A stretch of 45,017 nt of DNA from Pseudomonadota bacterium. Lineage in GTDB: Bacteria > Pseudomonadota > Gammaproteobacteria > GRL18. Of this stretch, positions 1 through 45,017 are shown in pieces. Both the position numbers and the translations under genes were made by a program. The DNA is taken from NCBI GenBank assembly GCA_015222495.1, contig JADFVK010000154.1, positions 1 through 45,017 of the forward strand. The letters run 5' to 3'. Every line of letters begins with the position of its first letter. The stretch's first letter is position 1. The notes beneath the pieces are model-generated. The model worked only from the letters and a program-made list of their open reading frames with translations. It made no database searches and had not been told where the DNA came from.

Positions 1-2
1 GT

Positions 3-122
3 AACCTTGGAGATGGAGTTCGCTTGAATGATGAAATTCTGGCTGGTGCATTATGGGCTGTTGAAGGCTTAATTGGACAGGCTAAAATTCTAACCAGTGG
101 AAAAGGTAAAAGTATTGATTAA
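3..122 (+). CDS. C-terminal end of an unidentified protein (truncated by window start)
   Basis: Open frame from base 3 to TAA at 120-122 (NLGDGVRLNDEILAGALWAVEGLIGQAKILTSGKGKSID*), followed by a terminator hairpin. Confidence 0.5.
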   Translation, partial: NLGDGVRLNDEILAGALWAVEGLIGQAKILTSGKGKSID

Positions 123-172
123 ATTTCATGCTGAATTAATTCAAATGGAGGCCGGTGAAAAGTAACAATCAG

Positions 173-204
173 AGGTGGGCTTGAATCTGGGCTCACCTTT
201 TTAT
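173..204 (+). terminator. Rho-independent terminator
   Basis: AGGTGGGC (173-180) pairs with GCTCACCT (191-198, one G-U), followed by a T-run. Confidence 0.7.
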
Positions 205-265
205 TTGTACATCTTGAAAATTTCACCTCTAATCAAGAAAAAGCAATCACATAGAAATTGTGATT

Positions 266-295
266 TTAGACATATCAATTCAGAAAATGTAGAAT
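266..295 (+). promoter_or_regulatory. Candidate sigma-70 promoter for leader RNA
   Basis: TTAGAC (266-271), 18 nt spacer, TAGAAT (290-295); predicted start about 302, at the first base pair of the leader stem. Confidence 0.4.
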
Positions 296-302
296 AACTA
301 CT

Positions 303-431
303 CCCGAGGTGTGTTACCTTATGGTCAACCATCCATTTTATGGGTGCAACTAATATTGAGGAGATTTTTCTCCTAGCCTTTTGGCTTGCTCGGTAACGGG
401 CGTTAACCTGACTAAAATTAGACACCTTGGG
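303..431 (+). ncRNA. Candidate structured ncRNA associated with the SLATT-RT cassette
   Basis: Closing stem CCCGAGGTGT (303-312)/ACACCTTGGG (422-431), 10 bp with one G-U; adjoining stem GTTACC (313-318)/GGTAAC (392-397); internal hairpins 330-336/340-346, 359-364/369-374 and 375-378/383-386 with T-rich loops. Confidence 0.55.
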
Positions 432-452
432 TTCTATAATTAAAGGATTTTT

Positions 453-1034
453 ATGGAACTATCAGATAATATTTGGTGGACAAGAAAAGCTAGAATACAA
501 GCAGAAAAACGACTCTTATCTAGTGACTTTCAGGCTCAAACACTATTGTTATGGTATTCTTTCTGCTCTGTTTCTGCTGCTATTTATTACTTAAAGTTTA
601 ACACACAAAGTGAATATGCTGGTATTTCTTGGGTTGTATTTTCTGTATTAATTTTATGTATATCTGGCTTCATTAATGGCCTTAGTTATAAAGAAAGAGC
701 TGCACTAGTAAAGGATAGTTACGAGACCCTACACGCTCTTTACCACAGGGCATGTAAAAATAAAGAAGATACGAATGAAATTGCAAAAGAATATGAACAA
801 ATTTTGAGTGTTTGTGAAAACCATTCTGACATTGATCATTATTTATCAATTTTAAACACTAACCTGACTAGTAATGATCCCAATGATGTAAATAAAAAAC
901 CAACATTTTATATTTGGGCTTTTATCAGCTTTTACTTTATAAAAAGGTGGTTAATTCTCAGTGGGCTTTACCTGCTACCAGTAATTATATTTTTTATAAT
1001 GGAGTTCGCCAGTGACTGTAAGGGAACAATTTGA
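453..1034 (+). CDS. SLATT-domain (SLATT_5-like) 2TM membrane protein, putative effector
   Basis: N-terminus ENIWWTRKARIQAEKRLL-type motif (here DNIWWTRKARIQAEKRLL), two closely spaced TM helices then amphipathic helix and C-terminal hydrophobic segment; overlaps downstream RT. Confidence 0.75.
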   Translation: MELSDNIWWTRKARIQAEKRLLSSDFQAQTLLLWYSFCSVSAAIYYLKFNTQSEYAGISWVVFSVLILCISGFINGLSYKERAALVKDSYETLHALYHRACKNKEDTNEIAKEYEQILSVCENHSDIDHYLSILNTNLTSNDPNDVNKKPTFYIWAFISFYFIKRWLILSGLYLLPVIIFFIMEFASDCKGTI

Positions 1035-2343
1035 ACATCATTTTTCGGAAGAAAATCTTAAAGCAATTTATCAATCACATATTATTCTTTCAAACGCAAC
1101 AGGAATAGACAATTTAAGTCAAAAAGCATTTTGGCCTATTATTGATGAGCAAGTTTCTATCATATCAAATAAGGTGCTAGCAGGAAGTTACAAATTTACA
1201 AAATACAAATTAAAACTCATAAGCAAAGGTAGAAATAAATTTCCCAGAGAGATATCAATCCCTACAATAAGAGATCGAATTGCATTAAGAGCGCTCTGTA
1301 ATTTTTTATTTGAACGTTATAAAGATACAATTAATTTTGAACTACCCCAAAATATGATAAGGAATGCAAAAACTAAAATTCAGTCAGGTATGCATAATGG
1401 ATTTATAAAACTTGATGTATCTAATTTTTATCCCACAATAAGACATCAAGAACTATTAAAGCGACTACGTCGAAAAATAAGAAATCCAGAAATAATAGAA
1501 TTTATTGAACTGGCAATCAAAACACCGACAGTATTAAAATCATTGCCTTCTGACAAAAATACAGCAATTGGAATTCCTCAAGGCCTATCTATTTCAAATA
1601 TCCTTGCGACAATATATTTACTTAATATTGACAAACAACTGTCAAGTAATTCAAAAATTGCTTATTACCGCTACGTTGATGATGTATTTATTTTATGTGA
1701 CTATGGATTAATATTAGATACCTCATCAGAGGTTATAAAAAAATTTAAGAAGCTTGGACTAAAAATACATGATCCTATTGAGAGTCCTGAGAAGTCAATA
1801 TTAGGAAAAATCGGTGAAACATTTGACTACCTTGGATATAAATTTGAGGGTGATCTCGTAAGTCCAAGAGATGGAGCCATAGAAAAACTAAAAGAATCAT
1901 TAGTTTCGATTTTTACTAGTTATAAACACTCCCTAACAATGGATGTAGGATTTCTTTTATGGAGACTAAATTTAAGAATTACTGGCTGCGTCTTTCAAAA
2001 TAAAAGTAAAGGTTGGGCTTTCTTTTTTTCAGAAATAAATAATGAAACAATACTCCATAATCTTGATAGGCATGTTAAGAGGTTAGCCGAAAGATTTGAT
2101 GTGAGCATTACACCAAAAAGATTTGTTAGAACATATTATGAAATAAAACATTCAAAATATGAAACCAACTATATTCCAAATTTTGACACATACTCGTTAG
2201 ATCAAATGAAAGATATGCTAAATACTTATTTTGGTCTGAATGTAGGCTTTTTAAAAGATGAAGAAATAGAATATGAATTTAAGAAACGGATTGACAAACA
2301 GGTTAAAGACTTGCTTACAGATGTACAGGATTTTGGATACTAA
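1012..2343 (+). CDS. Reverse transcriptase (RVT_1), probable defence-associated type
   Basis: Motifs IKLDVSNFYPTI, GIPQGLSISNILA, YYRYVDDVFIL; GTG start with GGAG at 1001-1004; 23-nt overlap with SLATT gene; no maturase or HNH domain. Confidence 0.85.
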   Translation: MTVREQFEHHFSEENLKAIYQSHIILSNATGIDNLSQKAFWPIIDEQVSIISNKVLAGSYKFTKYKLKLISKGRNKFPREISIPTIRDRIALRALCNFLFERYKDTINFELPQNMIRNAKTKIQSGMHNGFIKLDVSNFYPTIRHQELLKRLRRKIRNPEIIEFIELAIKTPTVLKSLPSDKNTAIGIPQGLSISNILATIYLLNIDKQLSSNSKIAYYRYVDDVFILCDYGLILDTSSEVIKKFKKLGLKIHDPIESPEKSILGKIGETFDYLGYKFEGDLVSPRDGAIEKLKESLVSIFTSYKHSLTMDVGFLLWRLNLRITGCVFQNKSKGWAFFFSEINNETILHNLDRHVKRLAERFDVSITPKRFVRTYYEIKHSKYETNYIPNFDTYSLDQMKDMLNTYFGLNVGFLKDEEIEYEFKKRIDKQVKDLLTDVQDFGY

Positions 2344-2430
2344 AACAGACTATCAGTCCAACACATGAACCAAATTTAACCATGAAAAACACCCCAAAGT
2401 CACAAAGATCTCCATTCCCCCGTTACTGCC

Positions 2431-2499
2431 TAGTCAAATAGGCGTTTATTGGAGGTAGTCATAATGGCATTTATTTGAATAGTCGAATAGGTGTTTATT
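2431..2499. repeat. Three degenerate 20-bp repeats, period 24-25 bp
   Basis: TAGTCAAATAGGCGTTTATT (2431-2450), TAGTCATAATGGCATTTATT (2456-2475), TAGTCGAATAGGTGTTTATT (2480-2499). Confidence 0.7.
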
Positions 2500-2520
2500 A
2501 TTACTGCTGGTAGGAACTAA

Positions 2521-2871
2521 TTAGTCTTCATAATTTGCATCAACCAGATCACCAACTACAATATTAGATAATTTATCCTGAGAAGATAACCACTTTTCAA
2601 TTGCCTGGCGATCTTCTTCAGTAGTTGAAACACGAAAATCAATAGCTGTTATAAAAGCATCAAACTCTTTCCCGGTATATCCACCACCAAAGCAAAGATT
2701 TCTGGATTCAACAAAGTCTATGAAATCATCAAAGTAGGAATCAAAGCCTGATTCATCTCCCAGGGTGCATTGGCCAGAGACATCAAAGCCGAATACTGCA
2801 TACTCACCGATGAATAACTTTTTTTGAACTCGTTTGTTTTTATTTTTTAATGAAGGTTTTGTCATGGTCAT
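2521..2871 (-). CDS. YggL-like (DUF469) protein
   Basis: NKRVQKKLFIGEYAVFGFDVSG...DDFIDFVESRNLCFGGG...AIEKWL resembles the YggL 50S-binding family. Confidence 0.65.
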   Translation of the reverse strand: MTMTKPSLKNKNKRVQKKLFIGEYAVFGFDVSGQCTLGDESGFDSYFDDFIDFVESRNLCFGGGYTGKEFDAFITAIDFRVSTTEEDRQAIEKWLSSQDKLSNIVVGDLVDANYED

Positions 2872-3680
2872 ATTAGTCCTTTTGTATTTTTTTCACTTAT
2901 AGTCTGCTCTACTTCAAGATATTGCAAATATTTTTCTATTAAATTTAATGCTGCTTTTCTTGCCCTTTCAAGCTCATTCTTTTCAGCTTTACGAAGTTTT
3001 CCAGCGTGTTGTCCCCTATGCCTTCCTTCCTCTATAGGTTCATGATTTGAGAGTCGAGCAATTGCATCCCATTCACTCTTTGTTGTTCCCAACTGATTAA
3101 TAGCATCTTTCTCTTTCCCAAATCGACCTAAAAATGCATCCAGAATTTCAAATAAATGAATTAGTTCATTCCCCGGATCTTTTACCGCCATTTGATAACT
3201 TTTAAGTATATGACCGAGTGTGCTATCAATATCTCGATATTTATCTAATTTTTCAGCAAAACACTTTTGTTTGTCCAACCTATCATGCTTTGTGCTTGAA
3301 ACTATTTTACCATCCTTATCTTGAGTTATAACATCAGCAGACATACTGAGTATAGAGATGCAAGAAAACTCCGCTTCTGCAAATACATTTTTACCCCCAT
3401 CTTTTCTTAAATCACTTCGACTTGGCTTACTTAATGTAAAATCCTTATGTGACATAACCTGAACAGTTAAAAATCTATTTTCTATTAAATTTGTTAGATT
3501 TTTTTTAATATCTGGGTTTTCTGAGTGGAATAATGGTTCAATCTTTGCGGTCACAATACCATTAGAAATTGATAGGTCAAAACCTTTACCATTAATTGGA
3601 ATGAATTCTTCAAAATAGTTTTCTGGAGAGTATTTCCATTCTAATTGAACCTCTATAACTTCACACATTTTGCTTACCAT
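2868..3680 (-). CDS. Hypothetical protein, 270 aa
   Basis: Long ORF overlapping the YggL-like gene by 4 nt; no family recognised. Confidence 0.6.
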   Translation of the reverse strand: MVSKMCEVIEVQLEWKYSPENYFEEFIPINGKGFDLSISNGIVTAKIEPLFHSENPDIKKNLTNLIENRFLTVQVMSHKDFTLSKPSRSDLRKDGGKNVFAEAEFSCISILSMSADVITQDKDGKIVSSTKHDRLDKQKCFAEKLDKYRDIDSTLGHILKSYQMAVKDPGNELIHLFEILDAFLGRFGKEKDAINQLGTTKSEWDAIARLSNHEPIEEGRHRGQHAGKLRKAEKNELERARKAALNLIEKYLQYLEVEQTISEKNTKGLI

Positions 3681-3718
3681 TGATGATTAAACTTATTACA
3701 TACTTTAAGCCCATTGTT

Positions 3719-3738
3719 TAATCAAATAGCAGTTTATT
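3719..3738. repeat. Fourth copy of the 20-bp repeat
   Basis: TAATCAAATAGCAGTTTATT, 3 mismatches to the copy at 2431-2450. Confidence 0.55.
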
Positions 3739-3755
3739 ACCTGAAATCTTTAAAT

Positions 3756-3776
3756 GATCGCCACAGGATCGCCACA
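3756..3776. repeat. Short tandem repeat GATCGCCACA x2 (11-bp period)
   Basis: GATCGCCACAG GATCGCCACA, close to the tRNA-Leu 3' end. Confidence 0.7.
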
Positions 3777-3842
3777 CAGGGAATAATTAAAAAAACTTTA
3801 AGAATTGAAATTAAGAGAAAGTCTTAAAAGTGTTGCTATATA

Positions 3843-3929
3843 TGGTGCCCAGAAGAGAACTCGAATCTCCACGCCCTTGCGAGCACTAGCACCTGAAGCT
3901 AGCGTGTCTACCAATTCCACCACCTGGGC
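3843..3929 (-). tRNA. tRNA-Leu (anticodon CAG)
   Basis: Reverse complement GCCCAGGTGGTGGAATTGGTAGACACGCTAGCTTCAGGTGCTAG...GTTCTCTTCTGGGCACCA; long variable arm; encoded CCA. Confidence 0.95.
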
Positions 3930-3992
3930 AAATTAAAGATGGGAGTATAAATTATACTCCCATTACGGAGAAAATACTGCTATTTTTTATAT

Positions 3993-5078
3993 TTATACCA
4001 AGGCTCTTGCCTTCATATAACCTTGCTCACTCACTTCGCTCCATTGCATCACATTGGCTTTAAATTCTGTAAAGGACTGATAAATTTTCTTTGATAATTC
4101 ATCATGTTCTCCTACTTTAGCAACTACTTCATTTGAAAGTATGTGTAGTTTCCTGATCACATCATCAGGATATTGACGAAGATCTACTTTATGCTTGTTC
4201 ACCAGAGTTTGTAAGGCTTGATTATTTTTAGCTGTATAGTCTGCTAACATATCCTGATTGGCAACTCGGCAGGCATTTCTCACAATAACCTGCAGATCTT
4301 TAGGTAGTTCATTAAAAGCATCTTTATTAATCATAGCTTCCATTGTTGAGCCAGGTTCATGCCATCCCGGATGATAATAAAATTTAGCTACTTTATATAG
4401 GCCAAAAGCCATATCGTTATAGGGGCCTACCCATTCTGTTGCATCAATAGCACCTGATTGCATGGAAGTATATATTTCTCCACCCGGTAATGTTACAGGC
4501 GTACCTCCTGCCTGTTTCAGAACTTCTCCACCCAGGCCTGGCAGACGCATTTTTAAGCCTTTAAGATCATCAATGCTATTAATTTCTTTATTAAACCAGC
4601 CTCCCATTTGGACACCGGTATTTCCTGCGGCATTGGGGATCAAATTAAATTTGTCATATAACTCTTCCCAAAGTTTCATGCCACCACCATGGTATAACCA
4701 GGCATTCATTTCCTGAGCAGTTAAACCAAAAGGGACTGAAGTAAAAAATTGTGTGGCAGGATGTTTTCCTTTCCAGTAGTAAGCACCGCTATGTCCCATC
4801 TGAGCAGTACCCCTTGATACGGCATCAAATACTTCCAGAGCAGGAACAATTTCATTGGCACCATAAACTTTTACTTTTAGACGTCCACCACTCATTTCAT
4901 TAATGGTTTTTGCCAGAAAATTGGCTCCCGTCCCCAGACCCGGGAAATTTTTTGGCCAGGATGTGACCATTTTCCATTTAATTGTTTTTGCTGCAGATGC
5001 TGATTGTATACCACCTAATAAACCGGCTGTTGTCACTGAGCCAGCACCAACACCTTTGATAAAATCTCTTCTTTTCAT
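3993..5078 (-). CDS. TRAP transporter substrate-binding protein DctP family
   Basis: Tat-like signal MKRRDFIKGVGAG; KMVTSWPKNFPGLGTGA..., conserved DctP features. Confidence 0.85.
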   Translation of the reverse strand: MKRRDFIKGVGAGSVTTAGLLGGIQSASAAKTIKWKMVTSWPKNFPGLGTGANFLAKTINEMSGGRLKVKVYGANEIVPALEVFDAVSRGTAQMGHSGAYYWKGKHPATQFFTSVPFGLTAQEMNAWLYHGGGMKLWEELYDKFNLIPNAAGNTGVQMGGWFNKEINSIDDLKGLKMRLPGLGGEVLKQAGGTPVTLPGGEIYTSMQSGAIDATEWVGPYNDMAFGLYKVAKFYYHPGWHEPGSTMEAMINKDAFNELPKDLQVIVRNACRVANQDMLADYTAKNNQALQTLVNKHKVDLRQYPDDVIRKLHILSNEVVAKVGEHDELSKKIYQSFTEFKANVMQWSEVSEQGYMKARALV

Positions 5079-5130
5079 TCTTGATCCTTTAAATAATACT
5101 TAATCTGGTTAGATACTTGCAAAACTAACT

Positions 5131-5296
5131 GCTGCCCCTTTTTGCCCTCGTGGGCCCTACTTTTGGCAAAGGGGCACAGGATAACTTCTTTGTAAACAAA
5201 GTAGTAAACTGAGGAGGTTTAAGTTGTTGATTTCTCAACCCCCTCAATCCCCCTTCTACCAAAAGTAGGCGCTCTTAGGCGAAGAAGGGGGAGGTT
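5131..5296. repeat. Complex inverted-repeat intergenic element
   Basis: CCTACTTTTGG (5156-5166)/CCAAAAGTAGG (5259-5269); CCCCCTTCT (5249-5257)/AGAAGGGGG (5283-5291). Confidence 0.6.
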
Positions 5297-5322
5297 AAGA
5301 ACAGTTTTTCAAATATATCTAG

Positions 5323-7596
5323 TTATATTAAATTTGCCACACTGAGCATTAGCCAGCGGGTACCATTGTAATCAAAACTCACTTGTACTCTTGCTCTAGC
5401 ACCACTGCCTTCTATATCAATTACTGTACCTTCACCAAATTTTTTATGTGTCACTCTTTGACCAATTGCAATATCAGCCTCATTCTCATCATAAGCACTG
5501 AATGAGCTCTTATTATAGGATGAAGAATTAAATGAGCTGATATTATTATTCACAGCTCTTACCTGACTAATCAGATCCGCAGGGATTTCAGATAAAAATT
5601 GTGATGGATAAGCCATTTCACTACGTCCATACATAGTTCGGTTTTCTGCATGAGTCAGATGGAGCTGTTGTCTGGCTCTGGTAATGCCAACATAACAAAG
5701 CCGGCGTTCCTCTTCAAGCTTTCCACCGACATAATCCTGTAGGGCATTTTTATGTGGAAATAAACCTTGTTCCACACCACTCAAAAAAACCAGTTCAAAC
5801 TCCAGGCCTTTAGCACTATGCAGAGACATCAACTGCACACACTCTTCCCATTCATCTGCCTGACCTTCCCCTGCTTCCAATGCTGCATGTGCTAAAAACT
5901 CACTCATAGGGTTAGTAAGCACTTCATCATCATTGTTACCCATCTCCTGAATACTTTCTTTTACCGCTTCAAGTAAAGGATCGCCTTCATCATCAAAGCG
6001 TTTAACAGCATTGATCAATTCATCAAGGTTTTCAGTTTTTGCCTGAGCACGTTCACTATTGTCTTTGCCATGAAATTCTTTTAATAATGACATTTCAATA
6101 ATATGTGTTACCTGCTCAGATAAACTCATCTCATCTGACTGGGTACTACAATCCAGTTCATCCATTAAGTCTATAAACTTTTGTACAGCAGTAGCCGCAC
6201 GTGCAGATAATTGTTTACTTTCTATTAACTCTTGTGCTGACTGCCATAAAAACTGCTGATTATTTTTAGCCGCATCACGAATTATATCAACGGTTCTTTG
6301 TCCGATACCACGGGTAGGTGTATTAATAATTCGTTCAAAGGCAGCATCATCCTGACGATTAGTAGCCAATCGGATATAGGCCAGAGCATCTTTTACTTCT
6401 GCTCGTTCATAGAAACGCAAGCCACCATAAACACGATAGGGTATACCACGTTTGACCAGCTCATATTCATGGGGTTGGGACTGTGCATTGGAGCGATATA
6501 GAATAGCAATATCACTACGCTTTCCACCATTGTCTACCCATTTTTCAATTTGACTTGCGACATAATTGGCTTCATCAATTTCATTAAAGGCTTTATAAAC
6601 CTGTAGTAATTCACCTTCACTATCATCAGTCCAGAGTTCTTTACCCAATCTATCACTATTATTGGCAATAACTGAATTCGCTGCCTCTAAAATATTCCCT
6701 GTAGAGCGGTAATTTTGCTCAAGTTTAATTGTTTCAGAAACTTTTTTCCCTGTTGAAGCGCCTGCATTAAAGTCACGGGAAAAATCACGAATATGCTCAA
6801 TTTTTGCTCCTCGCCAGCCATAAATGGATTGATCATCATCACCGACTACAAAAGTATTGATATGAGTATCTGGCAAATTATTACCACTGAGTACTTTTAA
6901 CCAGGCATACTGAATAGTATTGGTATCCTGAAACTCATCCACTAAAATATGACTGAAGCGTTGTTGATAGTGTTTCAGTACATGGGGTTGTTTAAGCCAG
7001 AGTTCGTGGGCTCTTAATAATAACTCTGCAAAATCTACCAATCCGGTACGCTGACAAAGTTCTTCATAGCGAAAGTAAACATCCAGCATAAACTCCCGGC
7101 CATGAAACTCCTGTGGATTGAGATGTTCTGCTCTATGACCATTATCCTTACAGTCATTGATAAACCACTGTGTCTCCCGAGGAGGATGTTGTTTCTCATC
7201 AATACCCATTTCTTTCATAATACGTTTAATCAAACGCAGTTGATCATCACTATCAATGATCTGAAAGTTTTCCACCAGTTTGGCATCCATCCAGTGGGCA
7301 CGTAACAGGCGATGAGCCAGACCATGAAATGTGCCTACCCACATATTACGCAATGGTGTTTTTAGCAGGTTTTCAATACGAAAACGCATTTCACCAGCAG
7401 CTTTATTAGTAAAAGTCACGGCCATAATACTATAGGGAGAAACATTTTCAATCTGTGCCAGCCAGGCAATTCGATGTACCAGCACCCGTGTTTTACCACT
7501 ACCAGCACCGGCCAACACTAGTGTATTCTGGGCCTCAGAACAAACAGCTTGTCGCTGTGCCTTATTGAGGGGGTCGATTATTTGAGAAATATCCAT
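5323..7596 (-). CDS. uvrD: ATP-dependent DNA helicase II UvrD
   Basis: LNKAQRQAV, LAGAGSGKTRVLVHRI, VDEFQDTN, GDDDQSIYGWRGA; start taken as MDISQI at 7596 rather than the longer ORF. Confidence 0.93.
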   Translation of the reverse strand: MDISQIIDPLNKAQRQAVCSEAQNTLVLAGAGSGKTRVLVHRIAWLAQIENVSPYSIMAVTFTNKAAGEMRFRIENLLKTPLRNMWVGTFHGLAHRLLRAHWMDAKLVENFQIIDSDDQLRLIKRIMKEMGIDEKQHPPRETQWFINDCKDNGHRAEHLNPQEFHGREFMLDVYFRYEELCQRTGLVDFAELLLRAHELWLKQPHVLKHYQQRFSHILVDEFQDTNTIQYAWLKVLSGNNLPDTHINTFVVGDDDQSIYGWRGAKIEHIRDFSRDFNAGASTGKKVSETIKLEQNYRSTGNILEAANSVIANNSDRLGKELWTDDSEGELLQVYKAFNEIDEANYVASQIEKWVDNGGKRSDIAILYRSNAQSQPHEYELVKRGIPYRVYGGLRFYERAEVKDALAYIRLATNRQDDAAFERIINTPTRGIGQRTVDIIRDAAKNNQQFLWQSAQELIESKQLSARAATAVQKFIDLMDELDCSTQSDEMSLSEQVTHIIEMSLLKEFHGKDNSERAQAKTENLDELINAVKRFDDEGDPLLEAVKESIQEMGNNDDEVLTNPMSEFLAHAALEAGEGQADEWEECVQLMSLHSAKGLEFELVFLSGVEQGLFPHKNALQDYVGGKLEEERRLCYVGITRARQQLHLTHAENRTMYGRSEMAYPSQFLSEIPADLISQVRAVNNNISSFNSSSYNKSSFSAYDENEADIAIGQRVTHKKFGEGTVIDIEGSGARARVQVSFDYNGTRWLMLSVANLI

Positions 7597-7597
7597 A

Positions 7598-8293
7598 TTA
7601 TTTTTTACTACTGTTAACTTGAGCATCATTATCAATGAGTACATCAATACCATTTAGGGCATCAATTTGTGCAATAGGTAGTTCATCACCGGCCTGCCAT
7701 TGTTTCACTGCTGTTTGTTTTCCAGCACCTGCGACTAAAACAACTAGTTTTAGGCTTTGAAACAATGCTTTTTTACTCAGGCTAACACGTTCTGAAGGTG
7801 GCTTTGGTGAATTAGAAATAGCATGTACTAACTCATGTTCATTATACTCATGTCCAGGAAATAAACTGGCCGTATGACCATCCTCACCTATCCCTAAGAG
7901 ACTGATATCAAAAGGTAATACAGGCTTAATCAATTGAGCATACTCTTTAGCAGCCTGCCCTGCTCCCTGCTCAGCATTAATCGGGTGAAAATTTTCCATG
8001 GGAAAATCCACTTTATTTAACCATGCCTGTTTAATCATCAAACTGTTTCGCTCCTGATCATTAGCATTCAGGCAACGCTCATCACCTATATAAATTTGCC
8101 AATACGACCATTCCTGAGACTGCTCAGCTAAGATTTCATAAATTCTTTTGGGTGTCGTACCGCCAGCCAGGAGTATTTTAAACACACCATGGTGTGAAAT
8201 AGCCTCCTGTGCTTTAAGTAAAATCCAGTGTACCGCAGAATGTGCAATTTCTTCAGCATTACTACGTTGATGCCAGCGTGTGTGATTGTTCAT
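7598..8293 (-). CDS. pgl: 6-phosphogluconolactonase
   Basis: LAGGTTPKRIYEIL, YIGDERC, LLGIGEDGHTASLFPG. Confidence 0.9.
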   Translation of the reverse strand: MNNHTRWHQRSNAEEIAHSAVHWILLKAQEAISHHGVFKILLAGGTTPKRIYEILAEQSQEWSYWQIYIGDERCLNANDQERNSLMIKQAWLNKVDFPMENFHPINAEQGAGQAAKEYAQLIKPVLPFDISLLGIGEDGHTASLFPGHEYNEHELVHAISNSPKPPSERVSLSKKALFQSLKLVVLVAGAGKQTAVKQWQAGDELPIAQIDALNGIDVLIDNDAQVNSSKK

Positions 8294-8329
8294 AATAGAT
8301 TTAATAAATTGATGGATTCGTTGTTTAAT

Positions 8330-9343
8330 TTAGTTGTGTAAGGACGCCGCATAAATAGCCGGGCCATAAAGTGCTGTTTTATCATTCATAATGACTTTAA
8401 CCGGCATTTTTTTTAACAAAGGTTCGCGCCTGCCTTTAGCCAGAAAAGCCTGCATAAAACGACCTGATTGTAATTGCTTGATGATTTTAGGTGCAATACC
8501 ACCACCGAGAAAAACACCACCAAGAGACATTATTTTCAGCGCATGATTAGAGGCTTCCACACCATAAAAATAAACCAGCCAATTCAGAGCCTGTTCACAA
8601 ACTTTATCTTTAGATTCCATTGCTGCCTGTGAGATTGCTGCTGCACTATCACCTTCCTGCATTTGCTTTGCTAACCATGCAGGGGGAACAGTATCAACTT
8701 CAATACATAAAAACTGATAAATATTTTCTAAGCCCATTCCGGAAACGATACGCTCCCAACTGACGTGTCCCTGATATTTTTTTGTTAAATATTGATGTAA
8801 ACGATATTCTTTATCTGTCTGAGCAGAGAAATCTGTATGTCCACCTTCTGAGGCAAAAGGCTGATGTTGTTGACCATCCCAAAACAGTCCGGCTTCACCC
8901 AGGCCTGTACCTGCTGCAATAATTGATATATTTCCCTGAGCTTGCTCATCACCCTGATTTAAAGTGATAAAGTCATCTTGCTGTAAAGCAGCAATCCCCC
9001 ATGCATTAGCTTCCAGATCATTGAGTAAGCTGACTGAATCCCAGTTAAATTGTTGTTTAATTTTTTCACCATCAATATCCCAGGATAAATTAGTGAGTTG
9101 GCAATAATTTTTTGTTACGGGGCCTGCCACACCAAAGCAGGCATTTTTAAAATCTAAGTCTTCTGTATGCTCATGTGAGTGTTCTTTTATATGCAGCAGA
9201 AATTTCTCAATAATGGATTCCAGTGAATGAAAATCTACACTATTCCAGGTGGCTTCTATTAATGATTGAACCTGATTATTCTCAACATTGAAAATACCTA
9301 GATTTGTTTTAGTTCCACCGATATCCCCTGCAAGCACAATCAT
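8330..9343 (-). CDS. glk: Glucokinase
   Basis: LAGDIGGTKTNLGIF, ACFGVAGPV, NDLEANAWGI, GTGLGEAGLFW. Confidence 0.92.
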   Translation of the reverse strand: MIVLAGDIGGTKTNLGIFNVENNQVQSLIEATWNSVDFHSLESIIEKFLLHIKEHSHEHTEDLDFKNACFGVAGPVTKNYCQLTNLSWDIDGEKIKQQFNWDSVSLLNDLEANAWGIAALQQDDFITLNQGDEQAQGNISIIAAGTGLGEAGLFWDGQQHQPFASEGGHTDFSAQTDKEYRLHQYLTKKYQGHVSWERIVSGMGLENIYQFLCIEVDTVPPAWLAKQMQEGDSAAAISQAAMESKDKVCEQALNWLVYFYGVEASNHALKIMSLGGVFLGGGIAPKIIKQLQSGRFMQAFLAKGRREPLLKKMPVKVIMNDKTALYGPAIYAASLHN

Positions 9344-9396
9344 AATATTTCTCAGTTATGAATTTTGGATTATTGTACAGTTTTTTTAGATGTAAT

Positions 9397-10050
9397 TCAT
9401 CGCTTGTCTAAAATATATTTAGTCTCATCTAGTAACTCCTGCGCCTGCTTTTTACTGAGAATTTTCCATGGTAGGGGAATTATCCCTGCAACTTTCTGCT
9501 GATACTTTTTATATACTTCACCATGATAGGCAATAAGTTTACGCTCTTCCAGAAGTGAACCAAAAAAGAAGTAAGCAGTTACTAATAGGTAAACTAATAA
9601 TTGTACTGATGATACATCTCTTGTCCATATGAGCACTATAGCAAAAAAATACCAGGGATGACGCACATAACGATGAAAGGGTGAAATGTGGAAATTCTCC
9701 TGATCATGTACACTACTATTACGTTCTTTTAATTGCCGTATTCCCCAAAATTCTGCCAAGTCATAACATTGCAAAGAAACAATAAAACCCACTAAAGCCA
9801 GTACAGCAATTGCCGAAGTTATATAAAAACTGAGCCCCTGCCACTGCCATAAAACTTCTCCGGGATATAGAAACATAATTATAAGTAGGGGGATACATAG
9901 AATAATTGCCAGCACATTAAAAGCAAGTCGATAATAGGGCATTACAGCCGGCCATTTTATTGCAAGCCATTGCTTCAGCATGATGGAAGCCAGCAGTGAA
10001 TGTAAGATAAAATAAGCCAGAAATACCGCTATAATTAAAAAATATGGCAT
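9397..10050 (-). CDS. Isoprenylcysteine carboxyl methyltransferase/PEMT-like integral membrane protein
   Basis: Multiple TM; RYVRHPWYF...EERKLIAYHGEVYKKYQQKV signature. Confidence 0.7.
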   Translation of the reverse strand: MPYFLIIAVFLAYFILHSLLASIMLKQWLAIKWPAVMPYYRLAFNVLAIILCIPLLIIMFLYPGEVLWQWQGLSFYITSAIAVLALVGFIVSLQCYDLAEFWGIRQLKERNSSVHDQENFHISPFHRYVRHPWYFFAIVLIWTRDVSSVQLLVYLLVTAYFFFGSLLEERKLIAYHGEVYKKYQQKVAGIIPLPWKILSKKQAQELLDETKYILDKR

Positions 10051-10368
10051 AAATTCATTCCAATATTAATAAAAAAACAAAAAACTTTCTTTGTTTTATA
10101 GTGACTAAAACAGAATATACTAATAATCTATACAACCTTTGTTTTACTAGCTTTAAAAGGATTTTATATTAAAAAAATAAAATGAAAGCAGGTAATACAT
10201 GAACTACTCATCATTTTTTATCAAAGCCTTAGTTATAAAACAGTTTACGGACTATATTGATACTGCTAGAATACGTTGCTACACAGATTTTAATAATAAC
10301 ATTTTAAGCCCTTTCGTTCCTATAATAAAAAATATAAATTGGAACTTTTTTGTAATAGGTAAAATTAT

Positions 10369-10968
10369 ATGGCTGATGATAATTCATCCCTCAACACAGA
10401 TAGTAAACCCCGTCTATTTTCACGAAAATATGTACTTTCTATTTTTATCATTTTCTTTGCTGGTGTTATTTCATTTGCAGGCTTTAATTCCATTTTAGCC
10501 TATACTAATGAAATGGAGTTTTGTACCTCCTGCCATAGTATGAAAGTCAACTTAGAAGAGTATAAAGAAACTATTCACTATAAAAACTCTTCCGGTGTTC
10601 AGGCAACCTGTTCAGATTGTCATGTACCGAAAGCATTTTTCCCTAAAATGAAAGCCAAAATCCTCGCCTATAAAGATGTTATGCATGAGATTCTTGGTAC
10701 CATTGATACCACTGAAAAATATGAGGCATATCGTTGGGACATGGCTTCACGTGTCTGGGAAAAGATGAAGGCCAATGATTCCAGAGAATGTCGTAGCTGT
10801 CATGACTATGACAATATGGAATTTAGTACTCAGGATCGCAGCGCACGAAAAAAACATCCACGTGCACAATTAAAAGGACAGACCTGTATCGATTGTCATA
10901 GAGGTATTGCTCATGAAGAACCTGATGAGCCTGATGATGAAGAGGTTGAAGCAACTAATGATAAATAA
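10369..10968 (+). CDS. NapC/NirT-family tetraheme c-type cytochrome
   Basis: N-terminal TM and four CXXCH motifs (CTSCH, CSDCH, CRSCH, CIDCH). Confidence 0.85.
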   Translation: MADDNSSLNTDSKPRLFSRKYVLSIFIIFFAGVISFAGFNSILAYTNEMEFCTSCHSMKVNLEEYKETIHYKNSSGVQATCSDCHVPKAFFPKMKAKILAYKDVMHEILGTIDTTEKYEAYRWDMASRVWEKMKANDSRECRSCHDYDNMEFSTQDRSARKKHPRAQLKGQTCIDCHRGIAHEEPDEPDDEEVEATNDK

Positions 10969-11941
10969 TTCTAAGCACAAGTCTATTATAGCATCTTGCT
11001 TAGCTATTAGCTTATTTTTGGCATCCGCTCCGATTCTAGCGGGGAAGACTAAGTTCTCTGATCCTTCACCACGAGAAAAGGAATTGATGCAAGCTTCCAT
11101 GGTAGGTGATGTTGATATGGTTAAGTCACTACTTGATCACAATGTCAGCGCTAATGCACATGGTCGCTATGGCAAGAATGCTCTTATGTTTGCCATTGAA
11201 GAAGAAAATGAGGATGTAATTCAATTACTAATATCCAGAGGGGCTGATGTCCATATCATCACCAAGCCTGGCTGTACTGCATTAACATTTGCTGCCGAGG
11301 GTGGTTATGCTAGTATCACTGCAATGTTATTAGAAAAAGGGGTTAAAACCACTTCTAAAACACGTGCAGGCTGGGATGCATTAATGATGTCAGCCATCTA
11401 TAACCATCCTGAAGTATTAAAACAACTAATTGCTGCCGGTGCCAGTGTGGATACTCAGGATAAAGATGGCAATACACCTCTGATTGCTGCCGCACAAAGA
11501 GGCTACCTGGAAATAATTGATATACTACTTGAAGCAGGTGCTAATACGGAAATACGTAATCGGGATGACGGCAGTGCCTTAATGGTTGCAGCATCTCATG
11601 GACAGATTGAAATCATTAAAGCACTATTAGTTCGTGGTTGTAGTATTGAAGCACAAAGTAATGATGGTTCTACTCCCATTTTTTGGGCTAGTGAAGCTAA
11701 TCAAATTGAGGCGATGGAATTATTATTAAAAAGTGGTGCCAATCCAAATCATCAGGATATTAGTGGTAGTACCGCTTTAATAGAAGCCTATATACAAAGA
11801 AATTCTGAGGCTGTGATTATGTTGTATCGTTTTGGTGCTGATCCGAATATCAAAGACAATGAAGGACTTTCAGGTTTAGATTATGCCAAAAAAGTCCATG
11901 ACTTTGATAAAAACAAGCAACGAAAGAAACGTAAAAAATAA
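10958..11941 (+). CDS. Exported ankyrin-repeat protein
   Basis: Start taken at MINNSKHKSIIASCLAISLFLASAPILAG (signal peptide) overlapping the cytochrome stop; multiple ankyrin repeats. Confidence 0.85.
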   Translation: MINNSKHKSIIASCLAISLFLASAPILAGKTKFSDPSPREKELMQASMVGDVDMVKSLLDHNVSANAHGRYGKNALMFAIEEENEDVIQLLISRGADVHIITKPGCTALTFAAEGGYASITAMLLEKGVKTTSKTRAGWDALMMSAIYNHPEVLKQLIAAGASVDTQDKDGNTPLIAAAQRGYLEIIDILLEAGANTEIRNRDDGSALMVAASHGQIEIIKALLVRGCSIEAQSNDGSTPIFWASEANQIEAMELLLKSGANPNHQDISGSTALIEAYIQRNSEAVIMLYRFGADPNIKDNEGLSGLDYAKKVHDFDKNKQRKKRKK

Positions 11942-11952
11942 TTATTTTTTTA

Positions 11953-11981
11953 TTGACAAGATATTATTCCTTTCCTATAAA
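11953..11981 (+). promoter_or_regulatory. Sigma-70 promoter of fccAB
   Basis: TTGACA (11953-11958), 17-nt spacer, TATAAA (11976-11981). Confidence 0.75.
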
Positions 11982-12069
11982 TAGAAAGTCGGCATAACAA
12001 TATTGTCAATATAATAAGTAGTAGTAAAAAACTGATCATAAGATCAAAAAGATCACCTAAGGAGGATCT

Positions 12070-12663
12070 ATGAAATTAAACAAGAAAGTACTGGCTCTTT
12101 TAGTACTAGGTGGACTATCAGTCTCAGGTAATAGCATGGCAGGCACACCTAGTGCCCTGGATCTCGCCAATACTTGTGCTGGTTGTCATGGTGTTGATGG
12201 TAGCAGTAATGGACCAGCAATCCCTTCAATCGCAGGTGTTTCACCTGATTACTTTAAAGACGCGATGATGGATTATAAAGACGCTGATGGACGTTATTCT
12301 ACTATCATGGCTCGCATTGCTAAAGGTTATACAGAAGAAGAAATTGGTCTAATGGCGGGGTATTTTTCTAAGCAGAAAATGGTCCCTGCTGATCAAAAAT
12401 TTGATGCAACACAAGCCAAAGCTGGTGCTAAACTTCACAAAAAATATTGTGAAAAATGTCATGAAGATGGTGGTAAATCAGCGGAAGATGATGCGGGCGT
12501 TTTAGCAGGTCAGTGGACAGCTTACTTGCATTACACTATGGATGACTTCACAAATGGTCGCCGTGATATGCCTAAGAAAATGAAGAAGAAAGTTCAAAAA
12601 CTTCAGAAAAAAGATGCTAAAGGTATGGAAAAATTGCTTAACTACTACGGCAGCCAAAAATAA
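12070..12663 (+). CDS. fccA: Flavocytochrome c sulfide dehydrogenase, diheme cytochrome subunit
   Basis: Signal peptide, CAGCH and CEKCH heme motifs; adjacent to fccB; AAGGAGG ribosome-binding site. Confidence 0.85.
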   Translation: MKLNKKVLALLVLGGLSVSGNSMAGTPSALDLANTCAGCHGVDGSSNGPAIPSIAGVSPDYFKDAMMDYKDADGRYSTIMARIAKGYTEEEIGLMAGYFSKQKMVPADQKFDATQAKAGAKLHKKYCEKCHEDGGKSAEDDAGVLAGQWTAYLHYTMDDFTNGRRDMPKKMKKKVQKLQKKDAKGMEKLLNYYGSQK

Positions 12664-12677
12664 AAGGAGAGTTTCAT

Positions 12678-13979
12678 ATGTCAGGAATTTCACGTCGAAA
12701 TTTTATCCAGATAACAGGTGGCGCTGCTGCAGTTAGTACTCTGGGTGTTAGTAATATTCTATTGGCTGGCAAAAGTGCTGGTCATGTTGTTATCGTTGGT
12801 GGTGGTATTGGTGGTGCAACAGCTGCACGTTATATCAAACGTGCTGACCCTGCTGTTCAGGTTACTATTGTTGAGCCAAACAAAGACTACTATACATGTT
12901 TTATGAGTAATGAAGTCCTAAGTGGTCACCGTACTCTAGATTCAATTAAATTCGGTTATAAAAACCTTGAATCAATGGGTGTTAAAATCGTTCAGGACTA
13001 TGCATCAAATATTGATGCAGGTAAGAAGCACGTTGTCACTAAGAAGAGTGGTAATATTGCCTATGACCGTTGTATTGTTTCTCCAGGTGTTGATTTTAAA
13101 TGGGAAATGATTGAAGGTTTAGATGCTAAAGTTGCCGCAGAGAAAATCCCTCATGCATGGAAAGCAGGCCCACAAACAGCTTTGATGCGTAAGCAATTAG
13201 AAGCAATGAAAGATGGTGGAACAGTAATTATTGCACCACCGCCAAATCCATTCCGTTGTCCTCCTGGACCTTATGAGCGTGCTTGTCAGGTTGCTGATTA
13301 CCTTAAGAATCATAAGCCTAAGTCTAAAGTCCTTATTCTGGATGCTAAAGACAAGTTCTCCAAGCAAGGTCTATTTATGCAAGGTTGGAAAAAGCACTAT
13401 GGTTATGGCACAGATAACAGCCTAATCGAGTGGGTTAAAGGTGCTGAAGGCGGTATTATTGAAGGTGTTGATGCCAAAACTAACACTGTTACCGGTAGTG
13501 TTGATGAGTATAAGGGCGATGTTGTTAACATTATTCCTGCTCAGAAAGCTGGTAAAATTGCCTTTACTGCAGGTCTTGTGAATGATAAGGGCTGGTGTCC
13601 AGTTAATCAGCAAACATTTGAGTCTACTAAGCATAAAGATGTTTATGTGATTGGTGATTCCAGTGTTGCTTCTCCTCTACCTAAATCTGGTTATTCTGCA
13701 AACTCAGAAGCTAAAGTTTGTGCTGCTGCAGTTGTTGCTAGCCTACAAGGTAAGGATCCTGCGATTCCAACACTAGTCAACACTTGTTATAGTGTACTTG
13801 CACCGGGAGATGGTATTTCAGTTGCTATGGTATATAACTTTGATGGTAAGAAAATCCAGAAAGTTAAGGGGTCAGGTGGTTTAACACCTATGGACTCATC
13901 ACCAGCAATGCGAGCACGTGAAGAGCAATATGCTCATTCATGGTTCAGAAACATCACTGCTGATGTATTTGGTGGATAA
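12678..13979 (+). CDS. fccB: Flavocytochrome c sulfide dehydrogenase, flavoprotein subunit
   Basis: Tat-like SRRNFIQITGGAA; GGGIGGATAARYIKRADP; YTCFMSNEVLSG; C-terminal FCSD domain. Confidence 0.93.
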   Translation: MSGISRRNFIQITGGAAAVSTLGVSNILLAGKSAGHVVIVGGGIGGATAARYIKRADPAVQVTIVEPNKDYYTCFMSNEVLSGHRTLDSIKFGYKNLESMGVKIVQDYASNIDAGKKHVVTKKSGNIAYDRCIVSPGVDFKWEMIEGLDAKVAAEKIPHAWKAGPQTALMRKQLEAMKDGGTVIIAPPPNPFRCPPGPYERACQVADYLKNHKPKSKVLILDAKDKFSKQGLFMQGWKKHYGYGTDNSLIEWVKGAEGGIIEGVDAKTNTVTGSVDEYKGDVVNIIPAQKAGKIAFTAGLVNDKGWCPVNQQTFESTKHKDVYVIGDSSVASPLPKSGYSANSEAKVCAAAVVASLQGKDPAIPTLVNTCYSVLAPGDGISVAMVYNFDGKKIQKVKGSGGLTPMDSSPAMRAREEQYAHSWFRNITADVFGG

Positions 13980-14026
13980 TTTAGTTTAGAGCTTTTATTT
14001 TAAAGTTCTTTACGATTAACATCTGA

Positions 14027-14062
14027 AATGCCAATTCTTTAATCGGAATTGGCATTTTTTTT
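14027..14062 (+). terminator. Rho-independent terminator of fccAB
   Basis: AATGCCAATTC (14027-14037)/GAATTGGCATT (14046-14056), perfect 11 bp, then T-run. Confidence 0.92.
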
Positions 14063-14090
14063 GCCTGTTACTTAATGATAAGATAAGCAC

Positions 14091-15059
14091 ATGTCTAAAG
14101 ATAATCACATAGAGCCTGAGCAATTATTTAAGCTATGGGGAAATCATCGCTACTTTCCCATCAGTCAATTTTATAAAAACCAGTTTAATGAAAAAGTTTA
14201 TAAAGTATCTGTGAGTATTGCAGAAACATGTCCTAATCGACAAGAAAACTCAAGAATGCCCTTATGTATTTTTTGTGATGAGTGGGGCTCTGCTGCTTAT
14301 CATCTGGAGCGGGATAAATCTCTGCAGCAGCAAATTATTATTAATCGGGAAAAGATTTCCAAACGTTATCGAGCAAAAAAATTCTTAGTCTATTTCCAAT
14401 CTTATACCAATACCTTTGATCGGGTTTCTGAACTAGAACAGCGTTTTGATATTGCCCTAAACGAAGATGCTATTGTCGGTATTGTGCTGGGCACACGACC
14501 GGATTGCCTACCTTCCCGAATATTACCCTTATTGAAAAAAACACATGAAACACATTATGTAATGGTCGAACTAGGCTTACAAAGTTTTTTTGATCATCAT
14601 CTCACTTTCTTACAACGTGGTCATGATGTGGCCAGGGGTTATGAAGCTATAAAAAAACTACATGAGCAAACCGGTGTTGATATCGGCATACATTTAATTT
14701 TTGGACTGCCTGATGAAACAGATAAAGAAATTATTGAAACAGCCCATATATTAAATAAGCTCCCTATATCCAATGTAAAACTACATAATTTACACGTTTT
14801 AAAAAATACTCCACTGGCTGAACTTTATAAAAAGGGTCAGTTTCAAGCCTGTGAGCTGGAAGATTATATTAAAAAAGTCACTCTATTTTTACAACATCTG
14901 TCACCCGATATTGCAGTGCAGCGATTAACAGCCGTAGCAAGTCGCTGGGACGAACTAATAGCTCCACAATGGACTAAAGATAAAATGCGTCCCACGCAAA
15001 TGATAGAGGATCATTTGAAAGAAAGTGGAATTTATCAGGGGCAATTGGTTTGTGATTGA
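14091..15059 (+). CDS. Radical SAM protein, YhcC/TIGR01212-like
   Basis: CPNRQENSRMPLCIFCDEWG; MVELGLQSFFDHHL; GIHLIFGLPDET. Confidence 0.85.
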   Translation: MSKDNHIEPEQLFKLWGNHRYFPISQFYKNQFNEKVYKVSVSIAETCPNRQENSRMPLCIFCDEWGSAAYHLERDKSLQQQIIINREKISKRYRAKKFLVYFQSYTNTFDRVSELEQRFDIALNEDAIVGIVLGTRPDCLPSRILPLLKKTHETHYVMVELGLQSFFDHHLTFLQRGHDVARGYEAIKKLHEQTGVDIGIHLIFGLPDETDKEIIETAHILNKLPISNVKLHNLHVLKNTPLAELYKKGQFQACELEDYIKKVTLFLQHLSPDIAVQRLTAVASRWDELIAPQWTKDKMRPTQMIEDHLKESGIYQGQLVCD

Positions 15060-15118
15060 TAATTTTAAACATCATGTTAAAGTAACACTATTTTTACTTA
15101 TCTTAAAGACAGAATACT

Positions 15119-15574
15119 ATGAAAATCTGGGTAGATGCAGATGCATGTCCAATTGTAATTAAAGAGATATTATTTAAGGCCGCCAAAAGAACAGGTGTTC
15201 AGCTGACACTGGTGGCTAATCAATATATCAGTATCCCAAAAGCTGATAATATTAGTATGTTGCGAGTTGGTTCTGGTTTTGATGTGGCTGATAATGAAAT
15301 AGTAAAACAAGTGGAGGAAGGTGATCTGGTGATTACCAGTGACATTCCCTTAGCAGATGAAGTAATTGAAAAAAAAGGACTGGCCTTAAGTTCAAGAGGT
15401 GAGATGTTTTCTGCTAATTCTATTAAAGCTAAATTAAATATGCGTGACTTTATGGATACCATGCGTTCCAGTGGTGTACATACTGGCGGCCCCCCACCAT
15501 TAAGTCAAAGTGATCGACAAGCTTTTGCCAATCATCTGGATCGATTATTAACACAATTTGTTCCAACTAAATAA
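15119..15574 (+). CDS. YaiI/YqxD family (DUF188) protein
   Basis: [46 protein letters not shown]. Confidence 0.9.
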
Positions 15575-16318
15575 TCATGATTTTAGCCATCGTCTCAGCT
15601 CTGCTACATGACGACGACTGACTTCTATACCATTTGGCATATCCTTTAAAAGCACAAAAACATGGCCATCCTGCAGTTTCTCTAATGACTCAATTTTTTG
15701 TTTTCTAATTAAGGAATTTCGATGAATGCGTAAAAATTCATCTGAAAATTCCTGCTCCAGAGATTTTAAGGTATCTTCAATAATGGTTTCTTTTATAAGA
15801 TTGTTTTTATAATATTGAACTGTTGTATATTTATGATCTGCCTGAAAACAAGCGATATCATCAACATCAATCATCAAGATATTACCCCTGATTTGGGCAG
15901 CGATATGAGTTCTTTTAGGACTCTCTTGTGTTTGTAAAGTCACTCGTTCAAGTTGCAGCTTATTCAGCTTACTACACTTTTTTAATGCCTTATCTAACAA
16001 TTCCTTGCGTATAGGTTTCAGTAAATAATCAACTGCTTCCGATTTAAAAGCATCCAGTGCATATTCATCATAAGCCGTAGTGAATATAATGGCAGGCGGC
16101 TCATCTAATTCAGCTAAATGTCTGGCGGCTTCCAAACCATCCATACCAGGCATTCTGATGTCCATTAGGATAATATCTGCTGAGCTTTTATTAAATTGTT
16201 CTATCACATCAAGACCATTGCGAGCAAATTCCAGCATATATTGATCATTTATTTCAGTCATTAAATGGGCAAGGCGTTCTCTGGCAAGCGGTTCATCATC
16301 AGCAATGATTATCTTCAT
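15575..16318 (-). CDS. LytTR-family response regulator (AlgR-like)
   Basis: REC domain IIADDEPLARERL...LMDIRMPGMDGLEA plus C-terminal LytTR domain. Confidence 0.88.
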   Translation of the reverse strand: MKIIIADDEPLARERLAHLMTEINDQYMLEFARNGLDVIEQFNKSSADIILMDIRMPGMDGLEAARHLAELDEPPAIIFTTAYDEYALDAFKSEAVDYLLKPIRKELLDKALKKCSKLNKLQLERVTLQTQESPKRTHIAAQIRGNILMIDVDDIACFQADHKYTTVQYYKNNLIKETIIEDTLKSLEQEFSDEFLRIHRNSLIRKQKIESLEKLQDGHVFVLLKDMPNGIEVSRRHVAELRRWLKS

Positions 16319-17373
16319 AGTAAGGACTCACTTTCAGATAAATAGGGTAGTTTTAAAATAGTAAAATGCAAGTCTCCTACTTCCTTACAATTAATAGAAG
16401 CTCTGCCCTGATAGAAAACTTCCAGCCGTTCTCTAATATTATCCAAAGCCATTTGATTGCCCTTTCGATGAGCAGGCTTTTTACTATTATTATTTTCTAT
16501 GCAGAGAATTAATTGTCTAAGTTTATACTCAACTTTTATCCTGATTAATCCCCCATCAATTTCCGGCTCAATGCCATGAAAAATAGCATTTTCAAGTAAA
16601 GGCTGCAGCAATAAGGCCGGTACCATCATTTCGTCTGGAATATTTTCAATAGACCACTCAACACTCAAACGCTCTCTCAGGCGTTGTTTTTCAATATCCA
16701 GATAACGCTGGCTTAAGGTTAATTCTTCTGACCAGGGAATAAGCTCTTTCTGTTCTTTTAACAGCATACGAAATAGTTCAGCTAAGTCTTCTGTTATACG
16801 TTCTGCATCCTGTGGTTTGGTACGGGTTAAACTGGCAATAGTATTCATACTATTAAATAAAAAATGTGGCCGAATACGAGCCTGTAATAATTGAAGTTTG
16901 GTTTTTGACTCCATCTGAATTTTCATACGCCACTGGTGTTGTATATAAAAATAACGTAAAGCCAATGCGCTGATAATACTGCCAATCAATAAATTATGTA
17001 GTAAAAACTCCCAATGTGTCGTAGATGGAATAATCAAACCAAGCTGGTAATAATCAATAATAAAAAAACTTAACTCACTAACAAAAATAATGACCAGTAA
17101 AAGTACCAGATAACTAGTAGTTGCAACGAATTGATTAGAATAGTTAACAAAGAAGGGACGCAAAATACAAAGACTACTACTACCTAATAAACCATTCCAC
17201 TGAATAAATAATGATATTAATGCCAGGTCATTCCAGCGTTGCTGTTCGATGCTTAAGGGTGCTAGTGTTAGAATAAAAGCCAATAATTCGCCAATAATCA
17301 CAACCGCAAAAACCATTTTAAGATCACAGAAATTAGGTAAAAATAACGAATTTTTAGTATTTTTTATTGGCAT
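16315..17373 (-). CDS. LytS/AlgZ-like sensor histidine kinase
   Basis: TM N-terminus; LLQARIRPHFLFNSMNTIASL (His_kinase); overlaps the regulator by 4 nt. Confidence 0.88.
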   Translation of the reverse strand: MPIKNTKNSLFLPNFCDLKMVFAVVIIGELLAFILTLAPLSIEQQRWNDLALISLFIQWNGLLGSSSLCILRPFFVNYSNQFVATTSYLVLLLVIIFVSELSFFIIDYYQLGLIIPSTTHWEFLLHNLLIGSIISALALRYFYIQHQWRMKIQMESKTKLQLLQARIRPHFLFNSMNTIASLTRTKPQDAERITEDLAELFRMLLKEQKELIPWSEELTLSQRYLDIEKQRLRERLSVEWSIENIPDEMMVPALLLQPLLENAIFHGIEPEIDGGLIRIKVEYKLRQLILCIENNNSKKPAHRKGNQMALDNIRERLEVFYQGRASINCKEVGDLHFTILKLPYLSESESLL

Positions 17374-17479
17374 CGTTTTGTGTATGTTGTTGAGTATTCA
17401 GTTATAATACTACTTCTCTTAGAATAAGAAAGCCAATTAAGCCTAAAATTCATCCAAAACAATAAAATTCGAAGCCATT

Positions 17480-18892
17480 ATGTCTATAAATCAAAATACT
17501 GCAAAAACCAAACAAGCCGAAAAACCCTGGAATGGACGTTTTACTGAACCTACCGATGCTTTTGTGGAAGCTTTTACCGCTTCAGTAGAGTTTGATCAGC
17601 GTATGTATCAGCAAGATATTAACGGCTCTATTGCACATGCAAAAATGCTAGCACATGTTGGTGTTTTAACTGAACAGGAAAGAGATAGCATTATTGATGG
17701 CCTGGGACAAATTGAACAAAAAATTCAATCGGGCGAATTTAACTGGTCAATAAAGCTGGAAGATGTACATATGAACATTGAAGCTGCCCTGACTGATTTA
17801 ATAGGTATTAATGGTAAAAAACTACATACCGGTCGTTCCAGAAATGATCAGGTGGCGACAGATATACGACTATATTTACGTGATGAGGTAGATCATATTA
17901 TTCAGGCCATTATGCGTCTGCAAAATTCTCTGATTGATTTAGCAGAACGTGAGACAGACACCATTATGCCTGGTTTCACCCACCTGCAAACAGCCCAACC
18001 AGTAACTTTCGGACATCATATGTTAGCCTGGTTTGAAAATCTTGAACGAGATAGAAGCCGCTTCATTGACTGTCGCAAACGCATTAATATTATGCCCTTA
18101 GGTGCTGCAGCTCTTGCTGGTACAACCTACCCAATAGATCGTGAATTTACTGCCAGAGAATTAGGTTTTGATGGTCTTTGTGAGAATTCTCTGGATGCTG
18201 TGAGTGATAGAGATTTTGCTATTGAACTCACTGCAAATGCTGCTTTATTGATGACCCATTTATCACGTTTCTCAGAAGAGCTGGTATTATGGGCATCAGC
18301 TCAATTTAACTTTATTGAACTCAGTGATAGTTTTTGTACTGGTTCTTCTATTATGCCGCAAAAGAAAAATCCTGATGTACCAGAATTAGTTCGTGGTAAG
18401 ACGGGACGAGTCAATGGACATTTAATTAGTTTATTAACACTGATGAAGGGACAACCTCTCGCCTACAATAAGGATAATCAGGAAGATAAGGAGCCCTTAT
18501 TTGATACTGTTGATACTTTAAAAGGTTCCTTAAAAGTTTATGCTGATATGATGAAGCATATTACTGTGAATAAAGATGTCATGCGTGAAGCAGCAATTCG
18601 TGGTTTTTCTACTGCAACAGATTTAGCAGATTATCTGGTCAGAGCAGGAGTACCCTTTCGAGATGCTCATGATGTAGTTGGTAAGGCTGTTCGTTTAGGC
18701 GTGGATACACAGCGGGATCTGGCAGAATTATCATTGTCAGAATTACAACAATTTTCAGATCAGATACAAAATGATGTATTTGATGTATTAACTCTTGAAG
18801 GTTCAGTAGCAGCTCGAAATCATATTGGTGGTACTGCTCCTGAACAGGTACGTGCGGCAGTCAAACGAGCTCGAACTAGAATGAACAACTAA
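17480..18892 (+). CDS. argH: Argininosuccinate lyase
   Basis: [49 protein letters not shown]. Confidence 0.96.
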
Positions 18893-18905
18893 GTGTATTT
18901 TTGCA

Positions 18906-21884
18906 ATGAAAAAAATATTAGATAATCATCAACAGTTTCACTTTGAAGATCTGAATCATAAAAAAATAATACAAAAATTTTTAAAAATTAATGATCTCAG
19001 ATTAAAAAGAGTAGAAGAGTCTATTAGCCGGAGAGCATCAGACTTTCTAGAGATATTGCCCTTATTATTTCATATTAATCATCCATTATTACCCGGCTTT
19101 GTTTCCATTCAATGTCCCATTGGAATTCCCCAATACCATCCTGATAAGCATGCACGTCGTTGTGCGAGAGTCATCTCAAAGTCTTTTGAATACAAACATA
19201 AGGCCTATCATAAGTATGATATCTTTGCTCTTTATATGATGGGTAGTACAGGTACCATTGCCTATTCAGAAAAAAGTGACTTTGATATCTGGATCTGTCA
19301 TCGGGAAGATTTAAATCCTATTGCAGTCAAAGAGCTGGCACAAAAAGCACAAAAAATTACTCAATGGTGTGATGAATTCAATTTGGAAGTAAACTTTTTT
19401 CTGATTAATTCAGAGAATTTTCGTGAGGGTAAAATTGATGAGCTGTCTTCTGAGAGCAGCGGCAGCACCCAGCATAATTTGCTATTAGAAGAATTTTATC
19501 GAACTTCTATATTAGTTGCTGGCCGCTATCCTATGTGGTGGATTGTTCCTCCACAATATGAAAAAAATTATAATGAGTTTGTACAAAGTGCCATTCATCA
19601 TCGACATATTAATGAGTCTGATTTTATTAACTTCGGAGCTATGAGCAATATTCCTGCAAAGGAATTTTATGGTGCGACCTTATGGCATATTTATAAGGGC
19701 ATTGATTCCCCCTATAAATCTATTTTAAAGCTCTTGTTGATGGAGTCTTATGCTAAAGAATACCCTGATATACAACTGCTGAGTTTGAGCTATAAAACAA
19801 TAATTTATCAGCAAGAAAAACCTGATATAAATAAACTTGATCCTTATATCATGCTCATTAATAAGATTACTGAGCATCTTGTTGAAGAACAAAGTGACAA
19901 ACGCTTAGAATTAGCAAGACGCTGTTTTTATCTAAAAATCAATAAACCATTATCAAAGCTTAAAACAACAATCACTCAAAAAGAGCTGGTTGCTGACTGG
20001 CGTCAGAAGCTCATGTCTCAAATGACAACTAGCTGGGACTGGCAGCAGCCTGATATCGTTTTATTAGATGATAGAAAGCACTGGGATTTTGAGCAAATAA
20101 ATAATGAACATAAAGATATACTAGATGCTTTAACCTACAGCTATAGACAACTTTCTGATTTATTTCGTTACAAGAAAGAAGATATTCGCATTAATAAAAG
20201 AGACTTACATATTCTGGGACGTAAGCTTTATGCTGCATTTGAGAAAAAAGCCGGTAAGATTGAAATTATAAACCATGATAAGTCAACAGATGTATATGCA
20301 TCACATATTAGTCTACATCCTATTGCTCATAATACAAAAAGTAAAACCAAATTAACAGACGAACAGGGTTGGTCACTCTATTTAGATATTCTTCACCGGA
20401 CAAGTCAAGCTATAGACCCCATAAAAAAATCATCTCATTTACTTAAACTACTCAGCTGGGCGTACTTTAATCATCTGATAAATAGTCAGGTAACCTTTGT
20501 TCTTCCACAATCAGTTCAAATACTAACAACAAATGAACTTAAACAGATTACCCAGGCTTTAGAAAAAACATTTCCAGATGCATCTCCCGGTTATGCAAGC
20601 ATTGATGAATTGGTTAAACCCGCACAACTTCGTACCAACTTATTAATTTTAAATATTGGTTTAGATCCTTTTTTCCAAAAACATTTAAATGGCTCTCAGA
20701 TAACAACAAGTCGAACTGATGCTTTAAATTATGGTGCTATGCATGAAAACCTTTTTATGAGTATTGATCAGGTTTATTACACCAGCTGGCGTGAGGTGAT
20801 GCATAATCACTTTAGTGAAGAAAGTGGTTTAATGGACTGCTTATGTCAATATCTTAAATGGAATTATCAGCCAAATAATCCATCCTCCAAGCTCCTATTG
20901 CCTACAATGATTTGTTGTTTTTCTTCTGTACGAAGCAATTCCATATCAATCCGTATTAAGCAATTATTTAAAGATGTTTTAACTACATTTTACAAATTTA
21001 ATCAGACTCATCAGTCTCATGCTATTTGTCGCTATCTAATCAGTATTAAAGAGAGTTTTTATTTACTTTGGCAAGACGAAAGCGGAGCCAAATATCAAAG
21101 AATAGTCGATCATAAAGAATTAATTCGTGAGCTTTCTTATCCATTAACTCAGTTTAATTCATTAATTCTAGATTCACAATATGCGGGTAATAAAGTAATA
21201 AAACTGATCTTTGAAAAGAATAAAAAAGATCATGTCCAGTTATTTTATCAGAATCATAATAAGACAGCAGATATTTATATTATTGATAACCTGGGTAGTT
21301 TATATCATCAGAAAGTATCTATTGAAAAAAATATTATTCATATCAATCACTTTATACTATTTCTTGATTCCATTATTAAACGAATCTGTTTAAATGATGC
21401 ACAATGTGATTTATTTCAGGATTTGGATGAAGAACTATCATCCTCCTTAGTAGAAGAAGGTATAGAAACTAATAATTCCGATATAGAGATGCAATTGGAA
21501 GTATTTCAAATTGGAGCTAAGTCACCACAAAAACTAGTACTCTATAATCAATATGAAAAGTTACAGGGAATGCCGGCTCATTTTTTTAGAATCCAGGTTA
21601 TTGCTGATATAGATGATAATGGTAAACGAGTATATACAATTTACGCCAATGAAAAAGAGTTTAGTTCATTTGAATACGGAAACGAACTATATAACAAGGT
21701 GGCTGAAGAAGTCGTCGCCACACGAAAAAATAGACAAACCTACCCCATTTATATTACTGATATCGATCTTTCCAGCAAACTACTTGATACTGAGGGCAGC
21801 CAAAGTATTCAAATTACACAATTATTAAAATTTAAGTTTGAAATTGAACGACGCCTTAATCTGGCGATTAAAAATCTAAGATAA
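18906..21884 (+). CDS. cyaA: Class I adenylate cyclase
   Basis: YMMGSTGTIAYSEKSDFDIWICH; GRYPMWWIVPP; 992 aa. Confidence 0.93.
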   Translation: MKKILDNHQQFHFEDLNHKKIIQKFLKINDLRLKRVEESISRRASDFLEILPLLFHINHPLLPGFVSIQCPIGIPQYHPDKHARRCARVISKSFEYKHKAYHKYDIFALYMMGSTGTIAYSEKSDFDIWICHREDLNPIAVKELAQKAQKITQWCDEFNLEVNFFLINSENFREGKIDELSSESSGSTQHNLLLEEFYRTSILVAGRYPMWWIVPPQYEKNYNEFVQSAIHHRHINESDFINFGAMSNIPAKEFYGATLWHIYKGIDSPYKSILKLLLMESYAKEYPDIQLLSLSYKTIIYQQEKPDINKLDPYIMLINKITEHLVEEQSDKRLELARRCFYLKINKPLSKLKTTITQKELVADWRQKLMSQMTTSWDWQQPDIVLLDDRKHWDFEQINNEHKDILDALTYSYRQLSDLFRYKKEDIRINKRDLHILGRKLYAAFEKKAGKIEIINHDKSTDVYASHISLHPIAHNTKSKTKLTDEQGWSLYLDILHRTSQAIDPIKKSSHLLKLLSWAYFNHLINSQVTFVLPQSVQILTTNELKQITQALEKTFPDASPGYASIDELVKPAQLRTNLLILNIGLDPFFQKHLNGSQITTSRTDALNYGAMHENLFMSIDQVYYTSWREVMHNHFSEESGLMDCLCQYLKWNYQPNNPSSKLLLPTMICCFSSVRSNSISIRIKQLFKDVLTTFYKFNQTHQSHAICRYLISIKESFYLLWQDESGAKYQRIVDHKELIRELSYPLTQFNSLILDSQYAGNKVIKLIFEKNKKDHVQLFYQNHNKTADIYIIDNLGSLYHQKVSIEKNIIHINHFILFLDSIIKRICLNDAQCDLFQDLDEELSSSLVEEGIETNNSDIEMQLEVFQIGAKSPQKLVLYNQYEKLQGMPAHFFRIQVIADIDDNGKRVYTIYANEKEFSSFEYGNELYNKVAEEVVATRKNRQTYPIYITDIDLSSKLLDTEGSQSIQITQLLKFKFEIERRLNLAIKNLR

Positions 21885-22191
21885 TTGCTTCATCTGATTG
21901 TTCACTTAAACATCTATCCAGAGCTGTTTTGAACGCTTCTCCGCTTCGCTCATCCTGCCAGCCTTGTATTTTTACATCATAATTATAATGATAACCACCT
22001 GACTTAGCTGCCATCCACAATTGCATCGCACTAATCTGACGATTAATAATAATTTGAGAATTATTTTCTAAGGTAATATTTAAAATACCTGATGATGTTT
22101 CATAGTCAATATCATTATCCAACTCATCCAATGCATCTTCAATCTGCATGATGATATCATCAATTAACTGATTAAATTCTGATTCATTCAT
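21868..22191 (-). CDS. cyaY: Frataxin-like CyaY
   Basis: MNESEFNQLIDDIIMQIEDALDE...WMAAKSGGYHY; convergent with cyaA. Confidence 0.9.
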   Translation of the reverse strand: MNESEFNQLIDDIIMQIEDALDELDNDIDYETSSGILNITLENNSQIIINRQISAMQLWMAAKSGGYHYNYDVKIQGWQDERSGEAFKTALDRCLSEQSDEAIILDF

Positions 22192-22251
22192 TCTTCTGTC
22201 TCAACTCTTACGTCTAAATAATAAAGGGGAATAAAATAAACTCAATAAAAA

Positions 22252-22291
22252 AGGGGAGCTTCAAATTATAAAAATAATTTAAAACTCCCCT
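22252..22291 (-). terminator. Rho-independent terminator downstream of soxYZ
   Basis: On minus strand AGGGGAG...CTCCCCT followed by TTTTT. Confidence 0.75.
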
Positions 22292-22339
22292 CGAAGCTAT
22301 TTAATAATCAGAGGCTGTTGACAACACCCCCTAAGCTTA

Positions 22340-22654
22340 TTACTTAACTTTTGTTTCTAAAGTATCACTCTTACCATTATTATCAGACCAGCTGATTTTT
22401 ACAGTATCACCAGACTTACCGGCAAATTTGAATGAAATATATGGGTTTTTAGAAATTGCAACGCCCCACTCTGCATTCATTACTGCAGCACCATTGTGCT
22501 CACAATCAACTGCCTGGATAAAATTAGCAGGAATTGCTTTACCTGTCTTTTTATCTTTACGTAGTCCTGTTTCCATTGGGTGACTGATTAAACCTTTAAG
22601 CGTCACTATACCGTTTTTCGCTTTTGCACGAACTTTAATTGAACTCTTTGCCAT
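22340..22654 (-). CDS. soxZ: Thiosulfate oxidation carrier protein SoxZ
   Basis: IKVRAKAKNGIVTLKGLISHPMETGLRKD; NPYISFKFAGKSGDTVKISWSDN. Confidence 0.93.
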   Translation of the reverse strand: MAKSSIKVRAKAKNGIVTLKGLISHPMETGLRKDKKTGKAIPANFIQAVDCEHNGAAVMNAEWGVAISKNPYISFKFAGKSGDTVKISWSDNNGKSDTLETKVK

Positions 22655-22736
22655 TTTTATGTACCTGCGTTAAATTTTTTTAGATAGTAGTTTGCTGAAT
22701 ATTAAATCTTCAGCTACCTCGGTGTTTCTTAGGCTA

Positions 22737-23201
22737 TTAACCTCCACAACCGCCGATTGTTACTTTCACTTCTTTATGTGCTTTGTAAAGTTTACCGCCG
22801 GATTCACAAATAGCTATAATATTAGAAGTTTTACCCATTTTAATTCGAGTTGAAACATAGGCTTCAGAACCTGCACCCAGATTAAACTTAGCAACTAAAG
22901 GTGTGCCATTTTTTTCTGAAATAAGAGTAATAGACTTAACATCGCCTAAAGTTGAGCTGATAGTGACAGGAACTACTGCACCATTTTCTGCAATATCAGG
23001 AGCCTTAATTTTAATTTTATCACTTGCTTCAGCGGAATCACTACCTAGAGCACCTTTTATAGCTGAAGGGACATCTTTTGCATCAAATGCAGCTTGATTA
23101 TATGCTGCTAAAACCTGTCCAGGAACTAAAAGACCACTAGATGCAGCTAGAACTGCAGCACCAGTTGCCATTGTGTTTTTCAGGAAATGTCTACGTTGCA
23201 T
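22737..23201 (-). CDS. soxY: Thiosulfate oxidation carrier protein SoxY
   Basis: Tat signal MQRRHFLKNTMATGAAVL; C-terminal GGCGG swinging-arm motif. Confidence 0.94.
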   Translation of the reverse strand: MQRRHFLKNTMATGAAVLAASSGLLVPGQVLAAYNQAAFDAKDVPSAIKGALGSDSAEASDKIKIKAPDIAENGAVVPVTISSTLGDVKSITLISEKNGTPLVAKFNLGAGSEAYVSTRIKMGKTSNIIAICESGGKLYKAHKEVKVTIGGCGG

Positions 23202-23258
23202 TATTTCTTCCTTATTGGGTTAAATTATTTATAATAGTTTTTATTACCCCTAACATAT

Positions 23259-23274
23259 AGCATTGATCATGCCA
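23259..23274 (-). promoter_or_regulatory. Candidate sigma-54 promoter of soxYZ
   Basis: Minus strand TGGCATGATCAATGCT matches TGGCAC-N5-TTGCW with correct GG/GC spacing; about 58 nt upstream of soxY start. Confidence 0.65.
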
Positions 23275-23341
23275 TAACATTTTTCATTGAGTATTCAATA
23301 AGTTATAATTTTATTCCATTTAATCTTAGGTTAGTTTGATG

Positions 23342-23370
23342 GCATATTGCAAAATAAGATTGCAATATGC
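23342..23370. promoter_or_regulatory. Palindromic upstream activator-like site
   Basis: GCATATTGCA (23342-23351)/TGCAATATGC (23361-23370), perfect 10-bp arms about 100 nt upstream of the sigma-54 start. Confidence 0.5.
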
Positions 23371-23379
23371 AATACTTCC

Positions 23380-24729
23380 TTACATATTGAAATGTTTTAA
23401 TTTACGCCATAAAGTCGATTTGTTAATACCCAGTAATTCTGCAGTTTTTTCTTTATTATCATTATTTTCATCCAATAACTTAATAATATAACGCTTTTCC
23501 AATTCTGCTAAAGTCGGTTGATCACTATCTATTTGTGCTTCATTTCCCCCGGGAGCCTCTACTGATTTAGGTATATCATCAAGGTGAAGTATTTCATTGT
23601 CTGATAATGCCACTGTACGCTCTATCATATTACTCAACTCTCTGACATTTCCAGGCCAGCGATAGGTTTTTAATAATTGTAGTGAATTCTGATCAAAGCC
23701 TTTTATATTTCGATGATATTTTTTAGAAAATCGTTGTACCATGACTTCTGTTAATAAAGGTAAGTCTTCTAATCTATCCCGAAGTGGTGGCACTAATATA
23801 TTTATAACATTTAAACGATGGTATAGATCATGTCGGAACTTTCCTTCCTGCACCATCTTATCCATAGCCTGGTTGGTTGCGACAACAAAGCGCACATCAA
23901 TATCAATGGGCTCAAGCCCCCCAACACGAATAATTTGCTGTTCCTGTACCACTCTTAATAACTTAGTCTGCATATTATCTGAAATATTACAAATTTCATC
24001 TAAAAACAAAGTACCGCCTGATGCCGTTTCCAACAAACCTTTCTTTTGTTTATTTGCCCCGGTAAAAGCCCCTTTTTCATAACCAAATAATTCACTTTGC
24101 AATAATGTATCTGTCAATGCTCCACAATCAATCACAATAAAGGGCTTATCTGCAGATTGACTTTGAAAATGTATTGCTCTGGCAACTAACTCCTTGCCGG
24201 TACCAGACTCTCCTTCAATTATGACATTACAACGTATATCGGCAATCTTATTAATCACAGCATATACTTTCTGCATATTGACACCCATACCAATCATACG
24301 ATAGCGATCATCTTGCTCATATTGCATTTTCAACTGTTGCTTAAGACGAGTATTTTCTGCTTTAAGCATAGAAATATTAAGTGTCTTGTCAATAATAAGC
24401 TTCAGCTCTTCCATATCAAAAGGCTTTTTAACAAAATCCGTTGCTCCTAAACGCAACACTTCTATGGCATCATCAACGTTAGAGTATGCGGTAATAATTA
24501 TCACAGGAATTTGTTTGTCTAGAGAACGAATTTGTGCCAGAACTTCAGCACCACTTAAGTTTGGCATTTGCATATCAGTGATGACAAGATCAGCATTATT
24601 ATTAGAAAAATAATCCATAGCCTCTAGCGGATCCTGAAAAACCTGGCAATCATAAACGTCATCCAGATAACGTTCCATTAAGCGTCCTGCTTTGGGTTCA
24701 TCATCAATAATAATTAATTTATTTTTCAT
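23380..24729 (-). CDS. Sigma-54-dependent NtrC-family response regulator
   Basis: REC domain; GESGTGKELVARAIH; GYEKGAFTGA; C-terminal Fis-type HTH. Confidence 0.93.
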   Translation of the reverse strand: MKNKLIIIDDEPKAGRLMERYLDDVYDCQVFQDPLEAMDYFSNNNADLVITDMQMPNLSGAEVLAQIRSLDKQIPVIIITAYSNVDDAIEVLRLGATDFVKKPFDMEELKLIIDKTLNISMLKAENTRLKQQLKMQYEQDDRYRMIGMGVNMQKVYAVINKIADIRCNVIIEGESGTGKELVARAIHFQSQSADKPFIVIDCGALTDTLLQSELFGYEKGAFTGANKQKKGLLETASGGTLFLDEICNISDNMQTKLLRVVQEQQIIRVGGLEPIDIDVRFVVATNQAMDKMVQEGKFRHDLYHRLNVINILVPPLRDRLEDLPLLTEVMVQRFSKKYHRNIKGFDQNSLQLLKTYRWPGNVRELSNMIERTVALSDNEILHLDDIPKSVEAPGGNEAQIDSDQPTLAELEKRYIIKLLDENNDNKEKTAELLGINKSTLWRKLKHFNM

Positions 24730-24746
24730 AATTTCTGTTTACTATT

Positions 24747-26723
24747 TTATGAGTAAAATGGAAGACTAATATCAACCTTAGCGCCACCATCTATTACGTT
24801 ACTTATATTCAATTGACCTTGATGACTTTGAATAATGCTTAAAGCAATAGATAAACCCAAGCCTGTTCCATGACCAACTACTTTGGTCGTAAAAAATGGA
24901 TCAAAGATTTGATCTTTTATAGATTCATCAATCCCCGCCCCTTGATCCTGTATAGATAATATAACTTTATCTTTGTCTTTTGTTAAAGATAGTTTTATTT
25001 CTGTATCAGTAATAACATGATTTTGTTCTTTTTGCATCAAAATACGATCTGCATTGGCATGTATGGCATTGAGTAAAATATTAACCAGAGCTTGTTGTAG
25101 TTTCCCCTGATCCCCCCTGATCATAATAGCATCATATTTCTCAATGTTTTCTAAGCCAATTAATTTTACCTGATAACGTTTTGCTTCCTGTTTGACCAAT
25201 CCATCCAGTGTTTTTAACAAGCCTATCAAATCAATACCTGAAAATTTTTTCTCCGGTGTTTGACGTGCAAAACTTAAAATTCCTTGTACTATATCAGATG
25301 CTCTAGTCACTTCTTCATCCAAAGAGCGCATATCTTCAAGCATATTTGCTGTATTATCTAAAGCACTGTGTTTCTCAATATCACGGCGGATTAAACGTGA
25401 TAATGAACGTATATTATTTAATGGATTATTTATTTCGTGACCTATACCGGCAGCCATTTGCCCTAAGCTGGCTAATTTAGCATTTTGTATCATGCTATCT
25501 TCAGCCTTAAGGCGTTCATATTGTTCCTGCTCTAATTTTTTTGCCATATAATTAAATGATTCAGATGACTCCTGAATTTCATTAATGTTACTTTTTATTG
25601 TTACCTGTCTTCCACCATCCGCATAATGTTTTAAGTTTTCTGCCAGTTTTAAAATAGGACTTGAAATTGAGCGTGAGGCATAGTGTGCAAAAAAAAGGCT
25701 GCTAAAAATTGCAATGCCTGTCAGTAGCCATATTCCTGCACGTATACGCTCAAAAGTATCAGTAAATATTTTATCATCCACTTCACTCACTATAATCCAT
25801 GAAGCCAGAGAGCTCGGATAAGGAAAGTATTCCATATAATAATAATGTGTATCATCTATAGCATGGGCAACCTTACCATAGGCTTGTTTTTGAAATGCAT
25901 CCCATATTAGGCTTTTATTTTTATTTTGGATTTTTTCAAGAGTGGATTTTTTTTCAGCAAAACTCAGCCTATTTTCTTCATAGAGTATTTGCCCGTTACG
26001 AAGTGGATTCTCTTCATCAATTTCAGCTATCAATAGTTGACCACTATATAAACGAATTGCCAGATCCAATAATTGATCAATATGATTACCATTAATTGTT
26101 ACGGCTAAATAACCAACTCTTTGCTCCTTATACATTAAAGGCACTACCGCATCAGGAATCACCCGATTACTTTCTAAGCCCAGTTCTTCACGTGTTTGTG
26201 GTAATTCAATAAAACTCACATTATCAATAGGAAGCTCAGATAATAACTTCATATACTCAGGAATAAAGATTTCCTTATCCATAATAGGATAAGGATCAAC
26301 ACCTTCATAATGTGTAATATTATTCTGACCTGCCTTTACTTTCAGCATGGAGTTACCACGAACATCCATAATCCTGAAAGTATCGAACAAACCAATGACT
26401 GACTGATATTGTTTTAGAAATTGAGAAATAATAGTCAGTCGATTATCATAATCCACATGACTTTTTGAGGAACGGGCTAAGTCTAATACCGGCAAAAATT
26501 GCTTGAAGGCTTTAGATTCTGCCAACTTTAAAATAAGATCCTGATCAGCTAATAAGCTGCGCGAAACCTCTGCTGATATATTTTCCAGATTACGCTGAAT
26601 ATCATCAGTAGCATCTTGATGATATAAGTTTTGTACATAATATGTAGCGAACAAGCCCAATACCGTTGCAGGTAATAAAGTGACCAGAGTAACCCAGCTA
26701 AAGATATATGATTTAAGTTTCAC
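24747..26723 (-). CDS. Membrane sensor histidine kinase (Cache-like sensor, HAMP, HisKA, HATPase)
   Basis: LGQMAAGIGHEINNPLNNIRSL; DQGAGIDESIKDQIFDPFFTTK; GTGLGLSIALSI. Confidence 0.9.
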   Translation of the reverse strand: MKLKSYIFSWVTLVTLLPATVLGLFATYYVQNLYHQDATDDIQRNLENISAEVSRSLLADQDLILKLAESKAFKQFLPVLDLARSSKSHVDYDNRLTIISQFLKQYQSVIGLFDTFRIMDVRGNSMLKVKAGQNNITHYEGVDPYPIMDKEIFIPEYMKLLSELPIDNVSFIELPQTREELGLESNRVIPDAVVPLMYKEQRVGYLAVTINGNHIDQLLDLAIRLYSGQLLIAEIDEENPLRNGQILYEENRLSFAEKKSTLEKIQNKNKSLIWDAFQKQAYGKVAHAIDDTHYYYMEYFPYPSSLASWIIVSEVDDKIFTDTFERIRAGIWLLTGIAIFSSLFFAHYASRSISSPILKLAENLKHYADGGRQVTIKSNINEIQESSESFNYMAKKLEQEQYERLKAEDSMIQNAKLASLGQMAAGIGHEINNPLNNIRSLSRLIRRDIEKHSALDNTANMLEDMRSLDEEVTRASDIVQGILSFARQTPEKKFSGIDLIGLLKTLDGLVKQEAKRYQVKLIGLENIEKYDAIMIRGDQGKLQQALVNILLNAIHANADRILMQKEQNHVITDTEIKLSLTKDKDKVILSIQDQGAGIDESIKDQIFDPFFTTKVVGHGTGLGLSIALSIIQSHQGQLNISNVIDGGAKVDISLPFYS

Positions 26724-26998
26724 GTTATATTTGCTTGTATTTTTGAAGAGGTTTTGTTTGATATGTACAAGCTAGTATTATGAAATTTACTAATCAAGAT
26801 ATCAACATAAATTAACTTCAAAATGGAGGAAAGAGACTAGATAAATATCTGAGTAGAAAAAATACTTATTAATTCATTAACCAGCCATTGACTGTTTCAA
26901 GATCAGCACGAGCAAGTTCACTTTGCACAATTATGATAGAAATATTGTCTATATAGCTGATAAAAGGCTTGGAGAATGACAGAGTTCTGCAAGTACTT

Positions 26999-27901
26999 CT
27001 ACTTATAAAAATTAGCCTCACCTTCAGGGCGAGTTTTAAAACGACGGTGTGCCCATAAATATTGTTCCGGTGCTTTTAATATTGCTGTTTCAAGAACCTG
27101 ATTAATGATTGTTGCATCTTTTACCGGATCATCTGAAGGATAGTTTTTTATTGGTTCTAAAAGCTCGATATAATAACCTGATGCATTCTTTTTTCTATAT
27201 GAAAAAAGTGGGATTACCACTGCATTTCCTAATTTGGAAAAGTCTCTTGTAGCAGTAATACTTGCAGCTTGTATATTAAAAAAAGGAGCAAAAATACTAT
27301 GTTTTCTACCATAATCCTGATCGGCTGCATACCATACAGGTTTCTTATTACGCAGCGCTTTTATGGTTGAACGCACTTGTTTGCGTTCAATCACTCCACC
27401 AGTTTGTCCTTCCCGACTCTTTTTTTGCATCCAGTCAAAAAGTTTATTTTTATGTTGGCGATACATAAATGTTAGTGGAATTTTAATAGAAGTTATGCGG
27501 CCGCCAATTTCAAGCGTAGTGAAATGAGCACTGAGTAACAAAACACCATCTTTATTATCTAGTGCAGATTGTAAATGCTCCAAGCCGACTATAGTAGCAT
27601 GTTTTGATACCTGATTATCACTCCCCCACCAACCAAGGGGAATCTCAACCATGGTATAACCCATATGAATAAAGTTATCTTTAATTAACTGCTCTTTTTC
27701 CCTACTTGCCATATCAGGAAAACAAAGATCAATATTTGTCCTGATAATATGACGACGGTATTTTGAAATATAGTAAAATAATTGACCAAAAACCTTGCCT
27801 AAGGACATTAGTACAGGATAAGGCAAAAATATCAATAACCTTAAAAAGCCAAAGCCAATCCATAAAAGCCAGTATTTAGGATGAAAAAATTCTAGTTTCA
27901 A
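26999..27901 (-). CDS. Lipid A biosynthesis lauroyl/acyl transferase (LpxL/HtrB family)
   Basis: LLLSAHFTTLEIGGR; VWYAADQDYG; YLWAHRRFKTRPEGE. Confidence 0.9.
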   Translation of the reverse strand: MKLEFFHPKYWLLWIGFGFLRLLIFLPYPVLMSLGKVFGQLFYYISKYRRHIIRTNIDLCFPDMASREKEQLIKDNFIHMGYTMVEIPLGWWGSDNQVSKHATIVGLEHLQSALDNKDGVLLLSAHFTTLEIGGRITSIKIPLTFMYRQHKNKLFDWMQKKSREGQTGGVIERKQVRSTIKALRNKKPVWYAADQDYGRKHSIFAPFFNIQAASITATRDFSKLGNAVVIPLFSYRKKNASGYYIELLEPIKNYPSDDPVKDATIINQVLETAILKAPEQYLWAHRRFKTRPEGEANFYK

Positions 27902-28006
27902 AAAGAACTCCTATGAGAGCTACCAAAAAGTTACAAAAATGGGTAATTATTCCGTAAATAAGCCCAGCTCCCCACTAAAAGTATGCAGGAATAACGAAGG
28001 GGAAAT

Positions 28007-28594
28007 TTATTGATTATTTTTTATTGTATTAGATATTTCCTGACTTAATTTTGCCAGTAAACGACTTTGCGCTGCAACATAGTCTTTATAGTCCACTCCA
28101 ATGGTATTTTCCTGGAGTACTGATTTTTTAACTGTGATGCTTTTATTTTTACCTTTACGTGCTACTGTCCAGTCGACGTTTAATGTCACGCTGCCGCCTA
28201 GTTGACCATAAAACTCACGGATATTGATAATAACCTGAAAGTCTTCAGGCAGTAACATGGTTTCCTGACCTAAGGCTATATGGCTTTTCGGTAAAAGGAT
28301 AGAAAGGTTTTCTCCTATAATTCTCTGTATATCATCTCGATAATCACCACTCCAGCGATTATAGTCATCCGCAAGTAATGAATTTGAATCAATACGAGAA
28401 ACGATTGGAGCTTTATCCAATGTATCAGGAATAGACACCGGCCCTACTTTAATGACCACATTTTGAGCATCCATTATTGGTGTAGTATCACGTTCAATGG
28501 AGCTTAAGATATAGATCTGGGTCTTAGGAGAAGTACCGCAAGCAACCAATAATAAACTTGAAATTAATAAAGCAGATAAAATTGTCTTATTCAT
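28007..28594 (-). CDS. pqiC: PqiC-like lipoprotein
   Basis: Lipobox LLVACGTSP; DUF330-like; follows pqiAB. Confidence 0.8.
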   Translation of the reverse strand: MNKTILSALLISSLLLVACGTSPKTQIYILSSIERDTTPIMDAQNVVIKVGPVSIPDTLDKAPIVSRIDSNSLLADDYNRWSGDYRDDIQRIIGENLSILLPKSHIALGQETMLLPEDFQVIINIREFYGQLGGSVTLNVDWTVARKGKNKSITVKKSVLQENTIGVDYKDYVAAQSRLLAKLSQEISNTIKNNQ

Positions 28595-28598
28595 ATTA

Positions 28599-30248
28599 TT
28601 AACCTTTTTTGCCTTTAAGTAATGACTCCGGATGTTTCTCTAGATAATCCGTGAGAGACTTCATAGAACGAGCCGCCCTTGAAAACTCACGTAATGTGGT
28701 TTGTAAATCCTGCTGCAGTGCGGAATCATTTTTTAGAACATCCGTCATAGACTGTAGTGCTGCTTCAGCTTTCACTAATGTCTTTGCTAATTCAGGCGCA
28801 AGATTATGATTCAAACTACTGCTGAGATTTTTAATTTCTAACATCATAGAATTTAATTGTGTCAAAGCCTCTGATACCTGAGGTTCCAGATTATGGTTAA
28901 GCTTATAACTAAACTCATTAATCTGAGTCATCATGACATCAGCTTTTTTCAAAATACTCCCTAAATTATTTTTGATTGCACCCATTGCACCATATACAGA
29001 TGGGACTTCAGGGTATTCAGCATTCCAGTCAATCATATAGGGTTCTGCATCAGGAAAAAAGTCCAGTGAAACAAATAATTGTCCCGTAAGCAGATTGCCT
29101 GTTTCCAGTTGTGCTCTCAAACCTTCCTTGATTAAAAGCTCAGTACGCTTTTTACGATTTAAAATATCATTTTTTAGTTTAAGATTTCCCTTAAATTGTA
29201 TCTTGGAATTATCAATAACAACAGTCACTGGTATATCCATTCTTTTATTATCCAGATCAAATTTTAATTTAATATCAGTGACTTCCCCCATTTGAATTCC
29301 TCTAAATTCAACAGGAGCACCAATGGTTAAGCCACGTACCGATTCAGAAAAATGAATCACAAATTTCTTCCCCTCTGAATAATCCACTTTTAAGGAATCT
29401 GAACGACTGCTATATAATTTAAAGCTGGCATTGTTTTCTGCCTGAATCACATCATCGCCAAAAGAAGTTGAATCGAATGAAATACCACCAATTATAATTG
29501 AAATTATTGAGTCAGTATCAATAACAATCCCTGAAGAATCCATGGAAACATCAACACCACTGGAATCCCAAAATTTTGTACTACTATTAACCCATTGATC
29601 AAAGGGTTCTTTAACAAAAATATCGACTGTCACCGACTGACCACCATCATCCATTGAGACTTTTTCAACTCGGCCCACATTAAATTTTCTATAATAGATA
29701 GGTACATCTCTACCTATAGAACCCAGGTTTTTTGTATGCAGGCTAAAGCGCTTACCCTTCATGTCACGTGTTATAACCGGTGGTACTTCAAGTCCAATAT
29801 ATTCATGAGTACTTTTTCCTTCGCTGCTGGGATCAACATTAATAAATGCACCGGATAATAAAGTCCCAAGACCTGATACACCACTGGCATCAATACGTGC
29901 CGTCACCACCCAAAAGCTGGTTTTATTTGTTAATATTGGCTTTGCATTATTAATCATCTCTGCAATGACTGTAATATCTTTGCTATCATGATTGACATGA
30001 ATTTCTTTCACTTCACCAATTTCAACATTTTTATATTTTATTTTGGTTTTACCTGCTTCCAGACCTTCAGCAGTCTTAAAAGTAATACTAATTTCAGGTC
30101 CTTTTTCAGACCAGGCTTTAAAGGCAAGCCATGAGCCAATAAGAATGGCGATAATGGGCACCAGCCAGACAATAGAAAACTTCGATCGAGGCTTAATTTT
30201 ACTCTCCGGTAAGTTATCAAGTTCTGCAGCATTTAACGACTCACTCAT
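28599..30248 (-). CDS. pqiB: PqiB MCE/MlaD-domain protein
   Basis: Three MCE repeats (KTAEGLEAGKTKIKYKNVEIGEV; SIGRDVPIYYRKFNVGRV; GLTIGAPVEFRGIQMGEV). Confidence 0.92.
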   Translation of the reverse strand: MSESLNAAELDNLPESKIKPRSKFSIVWLVPIIAILIGSWLAFKAWSEKGPEISITFKTAEGLEAGKTKIKYKNVEIGEVKEIHVNHDSKDITVIAEMINNAKPILTNKTSFWVVTARIDASGVSGLGTLLSGAFINVDPSSEGKSTHEYIGLEVPPVITRDMKGKRFSLHTKNLGSIGRDVPIYYRKFNVGRVEKVSMDDGGQSVTVDIFVKEPFDQWVNSSTKFWDSSGVDVSMDSSGIVIDTDSIISIIIGGISFDSTSFGDDVIQAENNASFKLYSSRSDSLKVDYSEGKKFVIHFSESVRGLTIGAPVEFRGIQMGEVTDIKLKFDLDNKRMDIPVTVVIDNSKIQFKGNLKLKNDILNRKKRTELLIKEGLRAQLETGNLLTGQLFVSLDFFPDAEPYMIDWNAEYPEVPSVYGAMGAIKNNLGSILKKADVMMTQINEFSYKLNHNLEPQVSEALTQLNSMMLEIKNLSSSLNHNLAPELAKTLVKAEAALQSMTDVLKNDSALQQDLQTTLREFSRAARSMKSLTDYLEKHPESLLKGKKG

Positions 30249-31494
30249 TTTTTTTCTCCAAATTATCCCAAATTAATCGGGGATCAAACGACATCGCCGC
30301 TAAGATTGTTAATACCACTACAGCACCAAAAGCAATGGCACCACCACCCACCTCTATTACCGCTAAACCCTGAATTTGAATTAATGCCGCCATAGATGCG
30401 GTGACAAAGATATCCACCATTGACCAGCGCCCGATTAATTCTGTCAAACGGTACAGACGTGTACGATCTTTCATATTCCACTGTGATTTAAAGTACGTAG
30501 TAATTAACAGCAGTGTTAAAATAATCAGCTTAATACTCGGCACCACCATACTGGCCACAAAAACAATAATAGCCAGGGACATATCACCGCTTGTGCCCAG
30601 GTAAATAATACCCCCCATAATCGTCTCACCTTCAGAGTGTCCCAAACTCGAGACCACCATTACCGGCAAGAGATTAGCAGGAATATACAAAACGACAGCA
30701 GCAATAAGATAGGCCGTACAACGAGCCATGCTATCCGGTTTTCTTTTATGTAATGGAGAATCACAACGAGGACAACGTCCCTCATGATGTTCTGGAATCT
30801 TACACAGTAAATGACAATTATGACAATTAGTGATATTTTCCGGACGTTCAGAGTCTTTGAGTCGAGGATCCTGTTTTATAGTGCTGATTTTACTCCAGAT
30901 TATCTCCGAGTTTATATTGCTTAAAATATCGGCTATAAAAAAAATTAAAGCCAGAAAAGCAAATAAAGCAACACTGGGAATCAGAGTACCCATAGCTGAT
31001 AACTTAACCAGTGAAACGATCAGCCCCAGCATAAGCACTTCCAGCATACTCCATTGTGTAATCAAGCGCACAACACGGTAGACTTGCGCAGCAAAAGGTG
31101 GGATGACATTGGAATTGAGCGGTAATAAGATATAGAGTAAACCTGTTAGTTGAATTAAAGGTGCGCCAAGAGCCGTTAAGAAGACTAAGCCCCCTAAAAA
31201 ATAATCACTACGGGTTAATAGATAATGTATGATGCCATATAAGCTGGTTTCCACCTCATGACCTGCCACCTGCAGATCAATAACCGGAAAACTATTGGCA
31301 ATAATAAATATAACCAGTGCAGTGATAACCAATGCCAGTAAATGTTCAATATTATCAGCAGGTTTGATTCTTTCAATTTTGCGTAGTGTTGCATCACAAC
31401 GACTACAGGTTACAGTACCATCTTCAGGCAAGTGACTTATTTTTTGTAACAAGCCACAATCATGACAAGTTATAACAGCAGGTCTTTGACTCAT
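30241..31494 (-). CDS. pqiA: PqiA integral membrane protein
   Basis: Two cysteine-rich/TM modules; overlaps pqiB by 8 nt. Confidence 0.9.
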   Translation of the reverse strand: MSQRPAVITCHDCGLLQKISHLPEDGTVTCSRCDATLRKIERIKPADNIEHLLALVITALVIFIIANSFPVIDLQVAGHEVETSLYGIIHYLLTRSDYFLGGLVFLTALGAPLIQLTGLLYILLPLNSNVIPPFAAQVYRVVRLITQWSMLEVLMLGLIVSLVKLSAMGTLIPSVALFAFLALIFFIADILSNINSEIIWSKISTIKQDPRLKDSERPENITNCHNCHLLCKIPEHHEGRCPRCDSPLHKRKPDSMARCTAYLIAAVVLYIPANLLPVMVVSSLGHSEGETIMGGIIYLGTSGDMSLAIIVFVASMVVPSIKLIILTLLLITTYFKSQWNMKDRTRLYRLTELIGRWSMVDIFVTASMAALIQIQGLAVIEVGGGAIAFGAVVVLTILAAMSFDPRLIWDNLEKKNE

Positions 31495-31561
31495 AAAATA
31501 TTTTAAATATCACTCAATTAATCTTGTTGGACGTTACTGCTCAAAAATTCATACAATACCT

Positions 31562-31589
31562 TAACTCCCTCCCCGGGAGAGAGGGAGTC
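31562..31589. repeat. Intergenic hairpin
   Basis: ACTCCCTC...GAGGGAGT between ppk2 and pqiA. Confidence 0.5.
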
Positions 31590-31690
31590 ATACATGAATG
31601 TCGATGATAGCACATAATACAATAGTGCTACCATATAAGAATTCCCCTTAAACAGGGGATAAATGGGGGATATAGACGATAGAGTTCTAT

Positions 31691-32554
31691 TTAATATTTA
31701 TTAACCCACTTATAAGGATAATCAGGCGCTTCATAACCATCACTATCCTGACGGGCAGGCATTTTTACTTTCTTCGTCTTAATAGACTTATAAGGTATTG
31801 TTGAAAGAATATGAGAAATACAATTCAAACGTGCACGTTTTTTATTGTCACCATCAATCACATGCCAGGGGGAAGTTTCAGTATCAGTCTCTGCAAACAT
31901 ACGGTCTTTAGTTTTTGAGTAATCATACCAGCGGCGATGTGACTCCAGATCCATAGGACTCAGTTTCCAGTGCTTACGTGGATCAGTGGTGCGATCTTCA
32001 AAGCGCTTAGTTTGAACATCCATGCTCACATCGAACCAGAGTTTAATCAGAATAATCCCATCTTTAATAACATAATCCTCAAACACTGGAATATTTTTTA
32101 AGAAGTTCTCATATTGTTCATTAGTACAAAACCCCATAACTGGCTCAACATTCGCACGATTGTACCAGCTGCGATCAAATAGGATAATTTCACCCGCGGC
32201 TGGAAAGTGAGGGATATAACGTTGCAGATAGAGTTGCGATGTTTGACGGTCACTGGGGGAAGGTGTAGCGATACCTCTAAAAACACGAGGACTGGTGCGT
32301 TCTAAAATACGCTTGATAGATCCACCTTTGCCTGCTGCATCACGGCCTTCAAAGACAACGATGACTCGTAAACCTTCCTGAACAACCCATTCTTGCAATT
32401 TACAAAGTTCAGCCTGAAGTTTATATAATTCTTTTTCATAGAATTTATTAGACATCTTATCCGAAGAGTTCTTAGAGTTCTTAGAGTTCTTAGAGTTCTT
32501 AGAGTTCTTAGAGTTCTTAGAGTTCTTAGAGTTCTTAGATTTTTTTTTACTCAT
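31691..32554 (-). CDS. ppk2: Polyphosphate kinase 2 (PPK2)
   Basis: FEGRDAAGKGGSIKRI; LFDRSWYNRANVEPVMGF; WKLSPMDLESHRRW. Confidence 0.93.
   Translation of the reverse strand: MSKKKSKNSKNSKNSKNSKNSKNSKNSKNSSDKMSNKFYEKELYKLQAELCKLQEWVVQEGLRVIVVFEGRDAAGKGGSIKRILERTSPRVFRGIATPSPSDRQTSQLYLQRYIPHFPAAGEIILFDRSWYNRANVEPVMGFCTNEQYENFLKNIPVFEDYVIKDGIILIKLWFDVSMDVQTKRFEDRTTDPRKHWKLSPMDLESHRRWYDYSKTKDRMFAETDTETSPWHVIDGDNKKRARLNCISHILSTIPYKSIKTKKVKMPARQDSDGYEAPDYPYKWVNKY
32466..32537. repeat. 9-bp microsatellite, 8 perfect copies
   Basis: GAGTTCTTA x8, encoding a KNS repeat at the PPK2 N-terminus. Confidence 0.97.
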
Positions 32555-32913
32555 TATTTTTTCCTGTATTGTAAAAAAGATTGATGTTCATTCATTGATA
32601 ACTCACTCTAGAAATAGAAGAGAATTAAAACGGTAAGCCCAAAAGAGCATACTTGTCTGTAGTCTAATTTGCGAATATACATCTAAATTAGTTAAAAATC
32701 TACTCTACAATAGTCTTTTTATATCAACTATAGTTTAGTTTATAAGACTTTATACCTAGAAGCTTTGCATTAAATGTTTGTTCTAAAAAAATATTGTATA
32801 TGAATTGAAGTGACCAAAGTAAGTACTTATAATCACCTGCATAATGAGTATAAATAGATGCTCCCTATAGTCTTCCACATCCCATACAATCTTGTATCAT
32901 TTTATTTAATGAG

Positions 32914-33101
32914 GTAAAAATAAAGTATATACTTACACTGCTAATACTAGTAACACTCTCCATTTCCGGAGCCAGTCTTGCTGAGTCGATTTCAACATTA
33001 GAGCAAATAAAAAATCTGAAACCATACGTATTGGGTATCGTGAAAATGAACCACCCATGTCATTTTTAGATAAAAACAAAAAATTGAGAATCTATTGGTA
33101 G
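32914..33101 (+). pseudogene. Truncated, frameshifted ABC amino-acid substrate-binding protein (SBP family 3)
   Basis: Frame 1 VKIKYILTLLILVTLSISGASLAESISTLEQIK, then after an A6 run frame shift KSETIRIGYRENEPPMSFLDKNKK, then stop. Confidence 0.75.
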
Positions 33102-33126
33102 TGAGGAGTTGATGAAAAGGGTAGTT

Positions 33127-33161
33127 GTGTTAGAGTACATAACAAGTTCCTACTCTAACAC
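33127..33161. repeat. Perfect 11-bp inverted repeat next to pilU stop
   Basis: GTGTTAGAGTA (33127-33137)/TACTCTAACAC (33151-33161). Confidence 0.8.
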
Positions 33162-33168
33162 AGGGGGG

Positions 33169-34320
33169 CTAAAAGCTCATGCCGTGGGGGTCATTATCAC
33201 CACGGGTATCGGTATAGCTCACACCATCTAAGGTAGATCCCATGGCTTCTGTAGCTTCTTCATCTCCTAACTTAATCATCAAGCGTAGATCGTTAGCCGA
33301 ATCTGCTGAGTGGATTGCATCTTCATAAGTAATGGCTTCTTCTCGATAGAGATCATATAAGGCCTGATCGAAGGTTTGCATACCTTCTTCACGAGACTTC
33401 TTAATAATTTCTTTAATTTTATGGGTTTCACCATTGAGGATCAGATCAGAAATGAGGGGTGAATTAATCATAATTTCAACGGCAGCTCTACGTCCTTTAC
33501 CATCTGGTGTTGGAATTAATTGCTGGGCTATAAAGGCTTTAACATTCATGGATAAATCCATCAACACTTGCTGTTTACGTTCTTCCGGGAAGAAGTTGAT
33601 AATTCTATCCATAGCCTGATTGGTATTGTTAGCATGTAATGTGGCCAGGCATAGATGCCCTGTTTCAGCAAAAACAATCGCATGATCCATCGTTTCTCTG
33701 GTTCGAATTTCACCAATTAGAATCACATCAGGAGCCTGACGCAAAGTATTTTTCAAAGCAATTTCAAATGAATCAGTATCAACACCGACTTCACGCTGGG
33801 TAACTAAACAAGAATTATGCTGATGGACAAATTCAATGGGATCTTCAATAGTAATAATGTGACCACTACCATGAGTATTTCGATAACCAATCATAGAGGC
33901 CAGTGAAGTTGATTTACCGGAACCTGTTGCTCCCACAAAAAGAATCAAACCCCGTTTAGTCATGGCCAGATCTTTAATTATCTCTGGCAACTTTAAATCC
34001 TGATAAGTTGGTATGGTCATTTCGATTCGGCGTATCACCATCCCTACCTGATTTCTCTGCATAAAGGCACTGACACGAAAACGTCCTACACCTGAGCGAC
34101 TGATAGCAAAATTAGCCTCATGTTCTGCTTCAAACTCAGCACGCTGCCGATCATTCATAATACCGGTAACAATCTGCTGGCATTGCGTGGAATTTAATGC
34201 ATTTTGTGTCACAGGTGCTATTTTTCCACTCACTTTCATTGCCGGAGGACTACCCACTGTAATAAATAAGTCGGAACCTTTTTTGTGCGCCATTAATTTT
34301 AAGAGTGAGTCAAAATCCAT
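33169..34320 (-). CDS. pilU: Type IV pilus retraction ATPase PilU
   Basis: Walker A FVGATGSGKSTSLASMIGYRN; APDVILIGEIR; downstream of pilT. Confidence 0.93.
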   Translation of the reverse strand: MDFDSLLKLMAHKKGSDLFITVGSPPAMKVSGKIAPVTQNALNSTQCQQIVTGIMNDRQRAEFEAEHEANFAISRSGVGRFRVSAFMQRNQVGMVIRRIEMTIPTYQDLKLPEIIKDLAMTKRGLILFVGATGSGKSTSLASMIGYRNTHGSGHIITIEDPIEFVHQHNSCLVTQREVGVDTDSFEIALKNTLRQAPDVILIGEIRTRETMDHAIVFAETGHLCLATLHANNTNQAMDRIINFFPEERKQQVLMDLSMNVKAFIAQQLIPTPDGKGRRAAVEIMINSPLISDLILNGETHKIKEIIKKSREEGMQTFDQALYDLYREEAITYEDAIHSADSANDLRLMIKLGDEEATEAMGSTLDGVSYTDTRGDNDPHGMSF

Positions 34321-34363
34321 AGTATTGTCCTTTATATAGTATAAGCTTTAGTCAATTTTAAAT

Positions 34364-35401
34364 TTATAGGAAATTATCTTTATTCATCGCAGCACCTTTC
34401 GCCTCAGATTTGGCAATTAAACCTTTTTGGAGTAGCTGTAATAAGTTTTGATCCAGAGTCTGCATACCAATACCCTGCCCCGTTTGTATGGCTGAATACA
34501 TTTGCGCAACTTTACCCTCACGAATCAGATTTCTAATCGCAGGCGTACCGATCATAATCTCATGGGCAGCGATACGACCACCACCATTTTTCTTCATGAG
34601 TGTTTGTGAAATAACAGCTCTTAATGATTCTGATAACATTGAACGAACCATATCCTTTTCAGCTGCGGGGAATACATCAATAATACGGTCAATGGTTTTA
34701 GCAGCTGAACTAGTATGTAGAGTGCCAAAAACCAAGTGACCGGTTTCTGCAGCGGTTAAAGCCAGGCGAATTGTTTCCAGGTCACGCAGTTCTCCCACAA
34801 GAATAATATCCGGGTCTTCACGAAGGGCTGAACGTAAAGCTTCATTAAATCCCAAAGTATCACGATGAACTTCTCGCTGATTCAACAGACATTTTTTACT
34901 TTCATGAACAAATTCTATGGGATCTTCTACCGTGAGGATATGTTCATAAATATTATCATTTAAATAATCTATCATAGCAGCCAGGGTCGTTGATTTACCT
35001 GAACCAGTTGGGCCTGTTACTAAAATAATACCGCGCTTATAATCACATAATTGTTTAAAAATCTCCGGAGCACCTAATTCTTCTAAAGTCAAAACTTTTG
35101 AGGGAATGGTACGAAATACCGCCGCTGCACCACGATTCTGATTAAAAGCATTGACCCTGAAACGAGCCAGACCAGGTACTTCAAATGAAAAATCTGTCTC
35201 CAGAAATTCTTCAAAATCCTTTCTCTGCTTATCATTCATAATATCATAAACCATATCATGAACATCTGAATGTTCCAAAGCAGGTACATTAACCCGCCTA
35301 ACATCACCATCTACACGTATCATCGGTGGCAAACCTGCAGACAAATGTAAGTCCGATGCACCATTTTTAGCACTAAACGCAAGTAATTCTGTAATATCCA
35401 T
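34364..35401 (-). CDS. pilT: Type IV pilus retraction ATPase PilT
   Basis: LVTGPTGSGKSTTLAAMIDYLN; DPDIILVGELRDLETIRLALTAAETGHLVFGTLHT. Confidence 0.95.
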   Translation of the reverse strand: MDITELLAFSAKNGASDLHLSAGLPPMIRVDGDVRRVNVPALEHSDVHDMVYDIMNDKQRKDFEEFLETDFSFEVPGLARFRVNAFNQNRGAAAVFRTIPSKVLTLEELGAPEIFKQLCDYKRGIILVTGPTGSGKSTTLAAMIDYLNDNIYEHILTVEDPIEFVHESKKCLLNQREVHRDTLGFNEALRSALREDPDIILVGELRDLETIRLALTAAETGHLVFGTLHTSSAAKTIDRIIDVFPAAEKDMVRSMLSESLRAVISQTLMKKNGGGRIAAHEIMIGTPAIRNLIREGKVAQMYSAIQTGQGIGMQTLDQNLLQLLQKGLIAKSEAKGAAMNKDNFL

Positions 35402-35458
35402 GATTCTTCACTATTGAGTTGATATAATTATGTTATTCGAACTCAAGTATAGATCATA

Positions 35459-36163
35459 ATGACCAAAATAATAAAGCAATTCGAGCATATTAAACAACGT
35501 ATTGTGCAAGCAATGCATTCCAGTGGTCGAACAGCACCGGAAACAGTCACTTTACTTGCCGTCAGCAAACGACACCCCTATGAAAAGATTCAGTCCCTAT
35601 ATGAACTGGGTCAACAACATTTTGGCGAAAGTTATCTTCAGGAAGCTTTGCAAAAAATTGAAAAGTTATCTCAACTGGAAATCATATGGCATTTTATCGG
35701 CCCGATACAATCTAATAAAACCAAAGACATTGCCCAACAATTTCACTGGGTGCATTCAGTTGATCGTTTAAAAATTGCACGTCGACTGAGTCAACAACGC
35801 CCTATTGAGCTTCCCCCTTTAAATATCTGCCTGCAAATTAATATCAGTAATGAAGTTCAAAAATCTGGTTTTTCTACAACAAATATTCATGATGCCATTA
35901 AAGAAATTATCAGTTTACCCAATATAAAAGTTCGTGGCTTAATGGCAATTCCTGCACCGGTAGCAGAAGGTAATGAACAATTCATAAAGCAATGTATCCC
36001 TTTTCAACAATTAAGGGAATTAATGTTACAGCTAAATAAAGATTATCAACTGGATATGGATACACTTTCAATGGGTATGTCTAATGATCTGGAAGCAGCC
36101 ATTGCTGAGGGTGCTACTATTATACGTATTGGTACAGCACTTTTTGGTAGCAGAGAAACTTAG
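35459..36163 (+). CDS. YggS-family PLP-binding protein
   Basis: LLAVSKRHPYEKIQSLYELGQQHFGESYLQEA; WHFIGPIQSNKT; LSMGMSNDLEAAIAEGATIIRIGTALFG. Confidence 0.95.
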   Translation: MTKIIKQFEHIKQRIVQAMHSSGRTAPETVTLLAVSKRHPYEKIQSLYELGQQHFGESYLQEALQKIEKLSQLEIIWHFIGPIQSNKTKDIAQQFHWVHSVDRLKIARRLSQQRPIELPPLNICLQINISNEVQKSGFSTTNIHDAIKEIISLPNIKVRGLMAIPAPVAEGNEQFIKQCIPFQQLRELMLQLNKDYQLDMDTLSMGMSNDLEAAIAEGATIIRIGTALFGSRET

Positions 36164-36214
36164 CTGGTGTATAATAACTGCCTTAGAGAAACTTTAAATG
36201 AGATTTTTACAACT

Positions 36215-37057
36215 ATGATTAATAAAAAAATTGGTTTTATTGGTTCAGGAAACATGGCTTATAGCTTAATCGGTGGATTGACCAGTACTGGAGTCGAAGG
36301 TCGGAACATTTGGGTCAGTGATCCCAGTACAGAAAAAACCACTGAATTAGCTGCTAATTTTTCTGTTAATATCAGTAAAAACAATATTGACTTAGTAAAA
36401 ACAGTGGATGTGGTTATTCTGGCAGTTAAACCACAACAATTAGCAATAGTATGTAGTGAAATTGCCACTGAAACAATAAATAATGGCCCCTTAATCATAT
36501 CAATCGCAGCAGGTGTTTTAAGCCATAATATTGAACTCTGGCTAAACCCGGATGAAAATGCTGATAATACTCCTGCATTAGTTCGCTGTATGCCTAACAC
36601 TCCAGCATTGGTACAAAGTGGTGCAACTGCTCTTTATGCTAATCAATGTGTTACTGAGCAACAAAAAACACTGGCCGAATCTATTTTACGATCTGCCGGT
36701 TTGACTCTGTGGCTAGACAATGAAAGTGATATGGATGCAGTGACTGCTTTATCCGGTAGTGGGCCTGCATATATTTTCTTAATACTTGAAGCACTTGAAA
36801 AAGCTGGAATAAAACTCGGCCTGGATCAGAAAACTGCTCATTTACTGGCCATTCAAACAGCCTTTGGTGCATCAAAAATGGCATTAGAAAGCACTGATTC
36901 TCCGGAAACTCTAAGAAATAAAGTCACTTCACCCGGTGGCACAACAGAAAAAGCCATTGGAATTTTACAGGATGGAGAACTGGAACAGTTAATTTTTAAA
37001 GCATTGGAAGGCGCCAAAGAACGTTCTATTGAATTGTCTCAGGTTTTAGGAAAATAA
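36215..37057 (+). CDS. proC: Pyrroline-5-carboxylate reductase
   Basis: IGFIGSGNMAYSLIGGL; RCMPNTPALVQSGATAL; ALSGSGPAYIFLILEALEKAG; VTSPGGTTEKAI. Confidence 0.95.
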   Translation: MINKKIGFIGSGNMAYSLIGGLTSTGVEGRNIWVSDPSTEKTTELAANFSVNISKNNIDLVKTVDVVILAVKPQQLAIVCSEIATETINNGPLIISIAAGVLSHNIELWLNPDENADNTPALVRCMPNTPALVQSGATALYANQCVTEQQKTLAESILRSAGLTLWLDNESDMDAVTALSGSGPAYIFLILEALEKAGIKLGLDQKTAHLLAIQTAFGASKMALESTDSPETLRNKVTSPGGTTEKAIGILQDGELEQLIFKALEGAKERSIELSQVLGK

Positions 37058-37063
37058 AAATTA

Positions 37064-37615
37064 ATGAATAATTTTATGGTCAATGCTGGCTCCTATTTAA
37101 TCAGTACGATTATAGGGCTTTATATTATTATCGTACTTTTGCGCTTTTTGCTACAACTGGTCAAAGCTGATTTTTATAATCCTCTGTCCCAGTTTATCAT
37201 CAAGGCAACCAGCCCGGTGTTAATTCCTATGCGTCGTTTTATCCCAGGTTTATTTGGACTGGATATTGCTTCACTCACACTGGCATACACTCTACAATGC
37301 ATTGAGAATTTCATACTCTTTACTCTGCAGGGCATTCCTCTCAACCCATTATTTATTCTCTGGCATAGTATTGGTTCACTACTCAGCTTATTTTTATATA
37401 TCTACTTTTTTGCCATTATGATACAAATCATTATCAGTTGGATCAGCCCTGGTAATTATAATCCTGCAATTGCCCTCATCCATAGAATTACTGAGCCTGT
37501 AATGCAACCTGCTAGAAAAATTTTACCCCCGTTTTCCGGATTTGATTTATCACCTTTATTAGTATTTGTCGTACTAAATATATTAATTATGTTCATTCCT
37601 GTCTTATTTGGTTAA
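37064..37615 (+). CDS. YggT-family membrane protein
   Basis: Two YGGT modules; conserved synteny yggS-proC-yggT. Confidence 0.9.
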   Translation: MNNFMVNAGSYLISTIIGLYIIIVLLRFLLQLVKADFYNPLSQFIIKATSPVLIPMRRFIPGLFGLDIASLTLAYTLQCIENFILFTLQGIPLNPLFILWHSIGSLLSLFLYIYFFAIMIQIIISWISPGNYNPAIALIHRITEPVMQPARKILPPFSGFDLSPLLVFVVLNILIMFIPVLFG

Positions 37616-37754
37616 ACAGTCAGGATAAATATGAAATCTATCACAACTTTTTAAAAAATTTATGCTAGAATTCGAGCTGATAAATTCAGCATATTGATGA
37701 TTTAACTTAGAAAGATTATAAAAAATAGCTCTTACACAAAAAAAGATAAAAAGT

Positions 37755-39734
37755 ATGGCAAATGAAGACTTTTTCAATAATGTTCAGGCTTATGGTCAAT
37801 GGAAAAGAGATCTAGTCTCCACAATTGAACAATTTCAGGACTGGCTAAATACAACTGGACTGGAAGATAGTGAACAAAGCTTAAAAATATACGAGACTTT
37901 ACAAACTTTAAAATACGATCGTATTACTCTGGCTTTTGTCGGTGAGTTTTCCAGAGGAAAAACTGAGCTTATTAATGCAATTTTCTTTTCTAAGTACAAA
38001 CGTCGTCTACTGGCCAGTGATGCAGGCCGCACCACTATGTGCCCCACTGAGTTATTTTATGATGTAGATGATCCTAAGGCATACATGCGTCTTCTTCCCA
38101 TTGAAAGTCGCCTGGAAGATACCAGTATTACCGAACATAAGCAACATCCCATTAATTGGACAACCATTCAATTAGATATCAACTCACCTGAAAAGATGGC
38201 AGAGTCTTTTGCCCAAATTACCAAAACAAAACCTGTCAAAGCAGTAGAGGCTAAACGTCTTGGCCTCTATGATATAATTACTGACAATAATGGTAGTGAA
38301 ATTTCCGATAATAAAATTGTTGAAATTCCAATGTGGCGTCATGCCCTAATCAACTTTCCTCATCCATTTCTAGAACAGGGACTTACTATTTTAGATACTC
38401 CCGGACTTAATTCTTTAGGAAATGAGCCAGAACTCACTATTAGTATGTTACCCAATGCTCAAGCTGCTATTTTTGTGTTAGCAGCTGATACCGGTGTTAC
38501 CCGCTCAGATATGGATATCTGGCGACGCCACCTGAAAAGCTTTCGTAGAAATCGTAATAGTGGTTTAGTTGTTGCCCTTAATAAGATTGATACTCTTTGG
38601 GATGACCTGAAAACTGAAAAAGAAATAAAAGCCAGTATCCAGAGACAATGCCTGGAAAGTTCTAAAACTTTGGGCATTGACAGCAAACATGTATTTGCCG
38701 TATCTGCACAAAAAGCTTTGCTTGGAAGAGTTAGAGAAGATACTGATCTCATTACTAAAAGCAACCTACCCAAACTGGAACAAGTACTGTCCAGTGACAT
38801 ATTGCCGCAAAAACAAAACTTAGTACGCAACACCATTATTAATGATATCACTGATCTAATGAAAAGCTCTAAGAGCATTTTATTTGGACAGTTTAATGCG
38901 CGCAAAAAATCAATAGCCGGTTTAGGTGGTCTAAGTGGTAAAAATGAGAACGTCATTTATAACTTACTTAAGAAAACCCGTGAAGAGCAACAAATTTATC
39001 AGAAAAATGCTGAAAACCTACATGCCAGTCGCCAAATTTTATTAGGTCAACAAAAAAAGCTTAATAATATTATTGCTCTGGACAAACTGGATGAGCACAT
39101 TAATCAAGCCCGAACAACGATGAAAGGCAGTTGGACAACCACTGGTATGAAGTCAGGGATGAAACTTTTATTTGATGGTTTAAGCAATACCATAAATGAA
39201 GCAGACAAACAGGTAGAACTTACTAACCGCCTTATTAATTCTATTTATACTCGTTTTCAAAATGAAAATAAAGAAGAAGGTTCAGAACTAAAAGCCAAGC
39301 TATTTTCTGTTGATTCGTATAAAAAAGAAATTGAACTACTTTATGAAGATGCAGAAGAATATCGCACCAGTGTATATTCCACTCTAACAGAGCAAAGCTT
39401 TGTCATAAAAAAATTCTTTATCTCTTTAGTGAGTCGTGCAAGAAATATTTATTACCAACTCAACCAGGATTCTGATAGTTGGACCAAATTAGCTTTAACA
39501 CCATTAGTCCACCATGTAAAAGCACATAAGCAAGAATTACAAATGCGTATGGATCAGTTGAAAAAGGCTGGAGATTCCAGAAACAATATTACTGAACAGT
39601 TTAGCAAACTCACCAAAGAAGCAAAAGTATTACAAAAATATCTTATTGATTTAAATGCCATGATTAAAGTTGTAAGTGAACCTGTTACTGCAGAAAATAA
39701 GCAACAAAAAAGTAATCAAGCTCCTAGTAAATAA
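37755..39734 (+). CDS. Bacterial dynamin-like GTPase
   Basis: FVGEFSRGKTELINAI (G1), LDTPGLNSLG (G3), ALNKIDTLWDD (G4); long coiled C-terminus. Confidence 0.88.
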   Translation: MANEDFFNNVQAYGQWKRDLVSTIEQFQDWLNTTGLEDSEQSLKIYETLQTLKYDRITLAFVGEFSRGKTELINAIFFSKYKRRLLASDAGRTTMCPTELFYDVDDPKAYMRLLPIESRLEDTSITEHKQHPINWTTIQLDINSPEKMAESFAQITKTKPVKAVEAKRLGLYDIITDNNGSEISDNKIVEIPMWRHALINFPHPFLEQGLTILDTPGLNSLGNEPELTISMLPNAQAAIFVLAADTGVTRSDMDIWRRHLKSFRRNRNSGLVVALNKIDTLWDDLKTEKEIKASIQRQCLESSKTLGIDSKHVFAVSAQKALLGRVREDTDLITKSNLPKLEQVLSSDILPQKQNLVRNTIINDITDLMKSSKSILFGQFNARKKSIAGLGGLSGKNENVIYNLLKKTREEQQIYQKNAENLHASRQILLGQQKKLNNIIALDKLDEHINQARTTMKGSWTTTGMKSGMKLLFDGLSNTINEADKQVELTNRLINSIYTRFQNENKEEGSELKAKLFSVDSYKKEIELLYEDAEEYRTSVYSTLTEQSFVIKKFFISLVSRARNIYYQLNQDSDSWTKLALTPLVHHVKAHKQELQMRMDQLKKAGDSRNNITEQFSKLTKEAKVLQKYLIDLNAMIKVVSEPVTAENKQQKSNQAPSK

Positions 39735-39738
39735 ATCT

Positions 39739-40176
39739 ATGATTGGATTAGTGCAAAGGGTTTCATGGGCAAAAGTTGTTGTTGATGATCAAACAATTGC
39801 TCAAATTGATCAAGGTATCTTAGTTCTCCTGGGCATGGAAAAATCTGATGAGCAGCAACAGGCAGATAAACTTCTGCATCGTCTGCTTAATTACCGAATT
39901 TTTGCTGATGCTGAAGATAAAATGAACCTGAGCGTCAAAGATATTAAAGGCGGTGTTTTACTCGTACCTCAGTTCACTTTAGCTGCTGATACAAAAAAAG
40001 GTTTACGTCCCAGTTTTAGTTCCGCTATGCCCCCCGCAGAAGCCGAAGAATTATTTTCCTATTTGCTAAAACAATCCCGGAGTAGTTATGACAAAATTGC
40101 CTCAGGCCAATTTGGTGCTGATATGAAAGTTTCTCTACTTAATGATGGTCCTGTCACATTTTCATTAAATACCTAG
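39739..40176 (+). CDS. dtd: D-aminoacyl-tRNA deacylase
   Basis: MIGLVQRVSWAKVVVDDQTI; LVPQFTLAADTKKGLRPSFSSAMPP. Confidence 0.95.
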   Translation: MIGLVQRVSWAKVVVDDQTIAQIDQGILVLLGMEKSDEQQQADKLLHRLLNYRIFADAEDKMNLSVKDIKGGVLLVPQFTLAADTKKGLRPSFSSAMPPAEAEELFSYLLKQSRSSYDKIASGQFGADMKVSLLNDGPVTFSLNT

Positions 40177-40234
40177 CCCTGAGAACAAGAGCAGGATAAG
40201 GTCTTTATAGGAAATAAATTTCATTAAATACCTA
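40160..40234. repeat. Exact 16-bp direct repeat
   Basis: TTTCATTAAATACCTA at 40160-40175 and 40219-40234. Confidence 0.95.
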
Positions 40235-41863
40235 ATCATAGCGATTTTGAATATATTTTATTACCTTACTAATACTTAATTCCACACTGGCCGGACCACT
40301 TCTAATATAAAAGCTTTCTGAATTTTTGTAATACAAAAAGGCAGGTCGACGGGCACGTTCACATTCAATCACTAAGATTGTTTTTCCTTCAATTTGATTG
40401 ATGAGTAAATGTATATATTGTGAAAATTCAAGACCTATATGCTGACTCAAAAGATTTTTAAAATGTAATAAAATCTTATCCTCATTATCAAACTCATCTA
40501 CCTCTATTCCCAAAATATTGGCATCATCATCTACGCCGATTAATAAAATACCCCCATGGGTATTCATAAATCCAACCAGTCCTTTTAACCAGGCTATTTC
40601 AATTTCTTTACCATTTTTCCCTGATTTTAAATTTTTTCTCATAGTGGACTTAAATTCCAGAGTCTCACTTTCTCCCATTCTTAACAAGTGATATATTTCA
40701 TTAGAAAAATCACTATGAATAATAGATGTTTTTGGAACATCTTTGAGTTGATGGGCATATTTTTTAACCAGGATATTTGCCATAACAATGGCCAAAACAA
40801 TAAGAATTAAAATACCTATTAACATAAACTTAAAGTTTTCACTTATCACATCCAGGAGTTCTTTTTCAGCAACAATCACTCCTGCATAAATAGAATGATT
40901 GTCTTTCTTAAGATTAAACACCTTATACCACCAGACTTTTCCATTACGCGAAAACTTATGAATTTGATCTAAAGGATTTTTTTGCTTTAACCAATGATTC
41001 ACTGAATCAAAAATAATATAATTATCTGCATCACGTCCTGGTGCATACAAGCTGCCTCCTGTTGCTGAGCCTTTTACCTCATGATTATTATTAGGAGGGA
41101 GTATAATTTCTCCTGCAGAGCTCATTAAATAAGAGGTATCATTTTTTCCTACACGAATATTAGCCAGTGAACTGGCCATTTCTGAAAGTGTGACATCAAA
41201 GGCCAGTAAATAAGTAATATCTTTGTCTTTCCAGCTTGTTACCCCGGTAATTCCTGGTATTTTCTTAGCATAAAAACTATAGGGCTGCGTCCACTTAACA
41301 GGTTTATCATTACTCTTCGAAATGCCTAATTGGTACCAGGGGCGATCTTTTGACTGGTAAGAAGTTGTCTCTTCCCACTGTTTTATTAATTGATTATTAT
41401 CACTCCATTGACTCCAAACAGCCGTATCAGCACTGTGTTCATCCGGATTAATATAACGTGATAACCAATGGCCATCTGTTTTGGTAAAAAAATACTCCTT
41501 ACCATCAGAGCTCGCTAATATCACTGAAGAAATTTGTGGTCGGGTTTCTAAAATCGGAATAAAACGTTTATTAAAACTATCCTGCTTTGCCGTTGTTAAA
41601 GACTCCAGCTGTGCCCACTTTCTCGATAAAAGAAGATTAGTGGTAATAGGTTCAAATAAACGATTATTTTTTTCTATGCTGAGCTTTTGCACAGAATCAA
41701 TTAATGCGACTGTAATGTCTTTCTGAATTTGCGTAGAATATAAGTAGGATAAAAAAACAAAAAAAGCAATCAGCAATAAGACCAGCAGGCTTATATCACG
41801 TGTCAGACGCCGCCTGACAGAAGAGGGTGAAGCTATATTGGTATTACTGACATCACTGGTCAT
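40232..41863 (-). CDS. Membrane sensor (Cache-type) fused to C-terminal AlbA_2/Schlafen-like domain
   Basis: N-terminal TM, periplasmic Cache-like region, second TM, then GESETLEFKST...GLVGFMNTHGGILLIGVDDDANILGIE...FYIRSGPASVELS. Confidence 0.8.
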   Translation of the reverse strand: MTSDVSNTNIASPSSVRRRLTRDISLLVLLLIAFFVFLSYLYSTQIQKDITVALIDSVQKLSIEKNNRLFEPITTNLLLSRKWAQLESLTTAKQDSFNKRFIPILETRPQISSVILASSDGKEYFFTKTDGHWLSRYINPDEHSADTAVWSQWSDNNQLIKQWEETTSYQSKDRPWYQLGISKSNDKPVKWTQPYSFYAKKIPGITGVTSWKDKDITYLLAFDVTLSEMASSLANIRVGKNDTSYLMSSAGEIILPPNNNHEVKGSATGGSLYAPGRDADNYIIFDSVNHWLKQKNPLDQIHKFSRNGKVWWYKVFNLKKDNHSIYAGVIVAEKELLDVISENFKFMLIGILILIVLAIVMANILVKKYAHQLKDVPKTSIIHSDFSNEIYHLLRMGESETLEFKSTMRKNLKSGKNGKEIEIAWLKGLVGFMNTHGGILLIGVDDDANILGIEVDEFDNEDKILLHFKNLLSQHIGLEFSQYIHLLINQIEGKTILVIECERARRPAFLYYKNSESFYIRSGPASVELSISKVIKYIQNRYD

Positions 41864-41954
41864 AATAGTTTTAATTCCTGTATACCAAGTACCTGAACAA
41901 ATTAGTTTTGATCAGTTGAAAATAAACGTAACTACTCACTTTAAATTAACAGAC

Positions 41955-42224
41955 TTACTTATCAACAAAGTCATATTTTTGCATCACTTTATAGATTTTT
42001 TTACTGGTTTTAGCTATTCGCTTTATTTCACCAAAATCAGGTAAATCTCCTGCATCCAACTGATATTCCCAGTCTTCTAATTCCGCATCCAGATAATCCA
42101 ATAGTTTTTTTGGGCAACCATTACACTGACCTGTACAAACATTCGCTTCTGGAATATCAAAGGGCATGTCCTTACGAACTTGTTTAATTAATCCCCGCAT
42201 TGCGGTCGTTCTATCTGGCTTCAA
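41955..42224 (-). CDS. Small conserved hypothetical protein with CxxxCxxCP motif
   Basis: NVCTGQCNGCPKKLLDYLDAELEDWEYQL. Confidence 0.55.
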   Translation of the reverse strand: MKPDRTTAMRGLIKQVRKDMPFDIPEANVCTGQCNGCPKKLLDYLDAELEDWEYQLDAGDLPDFGEIKRIAKTSKKIYKVMQKYDFVDK

Positions 42225-42227
42225 TGT

Positions 42228-43037
42228 CTAAAGACTCATATAAGGTTCTATCAGGGCTAAAAATATTTCCGGTTGTTCCGCATGAAGCCAGTGACCTGCT
42301 GATTTTATCATGGAAAATGAGGCCAGTGGAAAAAGTTCTTTGCTTAAGGCTTGATTGGCTTTACTCAAATAATCAGACTCCCCTCCTCCCACAAATAAAA
42401 CTTTTTTAGGATAGGGCTTCATCTGACGGGTATCAGGAAAACCGCTAATGAATGGAATTGAACGGCTAATGGCATCAAGATTTAAGCGCCATTGGTATTC
42501 TCCCGGTTTCTTATCCGTAGGTGTTTGTTGCAGATTTTGCAGTAAAAACTGCCTTAAACCCTCATCCTGTATCGTATGGGACAAGCATTCATCAGCTTCC
42601 CTGCGTGATTTAATTTTTTCTAGCGGAACAGACTTAAAGCCTTTTAAAACTTCATCAAACTCATGCTGATAAGGAAGCGGCGCAATATCAACAATGACCA
42701 GTTTATTAATTAACTCTGCTTGTGTCAGAGCCAGGTAAAGTGCAGCTTTACCACCCATGCTATGGGCAATAATATTGACGGAATGATATTCATTTTTAAC
42801 AATGAGTTCTTCAATAAACTGCAATACATCCTGAGCCATCGATGGATAATCCATCAATTCAGTATGGGGTGACTGACCATGATTACGCAGGTCAAGCGAA
42901 TAAACCCGCTTTTTTTTTGCTAAGTGTTTTGCAATAGGAGTCCAGTTTCGGTGGCTGCCAAACAAACCATGCAGAATAACAATTGGACACTGAGATTTAT
43001 TGTTAGCCTCACCATATTGCACTACATTTAATTTCAT
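42228..43037 (-). CDS. Alpha/beta hydrolase, YbfF-like esterase
   Basis: ILHGLFGSHRNWTPIAKHL; DLRNHGQSPH; IAHSMGGKAAL; start taken at MKLNVVQYGEAN. Confidence 0.88.
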   Translation of the reverse strand: MKLNVVQYGEANNKSQCPIVILHGLFGSHRNWTPIAKHLAKKKRVYSLDLRNHGQSPHTELMDYPSMAQDVLQFIEELIVKNEYHSVNIIAHSMGGKAALYLALTQAELINKLVIVDIAPLPYQHEFDEVLKGFKSVPLEKIKSRREADECLSHTIQDEGLRQFLLQNLQQTPTDKKPGEYQWRLNLDAISRSIPFISGFPDTRQMKPYPKKVLFVGGGESDYLSKANQALSKELFPLASFSMIKSAGHWLHAEQPEIFLALIEPYMSL

Positions 43038-43057
43038 AAAAAGTATTCTAAAAAACT

Positions 43058-43768
43058 TTATACTGGTAAATAATTTGACTTCCATTGATCATAGGAATTG
43101 ATAATTTCATCCAACTGAGCTTGATCATAATCTCTTAAGCCGCTTAATAATAAATTTTTAGCACCATGGCCAATTTCAGCATCATCAGAGAGAATCATAA
43201 ATTCCAGTCTGACTTCACCTTTTTTACCATTTCTCTGCAATAAAGATTGAGTTAATTTCAGTTCAATATTTTCACCAGACAAGCGCTCAAGATGAATTTC
43301 CATATTTTTATAAATCACCAGGGGACGTGCAGGATTTATCATAGCATTTTCTTTTTGCATGAGCGGCACTAGAATGTGTGGAAAAGTCTGTCCAGAAAAT
43401 TGAACATATTTTTCTGCTAAAGCAGCAATAAACTTTGCATCTCTGGTTTGTTCACCTGAACGAACCACATCCATATAATTTTTTTCATTCTCTCCTGATA
43501 AACTATAACTATCTGGAATTTCTTGTGGAAAAATTAACTGCGTCGTATCCCCCACCATCCCGGCAAAATCAATATGCATCTCCTGACTAATACCATACTC
43601 AGATAAAAACACCGAAAATAATAAGTCTCCCGGTACACAAAAACGCTTAGCATCTTCATCATGAATAGGATTAAAGTCCCCAGCAACCCCCTTAGCAAAA
43701 GAACTTGCCTGAACACGAGTAAAACTCACTTTATCATTATCACGATTAAAATAATTACTAATATTCAT
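43058..43768 (-). CDS. DUF3581-family protein
   Basis: FTRVQASSFAKGVAGDFNPIHDEDAKRFCVPGDLLFSVFLSEYGIS. Confidence 0.75.
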   Translation of the reverse strand: MNISNYFNRDNDKVSFTRVQASSFAKGVAGDFNPIHDEDAKRFCVPGDLLFSVFLSEYGISQEMHIDFAGMVGDTTQLIFPQEIPDSYSLSGENEKNYMDVVRSGEQTRDAKFIAALAEKYVQFSGQTFPHILVPLMQKENAMINPARPLVIYKNMEIHLERLSGENIELKLTQSLLQRNGKKGEVRLEFMILSDDAEIGHGAKNLLLSGLRDYDQAQLDEIINSYDQWKSNYLPV

Positions 43769-43931
43769 TTTACTGGCTTCCTAATCTTAAATTTTTATTA
43801 ACAAATAACTAACCCATAAGTATAGGAAGTTTAAAACAATTTTTCAATCTAATAATCATGCTACAATAACAATAAAAAAGGGTTTTGTTAATTTTTTAAG
43901 TTAACAATTAACTCAAATGGGGGATAAATAA

Positions 43932-44720
43932 ATGACTAAAATTAAATTTCAGCTTAATGCAGAAAATATAGAGCTGGCCTATCAAAATATTTCACACTCT
44001 TTACAGGATAGTGAATGGTGGAATAGTGAAAAAAAACGTCAAAAAGCCATTAAAATCTATAAAAAATTAAAACTTGAAAAGCTTTTTGATTTAGCTAAGA
44101 GGGATTATGAAAAATATAAAAAGAAAATTCAAAAATCTCTTAATAACTGGTGCAACCAATGCATTAATAGTGAGCAATGGAAAAAATTAAGAAATAGTAT
44201 TCAACAAGCTCAAAATCAAATTTCAGATCATATAGAAACCCAGATAAAGATTAGAAATAACAAACCAAAGCAGGAAAAAAATATCAGTCTGTCAGACTCC
44301 GCATATCAATTATTATATAATTTTTCTCAGCAAGAAAACAAATCCATTTCTGATATTATTATTTCTAAATTCTCACCAAACACAAAGAGTCAAGCTGTCG
44401 AAAACAAATCTACTCAAAGCTTTAAAACAATCGATGCCATTAAAAATACCAAGCCTGATAACCAAGATTTAAAAACTCATGAGAAGGTAAAAAAGGGTAA
44501 GATTAACATCATTGAACTCTGGCATTATGCCGGTGGACAATGTCAGGCATTATCAAAAGTCACCCAAAAACGCTGCAAAAGAATTACTCCGGAGTTATCC
44601 ATTAAACATCAGCTCATTAAGGGGATTGATTATGAATTTGCCGTCTGCCATACCCATGACAATGATAAGTCACAGCTGGATCAAACTGATTTAAACCTTA
44701 AAGGGGACGTTCTGGAATAG
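43932..44720 (+). CDS. Hypothetical lysine-rich protein with C-terminal Cys/His cluster
   Basis: Helical basic N-terminus; C-terminal GGQCQALSKVTQKRCKR...CHTH. Confidence 0.65.
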   Translation: MTKIKFQLNAENIELAYQNISHSLQDSEWWNSEKKRQKAIKIYKKLKLEKLFDLAKRDYEKYKKKIQKSLNNWCNQCINSEQWKKLRNSIQQAQNQISDHIETQIKIRNNKPKQEKNISLSDSAYQLLYNFSQQENKSISDIIISKFSPNTKSQAVENKSTQSFKTIDAIKNTKPDNQDLKTHEKVKKGKINIIELWHYAGGQCQALSKVTQKRCKRITPELSIKHQLIKGIDYEFAVCHTHDNDKSQLDQTDLNLKGDVLE

Positions 44721-44737
44721 TCTTAAAAACGCACTTC

Positions 44738-44840
44738 GGTGTGTAGGTTGTAACTCAGGAGGACGCTCAAGTACATCCATGTAACGCTCAACCTCGGCAT
44801 CCATGCCTCGAAAAGCCTCCTGAACCACAACCTACACACC
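44738..44840. repeat. Long palindromic element with nested palindromes
   Basis: GGTGTGTAGGTTGT (44738-44751)/ACAACCTACACACC (44827-44840) perfect; TCAGGAGG (44755-44762)/CCTCCTGA (44816-44823); loop holds TACATCCATGTA and GGCATCCATGCC. Confidence 0.9.
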
Positions 44841-44993
44841 AAATTGCTCTTACGTCATATTCCCTCACTTGGAGCGAAAGAGCAAGAGCAAAAGAAAGTT
44901 CTCAGTTTATTTTGCTTTTGATCTCCAACCGCCAAAAGTGAGGATAAATACAGCGGGAGAGTGTGCAGAGAAGTGGTTGGCATCATTGGGGAT

Positions 44994-45017
44994 TATGAAA
45001 ACATGGATGTTTTCATA
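44994..45017. repeat. Perfect 11-bp inverted repeat at window end
   Basis: TATGAAAACAT GG ATGTTTTCATA. Confidence 0.9.

What the first reader, a model, noticed from the sequence alone, without database searches (positions are those of the whole stretch)
303..431. Closed multi-hairpin leader RNA immediately upstream of the SLATT-RT operon
CCCGAGGTGT (303-312) pairs with ACACCTTGGG (422-431) over 10 bp (one G-U). GTTACC (313-318) then stacks directly on it, pairing with GGTAAC (392-397). Inside are three hairpins with short T-rich loops: CATCCAT-TTT-ATGGGTG, AGGAGA-TTTT-TCTCCT and AGCC-TTTT-GGCT. A candidate -10 (TAGAAT, 290-295) would start transcription at about 302, the outer edge of the stem. 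Such repeated U-loops recall RT-recognition hairpins of retron msr RNAs.
Basis: seen in the sequence. Interest (0 to 1): 0.8.

Follow-up and report, generated by a model that had tools for sequence, protein, structure and literature searches.

The report
DRT10 template RNA of antiviral reverse transcriptase
The folded RNA upstream of the two genes is real: it is the template RNA of a recently described bacterial antiphage system (DRT10), whose reverse transcriptase copies a short stretch of the RNA over and over, much as telomerase does; this locus is a new member of that known system.

Summary
Bases 303-431 fold far better than shuffled sequence (z = -6.0), and the same RNA lies upstream of related SLATT-RT genes in 31 of 37 loci searched, with both-sided compensatory changes in 32 of 36 pairs. 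One detail is wrong: GTTACC (313-318) does not pair with GGTAAC (392-397).

The retron-msr interpretation is not supported. The RT is UG17 and its partner SLATT_5, which together define DRT10 (Tang et al. 2025 preprint, PMC12632851). A covariance model built here links this RNA to the E. coli Eco3-type DRT10 RNA, and a script applied alike to all loci returns that system's published cDNA repeat, GAATCATTG. The RT ends in Tyr443, the published position of the priming residue.

Most likely mechanism: the RNA templates protein-primed tandem-repeat cDNA from the loop 405-421, just 3' of hairpin 388-401 and a near-invariant GUU. Predicted product: (AGTCAGGTT)n, with a 5-nt repeat as alternative. 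Transcription probably starts near 302.

Verdict: new member of a known kind. RNA, cDNA and defence were not measured here.

The parts
171..200 (+). Terminator-like hairpin that may insulate the operon from the upstream gene
   Evidence: 13-pair stem followed by T run; 2 such sites in the region against 1.1 in shuffles, so weak on its own
267..295 (+). Sigma-70-like promoter TAGACA - 17 nt - TAGAAT; predicted start of the RNA near 302
   Evidence: 10 of 12 consensus matches, best in 122-2600; total number of sites not above chance
303..431 (+). DRT10 template ncRNA, modelled extent (P1 to P1)
   Evidence: z = -6.0; covariance models; covariation
303..312 (+). P1, 5' strand (pairs with 422-431)
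   Evidence: 9 of 10 pairs with changes on both sides, 93% of cells paired
313..329 (+). Hairpin SL1 (GTTACC-TTAT-GGTCAAC); present in the Eco1-like group, largely absent from the Eco3-like RNAs
330..346 (+). Hairpin SL2 (CATCCAT-TTT-ATGGGTG)
   Evidence: 97.5% of cells paired
349..354 (+). Conserved single-stranded motif ACUAAU (CUAAU, or CUGAUAA in Eco3-like RNAs)
   Evidence: alignment of 28 RNAs
359..374 (+). Hairpin SL3 (AGGAGA-TTTT-TCTCCT)
   Evidence: 98.1% of cells paired
375..386 (+). Hairpin SL4 (AGCC-TTTT-GGCT)
   Evidence: 92.9% of cells paired
388..401 (+). Hairpin SL5 (GCUCG-GUAA-CGGGC), position of the published template-boundary stem-loop
   Evidence: 98.5% of cells paired, all 5 pairs covary; for the role in the homologue
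402..404 (+). GUU directly 5' of the template, in 26 of 28 RNAs
405..421 (+). Template loop AACCUGACUAAAAUUAG; A = 405-406, B = 407-413, A' = 414-415 predicted; rival A = 406-407, A' = 411-412
   Evidence: family p < 2e-4 over 23 loops; the window alone is not significant
422..431 (+). P1, 3' strand
453..1034 (+). SLATT_5 membrane protein gene, 193 aa
   Evidence: Pfam SLATT_5 2.5e-28, PADLOC RTasSLATT 1.6e-59
1012..2343 (+). UG17 (DRT10) reverse transcriptase, 443 aa, YVDD 221-224, C-terminal Tyr443 (predicted primer)
   Evidence: PADLOC RT_UG17 1e-164; C-terminal residue Tyr or Ser in homologues; AlphaFold2 pLDDT 89.6

Best explanation
The 303-431 RNA is the template RNA of a DRT10 (UG17) antiphage system made of ncRNA, SLATT protein and RT. 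Transcribed from a promoter at about 267-295, the RNA folds into P1 closing five hairpins and a single-stranded loop (405-421), and binds the RT. The RT starts DNA synthesis on its own C-terminal residue (Tyr443), copies the loop up to the boundary set by SL5 and GUU, lets go, re-anneals the new 3' end to a short repeat downstream (A') and copies again, making tandem-repeat single-stranded cDNA, here most likely (AGTCAGGTT)n. The repeat cDNA is thought to control the SLATT membrane protein during phage infection. Shown here: structure, conservation, family identity and the positions of template loop and C-terminal Tyr. Inferred from the characterised homologues: RT binding, priming, repeat synthesis, defence. 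The SLATT link is a hypothesis of the original authors.
For: UG17 RT 1e-164 and SLATT_5. RNA in the published place, upstream of SLATT. Models built here find the RNA upstream of SLATT in independent loci, including E. coli Eco3-type loci L059/L060. 32 of 36 pairs covary; model-free consensus agrees. A-B-A' enriched at the start of the loop, and the same script returns the published Eco3 repeat GAATCATTG for L060. C-terminal Tyr443 where Tyr444 / Ser456 prime in the characterised homologues.
Against: The window's own A-A' match is only 2 nt and not significant alone (p = 0.63), with a rival 5-nt register. In the predicted fold part of the template loop (409-414) is mostly paired with 322-327. 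No RNA, cDNA or defence data exist for this locus. The published work is a preprint.
Confidence: 0.9

Rival explanations
1. A retron msr/msd: the RNA is primed internally from a branching G and copied into msDNA.
For: RT next to a multi-hairpin RNA with flanking complementary ends.
Against: The RT is UG17, no retron family among the 25 best; NAxxH absent by inspection. Variable hairpin loops and a variable single-stranded template loop rather than a long msd stem.
Confidence: 0.02
2. A DRT9-like system in which the RNA templates poly-dA homopolymer.
For: DRT9 RNAs have a similar overall fold, and DRT9 sometimes carries SLATT (PMC12632851, PMC12483538).
Against: Drt9 scores 1.3e-16 against 1e-164 for UG17. 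The loop 405-421 has no U tract, while DRT9 templates are universally poly-U.
Confidence: 0.02
3. A cis-acting leader (riboswitch-like or protein-binding) that regulates SLATT-RT expression and is not a template.
For: It ends 21 nt before the SLATT start codon on the same strand, with no terminator-like site between them, so it may be co-transcribed.
Against: No Rfam family reaches its gathering score. The homologous RNA binds the RT, is the template, and is required for defence. The A-B-A' pattern is not expected of a regulator. An additional cis role is not excluded.
Confidence: 0.03
4. Same system, but repeats of 5 nt: A = AC 406-407, A' = AC 411-412 (or AAC against GAC with a terminal G-T wobble), giving (CAGGT)n or (AGGTT)n.
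For: In the aligned homologues L015 and L009 the AC at this place is A'.
Against: It needs the template to start one base after GUU, or a wobble at the primer's 3' end, where the published work finds pairing most stringent.
Confidence: 0.3

Closest known systems
DRT10 (UG17) of E. coli, Eco1-like subgroup (L009 by inference: RT of 444 aa ending in Tyr444)
   Same: Gene order ncRNA-SLATT-RT, P1 with hairpins and SL5, GUU then template loop, C-terminal Tyr; RT 54% identical
   Different: Different template sequence, different P1/SL sequences, other host and neighbourhood (tRNA-Leu and YggL gene, no integrase next to it in the window)
Eco3DRT10 (456-aa RT, Ser456; L059/L060)
   Same: Homologous RNA by covariance model (E about 1e-6 to 1e-5), same template position
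   Different: Lacks SL1, has CUGAUAA instead of CUAAU, 4-nt A (CAAT), Ser primer; RT 38% identical
DRT9 (UG28)
   Same: RT-bound structured RNA template, protein priming, fold of RT similar
   Different: Poly-U template and poly-dA product; separate RT family
Telomerase RNA / TERT
   Same: Works alike according to PMC12632851: short template, alignment segment, 5' boundary element, repeat addition
   Different: Protein-primed, compact, antiphage; the kinship with TERT is the authors' claim and was not tested here
Retron msr/msd
   Same: Structured RNA next to an RT gene
   Different: Different RT family and motifs; copied differently

Membership tests
DRT10 (UG17) | UG17 reverse transcriptase with YVDD active site | tested here: met
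   PADLOC RT_UG17 1e-164, YVDD 221-224
DRT10 (UG17) | Adjacent SLATT gene | tested here: met
   SLATT_5 at 453-1034, overlapping the RT start
DRT10 (UG17) | Structured RNA of about 137 nt upstream of SLATT, homologous to characterised ones | tested here: met
   129-nt RNA; model R2, trained without Eco3-type loci, finds them at E about 1e-6 to 1e-5; covariation
DRT10 (UG17) | A-B-A' template pattern just 3' of SL5 | tested here: inconclusive
   Met at family level (p < 2e-4); in the window A is 2 nt and not significant alone, as also for Eco1 and Eco2 (2 nt)
DRT10 (UG17) | C-terminal priming Ser or Tyr | tested here: met
   Last residue Tyr443, aligned with the last Tyr/Ser of homologues; priming itself not tested
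DRT10 (UG17) | Tandem-repeat, protein-linked ssDNA and phage defence | not testable with these tools
   Needs expression and sequencing
Retron | Retron RT with NAxxH motif | tested here: not met
   Motif absent; RT is UG17
Retron | msDNA with 2'-5' branch from a conserved G | not testable with these tools
   Needs experiment
DRT9 (UG28) | UG28 (Drt9) RT | tested here: not met
   Drt9 1.3e-16 against UG17 1e-164
DRT9 (UG28) | Poly-uridine template tract | tested here: not met
   Loop 405-421 AACCTGACTAAAATTAG has no U tract

The most novel reading that the evidence does not exclude
Besides SL5, DRT10 RNAs carry two near-invariant single-stranded elements, CUAAU/CUGAUAA (ACUAAU at 349-354 here) and GUU just 3' of SL5 (402-404), which are partly complementary (AAU with GUU). 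They may pair, or bind the RT together, to fix the 5' edge of the template exactly, so that template sequence and repeat length are free to change. In this locus a 2-nt realignment onto a run of A (414-417) would give repeats of mixed length (9 to 11 nt).
Probability: 0.25. Interest if true: 0.45.

Novelty: new member of a known kind. Interest (0 to 1): 0.33.

Why it matters
It adds a naturally varied DRT10 locus with a predicted cDNA sequence that can be tested directly, and gives a simple rule for where DRT10 templates begin (right after GUU). The wider subject, telomerase-like repeat synthesis in bacterial immunity and how repeat DNA acts on SLATT proteins, is open, but this locus alone does not settle it.

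Tried and rejected
Retron and DRT9 readings: rejected on RT family, motifs and template. Rfam: only matches below gathering scores, taken as chance. Phage records: no relative of the RT. Viral-contig scan with a single protein found only a locus already held, and a scan with the close subgroup found no new ones. Own genus, family and class with model R1: no other copy in 57 genomes, so the system is patchy. A first alignment of 11 RNAs misplaced P1 in three divergent rows, so a 4-sequence seed was used. Distance from Tyr443 to the active site could not be measured: no coordinates were available and residues 441-443 have pLDDT below 50. Supplementary files of the preprint could not be read, so the published Eco1/Eco2 sequences were not compared directly; equating L009 with Eco1 rests on the 444-aa length and the C-terminal Tyr.

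Full report
OBSERVATION. The quoted sequences are at the quoted places. The 303-431 RNA folds at -50.8 kcal/mol against -30.4 +/- 3.4 for dinucleotide shuffles (z = -6.0, none of 200 as good). The proposed second stem (313-318 with 392-397) is not in the minimum-energy fold and has no support in homologues. Bases 313-329 form their own hairpin (SL1) and 388-401 form another (SL5). The count of promoter-like sites in the region is about the shuffled mean, so the promoter rests on position and score only.

NEIGHBOURS. The downstream genes are SLATT_5 (453-1034; Pfam 2.5e-28, PADLOC RTasSLATT 1.6e-59) and an RT (1012-2343; PADLOC RT_UG17 1e-164, next best Drt3a 4.4e-37). UG17 RTs with SLATT partners were named DRT10 in a 2025 preprint (PMC12632851). 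[quoted passage not shown]

HOMOLOGUES. Loci with related RTs (about 31-63% identical) came from species genomes, plasmids, E. coli chromosomes and viral contigs. In most of them a SLATT-sized ORF ends next to or inside the RT start. A covariance model built from four RNAs (window, L002, L015, L016) found an RNA upstream of SLATT in eleven further distinct loci at 25-80 bits; the next best match anywhere was 12.8 bits. A second model from fifteen RNAs reached E. coli loci with 456-aa RTs (L059, L060) and similar loci on viral contigs, none of them used in training, at E = 1e-8 to 1e-5. In all, 31 of 37 distinct loci searched have the RNA; L012, L013, L050, L051 and L061 gave no match and L058 only a weak, distant one. 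Over 27 distinct RNAs, 94.9% of cells form standard pairs (68.5% after shuffling, 44-54% when slid), and 32 of 36 pairs show changes on both sides. An unconstrained MAFFT alignment of eight RNAs folded by RNAalifold gives P1, SL1, SL2, SL5 and the core of SL3 independently. The shuffles ignore relatedness and the model alignment leans towards its structure, but the slide control and the model-free consensus point the same way.

TEMPLATE. Directly after SL5, 26 of 28 RNAs have GUU, followed by a loop of variable sequence. Searching each loop for a prefix that recurs downstream gives a total A length of 69 over 23 distinct loops against 45.2 +/- 4.9 in shuffles (none of 5000 as high). The signal is strongest when the loop is taken to start at the end of GUU or one to two bases earlier (z 4.0 to 5.0) and fades at once further 3'. 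The loops are related, so the p value is optimistic. As a check, the same script gives CAAT, period 9, repeat GAATCATTG for L060, exactly the repeat published for Eco3DRT10. For L009, whose RT has 444 residues ending in Tyr as published for Eco1DRT10, it gives a 2-nt A (AC) and an extra AC inside B, matching the published remarks on a 2-nt A and a cryptic re-annealing site. For the window the loop is AACCUGACUAAAAUUAG: A = AA (405-406), A' = AA (414-415), period 9, predicted cDNA (AGTCAGGTT)n. A rival register uses AC at 406-407 and 411-412 (period 5). The window's own repeat is not significant alone (p = 0.63). The run of A at 414-417 predicts uneven repeat lengths.

RT. The last residue is Tyr443; close homologues end in D-x-GY and most others in Ser, the published primer position. 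A few ORFs end otherwise, some of them apparently truncated or from a divergent branch. AlphaFold2 gives a confident RT fold (mean pLDDT 89.6, pTM 0.85) with a long helix 416-439 and a flexible last three residues. The nearest solved folds are group II intron-type RTs, then DRT9 and DRT2.

MECHANISM. Shown here: a conserved, covarying RNA in a fixed place in a UG17-SLATT operon, with template loop and C-terminal Tyr at the published positions. Inferred from the characterised homologues: RT binding, priming on Tyr443, repeat addition by dissociation and re-annealing, and phage defence. That the repeat DNA controls SLATT is the original authors' proposal and is untested.

NOVELTY. This is a new member of DRT10, in the Tyr-ending, Eco1-like subgroup, which carries an extra hairpin (SL1) that the Eco3-like RNAs largely lack. 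The near-invariant GUU and CUAAU/CUGAUAA elements are not discussed in the main text of the preprint; its supplement could not be read, so I do not claim them as new. A 19-nt element repeated three times downstream of the RT is recorded separately.

Noticed in passing
2432-2450, 2481-2499, 3720-3738 (+): A 19-nt element AGTCAAATAGGCGTTTATT occurs three times (0, 2, 3 mismatches; 0.03 expected in the window) and nowhere else in the 2.28-Mb draft genome. The copies bracket two minus-strand genes between the DRT10 operon and tRNA-Leu; they may be recombination sites.
   Followed up: partly
2521-2871 (-) and 2868-3680 (-): A YggL-family 50S ribosome-binding protein gene (Pfam PF04320, 1.8e-24) and an overlapping 270-aa gene without a significant Pfam or PADLOC family, between the RT and tRNA-Leu(CAG) at 3843-3929.
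   Followed up: partly
349-354 and 402-404: Two near-invariant single-stranded elements of the RNA, CUAAU/CUGAUAA and GUU, are partly complementary; too invariant for covariation to test pairing.
   Followed up: partly
L011 3594-4034 (Pseudoalteromonas sp. CuT4-3 plasmid): A fragment of a DRT10-like RT (53% identical over 141 residues) annotated as hypothetical, with no SLATT gene beside it; apparently a decayed system.
   Followed up: no
L061 2913-5158 (E. coli 1008S13): A UG17 RT (1.4e-139) that precedes its SLATT gene instead of following it and has a different C-terminus (DEGEVYPK); neither RNA model finds the RNA there, so its template RNA may be of another type.
   Followed up: no
1-121 (+): The window begins at a contig start inside the 3' end of an unidentified ORF (39 codons seen), so the upstream context of the operon is not visible.
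   Followed up: no
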